From assembly GCF_000018865.1 (NCBI RefSeq), contig NC_010175.1, positions 3,348,001-3,412,000 of the forward strand: a stretch of DNA of 64,000 nt, written 5' to 3'. Shown here in pieces: positions 1 to 64,000 of the stretch. Made by a program: the position numbers and the translations under genes. The notes under the pieces are model-generated. The model was not told the origin of the DNA. It worked only from the letters and a program-made list of their open reading frames with translations, and ran no database searches. Position 1 is the first letter of the stretch, and every line of letters begins with the position of its first letter. Source of the DNA: Chloroflexus aurantiacus J-10-fl (lineage in GTDB: Bacteria > Chloroflexota > Chloroflexia > Chloroflexales > Chloroflexaceae).

Positions 1-10
1 GAGTGTTGTT

Positions 11-130
11 CCCGCTGGGGGGAGGAGACGAGCGGATGCCCCCGCTGGGGGGAGGAGACGAGCGGGTTGCCCCCGCTGGGGGGAGGAGACGAGCGGATGC
101 CCCCGCTGGGGGGAGGAGACGAGAGCATAC
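11..130. repeat. 30-bp GC-rich tandem repeat, four copies
   Basis: Four near-identical units begin at about 11, 41, 72 and 101; each contains CCCGCTGGGGGGAGGAGACG followed by AGCGG and a variable TGC/GTTGC end. The array may extend left of the window. Open frames across it are by-products of its composition, with no start context or family resemblance. Confidence 0.9.
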
Positions 131-131
131 C

Positions 132-165
132 CCCGCCCCCAGCGGGGGCGGGTTGGGGTGGGGGT
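132..165 (+). repeat. G-rich hairpin repeat, copy 1
   Basis: The segment holds the palindrome CCGCCCCC-AGC-GGGGGCGG followed by a G/T-rich tail. A near-identical copy (3 mismatches in 34 by eye) lies in inverted orientation at 57548-57581, so this is a dispersed element and not local low complexity. Confidence 0.75.
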
Positions 166-187
166 GTCAGTCAATCGCATCGGCTCT

Positions 188-291
188 TCGACATTGACAT
201 AAAACTCTCTGGAGAGGGATGGCCGGCGATAAGCTACCAGAGGGTCGGGATAGGCAGGGAGTGACGAGTCGCCCGGATGCAGGATCGGCCA
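188..291. repeat. 104-bp direct repeat, copy 1
   Basis: This segment is repeated base for base at 360-463, 172 bp downstream. It begins TCGACATTGACATAAAAC and ends GCAGGATCGGCCA. No gene, RNA family or clear promoter was recognised inside it. Confidence 0.95.
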
Positions 292-359
292 TATCAAGGT
301 GGTTGTTGGGTCTGGTAGGTTAACTGGTGCGATATGCACCTGGTGTCGGTGAATGAGGC

Positions 360-463
360 TCGACATTGACATAAAACTCTCTGGAGAGGGATGGCCGGCG
401 ATAAGCTACCAGAGGGTCGGGATAGGCAGGGAGTGACGAGTCGCCCGGATGCAGGATCGGCCA
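360..463. repeat. 104-bp direct repeat, copy 2
   Basis: This is the second exact copy of 188-291. It ends 41 bp before the start codon of the aminoglycoside-phosphotransferase-type gene, so the duplication may have doubled that gene's upstream region. The perfect identity suggests a recent event. Confidence 0.95.
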
Positions 464-504
464 ATGTCTGTTTCAGATGGTCTGGTAGGAATGAATGAGG
501 TCGT

Positions 505-1290
505 ATGGTGCGCAGTCACGAACTTCCCGTAGCTGTTCAGCGGCTCTTGCAGGGTAGCAGTGTTGAACTGATGACAGATGGTTGTACAGCGGCGCAGGTC
601 TATCGTATCGAGCAGGATGGTCGTTGTATGTACCTGAAGATGCAGTCGCTTGCCGATACGCCGTCGCTGCACGTGGAAGCCCGTATCCTCGATTGGTTGC
701 AGGGTAAACTGCCGGTGCCGGAGGTGCTGGTGTATGTGGCCGATGACCGGTATGAATATCTGGTTTCGACCGAGGTGGCCGGTCAGAATGGGGTCAGGGC
801 GATGGCGACGCTGCGAGCGGAAGCGCTGGTTGAGCTGATGGCGAGTGGCCTGCGCATGATCCACGCGCTCGATCCTGCTACCTGCCCGTTCGATGCCGGT
901 CTTGAGTTGCGGTTGATGCAGGCGCGTGCCAATGTGTTGAACGGTCTGGTTGATGAGACCGATTTTGATCCGGAGCGGCTCGGTAGCACGACCGCTCAGG
1001 ATATTCTGGCCGCTCTGGAACGCGAGCGCCCGGCGACAGATGATCTGGTGTTCACCCATGGCGATTACTGTCTGCCTAATATCATTGTGCGCGATGGTAT
1101 GATCGGTGGCTTTATTGACTGGGGGCGGGCAGGAGTTGCCGACCGTTACAACGATCTGGCGATTGCCTCACGGAGTATTCGTTATAATCTAGGTCCCCAG
1201 TACGAGCAGTACTTTTTTGCGTGTTACGGCCTTGAACAGGTTGATGCCGGTAAAATCGCGTATTACCGCATGCTGGACGAATTATTCTAG
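505..1290 (+). CDS. APH(3')-type aminoglycoside phosphotransferase family protein
   Basis: This 261-residue protein has the whole architecture of aminoglycoside 3'-phosphotransferases, which transfer the ATP gamma-phosphate to a drug hydroxyl. The ATP-binding lysine is in CMYLKMQ (K45), with a candidate partner glutamate E58. The catalytic loop HGDYCLPNI places D187 and N192, and FIDWGRAGVADRYNDLA gives the metal-binding D205. The C-terminus YYRMLDELF matches the usual APH(3') ending and the length is typical (about 260-270). The start was chosen because the ORF has no other well-placed ATG; the ribosome site is weak. The 3' end overlaps the convergent fahA by 9 bp. All catalytic residues are present, so it is probably an active small-molecule kinase; aminoglycosides as natural substrate are unproven. 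Confidence 0.88.
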   Translation: MVRSHELPVAVQRLLQGSSVELMTDGCTAAQVYRIEQDGRCMYLKMQSLADTPSLHVEARILDWLQGKLPVPEVLVYVADDRYEYLVSTEVAGQNGVRAMATLRAEALVELMASGLRMIHALDPATCPFDAGLELRLMQARANVLNGLVDETDFDPERLGSTTAQDILAALERERPATDDLVFTHGDYCLPNIIVRDGMIGGFIDWGRAGVADRYNDLAIASRSIRYNLGPQYEQYFFACYGLEQVDAGKIAYYRMLDELF

Positions 1291-2541
1291 CGTGGCTCTG
1301 CGGATCGTACCGCTGACCGCACCAAAGCCGATGCGATAGCCGTCACCCTGTGCCCAGCCGCGCATTGTGACGGTATCACCATCTTCGAGCCATCGCCGTT
1401 GCGAGCCATCGCGCAGGGTCAATGGTTCGCTGCCACGCCAGGTGAGTTCGAGCAGGCAACCGCGAGTGTGTTTGTCCGGCCCGCTGATCGTACCGGAGGC
1501 CAGCAGGTCACCCGGTCGCAGGCGGCAGCCGTTTACAGTGTGGTGGGCAATTTGTTGCGCACAGCTCCAGTAGAGATAACGGCTGTCGCTTTGACAAATG
1601 CGGGTGTCGTTCAGCCAGACTTCCAGGGTGATGGCAAAATGGCCGGGCCGCACGGGTTGCAGATACGGCAGTGGTGGTGGGTCTTGCGGTTCGCCCTGAC
1701 AACGGAACGGTTCCAGCGCTGCCAGTGGCACTACCCAGGGGCTGATTGAGGTGGCGAAGTTTTTGGCCAGGAATGGGCCGAGCGGCTGGTATTCCCACCC
1801 CTGAATATCGCGGGCACTCCAGTCATTGACCAGCACAAAGCCGAAGATATGGTCTTCAGCCTGGTCGATGGGAATTGGACTGCCCAGATCGTTGCCCGGC
1901 CCAATGAACATACCCAGCTCTAGCTCAAAATCGAGTGCTCGCGTCGGGCCATAGACTGGTGCCGGGCTATCAGCCGGTTTGGTCTGACCATATGGACGAT
2001 GGATTGGTGTTCCGCTCACCACAACGGTACTCGCCCGTCCATGGTAGGCAACCGGCAGGTGGCGCCAGTTTGGAAAGAGAGGTGGATTGTCGGGACGCAA
2101 CATCTTGCCGACGTTGCTGGCGTGGTACAGCGACGAATAGAAGTCGGTGTAATCGCCGATGTGGGCCGGTAGCAGCAGATCAATGGTGTGTTGCGGCAGC
2201 AGTGCGGCGTCGCGCAGGACCTGATTGTCGCGGAGCGTTGGTTCATCGGCGGTGAGCAGGCGTTGCAGCACTGACCGTACTGCCTGCCAGGCTGTCGGGC
2301 CGGCAGCCATAAACGCATTCAACGAGTCTTGGGCAAACATACCACGACCGCCAACCGGGGTCGCCGATAGTAGCCCGGCCTCATCAATCACAGCAAGATC
2401 GAGCACATACTCGCCAATGGCGACACCGATACGGGCCGGGCCACCGGCGCGGGGCCGAAAGACCCCGTAGGGTAAGTTTTCCAGTGGAAAGTCGCTATCA
2501 GGCGCGACTGGCACAAAACTGGTGAGTGGCATAGGGTTCAT
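1282..2541 (-). CDS. fahA: Fumarylacetoacetase
   Basis: The enzyme hydrolyses fumarylacetoacetate to fumarate and acetoacetate, the last step of tyrosine and homogentisate breakdown. The 419-residue protein has the family N-terminal domain (SFVPVAPDSDFPLENLPYGV) and the catalytic core motifs DYTDFYSSLYHASNVG, FELELGMFIG and LVNDWSARDIQGWEYQPLG, which carry the metal ligands and catalytic His/Asp. The longer open frame upstream was rejected because family similarity begins at MNPMPLTSF; ATG codons at 2541 or 2532 are both possible and no strong ribosome site distinguishes them. The upstream partner hmgA lies on the same strand 1.67 kb away, separated by a tandem repeat, so the two may no longer share a transcript. 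Confidence 0.95.
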   Translation of the reverse strand: MNPMPLTSFVPVAPDSDFPLENLPYGVFRPRAGGPARIGVAIGEYVLDLAVIDEAGLLSATPVGGRGMFAQDSLNAFMAAGPTAWQAVRSVLQRLLTADEPTLRDNQVLRDAALLPQHTIDLLLPAHIGDYTDFYSSLYHASNVGKMLRPDNPPLFPNWRHLPVAYHGRASTVVVSGTPIHRPYGQTKPADSPAPVYGPTRALDFELELGMFIGPGNDLGSPIPIDQAEDHIFGFVLVNDWSARDIQGWEYQPLGPFLAKNFATSISPWVVPLAALEPFRCQGEPQDPPPLPYLQPVRPGHFAITLEVWLNDTRICQSDSRYLYWSCAQQIAHHTVNGCRLRPGDLLASGTISGPDKHTRGCLLELTWRGSEPLTLRDGSQRRWLEDGDTVTMRGWAQGDGYRIGFGAVSGTIRRATLE

Positions 2542-2630
2542 ATCAAATCTGGTTAAACGTCTTGGCCCAATATCTATCTTACGCTCACGCTGCGCCCTGA
2601 AGCGCTCCATCGTGGTTGACACGTACCGCT

Positions 2631-3270
2631 ATCCCCTGGGAGCGCACGCCTCCGGCGTGCTCACCGCCTGCATCAGGCCGCGCCAGCGGGAGCTGTCCGG
2701 CACCGGTGCTATCTGCGCCTAGCGGAGGCGTGTCAGTATCCCCTGGGAGCGCACGCCTCCGCCGCGTTCACTACCTGCCTCAGCCCGCGCCAGCGGGAGC
2801 CATCCGGCACTGGTGCTACCCGCGCCCGGCGGAGGCGCGTCAGTATCCCCTGGGAGCGCGCGCCTCCGCCGGGCGCTCACCATCTGCCCCAGTCCTTGCC
2901 ATGGGAGCCATCCGGCGCCGGTGCTACCCGTGCCCAGCGGAGTCGCGTCAGTATCCCCTGGGAGCGCACGCCTCCGGTGCGCTCGCCATCTGCCCCAGCC
3001 CGCGCCAGCGGGAGCTGTCCGGCACCGGTGCTACCCGCGCCCGGCGGAGGCGTGTCAGTATCCCCTGGGAGCGTGCGCCTCCGGCGCGCTCACCACCTGC
3101 CCCAGCCCGCGCCAGCGGGAGCCATCCAGCACTGGTGCTACCCGCGTCCGGCGAAGGCGTGTCAGTATCCCCTGGGAGCGTGCGCCTCCGGCGCGCTCAC
3201 CACCTGCCCCAGCCCGCGCCAGCGGGAGCTGTCCGGCACCGGCGCTACCGGCTTCCTCACCCAGCAGCCG
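2631..3270. repeat. 107-bp GC-rich tandem satellite, about six copies
   Basis: The marker ATCCCCTGGGAGCG recurs at 2631, 2738, 2845, 2953, 3060 and 3167, giving a period of 107-108 bp. Units share a core GGGAGCGCACGCCTCCGGYG and a second block resembling GCGCCAGCGGGAGC. The period is not a multiple of three and frames are open in several phases on both strands, so the long ORFs here are not genes. The core also occurs inverted in the 59-bp satellite near 57.7-58.3 kb. Confidence 0.93.
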
Positions 3271-3386
3271 GTATGATACCGCAGAGCGCCTCGTGCGACA
3301 CGACGCATCTTTCGCCACCCACTCAATGCGGTCACACGCTCCGCAGCGTTCTGCTGCATGATCAGGACTACAGCGAGACCGTTTCT

Positions 3387-3654
3387 GTGGCACGGGCTTC
3401 CAGCCCGCGTGCGGGCATCCTCTCCACCGTTGGCAGGTGCTGGCCGTGGCCGCTGGTGTGCAGGCGAGAACCTATTGCAACACAACGTCTACGCGCAGGT
3501 AGCTCATCCATGCCTGACCGACTCGATGAACGAAACGAGTACGTCCAGCATTCACGTGACCAGGATGGGTAACGGTGCGCCACGCTCCGGATCGTTTGTA
3601 CGACTGCTGTGGCAGCAGGGCTGCCGCACGCCAAACTGCGCGACACGGGTAACT
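3387..3654. repeat. 268-bp dispersed repeat, copy A
   Basis: From GTGGCACGGGCTTCCAG to the GCGACACGGGTAAC end this stretch aligns by eye, end to end, with 56979-57246. Shared blocks include CCTCTCCACCG, ATGCCTGACCGACT and GACCAGGATGGGTAACGGTG. No open frame is conserved between the copies, so it looks like a noncoding dispersed repeat or old insertion remnant. Confidence 0.85.
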
Positions 3655-3794
3655 CGCCGGAAACCCGTATCCACCCCGGCGTGTGCAGCGGAAATACCGT
3701 TTACCGGGTCTGGGATGACGACCGGCGTGATCGGGTGATGTCCCTCATTCACCGCATCCCGTGTATGGTACGGTGAACGGCACAGGCACCGCCC

Positions 3795-3822
3795 GTAGGG
3801 GCGGGTTTAGAACCCGCCCCTA
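3795..3822. repeat. GTAGGGGC-type palindromic repeat
   Basis: The stem is GTAGGGGCGGGTT with loop TAG and the complementary arm AACCCGCCCCTA. It is one of several dispersed palindromes in this window with the same outer box. Confidence 0.9.
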
Positions 3823-4213
3823 TATCAGGTAAGGGCGGGAGCGGGTCGCAACGCACTGCCAGATGCGGCACCACCATCGCCCATGCACCACCGATGACAC
3901 TGGTGCTACCCCTGAACATGACGGCACGTGAACCGGTTAGTGCATTAGCGATGCTCCGTTAGCGAGATCGCCTACAACTGCTTCCTGCGTCCAGAATACA
4001 CGTCTCGCCGGTCTGGCTCGCGGCAGCCATGCTGCCGCGCCCACCGACCTGTGCCACAAACCAGGTCACTCCCGCTCACGTCCGGCGGCGATCAGGCTGC
4101 CGGCTAAAGATACCGGGCAGCCATACGATTGCACACCAGTACCCGATAGACTGCCCGATCACCAGATAGACGTAACGGTGCGCTGTGTACCGATGGTCTG
4201 CGCGTGGTACAGC
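3823..4213. other. Intergenic, no feature recognised
   Basis: This 390-bp stretch follows the 3' end of hmgA. I see no convincing gene, RNA or further copy of the named repeats; one short hairpin GGCAGCCATGCTGCC lies near 4023-4037. Confidence 0.5.
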
Positions 4214-5380
4214 CTAGCCCTCCGGCCCGCCAACACTCCACGAATCCATATACCCGGCCTTCTCCAGCTCCAGCGCGGCTGCGGTCAGGTGCAGTGGATG
4301 GAATGTATCAATCATCACCGCCAGCTCGTGAGTCTCTTTCGCGCCGATACTGGCTTCGGTGCTGCCCGGTTGAGGGCCATGGGGCAGACCGGCGGGGTGC
4401 AACGTAATATCGCAGCGCTCGATACCACGACGTGACATAAAGTTGCCGTCGCAGTAATAGATTACCTCATCAGAATTCACGTTTGAGTGATTGTACGGCG
4501 CTGGAATTGCTTCCGGGTGATAATCGAACAATCGCGGCACAAACGAGCAGACGACAAAATTGTGCCCCTCAAACGTCTGATGGACCGGTGGTGGCTGGTG
4601 AATCCGTCCGGTGATCGGCTCAAAATCGTGAATCGAGAAAGCCCAGGGATAGAGATAGCCATCCCAGCCGACCACATCGAAGGGGTGATGATCAAGAATA
4701 TGCCGGGTAAGCTGATCACGCACCTTGATCCGCACCTCAAACTCACCGGTGTCGGTAAACGTGAGCAATTCACTTGGGCCACGGATGTCGCGCTCGCAGT
4801 AGGGGGCGTGCTCGAGCAGTTGCCCAAACTGATTGCGGTAGCGTTTGGGTGGCGCAATCTGGCTGGCCGACTCAATCACCAGGAACCGTGCCGGCTCATT
4901 CAGCCGCATTTGCCAGGTAGTGCCGAAGGGAATGACCAGGTAGTCACCGGCGCTGAAGGGCAAGCGGCCAAATTGCGAGAGCAATTCACCGCTGCCTTCG
5001 TGGGTAAACCAGACCTCATACGCCTGAGCGTTGCGGTAGAAAAAGGTCATGCTTTCCGTTGGCCGGCTAATCCCAATCGTCACATCATTATTACCGAGCA
5101 GGGTAACGCGGGCGCTCACTGCATCACCGCCGGCAGGCACATTCGCGGTGGCGAAGGCACGGTGACGAATCGGGCCGAAATCGACATACGTTGGTTTAGC
5201 TGAACCGATCAACTCGGTGCGGAGCACCCGTGGTGGTAGAAAGTGGTGGTAGAGGATTGATTGAATTCCGTGGAACCCTTCCAGTCCCATTACCTCTTCG
5301 CGGTAAAGTTTGCCATCGGGCTTACGGAACTGGGTATGGCGCTTGTGAGGGACCTGACCGAGACGCTGATAAAACGGCAT
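4214..5380 (-). CDS. hmgA: Homogentisate 1,2-dioxygenase
   Basis: A non-haem Fe(II) dioxygenase that opens the ring of homogentisate to maleylacetoacetate in tyrosine/phenylalanine catabolism. The 388-residue protein ends with the metal site: YNHSNVNSDEVIYY (His and Glu ligands) and AGLPHGPQPG (second His). The start at 5380 is supported by a strong ribosome site (AAGGAGGTG seven bases upstream) and by the family N-terminus; an upstream extension of the open frame would run through the tRNA-Arg gene and is rejected. fahA is downstream on the same strand. No maleylacetoacetate isomerase is seen nearby. At 388 residues it is shorter than the animal enzyme (about 445) but near the length of short bacterial forms. 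Confidence 0.95.
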   Translation of the reverse strand: MPFYQRLGQVPHKRHTQFRKPDGKLYREEVMGLEGFHGIQSILYHHFLPPRVLRTELIGSAKPTYVDFGPIRHRAFATANVPAGGDAVSARVTLLGNNDVTIGISRPTESMTFFYRNAQAYEVWFTHEGSGELLSQFGRLPFSAGDYLVIPFGTTWQMRLNEPARFLVIESASQIAPPKRYRNQFGQLLEHAPYCERDIRGPSELLTFTDTGEFEVRIKVRDQLTRHILDHHPFDVVGWDGYLYPWAFSIHDFEPITGRIHQPPPVHQTFEGHNFVVCSFVPRLFDYHPEAIPAPYNHSNVNSDEVIYYCDGNFMSRRGIERCDITLHPAGLPHGPQPGSTEASIGAKETHELAVMIDTFHPLHLTAAALELEKAGYMDSWSVGGPEG

Positions 5381-5456
5381 CGCACACCTCCTTGTGCCGC
5401 GAGTGTCGTTCTGGACGCTAGAGATACACGCCCGACGCTCGTGGCGTCGGGCGATC

Positions 5457-5532
5457 TGGCGACCCGGGAGGGACTCGAACCCCCAACCAACGGTTCCGAA
5501 GACCGTTGCTCTATCCATTGAGCTACCGGGCC
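5457..5532 (-). tRNA. tRNA-Arg(TCG)
   Basis: Read on the minus strand, the 7-bp acceptor GGCCCGG pairs with CCGGGTC; T8-A9, a D stem GCTC/GAGC and a T arm with GGTTCGAGTCC are present. The anticodon stem ACGGT/ACCGT encloses CTTCGGA, giving anticodon TCG (Arg, CGA). The terminal CCA is encoded. Confidence 0.95.
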
Positions 5533-5544
5533 ATCGGCCCTATT

Positions 5545-5573
5545 AGTGTAGCATAGCTGGCTTAGTTGTGCAA
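5545..5573 (-). promoter_or_regulatory. Promoter of tRNA-Arg
   Basis: On the minus strand TTGCAC (5568-5573) is followed after 17 bp by TACACT (5545-5550), 12 bp upstream of the tRNA. The same TTGCAC-17-TATACT layout precedes tRNA-Val(CAC). Confidence 0.7.
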
Positions 5574-5617
5574 CGTTGGTGGGGTGGCGAGAGAATGCCT
5601 CGCGCTACCGCAGTCTA

Positions 5618-5835
5618 ACCCAGGTTGCTACCTTTGTCACCACAGAGACACAGAGGCCACAGAAGATGTGGATAACCCGGATTGCTACCGTGAGGCGTGA
5701 CGTAATACGTCCATGGGAACTGACTGCTACTCACATCACATGCGGTTACGCCATACGGTATTGAGTGCAACGTCATGCTGTTCATCCTTGCAATCGCCTC
5801 CGTGACATACTCACAGTATAAGTGGCAACTTGGGT
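5618..5835 (-). mobile_element. MITE-like inverted-repeat element, copy 1
   Basis: About 218 bp, opposite in orientation to the copies at 7995-8217 and 10976-11190. It begins ACCCAGGTTGCTACCTTTG and ends with GTGGCAACTTGGGT, which form imperfect terminal inverted repeats. Shared internal blocks include CACCACAGAGACACAGAGG, GGTTACGCCATACGGTATTG and the block around CATGCTGTTCATCC. It carries no transposase. No clean target-site duplication is visible for this copy. Confidence 0.8.
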
Positions 5836-5845
5836 TAGTTTTATG

Positions 5846-6564
5846 ATCAGCATTGCAGCCTGGAGCCGGCATCATCTGCATCCAGATCGAAGGTCATGCA
5901 ACCGGATAGTGCATCCTTCGTAGATGCCTCTCATCGTACCCCGAATGCGATGCTCCTGGTGGGTAGTAAGTTGTTGCTTGCACAAGACCTGCTGGAATGC
6001 GACAGTCCATTGCGGGGGACTTGGACGAAGTAGCATGATAATTGCTGGTAGTGATCGGGAAGCCTGCCGTAAGCCTTGTGACGCAATGTGTTGCCAGGTA
6101 GCAACAGCTACACTGTTACCGCATCAAAAAGGGAACTGTGGGAGTGTTGCATTCACCGGTGGGTGTATGTTCACAACGTCAGGCGAAGCGTCAGCCCTCT
6201 GAAGCTGCCACGGTACGTGTTTGATTGGGGTCGCAGAACTTATCGCATAACGCTGTATTGTCGTGCTGCTCGAACATCGCACAGCCCAATAAACACTTGC
6301 CAATCAACGAAGACAGCCTATCCTGCTCCCGGCCAGTTGGCAGGGAAGAAAGCAGCTCTGGTCGTGCGAGCATGCGCTGGATTGGTTACCCTGCACGCCT
6401 GTCATGTGCGCATCGCGTCATCTGGAGTGCGGCGGCCTGACTGCCGCACCAGACATGCTTCATACCGAATGCGTGCCACGTCGTTCACCCTGCTCACAGG
6501 GATGCCGTGTGCGCTCGTCACGATCACGTCTGTAATGGATGATAGTTTCCGGTGTCGCTGATAC
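5846..6564. other. Intergenic, no gene recognised
   Basis: About 720 bp between the repeat element and the Uma2 promoter. Open frames are short, lack ribosome sites and show no family resemblance. No RNA gene was recognised. Confidence 0.5.
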
Positions 6565-6593
6565 TGGACAATCACCAAAAACACCTGTATAAT
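6565..6593 (+). promoter_or_regulatory. Sigma-70-type promoter of Uma2 gene
   Basis: TGGACA (6565-6570), a 17-bp spacer and a perfect TATAAT (6588-6593) lie 31 bp upstream of the start codon, followed by ATAAGGAGGTG as ribosome site. Confidence 0.75.
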
Positions 6594-6624
6594 TATCGTA
6601 CAAATGTTCGATATAAGGAGGTGA

Positions 6625-7428
6625 ATGATGAGCGAGCAGTCGGCTGTTGTGCCTGCCATCGTCTACCCCGATAGTGACGGCATGCCAATCGCTGACAATA
6701 CCAGACAATTCCGGGCAATCGTCACCATTCAGGGGAATCTCGATGCCATCTTCCGTGAGCGGGACGATGTGTTCGTGGCGGGTGATCTGCTCTGGTATCC
6801 GGTTGAAGGCCGTCCTGATATTCGGCGAGCGCCCGATGTCATGGTGGTGTTTGGCCGGCCAAAAGGGGATCGCGGATCGTATCGCCAATGGGAAGAAAAC
6901 GGGATTGCGCCCCAGGTCGTGTTTGAGGTTTTGTCGCCAGAGAATACGCTAACCGAACGGGCGGCGAAGCAGGAGTTTTACGACATCTATGGGGTGGACG
7001 AGTATTACCTGTACGATCCGGAACATGGCGATATGAGCGGCTGGCAACGGATTGACGGTCGGTTGCGGGTGATCAACGAACTAGATGGCTGGGTCAGTCC
7101 GCGTCTGGGAATCACGTTCAAGCGAACGGATCGCGGTATGCAGTTGTACTGGCCGGACGGTCGTCCATTTCTGAGTTTCGTGGAGTTGCAGGCACAGGCC
7201 GAACAAGAGCGCCAACGAGCCGAAGAGGAGCGTCAGCGGGCTGAACAAGAGCGCCAACGAGCCGAAGAGGAGCGTCAGCGGGCTGAACAAGAGCACCAAC
7301 GAGCCGAAGAGGAGCGTCAGCGGGCTGAACAAGAGCGCCAACGAGCCGAAGAGGAGCGTCAGCGGGCTGAGCGATTGGCGGCACGGTTACGTGCTTTGGG
7401 TATTGATCCAGATGCAGAACAGGAGTGA
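6625..7428 (+). CDS. Uma2-family (DUF820) protein with coiled-coil tail
   Basis: This 267-residue protein starts with a Uma2-type PD-(D/E)XK nuclease-like domain (residues about 20-185): visible signatures are RRAPDVMVVFGRPKGDRGSY, QVVFEVLSPENT and the YDIYGVDEYYLYDP block, matching the family's D...EV.S pattern. Residues about 190-250 form a charged coiled coil built from a 14-residue unit (ERQRAEEERQRAEQ). The start is fixed by a strong AAGGAGGTG ribosome site. Uma2 proteins are abundant in Chloroflexi and cyanobacteria; their function is largely unknown and I infer none here. A second protein of the same design is encoded at 55424-56455. Confidence 0.88.
   Translation: MMSEQSAVVPAIVYPDSDGMPIADNTRQFRAIVTIQGNLDAIFRERDDVFVAGDLLWYPVEGRPDIRRAPDVMVVFGRPKGDRGSYRQWEENGIAPQVVFEVLSPENTLTERAAKQEFYDIYGVDEYYLYDPEHGDMSGWQRIDGRLRVINELDGWVSPRLGITFKRTDRGMQLYWPDGRPFLSFVELQAQAEQERQRAEEERQRAEQERQRAEEERQRAEQEHQRAEEERQRAEQERQRAEEERQRAERLAARLRALGIDPDAEQE
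7201..7368 (+). repeat. 42-bp in-frame tandem repeat in Uma2 gene
   Basis: Four units start at 7201, 7243, 7285 and 7327, nearly identical at DNA level (the third has CAC for CGC). Each encodes a 14-residue coiled-coil segment, so copy number can change without a frameshift. Confidence 0.93.
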
Positions 7429-7429
7429 A

Positions 7430-7985
7430 TGTTGCCGGTGGGGTGCGACTGGCGGGTCAATGGTGATGAGGTTCATCCTGTCGTTGAGAAGCTGGCAATG
7501 AGATAGCGTGCCCCGGTGTTGGTAGTGCAGCACCGGTATCACTTCTTATCCAGCAGACTTCCGGCTTGTGCCGATGCATCAACGTCACCGGAATCCCATC
7601 GGCCTACCCTACCCTTCCCCGCGACCCATGCCTCCTCTCACACACCATATCGCTTCACGGGGGTGGGGGCTGGCTGCAGGTGATAACGTAAACACGGCGA
7701 ATGCGGAAGCCACGCTTCCGCACTCCAAACCAATGCGCCACGAGCAACCACGCCTGGAACCGGCGTTCCCTTCAGCGTGTGACCTCACGGCACGCACAGC
7801 GAGAAGTCTGGTGCCGTACATCCTGGCTCAGGTGTAGTGCCGACGCAATCGGTGAATTGCCCGCTATGACCGCTGTGACGCCAGATTTGATATTATCCAG
7901 CGGAACAGGTATAGCCTGGAGATGAAACCACTTCTTCCCCTTCCCTACTCTCTGTAGACACGAACGAGTAAACCAGCACAGACAA
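7430..7985. other. Intergenic, no gene recognised
   Basis: About 550 bp after the Uma2 gene. A hairpin GCGGAAGCCACGCTTCCGC sits near 7703-7721; nothing else was recognised. Confidence 0.5.
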
Positions 7986-7994
7986 TAGCTACTA

Positions 7995-8217
7995 ACTCAA
8001 GTTGCCATCTACACTGGGATAGGCTACGGAGGTTGACTGCCAGTATGAACAGCACGACGTTACACTCAACACCGTGTGGCGTAACTGTATAACGATTTGG
8101 GTAGCAGCCAGTTTGTTTTCACGGACGTTCTACGTTACGCCTCACGGTAGTAATATGGGTTATCAACATCCTCTGTGTCCTCGGTGTATCTGTGGTGACA
8201 AAGGCAGCAACCTGGGT
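7995..8217 (+). mobile_element. MITE-like inverted-repeat element, copy 2
   Basis: About 223 bp, starting ACTCAAGTTGCC and ending GCAACCTGGGT, flanked on both sides by TAGCTACTA (7986-7994 and 8218-8226), a 9-bp candidate target-site duplication. The interior matches copies 1 and 3 (CAACACCGTGTGGCGTAAC; CTGTGGTGACAAAGG). No coding capacity. Confidence 0.85.
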
Positions 8218-8238
8218 TAGCTACTACATCTTGTGCCT

Positions 8239-8269
8239 CTATCCACATCTATCCACAAAATGTGGATAG
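8239..8269. other. Cluster of three DnaA-box-like 9-mers
   Basis: CTATCCACA occurs at 8239-8247 and 8249-8257 and inverted as TGTGGATAG at 8261-8269, each one base from TTATCCACA. The second and third boxes also form a hairpin. No dnaA, dnaN or AT-rich unwinding region is nearby, so this is not called an origin. Confidence 0.4.
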
Positions 8270-8315
8270 GTCGCAGGTATGATGGTACGATGACCAATCC
8301 TACGACCACCGAGTC

Positions 8316-9005
8316 TTAGCCTCGTGCCAGGCCAGGAATGATAAAGATGTCGGCGATCATCGCCACAATGCTCAACCCGTGTACCCACACTGCTGCCCAG
8401 ACATTGCGTGTGCGTAGCACCAGATACCCTCCGATCACCCCAATGGGGAGGGCCATGCCCACCATCAACCAGCGCTCAAACAGGGGCACCGGTGCGACAA
8501 ACAGATGATTGAGGGCGTACAGCAGGGTGGTCAATCCAACGGTCAGATGAGGATTCCAGCCGGCCTCACGGAGCGCAATCAGCAATACACCTCGCCAGAG
8601 CAGCTCTTCTGCCAGTACCAGGACAGGGAAGAGGTAGAGCAGTCCCATGCCGACCAGAATGGCTTCCATGGCTGCCATTGGTTCACCGCCGCCACGGTAG
8701 TAGAAAAAGGTATTCACCCAATCGAGGAACATCAGACCCAGACCGATCCCGGCACCCCAGATAGTTGCTGAGCGCAAATTTCTTTTCGTTACCCCAATTG
8801 CCGCCCAGCCGAGAGTACGTCCCAGCGTTAATGCAACGCCCAATCCACCCAGAACGTAGAGCACGAGGGCCGGCCACTCACTCAGGCCGGTCAATCCACC
8901 GACGAGACCAATCAGCCAGACTGCCGCGACCAGACCACCACCCCAGCGGATGCGGGGATCACCCAACAATGACCTGGTTGGTTGGACAGATGCAGGTACA
9001 CGCAT
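8316..9005 (-). CDS. CPBP-family intramembrane metalloprotease
   Basis: This 229-residue integral membrane protein has the Abi/CPBP (CAAX-protease-like) signatures: EELLWRG (EExxxR), YALNHLF carrying the histidine of the second conserved motif, and a hydrophobic C-terminal segment with VWVHGLS. About seven membrane segments can be counted. Such proteases cleave membrane-associated substrates; some are linked to bacteriocin immunity, but the neighbours here (repeats and tRNA genes) give no clue. The start at 9005 has a good ribosome site (GGAGGCGATT). It appears monocistronic. Confidence 0.88.
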   Translation of the reverse strand: MRVPASVQPTRSLLGDPRIRWGGGLVAAVWLIGLVGGLTGLSEWPALVLYVLGGLGVALTLGRTLGWAAIGVTKRNLRSATIWGAGIGLGLMFLDWVNTFFYYRGGGEPMAAMEAILVGMGLLYLFPVLVLAEELLWRGVLLIALREAGWNPHLTVGLTTLLYALNHLFVAPVPLFERWLMVGMALPIGVIGGYLVLRTRNVWAAVWVHGLSIVAMIADIFIIPGLARG

Positions 9006-9116
9006 AATCGCCTCCGCAATCAGAAATACGGTCGTCTCTCATCGTATGCCATTGACGTGCGATTGCGACGGAAGTGTACACAACAAACGTTGCGGTCTGA
9101 TCACCGTGCAGTCGCT

Positions 9117-9154
9117 AAAAACCACAATGCCCACTCTGCATCCAGAGCGGGCAT
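9117..9154 (-). terminator. Terminator of Leu-Val-Phe tRNA operon
   Basis: On the minus strand, downstream of tRNA-Phe, ATGCCCGCTCTG-GATG-CAGAGTGGGCAT forms a 12-bp stem followed by TGTGGTTTTTAG. Confidence 0.8.
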
Positions 9155-9165
9155 CTGTCAGATTG

Positions 9166-9241
9166 TGGTGCCAAGAGCCGGACTCGAACCGGCGACCCTC
9201 GCATTTTCAGTGCGATGCTCTACCAACTGAGCTATCTTGGC
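9166..9241 (-). tRNA. tRNA-Phe(GAA)
   Basis: Acceptor GCCAAGA pairs with TCTTGGC, discriminator A and an encoded CCA follow. The anticodon stem TCGCA/TGCGA encloses CTGAAAA (anticodon GAA). It is the last gene of a three-tRNA transcript. Confidence 0.97.
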
Positions 9242-9259
9242 ACATCGCTATACTGTAAT

Positions 9260-9334
9260 TGGTGGGCGATGACGGATTTGAACCGCCGACACCCTCGGTG
9301 TAAACGAGGTGCTCTACCGCTGAGCTAATCGCCC
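9260..9334 (-). tRNA. tRNA-Val(TAC)
   Basis: Acceptor GGGCGAT pairs with ATCGCCC, followed by ACCA. The anticodon stem CCTCG/CGAGG encloses TTTACAC (anticodon TAC). It is the middle gene of the tRNA operon, 18 bp upstream of tRNA-Phe. Confidence 0.97.
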
Positions 9335-9340
9335 CAGCTA

Positions 9341-9430
<90 letters not shown>

Positions 9431-9445
9431 GCTCAACGCCTCGTT

Positions 9446-9474
9446 ATTATACGAAATCGTGAGGTAGTTGTCAA
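9446..9474 (-). promoter_or_regulatory. Promoter of Leu-Val-Phe tRNA operon
   Basis: Perfect consensus on the minus strand: TTGACA (9469-9474), 17-bp spacer, TATAAT (9446-9451), 15 bp upstream of tRNA-Leu. The -35 box overlaps the stop codon region of the upstream STAS-protein gene. Confidence 0.9.
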
Positions 9475-10592
9475 ATAGCGCCCGGTGCATCCCTTGCTGG
9501 CCGCGATCCGCCACGCTGCTGTGCGAAGAGCGCGGTTTGCAAGGTGGCAGCAGTGCGTATGCCGGTAAATGATGCGCCAAGACTCACCAGCGTTTGCGCC
9601 ACCTCTGGCCGAATGCCAACCAGCGTGGTTTCGGCACCTAACAAACGAGCAGCCGTCGCGGTTTGTACGATTGTCGCTGCAGCGAGGGTATCGAGTAGGG
9701 CAATACCGGTGAGATCGATAATCAACGTCCTGGCACCATATCGTTCGGTAGCGTCCAGGGCTGTGCTGTTGAAATGAGCCAGCAGGTCAGTGGTGACAGC
9801 ACCAACCAGTGGGATCACAATGGTGTCATCACGAACGGGAAGCACCGGTACGGATAGAGAAGCAATGGTCTGTTGCAGATTGCGTTGTGCAGCAATGCTC
9901 TCTTCAAGGCGGGCCAGGGTCGCTTGTTGCTCTTCACTGAGACGTTGTAACGCAGCGGTACGTTCGGTCACTCGTTGTTCCAGTGAGTTGTTCAGTTCGG
10001 CAAGCTGCTGATTAGCCGCTTCAGCCCGCCGGCGGGCTTCGTTGGCTTCGGTAAGTGCAGAGGCCAGACTTTGCGCACCGATAAACGAAATAAAAGCGCT
10101 CACGATGAGCAGCACTGTCAGATGCGCCAATGCCAGATTGAGGTTGCCACTGGTTCTGATGTCTGGTGGGATGAGTTGGCTGATTGCAAATATACTGGCA
10201 AGACAGAGACCTAATACTACCCAAATCTGAAATGGTTTAAGCAGGATACTGGCGAGTAAGATGGAGGGAACAAGATAAAACGCATTAAATGGTGATGTCG
10301 GGTTAAGTATTTCACCACTCAATGCCCCAATTGTTGTCAGTATGATGAGCAGATAGCCACCAATAGTTACAAGTCCCTTTTTGCCGAGGATGAAAGATGC
10401 CACAAAAACCAGTGTTGCCAGCGTCAGATTGATCAATCGCCCAATTGTGGGTTGGATAAGGGTGAGGGCAAGGCCAACAGTTAAAAGCACGATAACCACA
10501 CCGATACTCAGAGAAACCAGAATCTTACCGCGCCGTTGGATTTCCGGGTCAGTTGCGTCGATATGTAGGAGCCAGTTTCGGAAGCGATTCAT
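9471..10592 (-). CDS. Membrane protein with coiled coil and RsbR-like STAS domain
   Basis: The 373-residue protein has six likely membrane helices (about residues 25-185), a coiled coil (about 190-250, rich in EARRRAEAANQQLAEL-type heptads) and a C-terminal STAS domain (about 265-365). The STAS block LIIDLTGIALLDTLAAATIV has the strand-then-helix layout of RsbR/RsbS antagonists, with a Thr in the LLDT position where stressosome proteins are phosphorylated. I infer a membrane-bound sensor feeding a partner-switching pathway; no kinase or phosphatase partner is adjacent. The ATG at 10592 was preferred to upstream starts because it follows GGAGTACC and precedes the first helix with a short charged leader. 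Confidence 0.82.
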   Translation of the reverse strand: MNRFRNWLLHIDATDPEIQRRGKILVSLSIGVVIVLLTVGLALTLIQPTIGRLINLTLATLVFVASFILGKKGLVTIGGYLLIILTTIGALSGEILNPTSPFNAFYLVPSILLASILLKPFQIWVVLGLCLASIFAISQLIPPDIRTSGNLNLALAHLTVLLIVSAFISFIGAQSLASALTEANEARRRAEAANQQLAELNNSLEQRVTERTAALQRLSEEQQATLARLEESIAAQRNLQQTIASLSVPVLPVRDDTIVIPLVGAVTTDLLAHFNSTALDATERYGARTLIIDLTGIALLDTLAAATIVQTATAARLLGAETTLVGIRPEVAQTLVSLGASFTGIRTAATLQTALFAQQRGGSRPARDAPGAI

Positions 10593-10967
10593 AATGGTAC
10601 TCCATATTGTGATTATGATGGTTTTTATGTGATGTAAAAAGACGTGCGATCTGGAAATAATTGCGATATTAACAAAAACAACAATTTGCTGCATAGACGA
10701 TAGATGAGATGTTTGCAGCAAGCAGGGGTATCATAAGTAATATTTTTAGTGTACTATATAATACTGTTCGTTGTCAATCCTTTTTGGCTGCAAGGTTGTT
10801 TGCTTTTTTACAAACTTAGATCGTATAGCGGGAATGAAACCGCTTTCTACACATTCTGCCGTACTCATTTTGCTATCCTCAGGCAGAATCACACAGCGTG
10901 CGGAAGTGAGGTTTCTGCACGCTGTTGGCTAAGTAATAGGGTAGTCAGGTTATCTTGCTGAAGCGTA
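10593..10967. other. AT-rich intergenic region
   Basis: Upstream of the STAS-protein gene, the region to about 10840 is markedly AT-rich and probably holds its promoter. A hairpin built on GCGTGC and GCACGC arms lies at 10896-10922. No gene was recognised. Confidence 0.45.
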
Positions 10968-10975
10968 TAGATCTA

Positions 10976-11190
10976 GTCCAAGTTGCCACCTATGCAGTGA
11001 GCAGACCATTGAGGCTAACTGTCAGGATGAACAGCATGACATTGCACTCAACACTGTATGGCGTAACCGCAGATTTTGGGAGCAACCAGTTCCCATAGAT
11101 GCGCTAAGTCACGCCGCACAGTAGCAACCTGAATTATCCCCATCCTCTGTGTCCTCTGTGTCTCTGTGGTGACAAAGGTAGCAACCTGGG
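10976..11190 (+). mobile_element. MITE-like inverted-repeat element, copy 3
   Basis: About 215 bp, starting GTCCAAGTTGCCACC and ending GTAGCAACCTGGG, flanked on both sides by TAGATCTA (10968-10975 and 11191-11198), an 8-bp candidate target-site duplication. The interior shares CACTCAACACTGTATGGCG and GTGTCTCTGTGGTGACAAAG with the other copies. It sits just beyond the 3' end of tyrA. Confidence 0.87.
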
Positions 11191-11204
11191 TAGATCTATG
11201 TCTC

Positions 11205-12173
11205 TCACTTCTCGCGCTTCGGCCAGCGAAATCCGATCAGGCTGGGTCGTTCGACGGTGGGGAAATTAGTAAATTCAGCTTCGCCGGGGCGCAGGTGTGG
11301 TTTGCTCGCCAGCCAGGCGTCGCGGGTGGTTTTGGCCTGCTCTAGCATCTGTTCAATGGCTGCTACATCGCCGGCTGCGATCTGTTCACGTGCTGTCACC
11401 AGGAAGCGGATGAGTTCGTCGATCCAGCGCGTCAGGCCATGTGGGTTGGTGAGCAGGATGTCGCGCTGCATCTGTGGGTCTCCTGACGCCAGCCGTGATA
11501 CATCGCGAAAACCGGTTGCCGCCAGGGGTGCCATCTCTTTCCAGGCCGGGCTGTTGCCGGTGGCGGTCACCAATCCAACCGATAACAGTAGCGGGAGGTG
11601 CGAGATACCGGCGACGTAGGCATCATGCTCTTCCGGGTCGATGTAGTACGGTTTTGCGCCCACTGTGCGCACCAGGGCCTCTACCGCTTCGACGGCGTGT
11701 GCCGGCGTGGTGCTGGTGGCGGTGAGGCAGTAGATCGCGTTACGGAAGAGATCGGGATCGGCGGCACCCGGCCCCGATTGCTCGCGTCCGGCCATGGGGT
11801 GGCCGCCAACGAAGGCGACGGTTGCCGGCAATAGGTCGGCGGCCCACCGACATACCAGCGCTTTGGTGCTGGCAACGTCGGTAACAATGGCTCCGGCGGG
11901 CAGGTGCGATGCCAGATCGCGCAATACGTCCTGGATTGCACGTACCGGTGTCGCGATCACCACGATTTGCGCTTCCCGTACTGCGTCGGCGAGCGTGCGT
12001 GCCTCACGATCAATCGCCAGTCTTCCCCGCGCTTCACGGGTTACTCGTGGCTCGCGATCAAAACCGATCACCTCTAGCGAGCCGAGTGGTGATTCTTTTG
12101 GATCGGCATTGCGTAATGCCATGCCCAGTGAGGTACCGATCAGACCCATGCCGATAATCGCAATACGGATCAT
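11205..12173 (-). CDS. tyrA: Prephenate dehydrogenase
   Basis: An NAD(P)-dependent dehydrogenase of tyrosine synthesis that oxidatively decarboxylates prephenate to 4-hydroxyphenylpyruvate; an arogenate specificity cannot be excluded. The 322-residue protein has the Rossmann signature IIGMGLIGTSLG at the N-terminus, VDVAST-like TDVASTK at the cofactor site, the GGHPMAGREQSG block with the catalytic His, and a helical C-terminal dimerisation domain containing SHLPLLLS. No ACT domain is fused. A good ribosome site (AGGAAGAGG) precedes the ATG. It is the last gene of the run GT4-aroC-membrane protein-tyrA, 24 bp after the previous gene. Confidence 0.95.
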   Translation of the reverse strand: MIRIAIIGMGLIGTSLGMALRNADPKESPLGSLEVIGFDREPRVTREARGRLAIDREARTLADAVREAQIVVIATPVRAIQDVLRDLASHLPAGAIVTDVASTKALVCRWAADLLPATVAFVGGHPMAGREQSGPGAADPDLFRNAIYCLTATSTTPAHAVEAVEALVRTVGAKPYYIDPEEHDAYVAGISHLPLLLSVGLVTATGNSPAWKEMAPLAATGFRDVSRLASGDPQMQRDILLTNPHGLTRWIDELIRFLVTAREQIAAGDVAAIEQMLEQAKTTRDAWLASKPHLRPGEAEFTNFPTVERPSLIGFRWPKREK

Positions 12174-12197
12174 AACCTCTTCCTTTTCCTTCGTTTG

Positions 12198-12797
12198 TTA
12201 TGCCGGTTCGACGCCAATGAATGATAACAGGAGAATTTCAATCAGTACGATAATCACTGCCAGAGCAACGAATTTGATCGGATCAAGTGTGCGCAATGCG
12301 GCCAGGGCCAGTACTGCGGCAACAAAGAGACCACATTCGTATGCCTCGCGCCGTACCCGACGGTTGTCAAGTGCCCATGCCCGCAGCGCAAGCCAGCGTC
12401 GACTCAGCACGGCAATCACCGGTCTGACGATGGCGGCGACGCTGAGTAAGACGGCAATCAGCATCACCAGGTAGGCCGGTGCGGCTGATTGATCGAGGAG
12501 GGTGCCATCAGGTGCCGGTACCATGGCGAGGGTTACGAGGAGCATTCCTGCTCCAAGGGTGCCCTCAATGGTAAGACCGGGAAGTTCAAGCCATGTTTCC
12601 AGCGGCCAGAACGTCAGGATACCTGCTCCCAGCGTCAGGATATAGAAGAGCAGGTGCCACGGCGAGAGGAGATTTGGCTCGCTAATCAGATCGACCCTGA
12701 GGATCACGCTGATAACCAGTGCCCAGCACAGGCCGGCCAGCAATGCCAGCAGTGGTAACCAGCGTCTTACCTTCGGGGTTTCCTCCTGATCAGTCAT
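12198..12797 (-). CDS. Six-helix membrane protein of unknown function
   Basis: This 199-residue protein is almost entirely hydrophobic helices (about six) with a short charged N-terminus and no motif I recognise. Its ATG at 12797 overlaps the end of aroC by 8 bp with a ribosome site inside the aroC tail, so it is translationally coupled and belongs to the aroC-tyrA operon. Conservation in this position would suggest a role in membrane or aromatic metabolism, but nothing in the sequence shows it. Confidence 0.8.
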
Positions 12798-13884
12798 CAC
12801 TCCTATCCTCCCACGTCACGCGGGCAAGTCGTTGACGGAGCAGGTGATCGGCCAGGACTAACGCCAGCATCGCTTCGGCTACCGGCACCAGCCGGGGCAG
12901 GACGGTTGGATCATGCCGTCCATGCACTTCAATCGTGACCGGATTTCCGTCGCGATCAACCGTCTGCTGCGGTTGGGCGATGCTGGCCGGTGGTTTGGCG
13001 GCCAGTCGCACAACGATCTCTTCGCCGGTTGAGATGCCACCTAGAATACCGCCGTGATGATTGGATACAGTTCCGATGGTACCATCATCCCGGCGAATGA
13101 ACGGATCGTTGTTCTGCGAGCCGCGTAGCATTGCGACCCCGAACCCTTCACCAATTTCGACCCCTTTAATGGCCGGGATAGAGAACATCGCCTTGCCAAT
13201 ATCGGCCTGCAATTTGTCAAATACCGGTTCTCCGAGACCGGGCGGTACACCACGTGCGCGCACTTCAACGATGCCCCCCAATGAGTCGAGTTCTCGTCGG
13301 GCTTGATCAACCCGCTCGACCATCAGCGCTGCGACACGGGCATCGGGACAGCGCATAATATTGCGCTCGATCTCTGCTTCGTCGAAGACTTCAGCCCGCA
13401 GATCGGCCAGTTGCAGCGTGTAGCCAACAAGTGTGATACCAAACGTTGCCAGCAGACGGCGGGCGACAGCTCCTGCCGCGACTCGCCCGATGGTCTCGCG
13501 TGCCGATGAGCGTCCGCCGCCACGCCAGTCGCGAAACCCGTACTTGGCATCCCAGGTGTAATCGGCGTGGCCGGGACGGTAGCGATCTTTGATGTTCTCG
13601 TAATGGTGTGATTTAGCGTCTGTATTGTATACCAGCATCGTGATCGGGGTACCGGTAGTACGCCCCTCGAAGACGCCAGAAAGTATCTGCACCTCATCGG
13701 CTTCCCGGCGCTGTGAGCTGACCCGACTCTGGCCGACGCGACGGCGATCCAGTTCACGTTGAATATCGGCAACGTCGAGGGGTAGACCGGCCGGGCAGCC
13801 ATCGACAGTGCAACCAACCGCCGGGCCGTGTGACTCGCCCCAGGTAGTTACGCGAAAGACATGACCAAATGTATTGCCTGGCAT
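12790..13884 (-). CDS. aroC: Chorismate synthase
   Basis: The enzyme converts 5-enolpyruvylshikimate 3-phosphate to chorismate using reduced FMN, the last common step to aromatic amino acids. The 364-residue protein begins [20 protein letters not shown], carries the flavin/substrate signatures [34 protein letters not shown] and [15 protein letters not shown], and ends with [19 protein letters not shown]. The start at 13884 is supported by GGAGATGTT and the family N-terminus; the longer open frame reaches into the preceding gene and is rejected. It lies 23 bp after the GT4 gene and overlaps the next gene. Confidence 0.97.
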
Positions 13885-13907
13885 AACATCTCCATGATTG
13901 ATGATAT

Positions 13908-15116
13908 TCAAGCACGACGCATAATCTCTTTTCCCCACGAGCCGGCTTTCCATTCCGTCCAGACTCGATCGTACACTGCTTTGACTTCGCCGGCAATCCG
14001 ACTCCATGTATAGTAAGCACGGGCGAGGGCTGCGCCACGGGCCGCTCGCAGGCGAGACTCGGCAGGAGAACGCAGGCTGTTGAGCAGGGCATGAGCGAGT
14101 GCTCCGACATCACCTGCCGGCACCACAAGGCCGTTCAGCTCGTGCTGGACAACTTCCGCGAGGCCACCAGTATTCGAGACGATCACTGGGCAGCCGGCGG
14201 CAAATGCTTCCAGGGCCACAATGCCAAATGGTTCGTACAGCGAAGGGAAGACGGCAATGTCACCGACAGCGTAGAGGCGATTGCGGTCTTCGTCGCTGAT
14301 GAAACCGAGAAATTCGACGGTTGTGCCAAGAGTGGCTGCACGTGCCTTCAGTTCATCGAGTGCGCTGCCGGTACCGGCAATGACCAGCCGGGCCGGCATT
14401 TCGGCTACGACCTGCGGCCACGCCTCTAAGAGAATGTGTACACCCTTCTCGTAGACCAGTCGCCCGACAAAGATCACCAGCGCTTCGGTGTCAGCGGCGA
14501 ACCGGCGGCGGAAGGCGACCCATTCAGCAGGCGTAGCAAAGGGCGGTGGGGGCAGGTGAACACCGTTAGAGATCACATCGATCTTGTCAGCAGGCGTCGT
14601 GAAGTACTCGCGTATCTGATGGGCCATAAAGTGAGAACAGACAATCACACGCCAGGCTTCGTAGGTCAGGCGCCATTCCAGATCGTTGATCTGTTGTGCG
14701 CGATGACCATTGAGCGCTCCCCGTCCCCTGCCCCGTTCAGTGGCATGGATGGTTGCAATCAGTGGGATGCGCCAGTGGTGCTTGAGAGCAATCCCGGCTT
14801 CGGCGGTGAGCCAGTCGTGGACGTGTATCAGATCGGGACGCCCGCCGGGGAATAGGGCATGCGCTGCCTGTTCAAGGTGCCGCCCGGTATGCGAAACAAA
14901 GGTGGGAAAATCGTCAGTGTCAAATTGAGGCACAGTAACACGACAGATAGTGAGGTTTTCGTGGCGCTCGAAGGTGTCTCCGCCGCGTAATTGCGGAGTA
15001 AGAACGGTGACGATCACGTCGTGTTCAGTTAGAGCCGGCGCCAGGTCGGCAACGTGGCGGCCAAGACCGCCAACGATGTGCGGGGGATATTCCCACGAAA
15101 TTTGGAGAACGTGCAT
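13908..15116 (-). CDS. GT4-family glycosyltransferase, glycogen-synthase-like
   Basis: This 402-residue GT-B enzyme resembles archaeal and bacterial GT4 glycogen synthases and alpha-maltose-1-phosphate synthases. Seen in sequence: the donor/acceptor entrance loop [18 protein letters not shown] at the N-terminus, [12 protein letters not shown], the second-domain start [18 protein letters not shown], and [19 protein letters not shown] with the E-x7-E donor site. Starting at ATG 15116 places family similarity at once; a TTG seven codons upstream is less likely. With two GlgC-like proteins 1.5 kb upstream on the same strand it probably elongates storage alpha-glucan, but its donor (ADP-glucose or other) and product are inferred. 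Confidence 0.85.
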
Positions 15117-15392
15117 GCGCAAAATTATAGCATACAACTTATTTCATATATCCACGATGTGCACTATCACGACCTATACATCACTTGTGCACGTGGTATG
15201 TTGGGTGCTGGCACCGGTGGAGAGCCGTGCCGGTACTTGATCTGCTGCACGTGATGGTAATGGCTGTACGTGATAGGGCGCATAGTCGTGTGCCCTGGCT
15301 GATACATCCAGATCGCTCGTATCCACTTGCCTGTTTCTGCCCGTCTCAGAACTGTCGTGAAGTGGTGTTGGTTGCCTGCGCATACCCTGGCA

Positions 15393-16577
15393 CTACACCA
15401 GCGTTTGTGCCCTGGCAATGATGTATTTCAGATAACGTCCTTCAGGAAAACCTGCCGGTACCGGGTGATCCAATGGATGGCCGGCTTCGTGAATGATCTG
15501 AAGGCGACGATGCGCCTGAGCCGCTGCTTCCCCAAGTAGCGAGCGGAACTGTTCAGGCCCGATTTGGGCCGTACAACTGGCACTGACCAGTAATCCACCG
15601 GGAGTCACGCAACGCAATCCAAGCATGTTGAGGCGCACGTAGGCACGCATTGCGGCATGCTGACTGGTGCGGGTACGGGCAAAACTCGGTGGGTCGAGGA
15701 TGACAACGTCAAAGGTTTGGTTTTGTCTGGCAAAGCGATCAAGTACAGCGAAGCAGTCTTCAGTTATGAAACGGTGACGTTCGGCGGGTAACCGGTTCAA
15801 CGCTATGTTTGTGGCAGTCGCTTCTGCTAGCCCGCGACCGATGTCGCAGCTCACAACTTCGGCTGCATGACCGCGGAGTGCGTAGAGCGAGAAGCCGCCA
15901 GTGTAGGCAAAACAGTTGAGAACCCTGGCGCCTGCGACCAGACCTTCTAATGTGCGCCGGTTATCACGCTGGTCGAGAAACAGGCCGGTCTTCTGGCCGT
16001 AGAGAATATCAACCTGGAAGAAGAGACCATGCTCCTGTACAACCAGGTCGCGGGGCGGCCATTCGCCCCACAACAACACCGGTTCACCCTCGTCCTTATC
16101 ATCGGTCTGCCGTGGTCGCTGGATCACACCACGCAGGTCAGGGTCGATAGCACGCAGAGCAGAAGTAATGGCCGGTATCACCGTTTGCACACTGTCGGCG
16201 TAGGTCTGGATGACGGCATAATCGCCGTACCGATCAACCACCAGTCCGGGCAGATTATCCCCCTCGCCGTAGATCCAGCGATAGGCTGTTGTCTGCCCAT
16301 CTGCCCGTAATGGTGCGCGTAGCTCCCATGCTTCCCAGACTCGTTCGCGAAACCAGGATTGGTCTGGCATACCATTCCGGCTATAGATTCGCAAGCCAAT
16401 AGGACTCTGCTCGTCGTATAAACCGTAAACGGTCAAACCACCGCAGCGGGCGCGTACCCATTGCCCGCTGCGCAATCGTTCGCCACCGATCAGGTGATTG
16501 CGGTAGACCCACGGATGACCTTGCTGGAGACGTGAGCGTAGTGATGGTTCTATGGTCAGTTCGGTAATGGTTGACAT
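15393..16577 (-). CDS. RlmI-like 23S rRNA (cytosine-C5) methyltransferase
   Basis: The 394-residue protein has an N-terminal PUA domain (HPWVYRNHLIGGERLRSG), a central RlmI-type domain (GEGDNLPGLVVDRYGD) and a C-terminal Rossmann methyltransferase (VLNCFAYTGGFSLYALRG for SAM binding; VVILDPPSFARTR as motif IV; SASCTAQIG as motif VI with the cysteine). In E. coli RlmI methylates C1962 of 23S rRNA. It follows the degenerate glgC paralogue by 29 bp and is probably cotranscribed with it, although function links are not obvious. Confidence 0.9.
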   Translation of the reverse strand: MSTITELTIEPSLRSRLQQGHPWVYRNHLIGGERLRSGQWVRARCGGLTVYGLYDEQSPIGLRIYSRNGMPDQSWFRERVWEAWELRAPLRADGQTTAYRWIYGEGDNLPGLVVDRYGDYAVIQTYADSVQTVIPAITSALRAIDPDLRGVIQRPRQTDDKDEGEPVLLWGEWPPRDLVVQEHGLFFQVDILYGQKTGLFLDQRDNRRTLEGLVAGARVLNCFAYTGGFSLYALRGHAAEVVSCDIGRGLAEATATNIALNRLPAERHRFITEDCFAVLDRFARQNQTFDVVILDPPSFARTRTSQHAAMRAYVRLNMLGLRCVTPGGLLVSASCTAQIGPEQFRSLLGEAAAQAHRRLQIIHEAGHPLDHPVPAGFPEGRYLKYIIARAQTLV

Positions 16578-16606
16578 GTTATTAACTAATTGCCGGTTTT
16601 TTTCAT

Positions 16607-17848
16607 TTAGATGGTAGCACCACTCGGTACCTGACCATCAGCCGGAAATGCAGCCGGCTGCGTGCGCGGTTTGATGGCAACATTGCGACCGATACGTACT
16701 CCTGCCGGAATCTGTGCTTTCAAGCCAACAAGGGTTAGCCCGGTATTCAGGCGTTCTGGTGCTTCAGCGTTGGGTGTATTATCATCACCAAACCCGACGT
16801 GTGCCCCTTCGCCGATGCGCACCCCTTCATCAATGATACAGCGGTCAAGGACAGCACCTGCCTCAATCACTGCATCACCCAGCACTACTGAATCGCGTAC
16901 CACCGCACCGGCGGCAACAACGACACCCGGTGAGAGTACCGACCCGATGACTGTGCCGTACACGCGACAGCCGTCACTTAGCAAGCTGTTCTCGACTCTG
17001 GCCTGGACGCCGATCTCGGCACCCGGTCGGTCCGAGCTAACAGTGTGAATTACCCACTCTGGATCGTATAGATCGAGGGCCGGTGTCTCGGCCAGCAGCG
17101 CCAGATTTGCCTCGTAATAGGCCTGTACTGTACCAACATCGGCCCAATAGCCCTGAAAATTGTACGCGAAAGCACGGGCGCTGCTCACGATCTGGGGAAG
17201 CAGATGACGGCCAAAATCAACGGCATCGGTCGAACGTAAGAGATCGATGAGAAACTGTTTGCGAAAGACATAAATCCCCATCGAAGCCAGATTAGAGTCG
17301 GCGCGTCGAGGTTTTTCGACGAAGCGATCAACCCGGCCATCACTGCCAACCGACACAATCCCGTAGCGGTGAGCATCGTGCGGGCTAACGCTGCGTACCG
17401 CCATCGTCACATCCGCCTCTTGTTCGGCATGGAGTTTGAGGAGGGGGCCATAATCCATCTTGTAGATGTGATCTCCAGCCAGTAACAGAACCGCATCTAC
17501 CTGCTGATCCTCAACGAAATCGAGGTTGTAGCGCACTGCATCAGCGGTACCGCGCTGCCAGCCACCGCCATCGGGCGTGGGTGATGGATGGAGTAAGCGC
17601 AAACCGCCCTGCGCCCGGTCGAGATCCCACGGACGGCCGACACCGAGATGGGCATGCAGCGAGCGGGGGCGATACTGGGTCAGGACGGCAACATTGTATA
17701 AGCCCGAATTGACGCAATTCGAGAGGGCAAAATCGATAATTCGATACTTACCGCCGAAAGGTACTGCGGCCTCAGTTCGTTCAGCGGTGAGAACACTGAG
17801 GGCCGGCGAGTCGCCACCGGCAAGAATCATCACGAGTGTGCGTATCAT
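16607..17848 (-). CDS. GlgC paralogue with degenerate nucleotide loop (GlgD-like)
   Basis: A 413-residue nucleotidyltransferase plus left-handed beta-helix protein, colinear with the intact GlgC encoded just upstream. The N-terminal loop that in GlgC reads AGGxGTRL is [11 protein letters not shown] here, and the following AKP is replaced by EAA, so the nucleotide-phosphate contacts are lost. Other sites remain: [11 protein letters not shown] with the catalytic Asp and RFVEKPRR with the glucose-1-phosphate Lys. By analogy with GlgD and plant large subunits I infer a regulatory or non-catalytic partner of GlgC. The ATG at 17848 follows GGAGTCGAC. It is 84 bp downstream of glgC. Confidence 0.87.
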
Positions 17849-17932
17849 GTCGACTCCGTTGATAACTGAGCATTTGACGGGTCCGGCGCCTGCATCTGTC
17901 ACAGCCCTGATGGCTGTGATCTGTCCTGCGTG

Positions 17933-19186
17933 TCAGATCGTCTCGCCCGATGGAACATCACCTGCGGGAAAATCTTCGGCATCGCGGTCGGCGTTGATCA
18001 CAACGTTACGGCCAATCGTAATGCCGGCTGGAATGTGCGCCGACTTACCGACAACAGTTACCCCGCTATTGAGTTTATCGGGTTGTTTTCGATTGGGAAC
18101 GGTTAGATCATCGCCAAAACCGAGGCGAGCACCGGCACCAACCACGACTTTCTTATCAACAATCACCCGGTCGAGTACTGCGCCAGGGCCGATCCAGGTA
18201 TCGTTCATCACCACGCTATCACGCACAATGGCCCCCGGCGAAACGTACACTCCGGGCGACAAGACCGAATGGATAACCGTGCCACGGATCGTACAGCCAT
18301 TGCAGATGATCGATTGGGTTACTTTGGCCTGCGGCCCGATCTTGGCCGGTGGTCGCTCCTCGCTGCGGGTGCGGATCAGCCAGTTGGGATCGAAGAGATC
18401 GAAATCGAGTGATGGATCGAGTAATTGCATACTCGTTTCCCAATACGACTGGATTGTCCCGACATCAACCCAATACCCCTTGAAGCGATGAGCAAACACA
18501 CGGTCTTCGGCGACCATAGCTGGAATCACGTCCTTGCCGAAGTCGATCCGTGGTTTCTCCGGCCCACCCTCAGACAACCGACGGATCAGAATATCGGCGT
18601 TAAAGACATAAATGCCCATCGACGCCAGATTTCCCTTGTCCCGCGCCTTCGGTTTTTCGGTGAATTCGATAATGCGGTCATGTTCATCGGTTGTCATAAT
18701 CCCGAAGCGATCCGTCTCTTCGATGGGAACCTCCATCACCGCCACGGTCAGGTCGGCCCGTTTCTGGAGATGGGTTTTAATGATGTCGTTATAGTTCATC
18801 TTGTAGATATGGTCGCCAGAGAGGATCAACACCAGATCGGCGCGCCGTTCCTGGATGTAATTCAGGTTTTGATAAATGGCATCGGCTGTGCCCCGATACC
18901 ACGACTCGTCACGGCGACCCTGGTACGGTTGCAGCAGGCGCACACCGCCACGGGCACGGTCGAGGTCCCATGGTTTACCAATACCGATATGTTCGTTGAG
19001 TGAATGGGGCCGGTATTGCGTCAGAACGGCAACATCGAAGATGCCAGAGTTGACGCAATTCGAGAGGGTAAAGTCAATGATGCGAAACTTACCGGCGAAG
19101 GGCACTGAAGGTTTGGCGCGCTTTTCCGAAAGCACACTGAGCCGAGTTCCTTCGCCGCCTGCCATGATCATCGCTACAATGCGCAT
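17933..19186 (-). CDS. glgC: Glucose-1-phosphate adenylyltransferase
   Basis: The enzyme makes ADP-glucose from ATP and glucose 1-phosphate, the committed step of glycogen synthesis. The 417-residue protein has all catalytic signatures: [31 protein letters not shown] (catalytic Asp), FTEKPKA (substrate Lys), GTIQSYWE, and a C-terminal beta-helix with hexapeptide repeats. The start at 19186 is preceded by GGGAGGC. It leads a minus-strand run glgC - GlgD-like paralogue - RlmI-like gene, with a GT4 synthase farther downstream. Confidence 0.95.
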
Positions 19187-19722
19187 ATGCCTCCCGTATG
19201 TTTACAAAACCCGGCTGCGCGTTCGATTGTAAACGCATGCGGGTAATTGTGCAACGTCAGTTTGTCTCCGTAGAGCGGGCTGCCAACCCACACTCGTTGA
19301 TCGCTTGCGCCACCGTCACGACACCAACCGTGCCTACACTCAAGTGTGGGTCGCAGCGGTTTCTCCATAGGTCCAAATCTGGCAGAGTAGAAGTCACGAC
19401 ACACTAGCTAACGATGACTCTGACACAGCACCTGAACGATGCACCGCCAGACGCCAGCGCCGGTATGTAGGGGCGACGCATGCGTCGTCTACGCAGCCAT
19501 CGCCTCGCACTACATTCAATGCGTCCGTTTCTGCAACCTGTTCGACACAATTTCGTCTACCACCATGATACTGCTTTTAATTAGTGATAGGGTGATCATG
19601 CAGGCGTAGAAGACTCCATCAATTATCAACTCCTAACTTCCCATCACCAGAAACAATCTGGACGAAACCGTTTCATTTGCTATCATATACGTAGACTACT
19701 GCGACAGCTTCAGGAGATGATC
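19187..19722. other. Intergenic between divergent genes
   Basis: About 535 bp between glgC (minus) and the next plus-strand gene; it must hold promoters for both. The only clear feature is the palindrome at 19467-19492. The stretch 19560-19710 is AT-rich and is the likely promoter region of the rightward gene. Confidence 0.5.
19467..19492. repeat. GTAGGGGC-type palindromic repeat, CGACGCATGCGTCG arm
   Basis: The outer GTAGGGGC box is kept but the inner arm is GACGCATGCGTC; the right box is imperfect (GTCTAC). A sister copy with the same arm lies at 30259-30284. Confidence 0.8.
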
Positions 19723-20199
19723 ATGACCCTCTATCCTCCTCCAGCTCAGCCGCAATCAGGTGGAACGCTGCGTTGGGTGTTGATCGGAATTGGTGCAGGA
19801 TTGTTGTCGTTGGTGCTCTGCTGTGCACTGTTAGCGTTTGGTGGGTGGCAATTATTTAGTGGACTTGTAGATGAAACATCGGCCATGCAGCAGGTTGTGC
19901 GCGATTTTATGGATGCAGGCCGAAGGCAGGATATTGCGGCAGCCGAGGCTCTCTTTGCTGATGCGGGCAGTGTGTCTGTTTCACGTGACGATTTGGAACG
20001 TCTCTTCGCTAACCGCCAGCTCTTCCGCGAAGTTGAAGGCATGTCGTTGCGCAGCTTCAATATCCGTACCGACACGGAGGGAGGCACGGCTGAAATAGCC
20101 GGTACTCTGAACTATACCGATGGCGGAACCCAACCCTTTTCAGCGCGATTGCTCAAAGAGGGTGATCATTGGCGACTGGTGCGGATCGATTTTCGTTAA
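19723..20199 (+). CDS. Single-pass membrane protein with NTF2/DUF4878-like domain
   Basis: This 158-residue protein has a short proline-rich N-terminus (YPPPAQPQ), one membrane helix (about residues 18-45, rich in Leu/Gly/Cys) and a C-terminal domain (about 60-158) whose pattern VVRDFMDAGRRQDIAAAEAL ... HWRLVRIDFR resembles DUF4878/NTF2-like folds. The second ATG (19723) is preferred because CAGGAG then sits at proper distance; the first ATG would be too close. The stop lies 18 bp before the restriction endonuclease gene, but that cassette has different composition and may be a separate insertion. Confidence 0.75.
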   Translation: MTLYPPPAQPQSGGTLRWVLIGIGAGLLSLVLCCALLAFGGWQLFSGLVDETSAMQQVVRDFMDAGRRQDIAAAEALFADAGSVSVSRDDLERLFANRQLFREVEGMSLRSFNIRTDTEGGTAEIAGTLNYTDGGTQPFSARLLKEGDHWRLVRIDFR

Positions 20200-20217
20200 C
20201 TGATGAAAGAGAGTGCA

Positions 20218-21087
20218 ATGGCGCAGACACAACAGCCTCTGGCCGAGGTGTTTGGTTATCAAATCACCGATCAATCTGAGGCAGCGGCGCGCTGTCGCTC
20301 GGCACGGCTGTGCCCGTTTCAAGGTCAGGATCGTAAGTGTACAAAGGATAAAGCTAACAATCCGCTAGGTGTTTGCGCTATTTATCATAATAATGAGCCG
20401 GTCATAACATGTCCAATTCGTTTTCGTCAGAACTGGCTGATTGCTCAGGATGCTGCTCTATTCTTCTTTGGGGAAGGAACAAGATGGAGTATTTTGACAG
20501 AAATCCGCCTGCCAGATGCTTTCGGTAAATCCGCAGGCAATATTGATGTTGTACTGGTTTCTTATGATGACGAAGGAAGGATTACTGATTTTGGAGCTAT
20601 TGAGATACAGGCAGTATACATTTCAGGTAACGTTCGCAGTTTTTTTGAGCATTATATGAGAGACCCTCAAGGTTATATTGTCGGAGATTGGATTGGAGAA
20701 ACACCTGTACCGCGTCCTGATTATCTCTCATCTTCACGGAAACGGCTTGTACCACAACTTATGTATAAAGGTGCTATCCTTAGGGCCTGGAACAAGAAAA
20801 TGGCGGTTGTAGTGGACGAGCAGTTCTTTCAAACGTTACCACAACTGGCGTCAATACCGCCACAAGATGCAAACATGGCCTGGTTTATTTACCGTTTAAT
20901 GCCTGGCAGGCAGGCTCATGAAGGAACAGAGCGATATTATCTGGAGAAGGTTACGGAGGTATTTACTGACTTTGAGCAGGTTATACGAGTGATGACAACA
21001 TCATCACCGGGTCGTTCGGAAGACTTTATCAAGTTTCTGCAAGCGAAACTTCATGAGCAACGGCAGACGCGCCATTCAAATCTCTGA
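20218..21087 (+). CDS. NotI-family type II restriction endonuclease
   Basis: This 289-residue protein matches the NotI family. The metal-binding fold has four Cys (C32, C41, C53, C65) in RLCPFQGQDRKC, NNPLGVC and PVITCPIRF. The nuclease core continues with FFGEGTRWSILTEIRLPD, then GKSAGNIDVVLVSYDD (D110) and FGAIEIQAVYISGN (E129, Q131), a D-(E-x-Q) variant of PD-(D/E)XK as in NotI. An adenine methylase overlaps or follows directly. The ATG at 20218 is favoured by the AGAGAG upstream; 20203 is an alternative. Codon use is more AT-rich than in neighbouring genes, suggesting transfer. Specificity cannot be read from sequence. Confidence 0.9.
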   Translation: MAQTQQPLAEVFGYQITDQSEAAARCRSARLCPFQGQDRKCTKDKANNPLGVCAIYHNNEPVITCPIRFRQNWLIAQDAALFFFGEGTRWSILTEIRLPDAFGKSAGNIDVVLVSYDDEGRITDFGAIEIQAVYISGNVRSFFEHYMRDPQGYIVGDWIGETPVPRPDYLSSSRKRLVPQLMYKGAILRAWNKKMAVVVDEQFFQTLPQLASIPPQDANMAWFIYRLMPGRQAHEGTERYYLEKVTEVFTDFEQVIRVMTTSSPGRSEDFIKFLQAKLHEQRQTRHSNL

Positions 21088-21106
21088 CCGAAAGGTTGTC
21101 TCTATC

Positions 21107-22009
21107 ATGACTGGCTTACGACAGGTATCACTATTCCCTGAGTTAGATAATCGATCCAAATCACATGCTCCGGTTAATGTGGCTTCTGTGCCACAACGCA
21201 GTCCTTTTCGATATCCGGGTGGTAAGACCTGGTTTGTGCCCACGTTTCGTCAATGGATGACCAGTATGTCGGTAAAACCGAATCTTCTGGTGGAGCCATT
21301 TGCTGGTGGTGGGATTATTAGTTTAACCGCATTATTTGAGCAGTTGGTAGAACGAGTCGTGATGGTAGAACTAGACGCTGATGTGGCAGCAGTCTGGGAA
21401 GTCATCGTTCAGGGTGATGTGGAATGGCTGGTCGAGCGTATTCTGAGTTTTACCGTGACACGAGAAACTGTACTGGCGGAACTGGCAAAGGCACCGACGA
21501 CGAAACGTGAACGGGCGTTTCAGACGATTTTGCGCAATCGAACACTACGGGGCGGGATTTTAGCTGATGGTGCCCGGTTTATGAAAGCCGGTGAAAATGG
21601 GAAGGGAATCGGTTCGCGCTGGTATCCTCAGACTCTTGCTCGCCGTTTGCTTGATCTCCAACGTATTGTTGATCGTATCGATTTTCGTTGCGATGATGGA
21701 TTGCTCGTTATGACCGAGTATGCCTCTCGTGCCGATGCTGTATATTTTATCGATCCACCCTATACCGCCGGTGGGAAAAAGGCGGGAAAACGATTGTACA
21801 AACACCATCATATCAATCACGAGCATTTGTTTCAATTGTGTCAATCACTTGCAGGTGATTTTTTAATGACATATGATGAATCAGAAGAAGTAAAACTGAT
21901 GGCACAAAAATATGCATTCCAGACGAGATTAATCCCAATGAAGAATACACATCACGCAACAATGAATGAGCTTGTTATTGGTAAAGAATTGTCCTGGCTT
22001 GATGACTGA
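21107..22009 (+). CDS. D12-class DNA N6-adenine methyltransferase
   Basis: A 300-residue Dam-like methylase that would protect sites cut by the preceding NotI-family nuclease. Visible motifs are FRYPGGKTWFVP (SAM-binding start of the D12 class), LLVEPFAGGGIISL (motif I) and VYFIDPPYTAGG (catalytic DPPY). The ATG at 21107 lies 19 bp after the nuclease stop; an in-frame ATG at 21053 would overlap the nuclease gene by 35 bp and is possible. DPPY and the family imply methylation of adenine, so the recognition site contains an A and cannot be the all-GC NotI site. Composition is AT-shifted like its partner. Confidence 0.92.
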   Translation: MTGLRQVSLFPELDNRSKSHAPVNVASVPQRSPFRYPGGKTWFVPTFRQWMTSMSVKPNLLVEPFAGGGIISLTALFEQLVERVVMVELDADVAAVWEVIVQGDVEWLVERILSFTVTRETVLAELAKAPTTKRERAFQTILRNRTLRGGILADGARFMKAGENGKGIGSRWYPQTLARRLLDLQRIVDRIDFRCDDGLLVMTEYASRADAVYFIDPPYTAGGKKAGKRLYKHHHINHEHLFQLCQSLAGDFLMTYDESEEVKLMAQKYAFQTRLIPMKNTHHATMNELVIGKELSWLDD

Positions 22010-22131
22010 TTATACATTACGAGCGTAACTATTAGCATATTGTTATCTGGTAGTTTGCGTCTAACTTGTTTCTGCGTCTGAATAAAGACAATTCATAATG
22101 ATCTGACGTGCAATTGACAAGGAGGCGCGCT

Positions 22132-23004
22132 ATGTTTCGCACCATTCTCGTTCCGCTTGATGGTTCAGTCGTGGGCGAGCAGGCGTTGGCAGCCGCAGCC
22201 CGGCTGGCGCGCGCATTTCAGGCTACCGTGCATCTGGTGCATGTGCATTATCCCAATTCGTTGACCCCCATCGTGATCGAAACGCTACCGGTGATTGATG
22301 CCGAATTGCATTCTCTGGCTGCTGAACACGAACGCTTTTACCTGAATCAAGTTGCTGCTCAGCCGGTTTTCAATGGCGTGCAGACGGTCGTTACCCGTCT
22401 GGAAGGGGCTGTTGCCGAGACGCTGGCGGCACATGCACAGGCGATCAATGCCGATCTGATCGTGATGACGACGCATGGCTGGAGTGGGTTTGAGCATTTC
22501 TGGCTGGGGAGCGTGGCCGAGTCGTTGTTGCGGTTGACCCACACCCCACTCTGGCTGATGCGACCGGGAGAATCGGCGTCGCGGGCTGCGCAACCGCTGC
22601 GTCGTATTCTCGTTCCCCTCGATGGCTCGGCGCGTGCCGAGCAGATTTTGGCACCGGTCCAGAGTCTGGCAGCGCTTGATGGCGCTCGTTTAACGCTGTC
22701 CCGTGTTCTGGTACAGCGCCGTGGTGCGGATCAGGCCGAAGTGACTGCACAAAAGCAGGAGATTGAAGCGTATTTGCAGGCACTGGCAACCAGGCTGGAA
22801 GCGCAGGGGGTGCCGGCAGATATAGCGGTAGGTACTGCTGATCAACCGGCACGGGCGCTGCTCACCCTGAGTCGTGAGCTACAGGTTGATGCGATTGCGC
22901 TGGCTACGCGCGGCCAGGGTGGCTGGCAGCGCATGGTGATGGGCAGTGTTGCCGATAAAATCATTCGTGCCAGTCCCGTGCCGGTGCTGGTTGTCCGTCC
23001 GTAA
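22132..23004 (+). CDS. Universal stress protein, two UspA domains
   Basis: The 290-residue protein is a tandem of two UspA folds (about 1-145 and 160-290), each starting with RTILVPLDGS or RRILVPLDGS and ending with the ATP-binding pattern G-2x-G-9x-GS (THGWSGFEHFWLGSVAES; TRGQGGWQRMVMGSVADK). Both halves therefore look nucleotide-binding. The start at 22132 follows a strong AAGGAGG. Its stop is 4 bp from the end of the convergent MOSC gene. The role is presumably a soluble stress or energy sensor, as for the family. Confidence 0.93.
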   Translation: MFRTILVPLDGSVVGEQALAAAARLARAFQATVHLVHVHYPNSLTPIVIETLPVIDAELHSLAAEHERFYLNQVAAQPVFNGVQTVVTRLEGAVAETLAAHAQAINADLIVMTTHGWSGFEHFWLGSVAESLLRLTHTPLWLMRPGESASRAAQPLRRILVPLDGSARAEQILAPVQSLAALDGARLTLSRVLVQRRGADQAEVTAQKQEIEAYLQALATRLEAQGVPADIAVGTADQPARALLTLSRELQVDAIALATRGQGGWQRMVMGSVADKIIRASPVPVLVVRP

Positions 23005-23008
23005 TGCA

Positions 23009-23500
23009 CTATGCGCCAGTTTTGATGAGTGTGACCGGGTCATCGACCCGTACTTCACCTTCGTTGATGACACGGGCGTAGAGTCGGCTCCAACCGGGAT
23101 GGAGACGCTGGCTGATGCGGGTAAACTGACCTCGCAGGAACGATCCGGCAATGGTGTTGCAGGGTGTGGTGTAGTCAGTAATTTCTAACTCGACCCACGA
23201 ACCGATCAGCAGACGATCACCGATGCCGATCTGCGCCCAATCAAGGCCGCTAATCGTGAGATTTTCACCGGTTGTTCCTGGTGCAATCGGATGGCCTTCC
23301 GCCTGTAAGGCGGCAATCCGTTCAGCCGAGTAGAGTGAGACGGCCCGGCGTGGCCCGCCGTGATGTTCGCGATCACGCTGGTGGTCGCCACGCACGCCAT
23401 GGATTGTTATTTCGGCGGCTGGTACCGGGAATTTGGGTACGCCGCCTTTGGGACTTACATTGATCTGTACAATTCTGCCCTGAATGGGTTTGCGATCCAT
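23009..23500 (-). CDS. MOSC-domain protein
   Basis: A 163-residue single-domain MOSC protein. It shows GRIVQINVSPKGGVPKFPV, VRGDHQRDREHHGGPRRAVS, PGTTGENLTISGLD and TDYTTPCNTIAG, the last carrying the conserved cysteine that in relatives binds sulfur or molybdenum cofactor. The family includes YiiM-type molybdoenzymes that reduce N-hydroxylated compounds. It is convergent with the universal stress gene and divergent from the Na/Pi-type gene. Confidence 0.9.
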   Translation of the reverse strand: MDRKPIQGRIVQINVSPKGGVPKFPVPAAEITIHGVRGDHQRDREHHGGPRRAVSLYSAERIAALQAEGHPIAPGTTGENLTISGLDWAQIGIGDRLLIGSWVELEITDYTTPCNTIAGSFLRGQFTRISQRLHPGWSRLYARVINEGEVRVDDPVTLIKTGA

Positions 23501-23582
23501 CTATTTTTCCCCTTCTCAAACTGGCTATTTCTGGCTATCATACCAGATTATTAGTCCGCTCATAACTTTATGTTGTAAATAT

Positions 23583-24758
23583 ATGAACCCGTCATCTCGT
23601 CAAGAACCTTCTCCTCCGCTAGAGGCAGCCGTGGTTGAGACGCCTGCTGCCGACACAAATGGATCATCTGAGGCGCGCATCGCAGCATCCTCGACTACAT
23701 TGCGCTGGCATTGGCGGGGAGTGTGCCGGCGTTGTGGATTTGCGCTTATCGGTTTGATCACCTTTGTGCTGGCGTTAGAGTTGCTCAAGCGCGGTGCTGC
23801 CGGTTACGGACGAGTGCTGATAGGGTGGCTAGACATAAGTTCTGCGGCAAGTGCGCTCGGTTTTGGCTGGTTGCTGTCTTACATCTTTCTGAGTGGATCG
23901 CCGGTGGCCGCCGTGGCTGTCTCTTTTTTTGCATCGGGTGTTATTGATGGCGTGCAGACCTTTACCATGATTACCGGCTCGCGCCTGGGTGCTTCATTTA
24001 TTGTCCTGTTTGTTGGGTTTCTGTACCATCTGCGCGGCCATCGACGGGCGGCCAGTGTTGCGATTGGTGTGCTGTCACTGCTGACGACAGCGGCCATCTA
24101 TCTGCCGGCATTGGGGCTGGGATACTGGCTGCTCAGTTCGCAGTTGGTGGGAGTAATATCGGCCAGCGCCGATAGTCCGCTTAGTTCCGTGCTTGATCTG
24201 ATTATCGATCCCGTTGTTGCCGTGATTGTTCGGCTGTTGCCAGAGTGGTCGTTGTTGGTGGTTGGAGCGCTGGTGCTGCTCGGTGCGTTCAGTCTGCTTG
24301 ATCGGGCTATCCCTGAAGTTCCCGGTGGTCAGCAGGTGTTTGGGAAGGCCGGCCAACTCCTCTACCGACCGTGGGTGATGTTCCTGCTCGGCGCTGCGGT
24401 AACCTCATTTACGCTCTCGGTTTCGGTATCGCTGTCGATGCTGGTGCCGCTGACGGTGCGCGGTGTTATTCGACGCGAAAATGCGTTACCGTATATTATG
24501 GGCGCCAATATCACAACGTTCATTGATACGTTAGTTGCGGCGTTACTCGTCGGAGGCGCAGCTGCATTCACCATTGTGCTGGTTGAGATGATCTGTGTTG
24601 CCTTTTTCTCACTGATTGTTCTGCTCTTGTTCTACCGGTGGTTTGCCCGCGTTCTGCTCTGGTTGGAGGAGAGGATTGTGCATTCACTGCCGCGTTTAGT
24701 CGCTTTTCTGGGGATCATGCTTGTCGTGCCGCTGTTGTTGTTGTTTGTGAGATGGTGA
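23583..24758 (+). CDS. Na+/phosphate symporter-family membrane protein
   Basis: This 391-residue protein has about ten membrane helices and two inverted Na/Pi cotransporter-like repeats: LSGSPVAAVAVSFFASGVI in the first and SVSVSLSMLVPLTVRGVI with YIMGANITTFIDTLVAA in the second, the SSSPVA- and GANIGT-like motifs of the family. A 50-residue polar, Ser/Thr-rich N-terminal tail precedes the first helix. I infer Na+-coupled uptake or export of phosphate or a similar anion. A diverged universal stress protein starts 8 bp downstream, so the two probably form an operon. The ATG at 23583 has no strong ribosome site; an upstream extension would overlap the MOSC gene start. Confidence 0.82.
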   Translation: MNPSSRQEPSPPLEAAVVETPAADTNGSSEARIAASSTTLRWHWRGVCRRCGFALIGLITFVLALELLKRGAAGYGRVLIGWLDISSAASALGFGWLLSYIFLSGSPVAAVAVSFFASGVIDGVQTFTMITGSRLGASFIVLFVGFLYHLRGHRRAASVAIGVLSLLTTAAIYLPALGLGYWLLSSQLVGVISASADSPLSSVLDLIIDPVVAVIVRLLPEWSLLVVGALVLLGAFSLLDRAIPEVPGGQQVFGKAGQLLYRPWVMFLLGAAVTSFTLSVSVSLSMLVPLTVRGVIRRENALPYIMGANITTFIDTLVAALLVGGAAAFTIVLVEMICVAFFSLIVLLLFYRWFARVLLWLEERIVHSLPRLVAFLGIMLVVPLLLLFVRW

Positions 24759-24765
24759 ATACGTT

Positions 24766-25587
24766 ATGCACATTGCCCTCTATGTTGGTCAGAATCCTCA
24801 GCGCACAGCGCTACTCGCCTTTGCTGCACCAATTGTTGCGGCCTGTGCTCATCGGGTGACGCTCATTACACCAGTTTCCGGGCAAAACGATCTGGATGAG
24901 GTTGTCAATCAGTTGCACATTGACACTGCCATTCCCGTGCAGCATCGTTGTCAGGAAACAACCTTTGCGGCTGCGATTCTGAGTGCTGTGCAGACTGAAC
25001 GACCGGATTTGCTCATTGTGCCGGCATTTCCCCCTCATTTCATTCGCGGGCGACGGCTCGAATTCAATCTGCTCGCAGCTCTACCAGTATCATTTCTGCG
25101 CGTGCAGGGACATGTATCCGCTTCCCCCATTCGGCGGATCGCTGTTGCCAGTGCCGGGGGAGAGCAGTCGTTGCGGTGTGTGCCGTTGGTGAGTCAGATC
25201 GCCCGTGCTTTTCAGGCCAGTGTGACTGTGCTGCACGTCTCTTCGCAAGAGGTTGTCTATTTCGATGGTTTTGTGGCCTCTCCATTAACAGAGGAAGTTG
25301 CCTTGCAACTTGACGAATTGACCGGTACGATGCTCCGACGGCTGGTGAAAGAACTCAACACCCAGGGTGTTGATTGTCATTTGCAGGTGCTTAACGGTCT
25401 GGTCGAAGAGACGTTATTGAGTGAAGCGCAGCATTACGATCTGCTGGTGATCGGTAGCCATGAAGTCAGCGATGTTGTGCCTGAGCCGGGTGATCGCTGG
25501 GTACGTATGCTGCAACGTCTGTCGCTGCAGGATGTCACGCGCGATCTGTTAGAACGTAGCCCGATCCCGGTGCTGGTGATTCGCTAG
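24766..25587 (+). CDS. Diverged universal-stress-like protein
   Basis: A 273-residue protein with two UspA-like halves: MHIALYVGQNPQRTALLAF and RRIAVASAGGEQSLRCVPLV start each, and LLERSPIPVLVIR ends the second. Neither half has the G-2x-G-9x-GS nucleotide motif, so it probably does not bind ATP the usual way. It follows the Na/Pi-type transporter by 7 bp, suggesting a cytoplasmic regulator or accessory of that transporter. Confidence 0.8.
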   Translation: MHIALYVGQNPQRTALLAFAAPIVAACAHRVTLITPVSGQNDLDEVVNQLHIDTAIPVQHRCQETTFAAAILSAVQTERPDLLIVPAFPPHFIRGRRLEFNLLAALPVSFLRVQGHVSASPIRRIAVASAGGEQSLRCVPLVSQIARAFQASVTVLHVSSQEVVYFDGFVASPLTEEVALQLDELTGTMLRRLVKELNTQGVDCHLQVLNGLVEETLLSEAQHYDLLVIGSHEVSDVVPEPGDRWVRMLQRLSLQDVTRDLLERSPIPVLVIR

Positions 25588-25651
25588 GATGGATCAGTGT
25601 GTGATGGGTTGGGCCACGATAGGTCGTTGTCGTCGTTCCTAACCGGCTTTG

Positions 25652-25671
25652 GGGCACGGCTGGCCGTGCCC
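25652..25671. terminator. Hairpin between convergent genes
   Basis: GGGCACGGC-TG-GCCGTGCCC is a 9-bp perfect stem between the stops at 25587 and 25679. It resembles the inner arm of the palindrome at 58342-58369. It could terminate both transcripts, though no T run follows on either strand. Confidence 0.55.
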
Positions 25672-25678
25672 GTCTATC

Positions 25679-27073
25679 TCAAGGTTGTGCGTTCAATATC
25701 TCTTTGGCAGCCAGCAACTGCGGGTCTTGTTCAGGCGGGAAACGCCACCATTCGGCCTCGATCAGCACATCGGGGATAATACCGGTGCCTTCGATGAGCG
25801 TTCCATCAGGCAACTGATACGCTACTTCGGCCAGCAATAAGCGGGAGCCGTCGCTAAAATCGTAGCCGTAGAGGTTTTCGGTATTGCCTGACGAGGGCAC
25901 ACCGACAACGGTTGCCTGGCGGAGAATGCGCATACCGGCAGTGAACATCTCGGCAGCGCTGGCAGTCTCTTCGCTAATCAGGATCACGACCGGAATCCTG
26001 GTCAATTCGGGGATGGTGCGACCACGCGGAATCCGTTGCTCTTCGCGCTCATTTCGTCCCACCGAAGCGCCAATACTGCCGCCATCGTGGAAGAGGGCAA
26101 TAATGTTGCGCATGACGTGGATGTAGCCGCCACTATTGTCGCGAACATCAATGATCATCCCGCGCAACGGACCGCCGGCCAGCAAAGCAGTTAGAGCATC
26201 ACGCGCCTGGGAGTCGGCATTGTCAACGTAGAAGCTGGGAATGTATAACAGACCAATATCGCCGGTTAATCGTTCGGCAGTGACTTGATTAAAGATAGCG
26301 ATGTCAATAATAGCGCGCGTTACCTCAATATCACGCGGTTCTTCGTCACCGCGCTTGATCGTCAGTCGCACACTGGTTCCCGGCAAGCCACGGACTGCAC
26401 CGATAGCCCCTTCCGGCCCGAAGGCTTCAGGATCATTAAATGGAATGCCGTTGACCGCGACGATCAGATCACGCGGTAGAATACCGGCCTGATCGGCTGG
26501 CCCGCCAGGCACCACTCTGGTGATCAGACCGCCTTCGTCAACGGTGCGTACACTTACCCCGATCCCGCCATACTGCAACTGACCGCGTGCTTCAGCGATC
26601 TGGGCAGCTACCTCTTGCGGTGACTCGAAGCGCGAGTGGTCATCACCCAGCCGGGCAATCATCTCGCGCATAATGGTGTAAAACTCTTCCGGAGTCGCGG
26701 CTGCTTCGACCTTCGGCTGCACCTCGGCTCGCACTGCCTCCCAGTCGAGACCGTTGAAATCTTCGTACAAATAATTATCGCGCACCGTCTCCCAGACCTC
26801 TTGAAAGATGTTCAGGCGTTCTTCACGACTAAGCGGTGCTAGCGTGGGTGTCGGTGCAATCGTCGCAACAGGTGCCGGAGTTGGTGTCAATACCGGCATC
26901 GTTGCGGCACCGCCTGCCGGTGCAGGTGTCGCCGTTGATGCCGGCAGGCGCGTTGCCGGCGGCGCCGGTCGCTCCTGTTCGACCGGTCTGGTTGACAACT
27001 CGTCCCACGAGAAGGTGCAACCGGTGATAAGGATTGTGGCTACAATAAGCAGAATAATTCGTAAACGCTGCAT
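25679..27073 (-). CDS. S41-family C-terminal processing protease, lipoprotein
   Basis: The 464-residue protein has a lipoprotein signal (ILLIVATILITGC, lipobox LITGC), a low-complexity Pro/Ala/Thr linker (about 30-75), an N-terminal helical domain, a PDZ domain (about 170-260, GIGVSVRTVDEGGLITRVVP and LIVAVNGIPF) and the S41 catalytic domain. SEETASAAEMFTAGM carries the catalytic Ser and a Lys-for-activation position is expected nearby; PSSGNTENLYGYDFSDGSRL follows as in CtpA. It is predicted to be anchored on the outer face of the membrane and to trim or degrade C-termini of exported proteins. It appears monocistronic and convergent with the stress gene. Confidence 0.9.
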   Translation of the reverse strand: MQRLRIILLIVATILITGCTFSWDELSTRPVEQERPAPPATRLPASTATPAPAGGAATMPVLTPTPAPVATIAPTPTLAPLSREERLNIFQEVWETVRDNYLYEDFNGLDWEAVRAEVQPKVEAAATPEEFYTIMREMIARLGDDHSRFESPQEVAAQIAEARGQLQYGGIGVSVRTVDEGGLITRVVPGGPADQAGILPRDLIVAVNGIPFNDPEAFGPEGAIGAVRGLPGTSVRLTIKRGDEEPRDIEVTRAIIDIAIFNQVTAERLTGDIGLLYIPSFYVDNADSQARDALTALLAGGPLRGMIIDVRDNSGGYIHVMRNIIALFHDGGSIGASVGRNEREEQRIPRGRTIPELTRIPVVILISEETASAAEMFTAGMRILRQATVVGVPSSGNTENLYGYDFSDGSRLLLAEVAYQLPDGTLIEGTGIIPDVLIEAEWWRFPPEQDPQLLAAKEILNAQP

Positions 27074-27210
27074 AGTGTTCAGATGTATAAACAGTTTCCA
27101 GCCAATTGCTGCTCAACAATATGATACCATTAGCGCTACACTCGTACCGTGAGAGCTTGCTTAGGAAAAGGTGCTCTCCGTATTGTAGCCGTCTTTGAGG
27201 GTAACGATCT

Positions 27211-28344
27211 ATGCTGCCGGACATTCAATTTGTACAACGCCCAGGAGTCATCGAGTTTGGTTGGGGGCATCTGGCTGCTGAACTCCTGCCACATACTGAA
27301 TTATTACGGGCTGCAACCTGGACGCTGACCAACGATGCACCGGCAGCGTTGACCTATGGCTATGCGCAGGGGCCGGGACGCCTGATCGCATTGTTAGCCG
27401 AGCGGATAGCAATCGCCGAACACGAACTGATGATTACCGGTGGTACCTCACAGGCGCTCGATATGCTCTGTAAGCACTTGAGTCAGCCGGGGGATGTCGT
27501 GCTGGTAGAAGCGCCGACCTATCACCTGGCGCTACGCATTTTTCGCGATTACAAACTGCGCCCGGTGATGCTTCCCGGCGATCAACAAGGGGTACACGTC
27601 ACCGCAGTGGCGACCCTGGTCAGGTTGTTACGTCAGCGTGGTGAACGGATCGCCTTCCTCTATCTGGTGCCGAGTTTTCGCAATCCGAGTGGTGTGACGC
27701 TAAGTGCTGAACGACGGGCTGAGCTGGCCCGTTTGGCTACTGCGCTCGAATTGACCGTTATTGAAGACGAGGCGTATGCTGAATTGTGGTACGATTTGCC
27801 GCCACCGCCACCAATCGCCAGTTTTGCGCCTGGGAGCATGCTGATCCGATTAGGCAGTTTTGCCAAAGTATTGGCCCCTGGTCTACGGCTGGGTTGGATG
27901 CAGGCGCCGTCGTCGTTGATCCAGCGCTGTGTCTCCTCTGGCATGCTCGATAGCGGAGGTGGGGTCAATCACTTTACCGCCCATGTTGTTCTCGCATTAC
28001 TCCGTGCCGGTGACTTTGAGCCGCACTTGCTGCGGTTACGTAATGGACTGCGGGCGCGACGCGATACGTTGCTGGCAGCGCTGGCCCGCACCATGCCGAG
28101 AGGTGTGACATGGCGGCCACCATTAGGCGGTTTTTTTGTCTGGTTGCGTACTCCGCCGACGATTGATACCACGGCCCTGCTGCCAATCGCAGAGGCGGCT
28201 GGTGTCTCGTATATTCCCGGTGAACGCTTTTACGCCGGTAGCGGTGGGCGACACGAGCTTCGCCTGGCGTTTTCGCTCCTCTCCGAAGCCGATTTGATCG
28301 AGGGTGCTCGCCGTTTGGGTAAGGTGTTACGAGAAGCGGGATGA
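27211..28344 (+). CDS. PLP-dependent class I/II aminotransferase
   Basis: A 377-residue fold-type I aminotransferase resembling LysN/2-aminoadipate and MocR-type C-terminal domains, without a DNA-binding domain. Motifs: MITGGTSQALDML, VEAPTYHLALRIF, LVPSFRNPSGVTLS, VIEDEAYAELWYD and the Schiff-base region LGSFAKVLAPGLRLGW with the PLP lysine. The substrate cannot be assigned; branched, aromatic or aminoadipate acids are typical of the group. The pseudouridine synthase gene overlaps its stop by 4 bp. Confidence 0.9.
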   Translation: MLPDIQFVQRPGVIEFGWGHLAAELLPHTELLRAATWTLTNDAPAALTYGYAQGPGRLIALLAERIAIAEHELMITGGTSQALDMLCKHLSQPGDVVLVEAPTYHLALRIFRDYKLRPVMLPGDQQGVHVTAVATLVRLLRQRGERIAFLYLVPSFRNPSGVTLSAERRAELARLATALELTVIEDEAYAELWYDLPPPPPIASFAPGSMLIRLGSFAKVLAPGLRLGWMQAPSSLIQRCVSSGMLDSGGGVNHFTAHVVLALLRAGDFEPHLLRLRNGLRARRDTLLAALARTMPRGVTWRPPLGGFFVWLRTPPTIDTTALLPIAEAAGVSYIPGERFYAGSGGRHELRLAFSLLSEADLIEGARRLGKVLREAG

Positions 28345-29261
28345 AGGCCGTTTCCTTCCTTGTAACCTCTGAAGATCATGGGCGTCCGCTAGGGGATATT
28401 GCCGCTGACCGACTGGGAGAAGCCGGACGAGTGGCAGCACAGCGGGGCGGCCTATGGCTGGGAAAACGTCGGGCTGCGGCATCCACGCTGGCAATTGCCG
28501 GCGAGACACTTTCGGTACGCTTTCCGCCAACCCATGGCTATTGTGATGCGCCACTGACGCTTGAAAACATTATCTACGAAGATAATGATGTGCTGGTGGT
28601 AAATAAACCGCCCGCCTGTTATGTGGGCGATACCCCCTGGGACACGCAGGGAAGTGTGCTGGCCGTGGTGCAGCGGTTGTTGACGGTACGTGACGGCGTA
28701 CCACCGGTGTTGCACCTGGCCCACCAGCTCGATTTTGGCACCAGTGGGATTCTGGTGTTGAGCAAAACCCCGCGCGCAAATGCACCTTTGCAGACTGCGT
28801 TTGCCCGTGGGTTGGCGATGAAGCAGTACCTGGCCGTTTGTAGCGGTCATCCGCCGGTAACGGCTGATCTTGTGACCGGGCATGGGCGGGCGGCAGGTGG
28901 ACGCTGGCGTCTCTACGATCAGGCTGACATCGGGCGTGTATTGCCGGACGGGCAACGGGTTAGACTGGCGCACACCCGATTTACGCTCCGTCGACAATTC
29001 GCGAATGCGGCCCTGGTAGAAGCAATGCCATTGACCGGACGAACCCATCAGATTCGGTTACACCTGGCGGCGCTCGGTTGTCCGATCCTCGGTGATGAAC
29101 GGTATGGTGGGGTAGTGGATGTCGCCGGTTTGCATCTGACCCATCCGTTGCTGCATGCTGCCGAACTCCAGCTTCCGCACCCGATCCACGGGCGTTCGTT
29201 ACACCTCTTCTGTCCGCCACCATCTCTCATTCTGACAGTGATTGACCGTCTGCGCCAATGA
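28341..29261 (+). CDS. RluA-family pseudouridine synthase
   Basis: This 306-residue protein has the RluA-type catalytic domain: NIIYEDNDVLVVNKPP, then LAHQLDFGTSGILVLSKT containing the catalytic Asp, GRTHQIRLHLAALGCPILGD, and HPLLHAAEL at the end. The family motif is HRLDxxTSG; here Arg is replaced by Gln (HQLD), a residue that in relatives contacts the flipped base. An N-terminal region of about 75 residues replaces a clear S4 domain. The RNA target is unknown. It starts within ATGA overlapping the aminotransferase stop and is translationally coupled. Confidence 0.87.
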   Translation: MKAVSFLVTSEDHGRPLGDIAADRLGEAGRVAAQRGGLWLGKRRAAASTLAIAGETLSVRFPPTHGYCDAPLTLENIIYEDNDVLVVNKPPACYVGDTPWDTQGSVLAVVQRLLTVRDGVPPVLHLAHQLDFGTSGILVLSKTPRANAPLQTAFARGLAMKQYLAVCSGHPPVTADLVTGHGRAAGGRWRLYDQADIGRVLPDGQRVRLAHTRFTLRRQFANAALVEAMPLTGRTHQIRLHLAALGCPILGDERYGGVVDVAGLHLTHPLLHAAELQLPHPIHGRSLHLFCPPPSLILTVIDRLRQ

Positions 29262-29282
29262 CGATGCTCGTGAACATACCGC

Positions 29283-29309
29283 GTAGGGGCGGGTTCAAAA
29301 CCCACCCAT
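29283..29309. repeat. GTAGGGGC-type palindromic repeat, imperfect
   Basis: GTAGGGGCGGGTT-CAA-AACCCACCCAT keeps the left arm but has substitutions in the right arm. It lies just after the pseudouridine synthase gene. Confidence 0.75.
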
Positions 29310-29470
29310 CTGTCTGGTAGAGAGCAATAGCCCGGCTGTTCCCACCTGTGCCTGGGATAGAGCATAGCAAGTGCAGAAGGGCAGTCTCGGTACTGTGTGC
29401 AACGTGGCATGCCGATTGTAGAAAGGGATTATCGAGCAGTACACCCTGCTCCTGGTTGCACAAACTGGTT

Positions 29471-29860
29471 CTACTTAATCCTTACTGAGGTACGCAAACG
29501 CCCGGCCAGCACACCACCCAAGGCGCCACAAATACAGCCGACAACCTGTCCCAGCAACAACAACGGTGGTACCACAACCCCAACATTGGCCAATGCTGCC
29601 ACCAGAATGCCAACTACGCCTACCAGAAAGCCATGCATGGCAAATGACTCACCTGCCAGCCAGGCGGCGACAAATCCGCCCACGCCGGTCAGGCCGGCAC
29701 CAATCAAAATGAGCACGATGTGGATCGGATTTTGCAGTGATGGATCGGTAAAGACCGTGGTTTGTCCAATGAGAACAATGAACACCTGCAAGAGAATAGT
29801 GAGTGCGAAATCGGTCATGAAACCGGAAATAACTGCGGTCCAGCGGATATTCACAGGCAT
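29471..29860 (-). CDS. Small four-helix membrane protein
   Basis: A 129-residue hydrophobic protein with four predicted membrane helices rich in Gly, Leu and Val (for example GAGLTGVGGFVAAWLAGES and VVPPLLLLGQVVGCICGALG) and a short basic C-terminus. The layout resembles TIGR04086-type small membrane proteins but no functional residue is identifiable. The start is uncertain: the ATG at 29860 abuts GGGGAG, whereas a GTG at 29854 would be better spaced. Confidence 0.7.
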   Translation of the reverse strand: MPVNIRWTAVISGFMTDFALTILLQVFIVLIGQTTVFTDPSLQNPIHIVLILIGAGLTGVGGFVAAWLAGESFAMHGFLVGVVGILVAALANVGVVVPPLLLLGQVVGCICGALGGVLAGRLRTSVRIK

Positions 29861-30020
29861 CTCCCCGCTACCGATGCTAAACGCCTATCCGACAGATTTA
29901 TATCTCTGGACGCTGCTTGAGCCTGCCAGTCCGTCCCGCAGGGATCGTTCGTTCAGGCTCTCATCCGGTTGCATCATAGCACAGAAAAAGGCTTGACCAG
30001 GTGAGGAGTCTTGACAGGGT

Positions 30021-30136
30021 GATCTACAGAGATGTGAAAGCTATCTGAAGGGGTTGCAAGTATTGCCGTGTTTATGGTGTGTGTGCGATATATTACGATC
30101 TACAGAGATGTGAAAGCTATCTGAAGGGGTTGCAAG
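30021..30136. repeat. Two 40-bp direct repeats with 36-bp spacer
   Basis: The 40-bp sequence beginning GATCTACAGAGATGTGAAAG and ending GAAGGGGTTGCAAG occurs exactly at 30021-30060 and 30097-30136, separated by 36 bp of unrelated sequence. Repeat and spacer lengths are in the range of a CRISPR with one spacer, but there are only two repeats and no cas gene in the window. It could equally be a simple local duplication. Confidence 0.8.
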
Positions 30137-30258
30137 AGAACACTGCCGGAGTGATACCAAATCTTGCACAACAATCTGCATCGTAAAGGTGTGATCCTCG
30201 TGCTAAAATGTTACCGGGTGCGCCACCAGCGCGTCGCTGATGGGTTATCGTCAGCGTC

Positions 30259-30284
30259 GTAGAGGCGACGCATGCGTCGCCCCT
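30259..30284. repeat. GTAGGGGC-type palindromic repeat, CGACGCATGCGTCG arm
   Basis: GTAGAGGCGACGCATGCGTC followed by GCCCCTC; one mismatch in the left box. It has the same inner arm as the copy at 19467-19492. Confidence 0.8.
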
Positions 30285-30454
30285 CATACCAGCACTGGCT
30301 TCCGGTCACAGTGAGATTTGGCAATTAGCCGGTCGTCTCGCCGCTGCCTCTCTGTAGCTACATTCTGGTACGGCGATAAGCCTTCAGCACGTCTGGAATA
30401 TTCGATCTGTACAGCCCGGCTTTGCCGGCATCGAGGACGATGCGGGAAAGTTCC
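30285..30454. other. Intergenic, nothing recognised
   Basis: The remainder of the gap between the palindrome and the next small gene shows no gene, RNA or repeat that I can support. Confidence 0.4.
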
Positions 30455-30712
30455 TTAATTCGCCATATGCCAGACGAACAGAAACACCAGGAGTGAAATC
30501 TGGAGTGCATACGCAACATCATAGCGTGCCGGGTGCCAGAACTCTTCCCGGCCCAGCCACCACCAGATTCGGTTCAGTCCAGATCGCACCCGAATATTGC
30601 TGTCCCAACGTTGCAGATGAGAAACGCGGGCCAGGCGTACCAGTCGACGCAGGCTATTAACAAGCGCTAACGTCCAGACTCCCGCAACCAGTAGTTGCAG
30701 TAGCAGCTCCAT
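30455..30712 (-). CDS. Small membrane protein, unknown
   Basis: An 85-residue protein with a hydrophobic N-terminal helix (LLLQLLVAGVWTLALVNSL), a basic and Trp-rich middle (RVRSGLNRIWWWLGREEFWH) and a C-terminal helix (ISLLVFLFVWHMA). No family was recognised. The ATG at 30712 is chosen because AAGGAG lies at the correct distance; a GTG three codons upstream abuts it. Coding is supported by the ribosome site and helix pattern only. Confidence 0.6.
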   Translation of the reverse strand: MELLLQLLVAGVWTLALVNSLRRLVRLARVSHLQRWDSNIRVRSGLNRIWWWLGREEFWHPARYDVAYALQISLLVFLFVWHMAN

Positions 30713-30929
30713 GGAGGGCACTCCTTACAGATGGTGATACGTTTGGGAAATATCGCGCCGACATTGGCGCAACGTGATAGCCTGATCACTATTAAGTAGT
30801 ATGCATCAATTTTGCCTAAAAGCGCAAGGGTATACCGAGAAAAAATTCCCTGACTGGTGTGGAATATATCCTTCGCGGTGCTGCAATTTTCGGTGATAAG
30901 ACAATTTTTGAATTGAGAATAATTATCGT

Positions 30930-30957
30930 TTTACATGATCTTTACATAGACTTAAAA
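30930..30957 (+). promoter_or_regulatory. Pho-box-like direct repeats
   Basis: TTTACA (30930-30935), TTTACA (30941-30946) and TTAAAA (30952-30957) recur with an 11-bp period and 5-bp gaps, the layout of PhoP-type TT(A/T)ACA boxes. They lie just upstream of a -10-like TATACT and precede an alkaline phosphatase gene, so PhoP/PhoB-like activation under phosphate limitation is inferred. Confidence 0.6.
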
Positions 30958-30966
30958 ATACTTCTC

Positions 30967-30972
30967 TATACT
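30967..30972 (+). promoter_or_regulatory. -10 element of alkaline phosphatase promoter
   Basis: TATACT lies 9 bp after the Pho-box-like array, which occupies the -35 position, as in activator-dependent promoters. Transcription would start near 30980, leaving a leader of about 215 nt before the start codon at 31195. Confidence 0.5.
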
Positions 30973-31194
30973 CCTTTCAAGCCATGGATAACACCTGCAA
31001 AATCAGATACGGGTTTGCAAGAGGTCGGCTTGCAAGAGTTTTGGCTTCTACCGTCACGCCTTGCTCGCGCTTTCATCTCTACTCCGTCTTCGACTGCCAG
31101 TCTTGATGCCTGACTACAATCTGCAAATCCTGTTCATCGTGCGGTGTTTTCCTGGCGGGGATGTTTCGTTGAGGCTCAGAAGGAGTAGAGACGC

Positions 31195-32769
31195 ATGTTG
31201 AACAAGAAACGAGTCCTCGGCCTGATTGTCACCCTCGCCCTACTGGTGGCAACGGTTTCAGTGACTGTTGCCGGAACGGGAATTCCCGAATTACGCCGTT
31301 CCTCACCGACCGGTAATGTGATCTTCCTTCACCCCGATGGGGCGGGTTTGAATCACTGGGCGGCTGCACGTATCTACTGGTACGGTCCTGACGCCCTCAG
31401 CCCGTGGGATACGCTGCCGCAAATGGCCGCCTACCGCGGTCACATGGCGGATATTTTGACCGGGACATCGAACGGTGGCGCTACCACGCACGCCTTTGGT
31501 TACAAGGTTGAAGGACTTGGTTCTTTCGGTAAAGATGGTGATGGTGATAGCGCCCGCAGTATTCTTGCCCTCTCTGGCTACCCGGGTAGCATTGTACGTG
31601 AGGCTATTAACAATGGCCATCCTGTTGCCCTGGTCAACGACGGCGATATAGCCGAACCAGGTACTGGTGCGTTTGTTTCTGAAGTCGGTAACCGTAACGA
31701 GGACAACGAGATTGTTGGCCAGATAATTGATGGCCGGCCCGGTTTTGAGGGTGAGCATCCGCCACACATCATTCTGGCCGGTGGTGAACGCTTCTTCTTA
31801 CCGCAAGGTACGCCACCCTGCACGCCCGACAACATTAATCTGGATTGCTACGTTCACACCGATCCGATCACCGGTGCCGGGCCTGCTCGTACCGATGGTC
31901 GGAATCTGTTGCGTGAGTTTGAAGCAAAGGGCTACGTGATCGTCCGTACTCGTGCCGAGTTTGAAGCCCTGCGTGAGCGGGTCAACAGTGATCGTCGCTA
32001 CGCACCATACGTGTTGGGTCTCTTCGCTGCCGACGACATCTTTAACGATGTGCCGGAAGAGCGTCTGATTGCCGCCGGTCTGGTCGATCCTGCGATTGAC
32101 GTCAATGATAAGCGGACCAATCTCATCCTTTTCGGCAGCGCTCCCGGTACATTAGGGTACAATCCGCCGACTGTTGCCGAGATGGCCGATCTGGCGCTTA
32201 CGATCATACAACGCTGTGCCCGGCAGGCCGGTAAGCCCTTCATTATGGTTGCCGAGGTGGAGAGTGTCGATAACTTTGGGAACAACGACAACGCGATTGG
32301 TACGCTGACCGGTCTGAAGCATGCCAACGACCTGATCCAGGTTACGCAAAACTTCCAACAGCGGCATCGACGAACGCTGATTCTGACCGCAGCCGACAGC
32401 GATGCTGGTGGTATGCAAGTTGGGGCCTGGGATCCAACCCGCAACGTCAGCGATTACAATAACAATCCCACAGGCAACAGTGCGCAGAATGTGCGATCAC
32501 CGCTTGATGGCCGCTATGGCCGCAACTCGCCTCCATTCCTGAGTGAGCCTGACGCTTACGGCAATCGTATGGCATTCGCCGTAAGCTGGGTTGGCACGCC
32601 TGATGTGTCGGGTGGCATTATCTCTCGTGCGCAGGGTTTGAACGCAATTGAGATGTCGCGCACGTTTAGCGGACGGTTCGACAATACTGACGTGTATCGG
32701 TTGATGTATCTGACGCTGTTTGGTCGGGGATTGCCATCATCTGTTGGTCAGACAGCTCCGTCTCGCTAG
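31195..32769 (+). CDS. Secreted alkaline phosphatase-family protein, altered metal ligands
   Basis: A 524-residue PhoA-superfamily protein with a signal peptide (LIVTLALLVATVSVTVAG). By motif alignment with E. coli PhoA: D48 in LHPDGAG matches D51; S92 in LTGTSNGGATTH matches nucleophile S102; E354-V-E-S-V-D359 matches E322/D327; LTAADSDAGG gives D401 for D369. The zinc histidines are not conserved: N363 stands for H331, S402 for H370, and no His matches H412. It may bind other metals (for example Ca) or act as a phosphodiesterase. The start has AAGGAG upstream. The gene is preceded by Pho-box-like repeats, which supports a role in phosphate scavenging outside the cell. Confidence 0.85.
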   Translation: MLNKKRVLGLIVTLALLVATVSVTVAGTGIPELRRSSPTGNVIFLHPDGAGLNHWAAARIYWYGPDALSPWDTLPQMAAYRGHMADILTGTSNGGATTHAFGYKVEGLGSFGKDGDGDSARSILALSGYPGSIVREAINNGHPVALVNDGDIAEPGTGAFVSEVGNRNEDNEIVGQIIDGRPGFEGEHPPHIILAGGERFFLPQGTPPCTPDNINLDCYVHTDPITGAGPARTDGRNLLREFEAKGYVIVRTRAEFEALRERVNSDRRYAPYVLGLFAADDIFNDVPEERLIAAGLVDPAIDVNDKRTNLILFGSAPGTLGYNPPTVAEMADLALTIIQRCARQAGKPFIMVAEVESVDNFGNNDNAIGTLTGLKHANDLIQVTQNFQQRHRRTLILTAADSDAGGMQVGAWDPTRNVSDYNNNPTGNSAQNVRSPLDGRYGRNSPPFLSEPDAYGNRMAFAVSWVGTPDVSGGIISRAQGLNAIEMSRTFSGRFDNTDVYRLMYLTLFGRGLPSSVGQTAPSR

Positions 32770-32792
32770 ACGATGGCAGTATTCTGAGCGTT

Positions 32793-32829
32793 ATGTGGGG
32801 CGACAGAAGATAAGCTGTCGCCCCAACAT
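32793..32829 (+). terminator. Hairpin after alkaline phosphatase gene
   Basis: ATGTGGGGCGACAG, loop AAGATAAG, then CTGTCGCCCC-A-ACAT: a long stem with one bulge 24 bp after the stop. No T run follows. The GGGGCGACAG arm also resembles the window's palindrome family. Confidence 0.6.
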
Positions 32830-32980
32830 GTTATCGCAGCACGTAGCTGTATCGCTATAACCGCCAGATCGCTAACGCCAGCGCTCATGTCACATCTGCA
32901 ACATACAATGTCCGGCACGCGATTCAAAATGGATCCTTTCGGCCCCCTCGTTCATCGCGTGATTGGGTACATGCACCATC

Positions 32981-33011
32981 TGTAGGGGCGGGTTCTAAAC
33001 CCGCCCCTACA
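32981..33011. repeat. GTAGGGGC-type palindromic repeat, near-perfect
   Basis: TGTAGGGGCGGGTT, loop CTA, then AACCCGCCCCTACA, ending 6 bp before the stop of the binding-protein gene. It could serve as terminator for that gene. Confidence 0.92.
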
Positions 33012-33016
33012 GAACC

Positions 33017-34039
33017 TTATCGGCATTCAATGCCTTGTGAGCGGTAGTACTCATCAACCGCGTCGGTGAGTAAAACAGTTTCGGGATCGATATCGCTCTT
33101 CAGCACACCTAACGAGCGCAGCAGTTGCGCCTCTTTCTGCCACACTGCACGATCACTGGCGCCAACACAGCGCTCGCCGATCCCGTAGCGGAGCAGCTTG
33201 ATCGTTTCGGCGGCTTCAAACTCCAGATGACCGCGGTCGAAGTCAGGGCTGCGGGCCAGTATGATTTCGATAGCGGCTGCCGGATCATTCAATGCCTCTT
33301 GCCAGCCGCGTAACGTAGCCTGCACAAACGCACGTACTGTATTCGGATTGTTGCGGGCAAACTCGGCTGTGGTAAAGAGCACATCACCCATCAGCTCAAC
33401 ACCGTAATCACGGGCAAGGATCAGATCAATATCAGCGCCGGCAGCACGGGCCGTATACGGCTGGTCGGTTGCATACACCGGCCAGACATCGGCGCGCCGT
33501 TCGAGAAAGGGGGCCAGGCTGTAATCGCCTGGTATTTCGATGACGCTGGCCGGATCCACACCGGTAGCTGCCAGCAATGCCCGATATTCGGTTTCAACAT
33601 TGTCGCCGTAGAACATACCGACCCGACGCCCAACGAAGTCTTGCGGTGAGCGAATACCGCTGTCACGATGCACCATAAACGCGACCGGGCTGGCCTGAAA
33701 CCAGGTTGCCAGTGCGACAACCTCGATGCCTTGTTCGCGACTGATCAGAATCGTATCGGCCCCGGTGCTACCGAAGGTGTCGGCCCCGGTCGCAACCAGC
33801 GGCAGCGGTATGGCATCAGGTCCACCGGGCAAGATGGTCACATCCAGGCCGGCATCGCGGTAGTAGCCGCGTGCTTCGGCAACCAGATAGCCGGCAAACT
33901 GAAACTGGGGCAGCCATTGCAATCGCATCGTGACCTTCGTCACTTCCGGCGACGTGCTGGTTGGGGCTGTGTTCGTACAACCGGTAACGACAAGCAACAC
34001 CACAAGCAGGAGTAATGGTAGTAAGGTACGGTGTGACAT
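33017..34039 (-). CDS. ABC substrate-binding lipoprotein, NMT1/THI5-like
   Basis: A 340-residue lipoprotein (LLLLVVLLVVTGC; lipobox VTGC) of the ThiY/SsuA type. The fold begins VTMRLQWLPQFQFAGYLVAE, typical of NMT1/THI5-like pyrimidine-precursor binders, with ARGYYRDAGLDVTILPGG, SPQDFVGRRVGMF and FLERRADVWPVYATDQPYTA following. Ligands for the family include thiamine precursors, riboflavin (RibXY type), nitrate-like anions and sulfonates; no riboswitch was seen to decide. The start at 34039 follows AGAGGAT. It lies 37 bp after the permease gene; no ATPase gene is nearby, so it may share one encoded elsewhere. Confidence 0.88.
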   Translation of the reverse strand: MSHRTLLPLLLLVVLLVVTGCTNTAPTSTSPEVTKVTMRLQWLPQFQFAGYLVAEARGYYRDAGLDVTILPGGPDAIPLPLVATGADTFGSTGADTILISREQGIEVVALATWFQASPVAFMVHRDSGIRSPQDFVGRRVGMFYGDNVETEYRALLAATGVDPASVIEIPGDYSLAPFLERRADVWPVYATDQPYTARAAGADIDLILARDYGVELMGDVLFTTAEFARNNPNTVRAFVQATLRGWQEALNDPAAAIEIILARSPDFDRGHLEFEAAETIKLLRYGIGERCVGASDRAVWQKEAQLLRSLGVLKSDIDPETVLLTDAVDEYYRSQGIECR

Positions 34040-34076
34040 ATGCGATCCTCTTTGTTCAACCTGGTCCACGCCGCAC

Positions 34077-34847
34077 TTACCGTTCCCGTTCCCAGAACAC
34101 AATGATCCGTTCAAGTAGAAGAAAAATACCGTGTAATACCAGTGCTAAGCCGGCGGCTGCCGCGACAGCAGCAAAGGCTCGATCTGTGGCTAGCCGGTAG
34201 GTAGAGGTCGTAATCAGGTAGCCTAGACCTCGCCCTGCACCGGCCAGTTCACCAACCAGCGCCCCAATAACGGCCAGCGCACCGGCGACGCGCAATCCAC
34301 TGAAGATGAATGGAAGCGCTGCCGGCAAACGAAGCATCCGCAAGATTTGCCATTGTGAAGCGCCATAAGCCTGCATCATGGCCAGTTGTTCGGGTGCCGG
34401 ACGCCGCAGACCGCTGATGGTGGCAATAAGCAACGGGAAGCTGGCAAAGAGTGCTGCCATCGCAGCACGAGGGGCAATGCCGTCACCCAACCAGATGGTA
34501 AGCAGTGGGGCCAGCGCAACCGAAGGCAGGCTTTGTCCGAGCAGAATCCACGGGTAGAGGGCATCTTCCAGCGGACGGACAAAGATGAAGGCGATGGCCA
34601 GGGTAAGCGCGATACAAATACCGATTGCCAGCCCAAGGAGCGCGGCGCTGGCGGTAGCACCGGTATGGTATATCAGCCGCACTTCAGGCTGAAGTGCAGC
34701 GTTTATTACGCGCGATGGGGTTGGGAGCAGGTAAGCCGGAATACCGGCAGCCGGCAGTCCCCACTCTAGCCCAATCACGAGGGCAACACCGAGCAACAGT
34801 GCTGGTCCCAGGCGGCGAAACAGGTTGTGCGGTGTGGTCTTAACCAT
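34077..34847 (-). CDS. ABC transporter permease, ThiX/SsuC-like
   Basis: A 256-residue permease with about six membrane helices. The coupling-loop motif for the ATPase is visible as MMQAYGASQWQILRMLRLP (EAA-type, A..G....). Other family features are GIPAYLLPTPSRV near the N-terminus and GALVGELAGAGRGLGYLI near the C-terminus. It is the upstream partner of the binding lipoprotein. The ATG at 34847 was chosen by family start; one at 34865 is possible. The open frame upstream overlaps the amylosucrase region and lacks similarity. Confidence 0.87.
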   Translation of the reverse strand: MVKTTPHNLFRRLGPALLLGVALVIGLEWGLPAAGIPAYLLPTPSRVINAALQPEVRLIYHTGATASAALLGLAIGICIALTLAIAFIFVRPLEDALYPWILLGQSLPSVALAPLLTIWLGDGIAPRAAMAALFASFPLLIATISGLRRPAPEQLAMMQAYGASQWQILRMLRLPAALPFIFSGLRVAGALAVIGALVGELAGAGRGLGYLITTSTYRLATDRAFAAVAAAAGLALVLHGIFLLLERIIVFWERER

Positions 34848-35114
34848 AGCGCCATATCTTACCATACATTGGTCATGAGGTGGAAATAGAGAAGCGAAAT
34901 CTACACCCTCGTCGCGGTGCTCACCCTTCTTCTCGATTTTGACATAATGTTCCATCGTACTGGTCAGTTCTGCCGGTAGTTGTCTGGTTGGCAGTACCGT
35001 ATGTGCAGGACTGCTGTGTTTTTCGACCATCTGTTGCCAGATTCATGCTTTTCAGCGATACTTGTGCTCTGGAAACTATTGCCCGACCGGGCGGTGTATT
35101 GGCGAGGTTCAGAC

Positions 35115-37073
35115 ATGCACGATTGGGAACGAATTCAACGGGAAGCAGCACGGTCATTGACCAGACTATTACCGCGGGTTGCGCAGGCATTTGCCGAAGC
35201 CGGTGGCGCTGCGGGGGAATGGAATGTATTTGAGCAACGCCTGCGGCGAGAGTGGCCGCGCCTCTTTGAATTGCTATTCGGTCTCTACGGTACGCAATAT
35301 GACTTCTTCTACCACCTTGAACAATTGTTGCTGGCAATGGCGCAGAGCTGGTTGAAACGACCGGATTGGCTCAAACAGCGTGATGCGTTGCGTGAAGCTG
35401 ATACCGAGTGGTTTCAATCGGAACGCATGATGGGGGGTGTCCTCTACGTTGATCGTTTCTGCGGGACACTTGCCCGTTTGCGCGAGTTTATTCCATATTT
35501 TCGCGAGCTGGGATTAACCTACCTTCACCTCATGCCCCTGTTTGAAGCGCCGGAGGGCAACAACGATGGTGGCTATGCGGTAAGTAGTTACCGACGGGTT
35601 AATCCACATATCGGGACAACTGCCGAACTGGCCGATCTGGCTCGTGAGCTTGATACTGCTGGGATTAGTCTTGTGCTCGATTTTGTGTTTAACCACACAT
35701 CTGACGAGCATGAGTGGGCGCGACGGGCGCAGGCCGGTGACCCCGATTATCAAGAGTTTTACTTCCTCTTCCCGGATCGAACCATGCCTGATGCCTATGA
35801 GCGGACATTGCGCGAAATTTTTCCAACCGTGCGACGCGGGAGCTTCACGTGGCGGCCCGATATGCAGCGCTGGGTTTGGACAACCTTTAACAGTTTTCAG
35901 TGGGATCTCAATTACGCCAATCCGGCAGTGTTTCGGGCAATGGCTGCCGAGATGCTCTTCCTGGCCAATCTCGGCGTGGCTGTGTTGCGCCTCGATGCTG
36001 TCCCCTTCATCTGGAAGCGAATGGGAACAAATTGCGAGAATCAACCAGAAGCCCACCGGATTATTCAAGCCTTCAACGCGATTGCGCGGATCACAGCGCC
36101 AGCTCTGCTCTTCAAATCGGAGGCGATTGTCCATCCCGATGACGTGCTAAGTTACGTCAGTCCACAGGAGTGTCAGCTCTCGTACAATCCACTGCTGATG
36201 GCATTGCTCTGGGAGACGCTGGCGACGCGGGAAGTCAAGCTACTGGCACATTCCCTCAGCCATCGCTTCCGTCTACCGCCCGGATGTGCCTGGATCAATT
36301 ACCTGCGCTCACACGATGATATTGGCTGGACATTTGATGATAACGATGCCCGTGCGGTGGGGATCGATCCCTGGGGGCATCGCCAGTTTCTGAATGCCTT
36401 CTACACCGGACGCTTTCCCGGTTCGTTTGCCCGTGGGTTGCCATTTCAAGAAAACCCCGATACCGGTGATGCGCGCGTGTCCGGTACGCTGGCATCGCTG
36501 GCAGGTCTCGAACAGGCACTGGCTGGCGGCGACCCCCAGGCCATTGACATAGCAATTCGCCGGATTATCCTGCTTCACAGCATTGTGCTGAGTATCGGTG
36601 GTATTCCGTTGATCTACCTTGGCGATGAGGTTGGCACGCTCAATGATTACGGGTACGTAAGCGACCCGGCGAAGGCTGACGATAGTCGCTGGGTGCATCG
36701 TCCGTTGCGCAATCAGGTCGCGATGGATCAACGCCACGACCCGACAACGATACCTGGTCGGATCTTCAGTACGTTAACCCGACTGATCCATCTACGAACC
36801 TCCCTGCCGGCACTGCGCGATGGCATGATGGAGGTTGTGCGCAGCGATAACCGCCACGTGCTGGCCTATGTGCGCCAAACCGGATCGCAGCGAGTACTGG
36901 TACTGGCCAATTTCTCGGAATATCCTCAGTCAATAGCCGGGAACCTGCTGCGTATGTACGGCCCTGGTCTTGAACTCTTCGACCTGATCCAGGAACAGCC
37001 GGTATCGGCCACAACAGCACTGACTCTACAGCCGTATCAGTTTGTCTGGCTAACGCCGTCGTGGCAGAGATAA
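35115..37073 (+). CDS. Amylosucrase (GH13)
   Basis: The enzyme transfers glucose from sucrose to an alpha-1,4-glucan, releasing fructose. The 652-residue protein has the amylosucrase architecture: a helical N-domain (about 1-90), the (beta/alpha)8 barrel with long insertions, and a C-terminal beta domain. Catalytic residues align with the Neisseria enzyme: [11 protein letters not shown] (nucleophile D294), [13 protein letters not shown] (acid/base E336) and [14 protein letters not shown] (D401, with H400). [19 protein letters not shown] region reads [15 protein letters not shown]. The start follows GCGAGG. It is divergent from the ABC permease gene. It complements the glgC/GT4 genes as a sucrose-fed route to storage glucan. 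Confidence 0.95.
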
Positions 37074-37079
37074 ACAAAT

Positions 37080-37110
37080 GGCAGGTGCGATCCAGAGGGT
37101 CGCACCTGCC
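37080..37110 (-). terminator. Terminator after the CstR/CsoR gene
   Basis: An 11-bp perfect stem GGCAGGTGCGA / TCGCACCTGCC with a 9-nt loop. On the minus strand it is followed by ATTTGTTTATC, so it can end the trxA operon transcript; it may also stop the amylosucrase transcript arriving from the other side. Confidence 0.8.
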
Positions 37111-37130
37111 ACTACCTTCGAGCAAACGTC

Positions 37131-37454
37131 CTAACAAGCGTCCTTGAACAGCTCTATCAACTCGTTAATCGTCTCAGCTCGACAGTTTTCTGCGTCGTTT
37201 AGACAGTGTTGGGCATAACATTCCAGCACAACACTATTCGCACTGGCCAGGGCCTGCCGAATTGCTGCGATCTGGTGAACAATGTCACGGCAATCGCGGC
37301 CTTCGGCAACCATCCGTTGGATACCGCGCACCTGACCCTCGATTCGCCGTAAACGCCGTAACACTTCGTCGCGTCGTTCTGGCGCAAGCGGACGAACCCC
37401 CGTGCTCATTGCTGCTTCACCCGCAGATTCTGGTTCCGGCGATGGTGTGTTCAC
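37131..37454 (-). CDS. CsoR/RcnR/CstR-family repressor, CstR-like ligands
   Basis: A 107-residue all-helical repressor of the DUF156 family with the signature LRRIEGQVRGIQRMV. Ligand positions decide the subtype: C55 (GRDC), then Y80 where copper sensors have His, then C84 (ECYAQHC), so the Cu-type Cys-His-Cys set is incomplete while the Cys pair 29 residues apart is as in persulfide sensor CstR; C79 and H83 are additional. It overlaps the trxA stop as GTGA; an ATG at 37409 is an alternative start. A palindrome matching CsoR-family operators sits at the operon promoter, so autorepression is inferred. Confidence 0.85.
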   Translation of the reverse strand: MNTPSPEPESAGEAAMSTGVRPLAPERRDEVLRRLRRIEGQVRGIQRMVAEGRDCRDIVHQIAAIRQALASANSVVLECYAQHCLNDAENCRAETINELIELFKDAC

Positions 37455-37783
37455 GCCATTGCCAGAACTTTATCAAAGATTTCGCGGTACATCGCTTCTG
37501 GTCGAGCGCCGACCAGGCGGCCTACCTCGCGGCCATCCTTGAAGATAACCAGCGTTGGGATACCCTGAATACCGAGCTGCGAGGCATACTGAACATTATC
37601 GTCTGTATTGACCTTGGCAATAGTCAAACGGCCTGCGTATTCGCCGGCCAGTTTATCGAGAATCGGTGCAATCACGCGACACGGCCCACACCACGGTGCC
37701 CAAAAGTCAACCACAACCGGCGTTTTCGACTTCAAAACTTTCTCGGCAAAATCCGAGTCGTGTACCTCAATCGGCTTAGCCAT
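37451..37783 (-). CDS. trxA: Thioredoxin
   Basis: A 110-residue cytoplasmic disulfide reductase. The active site FWAPWCGPCRVIAP and the cis-Pro loop QGIPTLVIFKDG are intact, and length and ends match TrxA. The ribosome site GGAGGAGG is strong. It is first in an operon with a CstR/CsoR-type repressor, whose operator lies between promoter and start, so this thioredoxin is probably induced by a thiol, persulfide or metal signal. Confidence 0.96.
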   Translation of the reverse strand: MAKPIEVHDSDFAEKVLKSKTPVVVDFWAPWCGPCRVIAPILDKLAGEYAGRLTIAKVNTDDNVQYASQLGIQGIPTLVIFKDGREVGRLVGARPEAMYREIFDKVLAMA

Positions 37784-37831
37784 TGAATTATTCCTCCTCC
37801 ACAGTAATCATACAGGCAGTATCTGTATTAG

Positions 37832-37848
37832 ATACCCCCTGGGGGTAT
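37832..37848. promoter_or_regulatory. CsoR/CstR-type operator of trxA operon
   Basis: ATACCCCC-T-GGGGGTAT is a perfect 17-bp palindrome with the G/C tract flanked by AT typical of CsoR-family operators. It directly abuts the -10 box on the minus strand, so binding would cover the transcription start. Confidence 0.82.
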
Positions 37849-37877
37849 ACTATAGCGCGCAGAAGAGCATCTGTCAA
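37849..37877 (-). promoter_or_regulatory. Promoter of trxA-repressor operon
   Basis: TTGACA (37872-37877), exact 17-bp spacer and TATAGT (37849-37854) on the minus strand, upstream of the palindromic operator and about 65 bp from the trxA start. Confidence 0.85.
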
Positions 37878-38009
37878 GAGGGAAAAAGTCGAAAGACATC
37901 TTCGTGCTCTATGTTATACTGAAAACGTCATCAGCACAACACTATTCGGTTTCCTATCAGACTATCTGGCCTGCGAAGTGCTCATATTTTGTGAGGGAAG
38001 GAGGCAACC

Positions 38010-38741
38010 TTGGCAACGCTCGGACGCAATGTCACGATCACACTGATCGGTCATGGCACCTTCCATCTAACCACACCGGAAGGTCGCAACATCTTGATTG
38101 ATGCCTGGGTTGATGGAAACCCGGTCTGTCCAGAGCCATGGAAAGCGCGTGTGCGCGAGAATCTGGCTGCCATCTTCGTTACCCACGGCCATTTCGACCA
38201 TATTGCCGATCTGGTTGATCTGGCCCGTGAAACCGGGGCAACGGTTGTGTGTCAGTACGATATGGTTCCGTACCTGGAAGGCGAAGGTATTCCGGCAGCG
38301 CAGTTAGTTGGCTTCAACAAAGGTGGCACGGTTACTGTAGCCGATGTACGGGCAACGATGACGACCGCTCACCATTCGAGTACCATTTACGAGAATGGCC
38401 AGATCATCAATCTGGGAACGGCTGCCGGTTATGTATTGCGCTTTAGCAACGGCTTTACGGTCTACCACACTGGCGATACCTGTGTCACGATGGATATGCA
38501 GATCATCGGTGAGCTGTATCGCCCCGATCTGGTGATCCTGCCTATCGGTGACCACTTTACAATGGATCCCCGACAGGCGGCATACGCACTGAAGCTAATC
38601 GGAGCGAAATACGCGATTCCTGAGCATTACGGTACCTTCCCCATCTTAACCGGTACCCCGGAGGCGTTGATCGAGCATTGCCGTGAATTTGGGGTGACGA
38701 CCGAGGTGATCGCGCTGAAGCCCGGCGAGTCGGTCAGTTAA
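38010..38741 (+). CDS. Metal-dependent hydrolase, MBL fold (UPF0173 type)
   Basis: A 243-residue metallo-beta-lactamase-fold protein of the UPF0173/YtkL type. Metal ligands are in VTHGHFDHIAD (HxHxDH), TTAHHSS, YHTGDTCVT (Asp) and IPEHYGTFP (His). The substrate is unknown. The start codon is TTG at 38010, supported by an optimal AAGGAGG seven bases upstream and by the family N-terminus. It reads toward glyA, 132 bp downstream. Confidence 0.9.
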   Translation: MATLGRNVTITLIGHGTFHLTTPEGRNILIDAWVDGNPVCPEPWKARVRENLAAIFVTHGHFDHIADLVDLARETGATVVCQYDMVPYLEGEGIPAAQLVGFNKGGTVTVADVRATMTTAHHSSTIYENGQIINLGTAAGYVLRFSNGFTVYHTGDTCVTMDMQIIGELYRPDLVILPIGDHFTMDPRQAAYALKLIGAKYAIPEHYGTFPILTGTPEALIEHCREFGVTTEVIALKPGESVS

Positions 38742-38766
38742 GCAGTCAGTAATAACGGTTTGTCTG

Positions 38767-38818
38767 GTGCACCTGGCCTGCTCCTCAAGACGATGATGCT
38801 GAGGGCAGGGTGGTGCAC
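38767..38818 (+). promoter_or_regulatory. Long stem-loop in the glyA leader
   Basis: GTGCACC/GGTGCAC outer stem, CCTGC/GCAGG and CCTCA/TGAGG inner stems with small bulges and a 12-nt loop fold into one hairpin 26 bp after the preceding stop and 55 bp before glyA. No T run follows, which argues against a simple terminator; I do not recognise a known riboswitch. Confidence 0.6.
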
Positions 38819-38873
38819 ACTTTACTTGTGAACAGGTGTTGTAACTGAGGTCATAGTAAACAGGGGAACGACT

Positions 38874-40133
38874 ATGCTTGAACATCTTCGAGCAACTGAT
38901 CCGATCATCGCCGATCTGATCGAGCGGGAAGCGCAACGCCAGCGCCAGGGTCTGGAGTTAATCGCCAGCGAGAACTATACCAGCCTGGCGGTGATGGAGG
39001 CGCAGGGATCGGTCTTGACCAATAAGTACGCAGAGGGTTTGCCCGGTCGGCGATATTACGGTGGTTGCGAGTTTGTTGACGCCATCGAGCAACTGGCTAT
39101 TGAACGGGCCTGTCAGTTGTTCGGCACGTCCCACGCTAATGTGCAACCGCACAGTGGGGCGCAGGCCAATATCGCCGTGTTTACGGCTCTGCTCCAGCCC
39201 GGTGATACCATTCTCGGTATGCGCCTGGATCACGGTGGGCATCTGACGCACGGTAGCCCGGTCAATTTCTCCGGTAAGTGGTACAACGTCCATTTCTACG
39301 GTGTGGACGCGCAAACCGGTCAGATCGACTATGACGATCTGGCAAGCAAAGCACGGGCAATCCGGCCAAAGCTCATCACGTCGGGAGTAAGTGCATACCC
39401 GCGTATCATCGATTTTGCCCGGATGCGTCAGATCGCCGATGAGGTTGGCGCCCTGTTGATGGCCGATATTGCCCATATCGCCGGTCTGGTGGCTGCCGGC
39501 GAGCATCCATCACCCGTCGGTCACGCTCATGTGATTACCACAACTACCCATAAGACGTTACGCGGGCCACGGGGCGGCTTGATCTTGATGGGTGATGATT
39601 TTGCGAAACAACTCAACTCAAGCGTCTTCCCCGGTACGCAGGGTGGGCCATTGATGCACGTGATCGCCGGTAAGGCAGTTGCTTTCGGTGAAGCATTGCG
39701 GCCTGAGTTCAGGCAGTATGCGGCGCAAATCCGCCGCAATGCCCGTGCGCTGGCCGAGGGATTGATGGCGCAGGGGCTGACCCTGGTTAGCGGTGGGACT
39801 GATAATCATCTGATGCTGGTCGATCTGCGCAGTACGGGCCTAACCGGCGCACAGGCACAGCGCGCACTTGATAAAGCGGCGATTACGGTCAACAAAAATG
39901 CCATCCCCGATGATCCACAACCGCCAATGAAGACGAGTGGGATTCGGATCGGGACACCCGCGGTAACGACCCGCGGTATGCGCGAACCAGAGATGGCTCA
40001 GATTGCGGCCTGGATTGGCGAGGTGCTGATGTACCCCGATGATGAAGCCCGCCTGAATCGGATCGCAGGCGAAGTCGCCGATTTGTGCCGGCATTTCCCG
40101 GTGCCTGCTGATATGGTGCAGGTACGGGGGTAA
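38874..40133 (+). CDS. glyA: Serine hydroxymethyltransferase
   Basis: A PLP enzyme that interconverts serine and glycine with transfer of a one-carbon unit to tetrahydrofolate. The 419-residue protein has [40 protein letters not shown], the cofactor region [19 protein letters not shown] and the Schiff-base segment [17 protein letters not shown] with the PLP lysine, plus SGTxxPxxx-like [16 protein letters not shown] near the end. Length is standard. A structured hairpin lies in its leader. GGGGAACG precedes the ATG. Confidence 0.98.
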
Positions 40134-40538
40134 TCCGGTCGCCGGGAGAGAATGAGGGTTAACAACATCCATTCCTGACGCACCGGGAGCACACGCTTCC
40201 GCCGGGCAACACATGAGTCTGGATGTTATCGATGAGTAGATGGACGGGCAGTAGGGGCGGGTTCAGAACCCGCCCCTAGCCGCCTGTTCATGTGCCCGTT
40301 CACATTTCCATACACGAGATGTAGAGAACCAGAGGGCAAACGGGTACGTCCTGGATCGTGTGCCAGGCATTGCAGTGATATTTTACCGGCCTATACACTG
40401 CATTCACAGGATTATCCCAACGTAGCGCAGATCACGTTTTATGTCACCGCGTACATAGCGCAAAAGCGGGTGATACGTCTGTGATACCCGTATCGTGATC
40501 TGTCTCTAGTTCCCCATGATCACCTGATCTGCCGTGTA
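40134..40538. other. Intergenic between convergent genes
   Basis: About 400 bp between glyA and the peptidase gene, which end towards each other. Apart from the palindrome at 40251-40278 nothing was recognised. Confidence 0.5.
40251..40278. repeat. GTAGGGGC-type palindromic repeat
   Basis: GTAGGGGCGGGTT-CAG-AACCCGCCCCTA. It lies between convergent genes, a common position for the family here. Confidence 0.9.
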
Positions 40539-41921
40539 TCACCACGGTCGGGAAGGTGTCATAAGCTGGCGGCTGATCAACCGAATGGACAAAACAGCCG
40601 CACCGAGGAAGAGCAAAGCCACAGCAATCGTGCGTTGCTGGGCAGCCAGACTACGACGCAGGGCCAATGCGTTGTCGCGGCGTACTTCATCACCGAGAGC
40701 GGCAAACTCGCGAGCCGCCGTTTCAGCGTTGGCACTGGCGCCGGCCAGATCTAGCTGGCGTGCCTGTTCACTTGCCCGGCGTAACGTCTCACTTGCCTGT
40801 AAGCCACGTGCGACGCGGGCCCGGTATTCGGCAAGAATCGTCATTTGCCGCTGATCCCCGATCTCGCGGTAAGCCTGCTCTGCCTGCCCGATCAACCGCT
40901 CTGCCTGCTCGTATTCTCCTTGCAGCAATGCAGTGCGAGCTGCTACGGTCAGTTGATTGGCCCGCAGGCCGGTTTGGGCTTGCGCCTGTAGCGCAGCGAG
41001 GGTCGGTTGCGTCTCTTCATCCGCAATCGTCCTGAGCCGTTCTGCTTCACGGAGTGCCGCTTCGTAATCACCTGCCGCGATCAACTGTTGTACTGGCTCT
41101 AGATCAATGCTCACTGGCCGCATCTGGTCGGCTTCGATCTGGAGAAAACCGGGCAGCCAGGCGCGCCATTCGGCTTCGAGGGTTGTGGTTGAGACACCGT
41201 ACACGTCAGAGATTGCCGACCGGTAGCCGCTGCTTTCAGCCAGAGTGGTAAGAAATTGCCGGAACCGCTCAAAACCATCACGCTCAATTAAAAACGTGAC
41301 GATTGACCAGGTCTGTGGATAGCTCAATTCGGGTTGACCATAGATCGCATTTCGATCATCGAGCACAGCCCACGGCCACAACTCATTCCGTTGCCAGAGG
41401 GCACGCAATATCGCCAGCTTACCATCGCGATCCGGCCCCGGCAACTCCATATACTGCGCAATCCCTTCCTGCAAACCCACGTTCAGTTTGCCGTCGCTCA
41501 ATTCCGCAGCGAAGATATGGGTCAACTCGTGGCGTAGATTGTTGAGCTGAGAGACTTCATCCTGTAATCGCGCCCTTTCGACAATCACCACAACTTCACG
41601 ACGCCGAAAATCGGCATGGGCAATCACCCCTGGAACGTTGCGGGCTGCCGGATTGGCGGCGAAGTACGCATTACTGGTAGGATACAATCGTAAGGTGAGC
41701 GGCGTCACCGGACGAAACTCAAAAATGGTGCTAAGCTCGTTATAGAGATCGTCAATAATAGGAGCATACCTGTCTGCAATCGTCGCATCATCAGGAGTGT
41801 AAATGATCCGAAAGTGGGTCGTACTCTGCTCGACCCACGTGGGTTGAGCAAGAGCTACACTCCCGCTTAAGAAGACGCAGAGAGCGCCAAGGGCAATCAG
41901 CCAGAGTCGTAATCTGATCAT
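40539..41921 (-). CDS. Peptidase MA-like (HExxH) membrane-anchored protein
   Basis: A 460-residue protein with a signal peptide (LWLIALGALCVFLSGSVALA), a gluzincin-like domain (about 30-250) holding LRHELTHIFAAEL (zinc-binding HExxH) and GLQEGIAQYME (downstream Glu ligand), then a long helical TPR/coiled region (about 280-430) and a C-terminal membrane helix near TIAVALLFLGAAVLSI. It is predicted to sit outside the cytoplasmic membrane. The ATG at 41921 starts the signal peptide; an ATG 8 codons upstream is also possible. Substrates are unknown. Confidence 0.82.
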   Translation of the reverse strand: MIRLRLWLIALGALCVFLSGSVALAQPTWVEQSTTHFRIIYTPDDATIADRYAPIIDDLYNELSTIFEFRPVTPLTLRLYPTSNAYFAANPAARNVPGVIAHADFRRREVVVIVERARLQDEVSQLNNLRHELTHIFAAELSDGKLNVGLQEGIAQYMELPGPDRDGKLAILRALWQRNELWPWAVLDDRNAIYGQPELSYPQTWSIVTFLIERDGFERFRQFLTTLAESSGYRSAISDVYGVSTTTLEAEWRAWLPGFLQIEADQMRPVSIDLEPVQQLIAAGDYEAALREAERLRTIADEETQPTLAALQAQAQTGLRANQLTVAARTALLQGEYEQAERLIGQAEQAYREIGDQRQMTILAEYRARVARGLQASETLRRASEQARQLDLAGASANAETAAREFAALGDEVRRDNALALRRSLAAQQRTIAVALLFLGAAVLSIRLISRQLMTPSRPW

Positions 41922-41994
41922 AATCGTAGTTACCAAACAGTTCATGGTAAGCTCAGTGTACCACGTTTGATCACAAGATGCCAGGAGAGAGACA

Positions 41995-43200
41995 ATGACA
42001 ATAGATTTCTTTGCCCGCCTTCCTACGATGAGCAGATTCGGTGAGATTACCGATCTGAATGCTTATCAGCCGTTACCCGCCGACTGGACCGTCTTCATTT
42101 GCGATGTGCGTGGGTCAACACGGGCCGTCGCTGAAGGCCGGTATAAGGAGGTCAATATGATCGGTGCGGCAACAATTACAGCCGCACTGAATGTTGCCGG
42201 TGAGATAGAGATTCCGTTTGTGTTTGGAGGTGACGGGGCGTCAATTGCTGTACCACCGACTCTGGCTGAAACGACTGCGCAAGCCTTAAGCGCGGTAAGT
42301 GCGCTCTCGCAACAGGCGTTTAACCTGGAGTTACGGGTTGGGGCAGTGCCGGTGACCACAATCACGAATGCCGGCTATCAGGTGCTGGTCGGTCGACTGG
42401 CACTGACGCAACAGGTGGTGCAGGCGGTATTTAGTGGCGGTGGGATCAGTTATGCCGAGCAATTGATCAAAGATGAAGTTTGTGCTGAAGAGCGTTTAAT
42501 CCATCCCGGTGATGCGGATGCTGCCAATTTGAGTGGCCTTGAATGTCGGTGGGATACTATTCCGCCAGCGCATGGAGCCGCATTGTGCCTGATCGTCCAG
42601 GCCAGCCTTCGCTCAGACCCAATCGGTTCAATGACAGTGTATCGTTCGATCATTGAAGCGATTGAACAGATTTACGGCGGCGATCAGGCGTATCATCCAT
42701 TACATTACACGATGATGCAGGCAAGTGCCAAACCCGGTAGGCTCTGGCCTGAAGCCCGCTTGCGTGGGGGCGATGGTCGACTGGCGCAGCTACGTTATTG
42801 GGCCCAAATCTACGGTCTAAACCTGGGTGTTCGTGGTTACCGCTGGTTGCAGCGCCTGCGCGGCGAAGATCCGTGGTGGGATCGGTATCGCCAACACGTC
42901 ACGGCTGCCGCTGACTACCGGAAATACGACGACGCCTTGCGCATGATCATCTCTGGTCCAGACGAGCGCCACGATCAGTTGTTGGAGCTACTGCACTCCC
43001 GATTCAGCGCCGGTGATCTGGTATTTGGTGCGCACCGCTCGCCTGAAGTAATGCTCACGTGTCTGGTGTTTGAGCGAATGGGGCGCCAGATCCATTTTGT
43101 TGACGGTGCCGATGGAGGCTTTACCCTGGCAGCGCGTGATCTCAAACAACGCCTGAGAGCTATCAACCAATCAGCCGAATTGATTAACAACCAGGGATGA
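41995..43200 (+). CDS. DUF3095-family protein
   Basis: A 401-residue cytoplasmic protein matching DUF3095: DWTVFICDVRGSTRAVAEGR, KEVNMIGAATITAALN and IPFVFGGDGASIAVPP are its hallmark blocks. DVRGST and GGDGAS are spaced like nucleotide-cyclase catalytic motifs, and the family has been noted as cyclase-like, but activity is not established. The ATG follows CAGGAGAGAG. Its 3' end overlaps that of the convergent ppk by 17 bp. Confidence 0.9.
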   Translation: MTIDFFARLPTMSRFGEITDLNAYQPLPADWTVFICDVRGSTRAVAEGRYKEVNMIGAATITAALNVAGEIEIPFVFGGDGASIAVPPTLAETTAQALSAVSALSQQAFNLELRVGAVPVTTITNAGYQVLVGRLALTQQVVQAVFSGGGISYAEQLIKDEVCAEERLIHPGDADAANLSGLECRWDTIPPAHGAALCLIVQASLRSDPIGSMTVYRSIIEAIEQIYGGDQAYHPLHYTMMQASAKPGRLWPEARLRGGDGRLAQLRYWAQIYGLNLGVRGYRWLQRLRGEDPWWDRYRQHVTAAADYRKYDDALRMIISGPDERHDQLLELLHSRFSAGDLVFGAHRSPEVMLTCLVFERMGRQIHFVDGADGGFTLAARDLKQRLRAINQSAELINNQG

Positions 43201-45283
43201 TCCGTTTCGGGTCTTGACTATCGATTACCTCAGCGTCATCAGGCGTTATCCGAACATAGCGACCGTCGGGTTGCAGCTCACGGGCACGCAGATTGTCTGC
43301 GAGATAGGTACTGAGCAGCGTCTCGGTAACGTACTGCATGGCTACCGGATCAACCAGTGGAAATAGCTCTTCGACGCGCCGATCAAGGTTGCGTTCCATC
43401 AAATCGGCACTTCCGATATAGATCTTTGGTTTGCCGCCGTGGTGAAAATAGTAAATCCGACTATGTTCAAGATACCGGCCAACAATTGACCGCACGCGAA
43501 TTGTTTCAGAAAGCCCTGGCACCTGTGGCCGCAGCGAGCACATCCCGCGCACGATCAGATCGATCTGAACACCGGCCTGCGAGGCAGCATACAGCGCATC
43601 GATAATTTTGGGATCAACCAGCGCATTCATCTTGAAGATAAGCCGCCCATTCCCGTGTAAGCGGTGGAGGGCAATCTCCTCTTCGATCAATTCGGTGAGA
43701 CGGCGACGCAAGTTCACCGGTGCTACCAGCAAAGTTCGATATTCCTTCTGCCGGCTATACGCAGTCAGGTAGTTGAAGAGATCAACCACATCTGCCGCAA
43801 TTTCAGGCCGGCAGGTAAGCAGACCCAGGTCGGTGTAGATACGGGCGGTTGCCGCATTGTAGTTGCCGGTACCGAGATGAACATAACACCGAATGCCGTC
43901 AGTTTCCTGCCGAACTACCATCGCCAGCTTGGCATGTACCTTCAGACCTACCAGACCATACACGACGTGGACGCCGGCACGTTCCATCGCCCGTGCCCAG
44001 ATGATATTGTTCTCTTCATCGAAACGGGCTTTGAGTTCGACAACGACGGTTACCTGCTTACCCTGCTCGCGAGCATGCATTAATGCCTGAACGATAGGCG
44101 AATTGCGACCGACTCGATACAGGGTTTGCTTGATCGCCAGCACCTGTGGGTCTTCGGCTGCCGCCTGAATAAAATCAATGATCGGGGTGAAAGAGTGGTA
44201 CGGATGGTGCAGTAGTATATCTTGCTTCTTAATCGCTTCAAAGAGATTTGGCGTATTTTTCAACACTGCCGGCAGGCGGGGAACATACGGTGGATCTTTC
44301 AGGTCTGGCCGGTCAATCTGGGTCAGTTGCATCAGATCGCTGAGACCGAGTGGGCCACGCACGGTATAGATGTCTTCGGCACCGACCTTGAGATTAGCTG
44401 CCAGTAAGCGGCAGATGCGTTCGGGCATCGCATCATCGACCGCCAGCCGAACCACCTCGCCGAACCGGCGCTGCCGTAACCCTTGCTCAATTGTAGCCAG
44501 CAGATCGTCGGCTTCGTCTTCCTCAATCTCAACATCAGCGTTGCGGGTGACCCGGAAGGGGTACACTTCCACCACATTCATTCCCGGAAACAGTTGATCA
44601 ATGTGTTCGGCGATTACCTGCTCGAGCCAGACAAAGCAATGGCAGCGGCTGGTGGGCAGATCGCCGACAGGTGGACACAACTCCGATGGGAGTGGAATTA
44701 AACGCGGTAACACTTCAGGTACCTTAACGCGGGCAAAGAGTTCACCCTTTGCCTGATCGCGAATCACCACCGCGAGATTGAGGCTCAGATTCGAGATAAA
44801 CGGGAAGGGGCGACTCGAATCAAATGCGAGTGGAGTTAAGACGGGAAACACCTGCCGTCGAAAGTAATCGGCTACCCAGGCTCGCTGATCATCGTTGAGA
44901 GTGGCGGTATTGAGAATCGCAATCCCTTGTTCTTGCAGGGCGGGAAGCAAGTCATAAAGCAAAAGCTTGCGTTCCTGTTCAAGGAGGGGGATCAAAATGC
45001 GGCGAATCGCACTGAGCTGCTCTGCCGGCGTTTGGCCATCGGGTGAACGCTTTTGAACACCGGCCCGAATTTGTTGCTTGATCCCACTGACGCGAATCAT
45101 GAAAAACTCATCAAGATTGGAGGCAAAAATTGCCAGAAACTTCACGCGCTCAAGCAAAGGATTGCGTGCATCCATCGCCTCTTCAAGCACGCGACGATTG
45201 AACTCGATTAGACTCAATTCGCGATTGAAGTAACGTGCTTCAGCCAGGGATTGCGTTTCAGATATGGTTGATGGAACTGTCAT
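43184..45283 (-). CDS. ppk: Polyphosphate kinase 1
   Basis: It makes polyphosphate from ATP reversibly. The 699-residue protein has the four PPK1 domains: RYFNRELSLIEFNRRVLEEA at the N-terminus, the head domain, then two phospholipase-D-like domains. The autophosphorylated His is in GLVGLKVHAKLAMVVR and the second catalytic His in GRYLEHSRIYYFHHGG; HLGTGNYNAATARIYTDLG is also conserved. The start at 45283 was chosen by family alignment; an ATG at 45301 is close by. It overlaps the 3' end of the DUF3095 gene, convergent. It fits with the phosphatase and Na/Pi-type genes as phosphate storage. Confidence 0.96.
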   Translation of the reverse strand: MTVPSTISETQSLAEARYFNRELSLIEFNRRVLEEAMDARNPLLERVKFLAIFASNLDEFFMIRVSGIKQQIRAGVQKRSPDGQTPAEQLSAIRRILIPLLEQERKLLLYDLLPALQEQGIAILNTATLNDDQRAWVADYFRRQVFPVLTPLAFDSSRPFPFISNLSLNLAVVIRDQAKGELFARVKVPEVLPRLIPLPSELCPPVGDLPTSRCHCFVWLEQVIAEHIDQLFPGMNVVEVYPFRVTRNADVEIEEDEADDLLATIEQGLRQRRFGEVVRLAVDDAMPERICRLLAANLKVGAEDIYTVRGPLGLSDLMQLTQIDRPDLKDPPYVPRLPAVLKNTPNLFEAIKKQDILLHHPYHSFTPIIDFIQAAAEDPQVLAIKQTLYRVGRNSPIVQALMHAREQGKQVTVVVELKARFDEENNIIWARAMERAGVHVVYGLVGLKVHAKLAMVVRQETDGIRCYVHLGTGNYNAATARIYTDLGLLTCRPEIAADVVDLFNYLTAYSRQKEYRTLLVAPVNLRRRLTELIEEEIALHRLHGNGRLIFKMNALVDPKIIDALYAASQAGVQIDLIVRGMCSLRPQVPGLSETIRVRSIVGRYLEHSRIYYFHHGGKPKIYIGSADLMERNLDRRVEELFPLVDPVAMQYVTETLLSTYLADNLRARELQPDGRYVRITPDDAEVIDSQDPKRIIPGC

Positions 45284-45412
45284 AACAATAACCGTTAACA
45301 TGGCACCTGTCGACCAGAGACAGGTGCGAATGTGATACCGGCAAGCAAGAATTATGGGATAACGCATAAACGCAAGCGATAACTTAGCAATAGTATAGTA
45401 GGGATCGATTAT

Positions 45413-45441
45413 TTGCACAAACCGGCCAAATGTGCTATACT
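45413..45441 (+). promoter_or_regulatory. Promoter of tRNA-Val(CAC)
   Basis: TTGCAC (45413-45418), 17-bp spacer, TATACT (45436-45441), 14 bp before the tRNA. It is the same class as the tRNA-Arg promoter. Confidence 0.78.
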
Positions 45442-45455
45442 CTTCGCCAGAACGA

Positions 45456-45532
45456 GGGCGATTAGCTCAGTTGGTTAGAGCGCATCGTTCACACCGATGA
45501 GGTCACTGGTTCGAGTCCAGTATCGCCCACCA
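45456..45532 (+). tRNA. tRNA-Val(CAC)
   Basis: Acceptor GGGCGAT pairs with ATCGCCC, followed by ACCA. The anticodon stem CATCG/CGATG encloses TTCACAC (anticodon CAC). T-arm GGTTCGAGTCC is intact. Confidence 0.97.
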
Positions 45533-45540
45533 CTCCTTTT

Positions 45541-45571
45541 GCGCGGCCAATTGGCCGCGCACTGATTTTCG
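45541..45571 (+). terminator. Terminator after tRNA-Val
   Basis: GCGCGGCCAATTGGCCGCGC is a perfect palindrome followed by ACTGATTTTC, 9 bp after the tRNA. Confidence 0.7.
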
Positions 45572-45624
45572 CCCCGATGAGGGATCGCTCGCAATGCGTG
45601 CGGGCCGATCAAAGGCAGTTCACC

Positions 45625-46860
45625 ATGCGACCACTCATTTCGCGCGCCGAGCTGCGTGCACTCCTGCATCCGACCGATGTAACCGAGCGGAATGTGCGGA
45701 ACGTTCTTATCGATGGGATTGGGGTCGGTATTGTTACGGGGGTTAGCGTTTTCCTGCCGGTGTTTCTGGCTCGTTTGGGGGCGTCAAGTCTGCTGGTCGG
45801 TTTGATTACCTCACTGCCGGCGTTGGCAGGTGCGTTGTTTGCACTGCCCATCGGACGCTTTCTCGAACGACAGCGCAACATCGTCATCTGGTATTCGGGC
45901 ATGCGGTTCTGGGTGTTGGCTTCGTATGCGGTGTTTGGCTGTCTGCCTTTCTTCTTGCCGCTTGAGGCGGTGCCGTGGACGATTATTATCATCTGGGCGC
46001 TGGTGACCATTCCTTCGACCTTTGTCAACGTTGCCTTCACCATTGTGATGGGTGGGGTAGCCGGGCCACAGCGTCGCTACGCCCTGATGAGTATGCGCTG
46101 GTCGAGTCTCGGTCTTGCCACTGCTGTCACGGTTGCTATTATTGGTACGGTGCTTGAATTGTTCCCCTTTCCGCTCAATTATCAGGTGGTCTTCATCGGA
46201 TCGGTCGTTGGTGGCCTGCTGAGCTTTTTCTTTTCGCGGGCAATCCTGTTGCCTGAGCGGAAGCCGGCCCCTGATAGTGATAAGAAAGGCGCATTACTGC
46301 TCGCTTTACGGCAGGCACCGCCGGCATTTGTTCGTTACGCCCTAAGTGCGTTTGTCTTTCGGGGTGGGGTGGCAATGGCTATTCCGCTGATCCCACTTTA
46401 TTATGTGCGTGAAGCCGGGCTGAACGACGCCTGGATCGGTTTGATTAGCACGATTGGGAATGGTGTGCTACTAATCGCATATGCGGTCTGGTCTGCCGGT
46501 GTGCCCCGGTTGGGGAATAGGGGCGTCTTGCTGGCCAGCAGTCTCGGCATGGCCCTCTATCCCTTTGGACTGGCGATCACTGAAGCGCCCTGGTTGCTGG
46601 CACTGCTGGCCGGACTGGTCAATTTTTGTGTGGCCGGGAATGACCTGGTGAACTTTGATCTGGTCTTGAGCACGATCCCTGCCGGGCAACAGGCTACCTA
46701 CGTTGGCCTCTTCCAGACGTTGCAAAACCTGGCCCTCTTCATGATGCCCTTAATCGCCACCTCACTCGCCGACGCCATCGGTATCGTCACCGTGCTGCTG
46801 ATAGCCGGAGCGATGCGTTTGGTGGGGTTGGCTCTCTTTGCATGGCTGCGGATTGGTTAG
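45625..46860 (+). CDS. Major facilitator superfamily transporter
   Basis: A 411-residue membrane protein with twelve predicted helices in two sets of six around a polar loop (about residue 215, LPERKPAPDSDKKG). FLPVFLARLGASSLLVGLIT and GRFLERQRN at the first cytoplasmic loop fit the MFS pattern. The substrate is unknown. The start at 45625 follows AAAGGCAG; an upstream extension would reach the terminator hairpin and is rejected. Confidence 0.88.
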   Translation: MRPLISRAELRALLHPTDVTERNVRNVLIDGIGVGIVTGVSVFLPVFLARLGASSLLVGLITSLPALAGALFALPIGRFLERQRNIVIWYSGMRFWVLASYAVFGCLPFFLPLEAVPWTIIIIWALVTIPSTFVNVAFTIVMGGVAGPQRRYALMSMRWSSLGLATAVTVAIIGTVLELFPFPLNYQVVFIGSVVGGLLSFFFSRAILLPERKPAPDSDKKGALLLALRQAPPAFVRYALSAFVFRGGVAMAIPLIPLYYVREAGLNDAWIGLISTIGNGVLLIAYAVWSAGVPRLGNRGVLLASSLGMALYPFGLAITEAPWLLALLAGLVNFCVAGNDLVNFDLVLSTIPAGQQATYVGLFQTLQNLALFMMPLIATSLADAIGIVTVLLIAGAMRLVGLALFAWLRIG

Positions 46861-47094
46861 CGTTATTTTGTGTAGCAGCAACCTGCGGTATGATGGTGCA
46901 CGTCTCTTGAACATTGACAGGGTTGCGGAGAAGACGATGCCGGATCAGGCCAGTATGAAGGTAGAGTTTTGACTTGTTACGCCACACTGCCTGGATGGGC
47001 AGACTGTCGGTGAAAAGTTTTGGTAGAGAGATGAATGTAGCCTGGTCATAGTAAACATCAGGATGTTGGGTTTGATTAGAAACATACGTTGGTT

Positions 47095-47382
47095 ATGTCA
47101 CAACCTTCACTTCGTACAATTCTGGTGATTCGTCGTGGGTATGGACGACGCTATACCGATTTACCGGTTGATGAATTGACCGAGCAGCAGATAGTTATTG
47201 ATTGCACCGGTGGCTATTTGCGACCAGAGCATATCGATCTTCGGGTTGACGATCTGGTGTACTGGCGGAAACAGGAACGTTACGTTGGGGCACGGATTAG
47301 CCAGGTGCAGCGTGATGGGCACCGGCTGATAGCATTGCTCAGCGATACCAGATTGATGCCGGAGGATTTCTTCCCGTACTGA
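47095..47382 (+). CDS. Small hypothetical protein
   Basis: A 95-residue protein with no recognised family. It is polar and basic (ILVIRRGYGRRYTDLPVDEL at the start, YWRKQERYVGARISQVQRDG later) and predicted soluble. It precedes the GT-C gene by 89 bp on the same strand. Support is modest: composition is coding-like but the ribosome site is weak; a TTG two codons upstream is an alternative. Confidence 0.6.
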   Translation: MSQPSLRTILVIRRGYGRRYTDLPVDELTEQQIVIDCTGGYLRPEHIDLRVDDLVYWRKQERYVGARISQVQRDGHRLIALLSDTRLMPEDFFPY

Positions 47383-47470
47383 ATGTTTGCGGGTGAGGCT
47401 TGCTCTGCGTTGTGCGTTCGTGTACAATGCCTGCGATTTATGCGGTGTACTTCGCAATGCACTGGAATCT

Positions 47471-49924
47471 ATGTCAATTGCAGAGATCGTTGAACGGCGC
47501 TGGACTCCAACAGTAGAACAGCTTTGCTACGCGGTCATTGCCGTGCTGGCGATTGTGAGTCGGTTGTGGGCCTTGGGTGATCGGGCGTTGCACCACGACG
47601 AGACGTTGCACGCGGCATACTCGTGGTTTCTTTTCAGTGGGCGCGGCTATATGCACGATCCCCTCTTGCACGGCCCACTCCTCTACTTCCTGGGGGCGCT
47701 GTTTTTTTTCCTGTTTGGTGATAATGATACAACGACCCGGCTGAGTGCAGCCCTGTTCAGTATTGCGCTGACCTTGAGTCCGATATTGCTCCGCCCGGTC
47801 ATTGGGCGGCGGGCAGCGTTGGTCGCCAGCCTGTATTTGTTGATCTCACCTGTGGCGCTCTACGTCGGGCGCTTTTTTCGTCACGACATCTACTCGGTTG
47901 TCTGTGAAATGCTGGTGTTTGTGGCGATTGTGCGCTACGCCGCCGATCCGCGGCCACGCTGGCTATATCTGGGGATCACTGCCCTCGCCCTGATGCTGAC
48001 CAATCAGGAGACCACATATCTCTACATCTTGATCTTTGCTGTGCCGCTGGCGATGCTCTTCTGCTGGCAGGTGTATCGGCCCGGCATCGCCTTGCTTACC
48101 GGCCTGGGGGTGATACTGGCCCTGCTGGTCTTTGTTCTTCCCGGCACAGCGGTAGTTGATGGAGCCCATCATGCGCGCCGTGATGCGAATGGGGCGATTG
48201 AGGTGGCCCAACCCGGCCCAATCTTCGGCTGGCCTCCGCTCGAAACCGAAGATAACGGTTACGCGCTGCTGGTGCGCAATCGCGCTGACAATGATGGTGG
48301 GCGGAGTGTCTGGGAGAATGGGCTGCGCTATCTGGCCGATATTGGTCGCTTTGTGAACCATCCGGCGATTTTGAGTGGGCTGGTGTTGTCGCTCACCATA
48401 CTGGCAGTGTTCGTCTGGCTCATCTGGTTCCGCCGTGATGCCACAGGTACGACGCCGTGGGAACGATCACTGATGCGCGGTGAGCCGGCAGCTCTGCTAT
48501 GTCGCAGTCTGGTTGCTGATCGGCGCTGGCAGGTTGCCCTGATTATTTTTGCTACCATTTATACACTGCTATTCACTGCCCTTCTGACCAACCTGCTGGG
48601 GCTGATTTCGGGGGTGGCCGGTTCGCTCCTGTACTGGTTGGCCCAGCACAACGTGCAGCGCGGCAGTCAGCCGGCTCACTACTATGCGGTTATTCTTGCG
48701 ATCTACGAGCCGTTGCTGGTATTGGGAATGCTGATCGGCTTACCGCTCGCCGTCCAGGCGGTGCGGCAGCGCCGTCCAGAGGCGTTTGCTGTCGGTTTGA
48801 TTGCCTGGTGGTCAGTCGCTGCCTTCGCCATTTACACCTGGGCTGGCGAGAAGATGCCGTGGCTTACCATTCATCTGACGCTTCCGCTCACCCTCTTGCT
48901 GGCCTGGGGATCGACCAGAATCGTCGAAATGGCTCAGCAGCAGGTGGCATACTGGCAGCAGATGTGGGATGAGCTGGCAACACCGGTCGAAGTCACTGCC
49001 GGATCGGACGTTGAGACCCGCACGTCAGGGGCCGGTGATCTGGCGCCGCTTTCCGCAGAGACCAGGCATTGGCTCAAGGACAATCGCGCGGGATGGTTGG
49101 GTCTTCCCAGGGGATCGTTGTTTAGCTTTGGTCTACTGCTCGGTTTGATCATCTGCCTGGGTTTTCTGCTGATCTCGATTACGGTCGCTGCCGGCCCAAC
49201 ATCACCCATTCAACCCTGGATGGTATTGCTCTTCATTCTGGCATTAGTCATTCTTCTCATCGTTGGGAGTGCACTGCGTTGGGGATGGACTGTCGCCGCC
49301 GCACTGACGACCATCTGCCTGATGGTAGCGATTGGTCTGTATACCGTGCGTAGCAGCGTCCGGCTGGCATATCAGACCGGAGATGTTGCGCGTGAGATGA
49401 TGGTGTATACACAAACCTCGCCCGATGTGATGCGGGTGGTGCGACGATTGGAAGAGGCGGCCCTGCGGCGGGCCGGGGGGACGCGCCTGCCGGTGATGTA
49501 CGACAACGAGACGGTCTGGCTCTGGTACCTGCGAGACTGGCCGGGCGCAGTTTCGGTACCGGGGGGCAGACTGAACGGCCCACCACCGGCTGATATTCAG
49601 GCGGTACTGATCTTGCAAGAGAATCTGGATCGCTATCCTGAAAATCGAACCTATCTGCAAGGGTTCGTTTTGCAGCGCTACCCCTTGCGCTGGTGGTTTC
49701 CCGAAGATCAGACGTATCGTATCAATGGTACCGGTAGTTCGCTGCTCGAACGGCTGTTACGCAATCCACTCGACTATGAAACGACAGCCCAATTGTGGAA
49801 ATATCTGATGTTCCGGCAGCCACCGGCCGGGCTTGGCTCAACCGATTTTGTCGTTGCAGTACGGCCAGAACTGGCGCGCCAGATCGGGATCGGGCTTGGT
49901 GGATCACTGCGGATGGGAGAGTAG
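47471..49924 (+). CDS. GT-C membrane glycosyltransferase-like protein (TIGR03663/Agl23 type)
   Basis: An 817-residue multipass protein with twelve or more helices. After the first helix comes ALHHDETLHAAYSW, the Asp-Glu motif of GT39/PMT and ArnT-type GT-C enzymes, followed by LHGPLLYFLGALFF and YVGRFFRHDIYS. A periplasmic soluble tail (about 620-817) contains WLWYLRDWPGAVSVPGG. I infer transfer of a sugar from a polyprenyl carrier outside the membrane, or an accessory role. It is followed after 25 bp by a larger paralogue and then an APH-like gene, forming an operon. The ATG at 47471 is chosen by family start; the ribosome site is weak. Confidence 0.82.
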   Translation: MSIAEIVERRWTPTVEQLCYAVIAVLAIVSRLWALGDRALHHDETLHAAYSWFLFSGRGYMHDPLLHGPLLYFLGALFFFLFGDNDTTTRLSAALFSIALTLSPILLRPVIGRRAALVASLYLLISPVALYVGRFFRHDIYSVVCEMLVFVAIVRYAADPRPRWLYLGITALALMLTNQETTYLYILIFAVPLAMLFCWQVYRPGIALLTGLGVILALLVFVLPGTAVVDGAHHARRDANGAIEVAQPGPIFGWPPLETEDNGYALLVRNRADNDGGRSVWENGLRYLADIGRFVNHPAILSGLVLSLTILAVFVWLIWFRRDATGTTPWERSLMRGEPAALLCRSLVADRRWQVALIIFATIYTLLFTALLTNLLGLISGVAGSLLYWLAQHNVQRGSQPAHYYAVILAIYEPLLVLGMLIGLPLAVQAVRQRRPEAFAVGLIAWWSVAAFAIYTWAGEKMPWLTIHLTLPLTLLLAWGSTRIVEMAQQQVAYWQQMWDELATPVEVTAGSDVETRTSGAGDLAPLSAETRHWLKDNRAGWLGLPRGSLFSFGLLLGLIICLGFLLISITVAAGPTSPIQPWMVLLFILALVILLIVGSALRWGWTVAAALTTICLMVAIGLYTVRSSVRLAYQTGDVAREMMVYTQTSPDVMRVVRRLEEAALRRAGGTRLPVMYDNETVWLWYLRDWPGAVSVPGGRLNGPPPADIQAVLILQENLDRYPENRTYLQGFVLQRYPLRWWFPEDQTYRINGTGSSLLERLLRNPLDYETTAQLWKYLMFRQPPAGLGSTDFVVAVRPELARQIGIGLGGSLRMGE

Positions 49925-49949
49925 GCAACAACTCACAGTACGGATCACT

Positions 49950-52900
49950 ATGGCAACACAGACCTTCGCAACCGAAAGCCTGCTCAGCCGGCGTTTACGA
50001 GCCGGCTGGCTGAATTGGGAGACGGCAGCATATACATTGATTATCATCGCCAGCATCATTGCTCACCTGTGGGGGCTGGATCGCATGGCGTTGCACCACG
50101 ATGAGTCGATCCACGCCTGGTCGAGCTGGCGGCTGTATACCGGGGCAGGGTCATTTTCGTGCTGGAATGGTCTTGACGAAAATGGTAATGCCCGTGGTGG
50201 TTTGTACCACGAGACCTATTGCTACGATCCGGTTTACCATGGCCCATCACTCTACTTTCTGACCGCACTGGCCTACTTTTTGTTTGGTGATGGCGATGCA
50301 CAGGCTCGTCTGCCGATGGCGCTTGCCGGGATTGGTCTGGTAGCATCGGCCTGGTGGTTGCGTCCGTATCTGGGGCGAGGCGGGGCGCTCATTGCCGCTC
50401 TTCTCCTTGGTTTTTCGCCGTCACTCCTCTACTACACCCGGTTTGCCCGCCACGATGGGCTGATGGTACTGTGGGAACTGTGGATGGTGATCGGCGCATT
50501 GCGCTGGATCGATACCGGAAGAGCGCAGTGGTTGTATCTGGTCGCGGTAGGGTTAGCACTGGCAATTGCTACTCACGAACTCTACTATATTCTGCTGTTC
50601 ATCTTCGGTGTTTTCGTATTGATGCGACTGCTGGCCGAGAGCCGTTTTGCACGCTATCTGAATATCGTGTTGCTGGTGGTCATCGGTTTGTGTGTGGCGC
50701 TGATGATCATCAATCCGCCATTGCCCTTTGGTCGTGGCTTATACGTTGGCGAGAAGGCATTTCTGATTGCTTCGGCGCTGGTGCTGGCCTGGCTCTGTCA
50801 GCGTCTCTGGCCGCCAGAATCGGTATTGACGTCGCGTCTGCGTGCGTTGTGGCAAACCGAACGCAACACATTATGGACGGCACTGGCGATTTTGGGTGGC
50901 ATATACCTGGTGCTGTATACCAGTTTCTTTACCTATCTGCCAGGGGCGATTGACGGTATTACGGCTGGTCTTATCTACTGGCTGGGTAGCCAGCAAGAAT
51001 ACGCCCGTGGTGATCAGCCCTGGTACTACTATCTGATGCTGTTGCCGCTGTATGAACCCCTGGCCGTCTTCAGTGGACTGGGGGTGGTGGGAGCGATGAT
51101 CGTCGCGGTGATACGGCGCTGGCAGATCAAGCGGCAAGCGGTGTCATCTGCGCCCGATGCCGAGGCGAGCGATCTGGCCGATGTTGATGAGTCAGCACGC
51201 CTGAAAGCAATGGCACCATGGCCGCTCTACCCCCTTCTGGTCGTTTTCTGGTTTTTTACCGCCATAATCATCTTCTCGTGGGCAGGCGAAAAGATGCCGT
51301 GGCTGGTTGTTCATATGTCCCTGCCTGGTAATCTGCTTGCAGCGTGGGTTTGTGGCCGTTTCATTGATGTTATCCGGCGCGAGCGGCCTGATGCCCAGAT
51401 ATGGCTCGTACCATTAACAGTGGTTCTGCTTGGCGTAGCTATTGGGGTCGCCTTCTGGCGCTTGAGTACAGGTGGGCAGACAGCAATCTTACAGGCAATT
51501 GTTCCACTCCTGATAGTGTTTGGTCTGATCTATGCGTTGCTTTCGCTGATAGGACGGTTGGGTATTCGTTCGGTCAGTGCAGCATTGGGGATCACGGTCT
51601 CGTTACTGCTGGCGGCGTATATGATCCGGGCCACGTGGCTGGTGGTGTATGATCATCCCGATGTCCCGGTTGAACCACTCATTTACACCCAAACCGCGCC
51701 TGATGTACCGCGCTATGCTGCCGATATTCGTGAGCTGGCGATTAATCTGACCCGTGGTAACCGGGGGCCACAAGACCCCACCGGTGGTTTGACTATGCCA
51801 CTCATTCTGGATGGTGGTGACAGGAGCGCAGAAGGTTCGCTGGCCTGGCCTTTGCAGTGGTATCTGCGCGACTTCAAGAACATATCCTGGGTGAACGGAA
51901 GTGAGCTGGGGCGGGTGCCGTCGGTAGATCAATTAACGGTGACAATGCCCGACGGTAATCGTGATCTGGCCCCTATTGTGATGCTGTACCGTCCCTTCGT
52001 CACGGATCGGCTGCGCGATATTCTGCGCGAGTCGTATGTGCAACCTTACGGGCAGGCAGGGGTCTTCAACTGGTGGTTTCCCGAAGGTAACAAGTGTTCA
52101 CCGCAGAGTCCGGGGTATAAGCGCTTCTACTACAGTACCTGGTCGGCAGCCGCTGCCCAGGCCGATTGTGGCCGCGATTTGAGTAGTGAGTTGCACGGGC
52201 CATTTGATGTGCTGCTCTGGCCGTTCCAACGCGAAAACTGGCCGACCCTGGGTCGTTATCTGCTCTTCCGTCAGTTGCCGGAGCCGTTGATACTCAGTGG
52301 CCGCGAGGTCGAGGTGTGGCTACGGCGCGATTTGGCAGGTGGGACGGCTCAAACAACGACTGTTACCGCAGCGCCCGAACTGCGGCTAGCGGCCTTGAAC
52401 GAGGTTAGATTGTCAAGCGGTGGAAGTGGTGCGACAGGGATTGCTATTGACCAACAGGGGCAGATCTACGTGGCCGATACCTACAACCACCGCATTGAAG
52501 TCTTTGCCCCCGATGGTACACTGGTTCGTAATTTTGGTGGTCAGGGCAACGGTCTGGATCAGTTCTACGAACCGCGAGGACTGGCTTTCGATAGTCAGGG
52601 CAATCTTTACATTGCCGATACCTGGAATGCGCGGGTCGTCAAATACAGTGCCGATCTGCGCCCAATAGCGAGCTGGGGGAGCGGTGATATGGATCTCGGT
52701 GATGGTCGGCGGGCAACGATCACCGAGGGCGATCCGGCACGCAATGCAGCAGCACCACTCGGCTTTTTTGGGCCACGTGGGATCGCGGTTGATGCGGCGG
52801 ATAATGTTTACATTGCCGATACCGGCAACAAGCGAATTGTCGTTACCGACAGTAATGGACAGTTCCTCTACCAGTTCGGTGGTGCCGGGAGTGCACCGGG

Positions 52901-53318
52901 TCAATTCAACGAGCCAACCAGTCTGGCGTTTGATGCGGCAGGTAATCTCTACGTGGCCGATACCTGGAACGGACGGGTACAGGTGTTCGGTCGTGGTGCT
53001 GATGGTCGCATTGATCCGATCCCACTGGCAACGTGGCCGGTGCCGGGCTGGCAGGCCAATACCTATGACGATCCGATGCTGGCTGTTAGCCCGGAGGGAA
53101 CCGTCTACATTGCGGTACCGTCCCGTCAGCACGTGCTAACGGCAAACGCTGCCGGTGAACCATTGCTGCGGTGGACTGGGGTTGGCAGTGATAGTGTGCC
53201 AATCGCCAGTCCGAGTGGCATTGTCGTTGCGACTGATGGGAGTGTCTGGATTGTTGATCGCCTGAGTGGGCGAGCGGCACGCTTTAGTTTACCGGCGCTT
53301 GCGCCTTCGACACCATGA
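49950..53318 (+). CDS. GT-C membrane protein fused to C-terminal NHL propeller
   Basis: A 1122-residue paralogue of the preceding gene. It shares MALHHDESIHAWSSWR (DE motif), VYHGPSLYFLTALAYFLFGD and YYTRFARHDGLMVL, then a periplasmic domain with WYLRDFKNISW. From about residue 830 it carries NHL-type repeats: GQIYVADTYNHRIEVF, GNLYIADTWNARVVKY, DNVYIADTGNKRIVV and GNLYVADTWNGRVQVFG, forming a beta-propeller outside the membrane. The fusion is unusual among GT-C proteins; the propeller may recognise a glycan or surface protein. The next gene overlaps by 4 bp. Confidence 0.87.
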   Translation: MATQTFATESLLSRRLRAGWLNWETAAYTLIIIASIIAHLWGLDRMALHHDESIHAWSSWRLYTGAGSFSCWNGLDENGNARGGLYHETYCYDPVYHGPSLYFLTALAYFLFGDGDAQARLPMALAGIGLVASAWWLRPYLGRGGALIAALLLGFSPSLLYYTRFARHDGLMVLWELWMVIGALRWIDTGRAQWLYLVAVGLALAIATHELYYILLFIFGVFVLMRLLAESRFARYLNIVLLVVIGLCVALMIINPPLPFGRGLYVGEKAFLIASALVLAWLCQRLWPPESVLTSRLRALWQTERNTLWTALAILGGIYLVLYTSFFTYLPGAIDGITAGLIYWLGSQQEYARGDQPWYYYLMLLPLYEPLAVFSGLGVVGAMIVAVIRRWQIKRQAVSSAPDAEASDLADVDESARLKAMAPWPLYPLLVVFWFFTAIIIFSWAGEKMPWLVVHMSLPGNLLAAWVCGRFIDVIRRERPDAQIWLVPLTVVLLGVAIGVAFWRLSTGGQTAILQAIVPLLIVFGLIYALLSLIGRLGIRSVSAALGITVSLLLAAYMIRATWLVVYDHPDVPVEPLIYTQTAPDVPRYAADIRELAINLTRGNRGPQDPTGGLTMPLILDGGDRSAEGSLAWPLQWYLRDFKNISWVNGSELGRVPSVDQLTVTMPDGNRDLAPIVMLYRPFVTDRLRDILRESYVQPYGQAGVFNWWFPEGNKCSPQSPGYKRFYYSTWSAAAAQADCGRDLSSELHGPFDVLLWPFQRENWPTLGRYLLFRQLPEPLILSGREVEVWLRRDLAGGTAQTTTVTAAPELRLAALNEVRLSSGGSGATGIAIDQQGQIYVADTYNHRIEVFAPDGTLVRNFGGQGNGLDQFYEPRGLAFDSQGNLYIADTWNARVVKYSADLRPIASWGSGDMDLGDGRRATITEGDPARNAAAPLGFFGPRGIAVDAADNVYIADTGNKRIVVTDSNGQFLYQFGGAGSAPGQFNEPTSLAFDAAGNLYVADTWNGRVQVFGRGADGRIDPIPLATWPVPGWQANTYDDPMLAVSPEGTVYIAVPSRQHVLTANAAGEPLLRWTGVGSDSVPIASPSGIVVATDGSVWIVDRLSGRAARFSLPALAPSTP

Positions 53319-54298
53319 TCGTTAGCGATTTTCGTCATCTTAATCATACCGTCTCGCCGGCGGCGACCGAACTTAGCGAAGCCTGGCAGCGTAGCCTGAG
53401 CAGGCTGGGAGATTATACGGCAATGGTGGTACGGGCGCTCAACCTGCGTCCCCAGGCCGCCGCACTCTATCGACAGACCGACCGCCATCTGTTGGTACGG
53501 CTGACCTTGTCGGGTGAGCATGTCATCCTGCGGGTAGCACCTGAAGATGATTTATCGGCCCATGTCACATTTTTACGCGGCCTGGCAGCAGGAGGGTTGC
53601 CGGGAGCACGCCTTATCCAGCGCGATTTGAGTAAAGCTTTTGTGCCGTTTGCCTACACGCTGGAGAGTTTTGTAGCCGGTAAAACTGCTGCCGATCTTGA
53701 TGATGAACATCTGTTGCATAGTATTGCTCGCCAGGCCGGACGCGCCCTCCGTCGCTTGCACCGGCAACAAATGCCGGGTTTTGGCCGGCCAACCATCAGT
53801 GGTCGCTGGCCACGTCTGAGCTGGCGACACGTTTTGATCGCTATCGGGCAGCGTTTGGCCGGGTTGCCGATACCACAGTTGATCTTTAGCCCGGAAGAGG
53901 TACAGACATTACAGGCAGTTCTGCACGATCCACGCCTTGATTGCCCATCGCCGGTGCTGATGCATGGGAACTTTGGCCCACACGCCGTGCGCTGTACAGT
54001 CGGCGGTCAGCACGTACATCTTGAGGCGTTTGAGGAACCTGGTTGGTTCGTTAGTGGTGACGGCTTGTTTGATCTGGCATTCGGGTTGCGTGCCCATTTA
54101 CCGGCAGCCTGGCGTGAAGGCTTGTACGAGGGCTATTGCAGTGCTGGAGCGTTGAGCGTGGCGGAAAGCGAGCGACTCCATCTGCTTTGCCTGTTGAGTT
54201 GTGCGTGGAGCGCGTGTGATCGCTATGCGCGGGGATTGCCGCACGAGACGGATGCTGAAGAGACCCGGCGGATGCTGGCTGCCGGTGTGGTAAGCTGA
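53315..54298 (+). CDS. Degenerate aminoglycoside-phosphotransferase-like protein
   Basis: A 327-residue protein with the two-lobed APH/choline-kinase layout: N-lobe VRLTLSGEHVILRVAPEDD with the candidate ATP-site region, FAYTLESFVAGKTAADL hinge, and a C-lobe. The catalytic loop reads LMHGNFGPHAVR where active kinases have HGDxxxxN, so the base Asp is Asn, and the metal DxD/DWE region is HLEAFEEPGW. It is therefore likely a pseudokinase or has altered chemistry. It is coupled (ATGA overlap) to the NHL-fused GT-C gene, suggesting work on the same product. Confidence 0.78.
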   Translation: MIVSDFRHLNHTVSPAATELSEAWQRSLSRLGDYTAMVVRALNLRPQAAALYRQTDRHLLVRLTLSGEHVILRVAPEDDLSAHVTFLRGLAAGGLPGARLIQRDLSKAFVPFAYTLESFVAGKTAADLDDEHLLHSIARQAGRALRRLHRQQMPGFGRPTISGRWPRLSWRHVLIAIGQRLAGLPIPQLIFSPEEVQTLQAVLHDPRLDCPSPVLMHGNFGPHAVRCTVGGQHVHLEAFEEPGWFVSGDGLFDLAFGLRAHLPAAWREGLYEGYCSAGALSVAESERLHLLCLLSCAWSACDRYARGLPHETDAEETRRMLAAGVVS

Positions 54299-54457
54299 TC
54301 TACGTGGTATTCAATCGGCTATCGATGTGGACGAGCGTATACCTGCCCTGTACCTGTCCAGATCGGAGCGCAGTGGACGCGCAGGGAATATCTGGTTTCT
54401 CATTGCTACGCTTTCAACACCTGTTGATAGCGTACAGTACCAGTTCAGGACACATCC

Positions 54458-55207
54458 ATGAATGAACAGCAATCGATTCGGGTCTACGAGCACGCCGATG
54501 AGCTGTACCGGATGGCAGCGACATTTGTTGCTGAGCAGATTCGATCCGCAATTGATAATCGTGGGCAGGCGTTAATTGCGCTTTCGGGAGGAAGCCTGAC
54601 CTCGCGCCTGTATCCATTGCTCGCGAATGCACCGTTGCGCGAACAGATTGACTGGAGCAGGGTGAGTATCGTATTTGCCGATGAACGGTATGTACCGTTC
54701 GACGACAGCGAGAACAATTATCGTGCGACACGACAGACGTTTCTCGATCACGTACCGGTACATGCCGATCAGGTTTTTCCGGTGCCGACCTACTATCGTG
54801 ATCCGCAACAGGCAGCCACCATTTATCAGCAGCAGTTAACAGCGTTGCTGACAGCGCATGGCGGCCAGATTGACGTAGCATTGCTCGGCATGGGGCCGGA
54901 TGGCCACACTGCATCGCTGTTTCCCCGGCATCCGGTTCTGACGGCAATTCCTGCCGGCGCATTGACTGTGGTTGTGGCCGATGCACCGAAACCACCACCA
55001 CTGCGTCTGAGTTTAACGCCAGCCGCATTGAATACGGCACGCGCAGTGGTATTTGTGGTCAGCGGTGCCGACAAGGCAGCAGCCGTGGCAGCCGCGCTGG
55101 CCGATACCGGTGACGCAATGGCACAACCAACGCGCCTGATTAATCCGGTAGCAGGGACGGTCTATTGGATGCTGGATCGGGCAGCGGCAGAGAGGGTGAC
55201 GCAGTAA
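54458..55207 (+). CDS. pgl: 6-Phosphogluconolactonase
   Basis: It hydrolyses 6-phosphogluconolactone in the oxidative pentose phosphate pathway. The 249-residue protein shows LIALSGGSLTSRLYPLLA, VSIVFADERYVPFDDSENNY, VALLGMGPDGHTASLFP and RLSLTPAALNTARAVVFVVSG, the standard family blocks. The ATG at 54458 starts where family similarity begins. No zwf or gnd is adjacent. Confidence 0.95.
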   Translation: MNEQQSIRVYEHADELYRMAATFVAEQIRSAIDNRGQALIALSGGSLTSRLYPLLANAPLREQIDWSRVSIVFADERYVPFDDSENNYRATRQTFLDHVPVHADQVFPVPTYYRDPQQAATIYQQQLTALLTAHGGQIDVALLGMGPDGHTASLFPRHPVLTAIPAGALTVVVADAPKPPPLRLSLTPAALNTARAVVFVVSGADKAAAVAAALADTGDAMAQPTRLINPVAGTVYWMLDRAAAERVTQ

Positions 55208-55423
55208 CCACGTGCGTCAACTATTCACGATGCCCATGCTCCGTGCTTTGCAGTGGTGCGAACGCGGCAAAGTGATATGTCAGCAGCCACGCAGCGTATC
55301 TGTTCACGATGTTCTTTCCGCACATTGAGGCGTATCGCTACCCGGGTTTTATTGTATTTCAGTTAATAGCCGGCACGAGCTGGTGACAGCCGCTCGTGCC
55401 GGGTGGCGAAGACTGAGATAGGG

Positions 55424-56455
55424 TTACGCTGTGTCACCACGTAATCGGCGTAGCTCAGCCTCAAGCTCACGCAGACGTGACTCGATGGCGGCACGGGCTT
55501 CGGCTTCGCGCCGGGCCTGTTCTTCGGCAAGCCGTGCCTGCGCCTCGGCCAGGGCACGGGCTTCGGCTTCGCGCTGGGCCTGTTCTTCGGCAAGCCGTGC
55601 CTGCGCCTCGGCCAGGGCACGGGCTTCAGCTTCGCGCCGGGCCTGTTCTTCGGCAAGCCGTGCCTGTGCCTCGGCCAGGGCACGGGCTTCAGCTTCGCGC
55701 CGGGCCTGTTCTTCGGCAGCGGCGCGGGCTGCGGCTTCGCGCCGGGCTTGCTGGGCCATCATCGTATAATCGCCCACAATCTCCCCTCGTTCGTTGTAGC
55801 ACACCACGTGGTCATCCACGATCCCCAGCCAGAGCCGGGCGACATCCAGGTATATCCGCCCGTCTGCATCCGGCTTGTGCAGCACATAGCGCCGCCCTGC
55901 CAGGCGATAGTTGAGCAAGCGTAGCCGACGTGGCCCATGCCGGGATGTGTTGTCCACAATTACATATTGTGCCACCCTGGCGCGGGCATAATGTCTGACT
56001 TTGTCCTTTATATCTTTCTGACGGGTTTCTGGAGAGGTGATCTCGATGATTAATGCCGGTCGGTGACCCTCCTCCCGTACATCGAACGTACTCCAATCGA
56101 GCCGTTGAGCAATGCCGGGGATGACCATTACATCCGGGCCGTGCGGTCGCAGACCGGGCACGTCCCAGGCCACTCGCACATCGGTGAGTACGATGGCCTC
56201 ACCCGTCGACTCAAGCCGCTCCCGCAACACGTTGGTGAGATACACCCGGTCGGTTTCGTGGCGGTCGCTATGCACGATGAAGTCTCCCACCTCCGGATGG
56301 AGGACATCGTCGAGGGTGAGTGGCACCTGTTCGAGATGATCGGGATCGTCGGGGGTGGGTCGGCGCACAAACCGCCAGCCGTAGCGAAACGGATCGTCCG
56401 TAGCCGGAGACGATGGGGCTGATACCAGTGTTGTTTCGGAGCGAGATTGACTCAT
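55424..56455 (-). CDS. Uma2-family (DUF820) protein with coiled-coil tail
   Basis: A 343-residue protein with a Uma2 domain (about 30-215): [53 protein letters not shown] and [20 protein letters not shown]. Residues about 235-335 are an Ala/Glu/Arg coiled coil made of a 21-residue repeat ([20 protein letters not shown]). The ATG at 56455 follows AGAGAGG. Same design as the protein at 6625-7428, but the repeat unit differs. Function unknown. Confidence 0.88.
55496..55745 (-). repeat. 63-bp in-frame tandem repeat in Uma2 gene
   Basis: About three and a half to four units of 63 bp, nearly identical in DNA, encode the 21-residue coiled-coil unit; the last unit is truncated and diverged. Confidence 0.9.
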
Positions 56456-56978
56456 GGTGATACCTCTCTCCCGGTGTGGGTATCGGTGTGAGTGCAGCAT
56501 TAGAACTGTATTGTATCACACCGGCTGGGTTGCAAACTGATCGATGGGTAGTGGATACGTTCTGATGTGTGTCATACGGCAAACACGAACTGTCGCAGCG
56601 AGCAGGTGGGATAGATGAGAATGGCATTGTGTGCTCCTGGCTCAAAAAGCATCCCTTAAATAAACCGGGTGATGGTCACAAAAGTTACGCAAGATTTGGA
56701 ACAGGGGTGAGCAGTTGCCAGGGTTATGGAGAGACAAGGTAAAAAGAGCAATGTGCTGAATGGTCTGGATCAGGCGGGCTGAGGTTTTTACTGAAGGTGG
56801 GTAAACGCCGCAGCGGCTGCAAATAGTCTACTCACACTGCTGTGAGGACGGGTAAAACATGCGAGAGATTGGGCATGAATATGCGCTGAACGCCATCATC
56901 ACTGGCTTCTCTCCTGCGCAGCGGGCTATGCATTACCCACATGTCGCGCTGCGTTAGGCCGGGCTGCACGTGCTCTCC
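56456..56978. other. Intergenic, no feature recognised
   Basis: About 520 bp upstream of the Uma2 gene; it should hold its promoter, but I see no clear boxes, gene or RNA. Confidence 0.45.
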
Positions 56979-57246
56979 GTGGCGCAGGCTTCCAGCCTGC
57001 GTGGAGGCAATCCTCTCCACCGCTGTCGGGTGCCGGCCGTGGCCGATGGTGCGCAGGCATGAACCTGGTACAACAATACCTCTACGCGCAGGGATCGCAT
57101 GCATGCCTGACCGACTGATGATCGGCACGAACACATCCAGCATCCCCGTGACCAGGATGGGTAACGGTGGGCCACGCGCCGGATCGTGAGTACGGCTGGC
57201 GCGGCAGCATGGCTGCCGCACTCCACACCGTGCGACACGCGCATAA
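56979..57246. repeat. 268-bp dispersed repeat, copy B
   Basis: Aligns by eye along its whole length with 3387-3654 in the same orientation. It ends with the block GTGCGACACGCGCATAAC. No conserved frame between copies. Confidence 0.85.
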
Positions 57247-57547
57247 CGAGCGGGTACAGCAATCCATCCAGCACGTGCCGGCACGGCTGGAGTGGCGCCC
57301 TGCCGCCGGGCCAGTCGCTCACAACAGCACCTATGGTGATCATCCCCGCTGATACGCACGTGGTTGACACCAGGTATGGGTAATGCATAGCGCAGCGGGG
57401 GCGGGGGGATTCTATCAAATCTGAACCGACACTATGCATCATTCGGGTTGTAACAGCCGTGGTGAAGCGCTGTCAGGCGTACCACCAGCGGGTCGTCGCA
57501 GGTGTATTGACTGGTTTAGTATGTTGTTCAGCAGTGCGCTACGGCTC

Positions 57548-57581
57548 GCCCCCACCCTAATCCGCCCCCGCTGGGGGCGGG
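57548..57581 (-). repeat. G-rich hairpin repeat, copy 2
   Basis: Inverted near-copy of 132-165, including the stem CCGCCCCC-GCT-GGGGGCGG. It lies about 100 bp before the 59-bp satellite. Confidence 0.75.
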
Positions 57582-57685
57582 AACTATGGGTGCAGGATAG
57601 CTTTTGCTGTCGCAAGTTGGTTCAGGGGTGCGATATGCCGTCGGGTACAGATACTACAGGCTGGGGAGCGCGCGCCTCTAGCGCG

Positions 57686-58275
57686 CTCCCAGCTTGCAGC
57701 AGTGCGCGTGCCCGGCTTCCAGAGGGGCGCACCGGAGGCGTGCGCTCCCAGCTTGCAGCAGTGCGCGTGCCCGGCTTCCAGAGGAGGACGTCGGAGGCGC
57801 GTGCTCCCAGATCGCAGGCGAGCGCGTGCCCGGCTTCCAGAGGAGCGCACCGGAGGCGCGCACTCCCAGCTTGCAGGCGAGCGCGTGCCCGGCTTCCAGA
57901 AGGGCGCGCCGGAGGCGCGCGCTCCCATCTTGCAGGCGAGCGCGTGTCCGGCTTCCAGAGGGGTGCGCCGGAGGCGTGCGCTCCCAGCTTGCAGCAGTGC
58001 GCGTGCCCGGCTTCCAGAGGGGTGCGCCGGAGGCGCGCGCTCCCAGATCGCAGGCGAGCGCGTGCCCGGCTTCCAGAGGGGTGCGCCGGAGGCGCGCGCT
58101 CCCAGATCGCAGGCGAGCGCGTACCCGGCTTCCAGAGGGGTGCGCCGGAGGCGTGCGCTCCCAGATCGCAGGCGAGCGCGTGCCCGGCTTCCAGAGGGGT
58201 GCGCCGGAGGCGCGCGCTTCCAGCTTGCAGGCGAGCGCATGTCCGGCTTCCAGAGGGGCGAGGCGGAGGCGTGCG
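57686..58275. repeat. 59-bp GC-rich tandem satellite, ten copies
   Basis: CTCCCAG (or CTCCCAT/TTCCAG) recurs every 59 bp at 57686, 57745, 57804, 57863, 57922, 57981, 58040, 58099, 58158 and 58217. Units share CCCGGCTTCCAGAGG and a CCGGAGGCG core and alternate between AGCTTGCAG and AGATCGCAG variants. The core is the inverse of that in the 107-bp satellite. Long frames are open in all phases because 59 is not a multiple of three; none is a gene. Confidence 0.95.
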
Positions 58276-58341
58276 CACAACGGTGCAACACTCGTATCAA
58301 ATCCGGTTGCATTGCAGGCATGACCCCTGCCGACGAGAGTC

Positions 58342-58369
58342 GTAGGGGCACGGCATGCCGTGCCCCTAC
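58342..58369. repeat. GTAGGGGC-type palindrome, perfect
   Basis: Perfect 28-bp palindrome: GTAGGGGCACGGCA followed by its complement TGCCGTGCCCCTAC. It keeps the outer box of the family with a different inner arm. Confidence 0.93.
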
Positions 58370-58525
58370 AGTCTGGCGACCGCCTGCTTATGACGCGCCG
58401 GTGGTACACCTGAACGATGCACCTTGTTGAGCAAGATTTGATGTTAGGTGCATCGTTAGGGTGAGGTTGGATGGCGTATGACCTCTACCATCCAGATAGG
58501 ATATTACCCCTACCGTTGCAGGGAC

Positions 58526-59347
58526 CTATCGCCAGCCGCCAATGGCCTCGAAAATGGCGCGGTCGTGGTATGGTTGAGGGACTGTTGCCTGCGGTTGTGC
58601 CAACAGATATTCGGCCATCTCCTCGAAGGGGCGCGTGCATTCCTCTTTCCCCGGCCCCTCCATCTCGAAGAGGGTTTTACCGGCGAGCCGCGAGCGGCGA
58701 ATGAGATCGTGGTACGGAACGCGCCCAATGACTTTGGTGCCGACCTTCTCGGCAAACTGGTCGAGCAGGTTGGTGCCACCGCCATATTCGTAGTCCACGC
58801 GATTGGCAATGATGCCGGCCAGTTTCACCTTGTGGCGCTGTGATTTTTGCGATATTGCCAGGCAGAGCCGGTTGGCGGCGAAGATGCTGTCGAAGTCGTT
58901 GCAGGCAATGATCAGGCCGTAGTCGGCGTAGTTGAGCGGTGCTGAAAAGCCGCCACAGACCACGTCGCCGAGTACGTCGAAGACGATGACGTCGTACTTG
59001 TCGTAGAGACCAAATTCTTTCAGCAGTTTGACCGTCTCACCCACGACATAGCCGCCGCATCCGCTACCGGCCGGTGGACCACCGGACTCAAGTGTGTCAA
59101 CGCCGGCAAAACCGGTGCGAATCACATCTTCCTTACTCACGTCTTCGAGATGGAAATTTACGCTGTCCAGCACGTCGATCACGGTCGGTTGGAGATGGCC
59201 GGTTAACGGAAAGGTGCTGTCGTGCTTCGGATCACAACCGATCTGGAGCACTTTGGCGCCTTTGAGCGCCATTGCCGCCGAGAGGTTGGCCGAGGTGGTC
59301 GACTTGCCGATCCCACCCTTGCCATAGATTGCGAGGATGAGGGACAT
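58526..59347 (-). CDS. bchL: Dark-operative protochlorophyllide reductase, iron protein
   Basis: The NifH-like ATP-driven electron donor of the dark protochlorophyllide reductase. The 273-residue protein has Walker [27 protein letters not shown], and the two cluster cysteines in AGSGCGGYV and [12 protein letters not shown] that bridge the dimer with a [4Fe-4S] cluster. The ATG at 59347 follows AAGGAG. It is the last gene of the bchN-bchB-bciB-bchL run, 57 bp after bciB. Confidence 0.98.
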
Positions 59348-59404
59348 GGACAACTCCTTCTTTTGGGCCGGCGATGCCGGCTGCGAATAACCTGTACGTA
59401 TACG

Positions 59405-60694
59405 TTACGAGGCGGATGGTTCGAGATCGCGATTGAATTCGCGTCGGTAGACATCGGCATAGCGGGCGAGCGCACGGTAGACGTAACCGGGTACGATGCG
59501 TCGTTCCAGCCGACCATGCCGTTCACGGACGAATTGCAGGTTGCGCAGGAGCTTCATCTCGATGACCGAACGAGCGAATTCGAGACCTTTTGGCCCGCTA
59601 CGGCGCTGGATGAAGGCGACGAGCTGGCGGATTGGCCAGGGCGGTCGTTTGCGCGGCTGGCGCAGCATCTGGATGTAGGCCGGCATACCTCGCGTGCGGT
59701 CGCCGCCGCTGATCGGCTCCCGCTCCTCAACGTGGGAGCGCAGCAGATCGTAGAGTTCAGCCCCCCGTTCGGTACGGATGAGAGTCCACTGCCAGCGCTC
59801 GTCGGGTGGTAGTGGTGCGCCCATGTAGCCGATGGTTAAATCCGATAGCCCATTCTGGTAATCGAAGCAGCTTAGACAGGCCGGTGGAAAGACCCCTAAC
59901 TGGCCGCCGAGACGGTCAACATCGAGATCGACGAAGTTGACTTTCTCGACCGAACCGTCTTCGTGTTTGAGCCAGATACGAAAATCCTGCATAAACTCGT
60001 GATGAATAACCGTCTCCGGCGAGCGCGAGACAACCTGCAAGAAGCGTTGCAGATCGGGATAGGTTGTGTTGTCGGTGCAGGGAATCCCGATGACGTAGAG
60101 GCGTTCCAGGCCGAGCTGATCTTCAATTGCGCGCAGGGCGTGAACCTGACAACCGGTGCCAATGTAAGCAATCCGGCGCAACCCACTCTGGCGGACCTGG
60201 GTCAGGACGTCGAGCGTTGGCGCAAGGCAGGGTTTGTTGCCGCGAGTCGCACGCACTTCGTCTGGAGTACGGGCCAGAATGGGGAGAGGCGCATACCGGG
60301 TACCGGGCACTGCACCGGTCGTAATCACCCCTTCGACCAGGCCGTGTTCGAGGAGCAGAGCGCCGAGGCTGGTGACAGCGCCGCTCCATTGGGCATCGGG
60401 CACCGGTGGCCGCATGCGGAAGACGCGCAGATCGCGATAGATGCCAAAGAGGAGTTCATCGCCGTCACGACGGTTGCGTCCGTGCAGGCGACGCTCGATC
60501 TCTTCAGCACGGTTGTTGACGAAGACGCAGCTCTGCGCCATGAATGGCCGCAATTCGCCGGTGCAGATGCCGCAATCGCTACACAGTTTTGGTCGTCCGG
60601 CCAGGCGCTCTTCGCGAGAGAGCAGCGCGATCTCGGCCAGTTGACGCGAAGGTTTTGGCCGGCGAGGCACGTTGGGAGAAAGGGCTGTGCTCAT
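59405..60694 (-). CDS. bciB: BciB-type 8-vinyl reductase (F420 hydrogenase beta-like)
   Basis: A 429-residue ferredoxin-dependent flavin/iron-sulfur protein of the FrhB family. The N-terminal cysteine cluster [13 protein letters not shown] and later [28 protein letters not shown] and [12 protein letters not shown] match the BciB/Slr1923 group, which reduces the 8-vinyl group of divinyl chlorophyllide. Members of this broad family also include F420-reducing enzymes, but the position between bchB and bchL makes 8-vinyl reduction the better call. Its ATG overlaps the bchB stop (ATGA) and follows AAGGAGGA. Confidence 0.9.
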
Positions 60695-62316
60695 GCGCCA
60701 AGCTCCTCCTTCGCGGCCAGCAGCACCTCTGCCGTAATGACCGCGTGACCACGCTGACGGGCATATTTCTCGACATTCCCGCGCACCCGGCCACGCACAA
60801 AGAATGGCACTTTCTTGAGCATAGCTTCCGCATCGGCAGCCCACACTGGATCAACGACGGCGGCAGGTGTGGGTGTCGCGGGTGCGCTGGTGAGAGATGG
60901 AGCAGATGCCACGGCGATAGCCGGTTCGTTCTGCGGTTGGGGACTCTCGACCGTTGCCGCTACTGGAGCCGGTTCAGCGACAGGAGTGCGCTCGGTTTTC
61001 TCGGGCAGATCGAGGCCGGCATCACCGAACAGATCGATCAGATGCTTCTCCATACCGAGGGTACAGGTCGTGTAGACCTCATCGGCGATGACATCAGCAC
61101 CGTCGAAACCCAGGAAGGGGCGATAGGCGAGGAGATGGTTCTCGATGTGGGTTGGCGGTGAGATGACCATGCAGTTGAGATCGTACCGTCGTGAGGTATG
61201 GCGTTCCATCTGAGTGCCGCACACCAATTCAGGGCGCAGGGCAGCAATGCGGTCTGCCACCACCTGAAACTCATCGGTTACCAGCACCTCATCGACATAG
61301 CCGGTCAACTGCTCACGCACCCAATCGGCCTGATGCTTGACATAGGTGCCGGCGCCGGCAATCGGCATGCCCAGCTCATCGCGCAAAAAGCGCGTGACTC
61401 CAACCACGTGGGTGGCATCGCCGAAGACAAAGGCCGGCTTGCCGGAAAAGCTATCCATATCAGCGGTACGGGCGAACCAGGGCACAGCAGATGGTGCCGA
61501 CATACCGTCGAGTGAGAAGGCGGTCAGCGGTGGCATTGGCACATCGGCCCCGGCCTGGGCCAGTAGCTCACGGAGACGTTCGATCCAGCGTAGCGTGGGT
61601 TGGACACCAATCGGTGCATCGAGGAGGGCCGGCACCCCAAACTGCTCTTCGAGATAGATGGCAGCACGCAGACCAAGCTCGCGGTAGGGAGCAATCGTGA
61701 GCCATGCCGCCGGCAAACGGCGCAGATCGGCGATACTCGCGCCCCAGGGTGCAACCACGTTCACCTCAAGCCCTAACGTCTTCAGCATACGCCGGAGACT
61801 GATCAGGTCGTGGCGGGCGTGAAAACCGAGTGACGCCGGGCCGAGGATATTCACTGTCGGACGTTCGGTGCGGGGCTGCGGTTTAGCAAAGCGCTTCACC
61901 AGATCGGTAAACAGACTCTCGGCGGCAACTATCTCTTGCATACGGTAGGGATTGGCATCGTACACCATCACCTCGCACTGCAAGCCGGCATGCTGAGCCG
62001 CGATTTCAAGATTCTCTTGCAACAAAATGGTGGAACACGAGGCAACCACGACAATCAGATCGGGGTGGACTCGTTCTTCCACCTGACGCAGCGTATCGGG
62101 CAGCCGGATCGTGCCGCGCGCAAGGTCGGTACCGCTGACCACGCTGGTCGTCATGGCCGGAAAATTGGGTGTGCGGTCGAGCATCGCAAAGATGGCATTG
62201 ACATAATCATCACCCTGGGGGGCGTGAAAGACGGCGTGCACATTCCGCATACTGTTGGCGATCCGGCCCACACCGTGGTGAGCAGTCCCTTCATACATCC
62301 AGTAAGCCAGCCGCAT
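60691..62316 (-). CDS. bchB: Dark-operative protochlorophyllide reductase, BchB subunit
   Basis: The catalytic component half that with BchN reduces ring D of protochlorophyllide. The 541-residue protein starts [20 protein letters not shown], has [15 protein letters not shown] (cluster-ligand region), [28 protein letters not shown] and, after a Pro/Ala-rich linker of about 55 residues (about 432-487), a C-terminal PCP_red domain with [21 protein letters not shown]. It begins 12 bp after bchN and is coupled to bciB by a 4-bp overlap. Confidence 0.97.
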
Positions 62317-62328
62317 GAATCGTCTCCT

Positions 62329-63609
62329 CTAGGATTGCAAAGAGATAACACCACCGGACGAACCGGGCATCATACCGGTCAGCCAGATCGGATCGGAGCC
62401 GAGTGGATCGAGACGGGCATGGCGTTGCAGAGCGCGGGTAAAGGATGTCACCAGATTATTGACGCCGGCCCAGCCGTGAATGGGGAGAAAACAATATTCA
62501 GTACCCCACTTGGCAACCGTTCCCTGACCGACCAGCGGATTGGTGGTGATGATGTTGGAAATAATCAGATCGGGCTTTGTCTCGGTAATTGTGCGCAACT
62601 GGCGATGGAAATTGGCCTGTTCGACGAGACGGACTCCATCGAGTGCCGCCAGCTCGGCGGCGTGGAAGCGGCGATTGATGTAGGGGGTAGAGCACTCGAC
62701 AACTTCGGCTCCACACGCCTTGAGAAAACGAGCCAGTGGCAATTCCATCAGCGTATCACTGGCGAAGAAAATCTTCTTACCGCGCAGCAGATCGGTATGA
62801 TGTTTAATCCGCTCCCAGGCTGCCGCCTCGCGCTCACTCAGATCGACCTGCATCCCAAACTGAGCTGCCAAATCTTCCCAGAAGCGACGGGTTCCATCAG
62901 GGCCGAAGGGGAACAACGAAGAGAGCACCGTGCAGCCACGTTCATTGCGCAATTGGGTCGCGGTCTTGTGCAGATAGGGTTGGAGCGGGGCAATGACAGT
63001 CCCCGGTCCAATTGGTGGCAACTCGGTGAAATGGCTGGCGGGCAAGAAACCGGCGACCGGAATGCCCAGGCGTGCCGCTTCGAGCGAAAAGTCATCGGCA
63101 ATCGCATCATTGACCGAGCCAAGGAAAACCACCCGCTTATCGTCCGGTGGTGCCGGTGGGCAGAAGGGGATCAGCGCCTGCAACACCGAATCCTCGCTCT
63201 GCGAAAACGTATAATCGAGGCCAGAGGCCGGCACAAACAGCACCGGCACTTCCGGTGTGCTGACCGAAGCTGCCAGTCCTTCAAACTCAACCTTCATCAC
63301 TTCAGGCGTACACGACGAGAGCAGAAAGATCACGGAGGGATGGTGCTCGCGCTTGATCTCCTCGATCTGGGCCGAGATGTCGGGTTGTGATGAACTCAGG
63401 TCAGACTCTTCGAGCAGTGAGACCGCAAAACGTGGTCGGGCGAAGATCATCACGCCGAGCGTATTTTGCAGCAGATGAGCGCAGGTATGGGTGCCGAGGA
63501 TGAGGAAGAAGCTGTCTTTGATCTTCTGATAGAGCCAGCCGACACTGACCAGGCCGCAGAACGAGTGGTAAATACCATCCTCACGGATGGGAGTCGCTTT
63601 TGACTGCAT
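62329..63609 (-). CDS. bchN: Dark-operative protochlorophyllide reductase, BchN subunit
   Basis: The partner of BchB in the NifDK-like heterotetramer. The 426-residue protein has [20 protein letters not shown] and [12 protein letters not shown] near the N-terminus and [17 protein letters not shown], supplying the three cysteines for the NB-cluster, plus [17 protein letters not shown] near the end. The start at 63609 follows GAGGAGG; an upstream extension lacks similarity. First gene of the operon. Confidence 0.98.
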
Positions 63610-63661
63610 AGCGCCTCCTCGCAGATTGTAGTACCCATTTGGAACTACCGGATTTAGAAAC

Positions 63662-63670
63662 ATTTTAGCA
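63662..63670 (-). promoter_or_regulatory. Possible extended -10 of bchN operon
   Basis: On the minus strand TGC-TAAAAT (extended -10 like) lies in an AT-rich stretch 53 bp upstream of bchN; no good -35 is seen. Tentative. Confidence 0.35.
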
Positions 63671-64000
63671 TAAAAAGCAAGAAGGTGAAGTATAAACAAA
63701 TTTGGTGCAAAAGCCGTGCAAGGGAGGGGAGGATGCGATGACAGCGTGCAGAGGTGAATGCTTTTTCCTATCTTCAGTCAGACTTATGCATGAGTATAGA
63801 GCCTAGTGATGTCTTGGGTGTCCTCAGCTCCGACTCCTCGCTCGTGTATCTTCGGGATCGGACAGCATGCGAGTGTACGCAGGAGATAGGGCTTGGGGGC
63901 GATCTGGAATATCCAAACCCGCACGGCGGGAGAGGTCAACCAGCGGGCTGTGCCAGGGTGGCTTGGTGCAGTAGAAGTTGCGTTAGCTCGTATTTTCTTT
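63671..64000. other. Region upstream of bchN, nothing recognised
   Basis: About 330 bp to the window edge. No gene, RNA or repeat of the families described here was recognised. Confidence 0.45.

What the first reader, a model, noticed from the sequence alone, without database searches (positions are those of the whole stretch)
20218..22009. NotI-family endonuclease with an adenine methylase: a type II system of unknown specificity
The nuclease shows the four-Cys metal fold and D110/E129-x-Q131 site; its neighbour is a D12 N6-adenine methylase. NotI itself targets GCGGCCGC with no adenine, so this enzyme must recognise another site, which contains A. Lower GC content suggests transfer. A thermostable new specificity is plausible.
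Basis: partly seen in the sequence, partly recalled or inferred. Interest (0 to 1): 0.65.

Follow-up and report, generated by a model that had tools for sequence, protein, structure and literature searches.

The report
NotI-type restriction enzyme with adenine methylase
This is a two-gene restriction-modification cassette, a relative of the DNA-cutting enzyme NotI next to an adenine methylase, inserted into a bacterial chromosome; the same gene pair occurs in many bacteria and some archaea, but the DNA sequence it recognises was not found here.

Summary
20218-21087 encodes a NotI-family nuclease (PF12183, E=3e-99; predicted fold matches NotI, Z 18.7) with the four cysteines and D110/E129-x-Q131 intact; 21107-22009 encodes a D12 adenine methylase (predicted fold matches Dam and DpnM). 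The pair is a conserved cassette: 405 relatives were found and the best 80 examined; in 78 the methylase directly follows the nuclease, and the other two contigs end there. In 7 of 7 congeners the flanking genes are neighbours, so about 1.92 kb of low-GC DNA (0.453; chromosome sample 0.571) was inserted. RefSeq already names such a pair on a Thermus plasmid: a new member of a known kind. In more distant family branches the partner is mostly a cytosine-5 or SPPY-type methylase. Palindrome avoidance gave one lead, no proof: CGATCG is 8 to 39 times rarer per Mb here than in six congeners, the strongest host-specific loss of 64 palindromes. But carriers with the most similar nucleases (Pyrinomonas O/E 0.80, Roseilinea 0.61) hardly avoid it, and the host has many other methylases. 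Site, activity and thermostability are untested.

The parts
20218..21087 (+). R gene: NotI-family type II restriction endonuclease (289 aa; ORF open from 20203)
   Evidence: PF12183 E=3.2e-99; model vs NotI 3c25 Z 18.7, 274 residues; Cys4 and D110/E129-x-Q131 conserved
21107..22009 (+). M gene: D12-class (Dam-like) N6-adenine DNA methyltransferase (300 aa; ORF open from 21053)
   Evidence: PF02086 E=3.2e-12; model vs 7m6b Z 23.6, E. coli Dam Z 21.6, DpnM Z 21.5; directly downstream of R in 78 of 80 relatives
20200..22118 (.). inserted segment, about 1.92 kb, GC 0.453, between two genes that are neighbours in congeners (edges good to a few bases)
   Evidence: nucleotide homology to 7 congeners ends at 20195-20200 and resumes at 22116-22120; gaps of 13-553 bp between the two genes in 7 of 7 congeners; GC
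19717..20199 (+). left flanking gene (160 aa; DUF4440 resemblance below the curated cut-off)
22108..23004 (+). right flanking gene, universal stress protein (probable start 22132)
   Evidence: PF00582 E=6e-54; congeners

Best explanation
A complete type II restriction-modification cassette gained by horizontal transfer. Shown by sequence, context or model: the R protein has the NotI fold with its four cysteines and the D...E-x-Q variant of the PD-(D/E)xK nuclease centre; the M protein is a Dam-like D12 methyltransferase; the two genes travel together; the cassette sits between two genes that are neighbours in congeners. Inferred: M methylates N6 of an adenine in a short, probably palindromic site on host DNA; an R homodimer cuts the same site when unmethylated, perhaps leaving a 4-base 5' overhang as NotI and EagI do (recalled); the effect is destruction of incoming phage or plasmid DNA. 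The site is unknown but should contain A and should not be GCGGCCGC. Only 18 bp separate R from the stop codon of the upstream gene, so R is probably read from an upstream host promoter.
For: Family and fold of both proteins. A family member with a cytosine methylase partner matches NotI 3bvq by sequence, E=1.2e-5. R then M on one strand in 78 of 80 relatives, gaps -30 to 93 bp except one of 256; the other 2 stop at contig ends. 20 of 22 close Chloroflexota loci, this one included, hold the M; L007 ends at a contig edge, L022 has a split R and no M. Same pair on a Thermus brockianus plasmid. Neighbouring flank genes in 7 of 7 congeners. In congener G230 the R frame is broken while M is intact, as expected if M protects against R.
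Against: No activity, methylation, cleavage or phage data. This R finds no PDB entry by sequence, as single sequence or as profile, nor do two other family members; the link to NotI rests on the Pfam profile, one intermediate sequence and the predicted fold. Palindrome avoidance gives no site shared by the carriers.
Confidence: 0.9

Rival explanations
1. The methylase works but the nuclease is inactive or unexpressed here, leaving in practice a solitary methylase.
For: R is broken in congener G230 and split in G272 (L022). There is no room for a promoter between the insertion edge and R, and the consensus scan of 19600-22200 found no more promoter-like sites (4) than shuffles give (3.9).
Against: Here R is full length with the residues that are invariant in the 54-row alignment; the upstream gene may supply transcription.
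Confidence: 0.12
2. The pair is not a classical restriction system but belongs to a PD-lambda-5-like defence system, whose methylase is its best PADLOC match.
For: M matches PD-Lambda-5_B at 4.2e-39, better than any MTase_II model. [quoted passage not shown]
Against: R matches only a REase_II model in PADLOC and is a full NotI-type nuclease. Another D12 gene of this genome, beside a HerA-like ATPase, fits PD-Lambda-5_B far better (4e-73).
Confidence: 0.04
3. The strong loss of CGATCG in this genome is caused by another resident system or by other pressures, not by this cassette.
For: Whole genome: 7 D12, 10 N6_N4 and 1 C5 methylase-family hits, some partial. The C5 gene has no close counterpart in 7 congeners (26-32% identity at best). 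Carriers with the most similar R do not avoid CGATCG strongly: Pyrinomonas 5747 sites in 3.8 Mb, sampled O/E 0.80; Roseilinea 2265 in 3.6 Mb, O/E 0.61. Carriers G253, G347 and G190 have 2518, 3151 and 1944 sites.
Against: Two other candidate nuclease genes of the host, one a REase_II match and one an unclassified ORF beside a D12 gene, have full-length relatives (55-66% identical) in congeners without this loss, so they are less likely causes.
Confidence: 0.75

Closest known systems
NotI (GCGGCCGC; PDB 3bvq, 3c25)
   Same: Fold (Z 18.7 over 274 residues), Cys4, D...E-x-Q centre (the Q and the Cys4 of NotI are named in PMC4081073, passages seen)
   Different: About 15% identity; adenine methylase partner; carries a conserved RPDYLSSSxKR segment that is missing in the cytosine-partnered relatives L028 and L290
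NotI family restriction endonuclease + DNA adenine methylase of Thermus brockianus plasmid pTbrSNM4-1c (NZ_AP025595)
   Same: Same two genes, same order; R 62.7%, M 63.0% identical
   Different: Plasmid-borne, genes overlap; no site given in the record
Aeromonas caviae and Burkholderia cepacia plasmid pairs (NZ_AP026379, pIJB1 NC_019378)
   Same: NotI-family R followed by a DNA adenine methylase; M 51-52% identical
   Different: R only 37-39% identical
E. coli Dam, DpnM and 7m6b (Mcbe1), D12 adenine methylases
   Same: Fold Z 19-24 over 222-234 residues
   Different: 15-20% identity; target site not shown to be GATC

Membership tests
NotI family (PF12183) | Profile match above the curated cut-off over the full domain | tested here: met
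   331.5 bits vs 22, positions 1-238 of 238
NotI family (PF12183) | Four-cysteine metal site | tested here: met
   C32, C41, C53, C65 present; Cys in 77 or 78 of the 78 (of 80) relatives with letters there and in 10 of the 10 (of 11) distant ones with letters. Metal binding itself not tested
NotI family (PF12183) | D...E-x-Q nuclease centre | tested here: met
   D110, E129, Q131 present; same residues in 80 of 80 and 11 of 11 relatives
NotI family (PF12183) | NotI fold | tested here: met
   Predicted model, mean pLDDT 84.9, cysteine loop 33-42 below 50; Z 18.7, rmsd 4.2, 274 aligned to 3c25_A
NotI isoschizomer | Recognises GCGGCCGC | not testable with these tools
   That site has no adenine for the partner to methylate; inference only
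D12 N6-adenine methyltransferase | PF02086 match, SAM motif and DPPY motif, Dam fold | tested here: met
   47.2 bits vs 22; EPFxGG and DPPYT; Dam Z 21.6
D12 N6-adenine methyltransferase | Transfers methyl to adenine N6 in DNA | not testable with these tools
   needs methylome or assay
Type II restriction-modification system | Linked nuclease and methylase genes | tested here: met
   78 of 80 relatives, 2 cut by contig ends
Type II restriction-modification system | Both enzymes act on the same site; cleavage blocked by methylation | not testable with these tools
   no site known
PD-lambda-5 defence system | Both components present | tested here: inconclusive
   B-type match 4.2e-39 for M; R matches only a REase_II model at E<=1; no A-type model was checked by name

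The most novel reading that the evidence does not exclude
The cassette recognises CGATCG: R cuts it as a near relative of EagI (CGGCCG, recalled) and M methylates the A. This would make the D12-partnered branch an adenine-containing branch of the NotI family and would explain why CGATCG occurs only 134 times in this 5.26 Mb genome against 997 to 5026 times in six congeners.
Probability: 0.17. Interest if true: 0.5.

Novelty: new member of a known kind. Interest (0 to 1): 0.3.

Why it matters
NotI-type enzymes are valued rare cutters (recalled). A large branch of this family, labelled to about 20 phyla by record titles and paired with an adenine methylase wherever the partner could be seen, has no recognition site that I could find. 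One methylome or cleavage map from any carrier might name the site for much of the branch, and carriers such as this one and Thermus brockianus are natural sources of a heat-stable version.

Tried and rejected
Assigning the site by palindrome avoidance. In a 464 kb sample of the host, CGATCG stood out (16 seen, 355 expected), but several palindromes are equally low across the genus (CAGCTG, CGTACG, GAGCTC), so low counts alone mean little. The host-versus-congener contrast over all 64 six-base palindromes left CGATCG (z -9.2), CGGCCG (-4.9), CGCGCG (-3.1), TTCGAA, AGGCCT and GGATCC (-3.0 each). It used five congeners; the sixth, G198, was dropped because its five fetched contigs hold only 4,023 bases, and congener G230 itself carries the cassette with a broken R. 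By inspection of the tables, the carriers Pyrinomonas, Roseilinea, G253 and G190 show no motif depleted together with the host but not in non-carriers. In one search the Roseilinea sample counted 12 kb twice; corrected, CGATCG is 25 seen, 41 expected, 0.61. Whole-genome CGATCG counts in carriers run from 11 in 2.0 Mb to 5747 in 3.8 Mb, without correction for composition. The assignment is therefore only a lead.

Pooling the 80 carrier loci (1.16 Mb) showed general palindrome avoidance, with no matched control. Eight-base sites were not tested. Recalled C. aurantiacus specificities (CauI, CauII, CauIII, CauB3I) could not be tied to this gene; the listings gave nothing usable. No repeats mark the edges of the insertion. 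PDB sequence searches with this R, the Sedimenticola R and an SPPY-partnered R found no NotI. Type I, III and IIG methylases of the host were not searched. Of 34 places, 30 became loci and were examined. In the tree, nine loci were left out (L001 as the window's own copy, L286 as a copy of L031's R, and L004, L009, L014, L021, L022, L023, L025 as fragments, overlong or broken frames), and three rows (L007, L064, L091) bear the label D12 although their partner lies beyond the contig end.

Full report
The observation. The window is a piece of a single 5,258,541-base chromosome (window = bases 3348001-3412000). That length is, from memory, that of Chloroflexus aurantiacus J-10-fl; no call names the organism. 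A genome of the same family in the search set (G253, L008) has the same nuclease as Candidatus Chloroploca mongolica (L101; identical rows), which fits; below, congeners means genomes listed as of the same genus. Two + strand genes lie at the stated place. The first matches the NotI profile over its whole length (331.5 bits, cut-off 22) and the second the D12 adenine methylase profile (47.2 bits, cut-off 22). It is the only NotI-family match in the genome.

The nuclease. Counted from 20218, residues D110, E129 and Q131 are invariant in a 54-row alignment and in 80 of 80 close and 11 of 11 distant relatives. The cysteines C32, C41, C53 and C65 are conserved in nearly all rows with letters there. 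A structure predicted from the 54-row alignment (mean pLDDT 84.9) matches NotI above everything else: Foldseek E=7e-11, Z 18.7 with 274 residues aligned at 4.2 angstrom and 15% identity; the best entry other than NotI has Z 8.3. The cysteine loop (33-42) is modelled poorly. NotI's Cys4 iron site and its Q in place of the usual lysine are named in a review (PMC4081073, passages seen). By sequence this R finds no NotI in the PDB, but the R of a Cronobacter plasmid pair of the same family finds it at E=1.2e-5; two other family members do not.

The methylase. The predicted structure (mean pLDDT 80.9) matches D12 enzymes: 7m6b Z 23.6, E. coli Dam Z 21.6, DpnM Z 21.5. EPFxGG and DPPYT are invariant in 17 of 17 rows. 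Its best PADLOC match is the methylase of PD-lambda-5 (4.2e-39), but that label fits another D12 gene of this genome far better (4e-73).

The pair is a conserved unit. A profile search found 405 relatives at E<=1e-3 in species genomes; the best 80 were kept (53-64% identical), with titles from about 20 phyla including archaeal Methanothrix. Most are metagenome bins, so some placements may be wrong. In 78 of 80 the methylase follows the nuclease on the same strand, at -30 to 93 bp except one at 256; the other two loci end at a contig edge. Among 400 Chloroflexota-set genomes 31 hold a NotI-family match; of 22 loci of the close kind, this one included, 20 have the D12 partner beside R. Distant family members mostly keep other partners: SPPY-type methylases in L024, L026, L029 and L030, a cytosine methylase by motif in L028, and annotated cytosine methylases in Sedimenticola and Cronobacter; the Aeromonas and Burkholderia plasmid pairs, also distant in R, keep a D12-type partner. 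On a quick tree of 107 nucleases the four partner classes need 4 changes (least possible 3; shuffled mean 7.9). Branch lengths there are very uneven, some joins are flagged as possibly false, nine loci were left out, three rows carry the D12 label by default, and one cytosine-partnered row (L287) sits next to the D12 branch, so the tree is a rough guide.

Arrival. In 7 of 7 congeners the two flanking genes are neighbours: 13, 16, 16, 21, 91, 141 and 553 bp between the matched stretches. The 553 bp gap (G126) shows no trace of R or M. Nucleotide homology to the congeners ends at 20195-20200 and resumes at 22116-22120. The segment between has GC 0.453; none of 200 equal windows from a 400 kb sample of the chromosome is as low. 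The methylase groups with those of Roseilinea, Pyrinomonas, two Anaerolineae bins, an Atribacterota bin, G316 and congener G230 (8 rows with this one, SH-aLRT 100), not by phylum; the nuclease's neighbour on its tree is Thermus brockianus, at support 90 with a long branch. Congener G230 has its own copy at 1.35 Mb while its flank genes lie at 4.63 Mb; its R frame is broken around residues 66-69 and M is intact.

The site. I tried to read the site from avoidance. CGATCG occurs 134 times in this genome and 997, 2193, 2425, 3402, 5026 and 4419 times in six congeners, and in samples it is the strongest host-specific loss among all 64 six-base palindromes (z -9.2 against five congeners). Two other candidate nuclease genes of the host are less likely causes, because full-length relatives occur in congeners without that loss, assuming that relatives 55-66% identical share a site. 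A cytosine methylase without a close counterpart in congeners cannot be set aside, and not all other methylases were examined. Against the link: in the carriers with the most similar nucleases CGATCG is common (Pyrinomonas 5747 in 3.8 Mb, O/E 0.80; Roseilinea 2265 in 3.6 Mb, O/E 0.61), the carriers G253, G347 and G190 are not short of it, and counts in other carriers range from 11 up. Thermus brockianus is low in count (38 in 2.3 Mb), but its sample gives 5 seen and 8.5 expected. I hold the CGATCG reading at 0.17.

Verdict. No paper on such a pair appeared in the listings of five searches of the held library (20 of 36 listed, 16 of 16, none found, 15 of 116), which lacks most subscription journals; REBASE could not be consulted.

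Noticed in passing
host genome sample, loci L111-L130 and the window: Extreme loss of many six-base palindromes: CGTACG 1 seen/100 expected, CAGCTG 3/133, GAGCTC 3/86, TTCGAA 3/76, GGGCCC 6/92; most are also low in the sampled congeners.
   Followed up: partly
host genome: L237, L230, L243, L240: Other type II nuclease genes beside methylase genes: ApaLI-like, EcoRV-like (short at the N-terminus, 175 aa), Bpu10I-like and EcoO109I-like, the last beside a broken-looking methylase.
   Followed up: partly
L234 (host bases 980001-992000): A D12 methylase matching PD-Lambda-5_B at 4e-73 followed by a 664-aa HerA-like ATPase, a possible defence pair.
   Followed up: no
L244 (host bases 3920001-3932000): A C5 methylase without close counterpart in 7 congeners, beside a 227-aa ORF that resembles MutY/mismatch glycosylases by eye only.
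   Followed up: partly
L287 (Sedimenticola plasmid NZ_CP011413): A NotI-family R with a segment like that of the D12 branch (RPDFRSSxxKRL) but a cytosine methylase partner, a possible partner swap.
   Followed up: partly
host and congeners, GTGCAC: GTGCAC is less avoided in the host, which has an ApaLI-like gene (O/E 0.51), than in four of five sampled congeners (0.02-0.14; the fifth, G126, 0.63).
   Followed up: no
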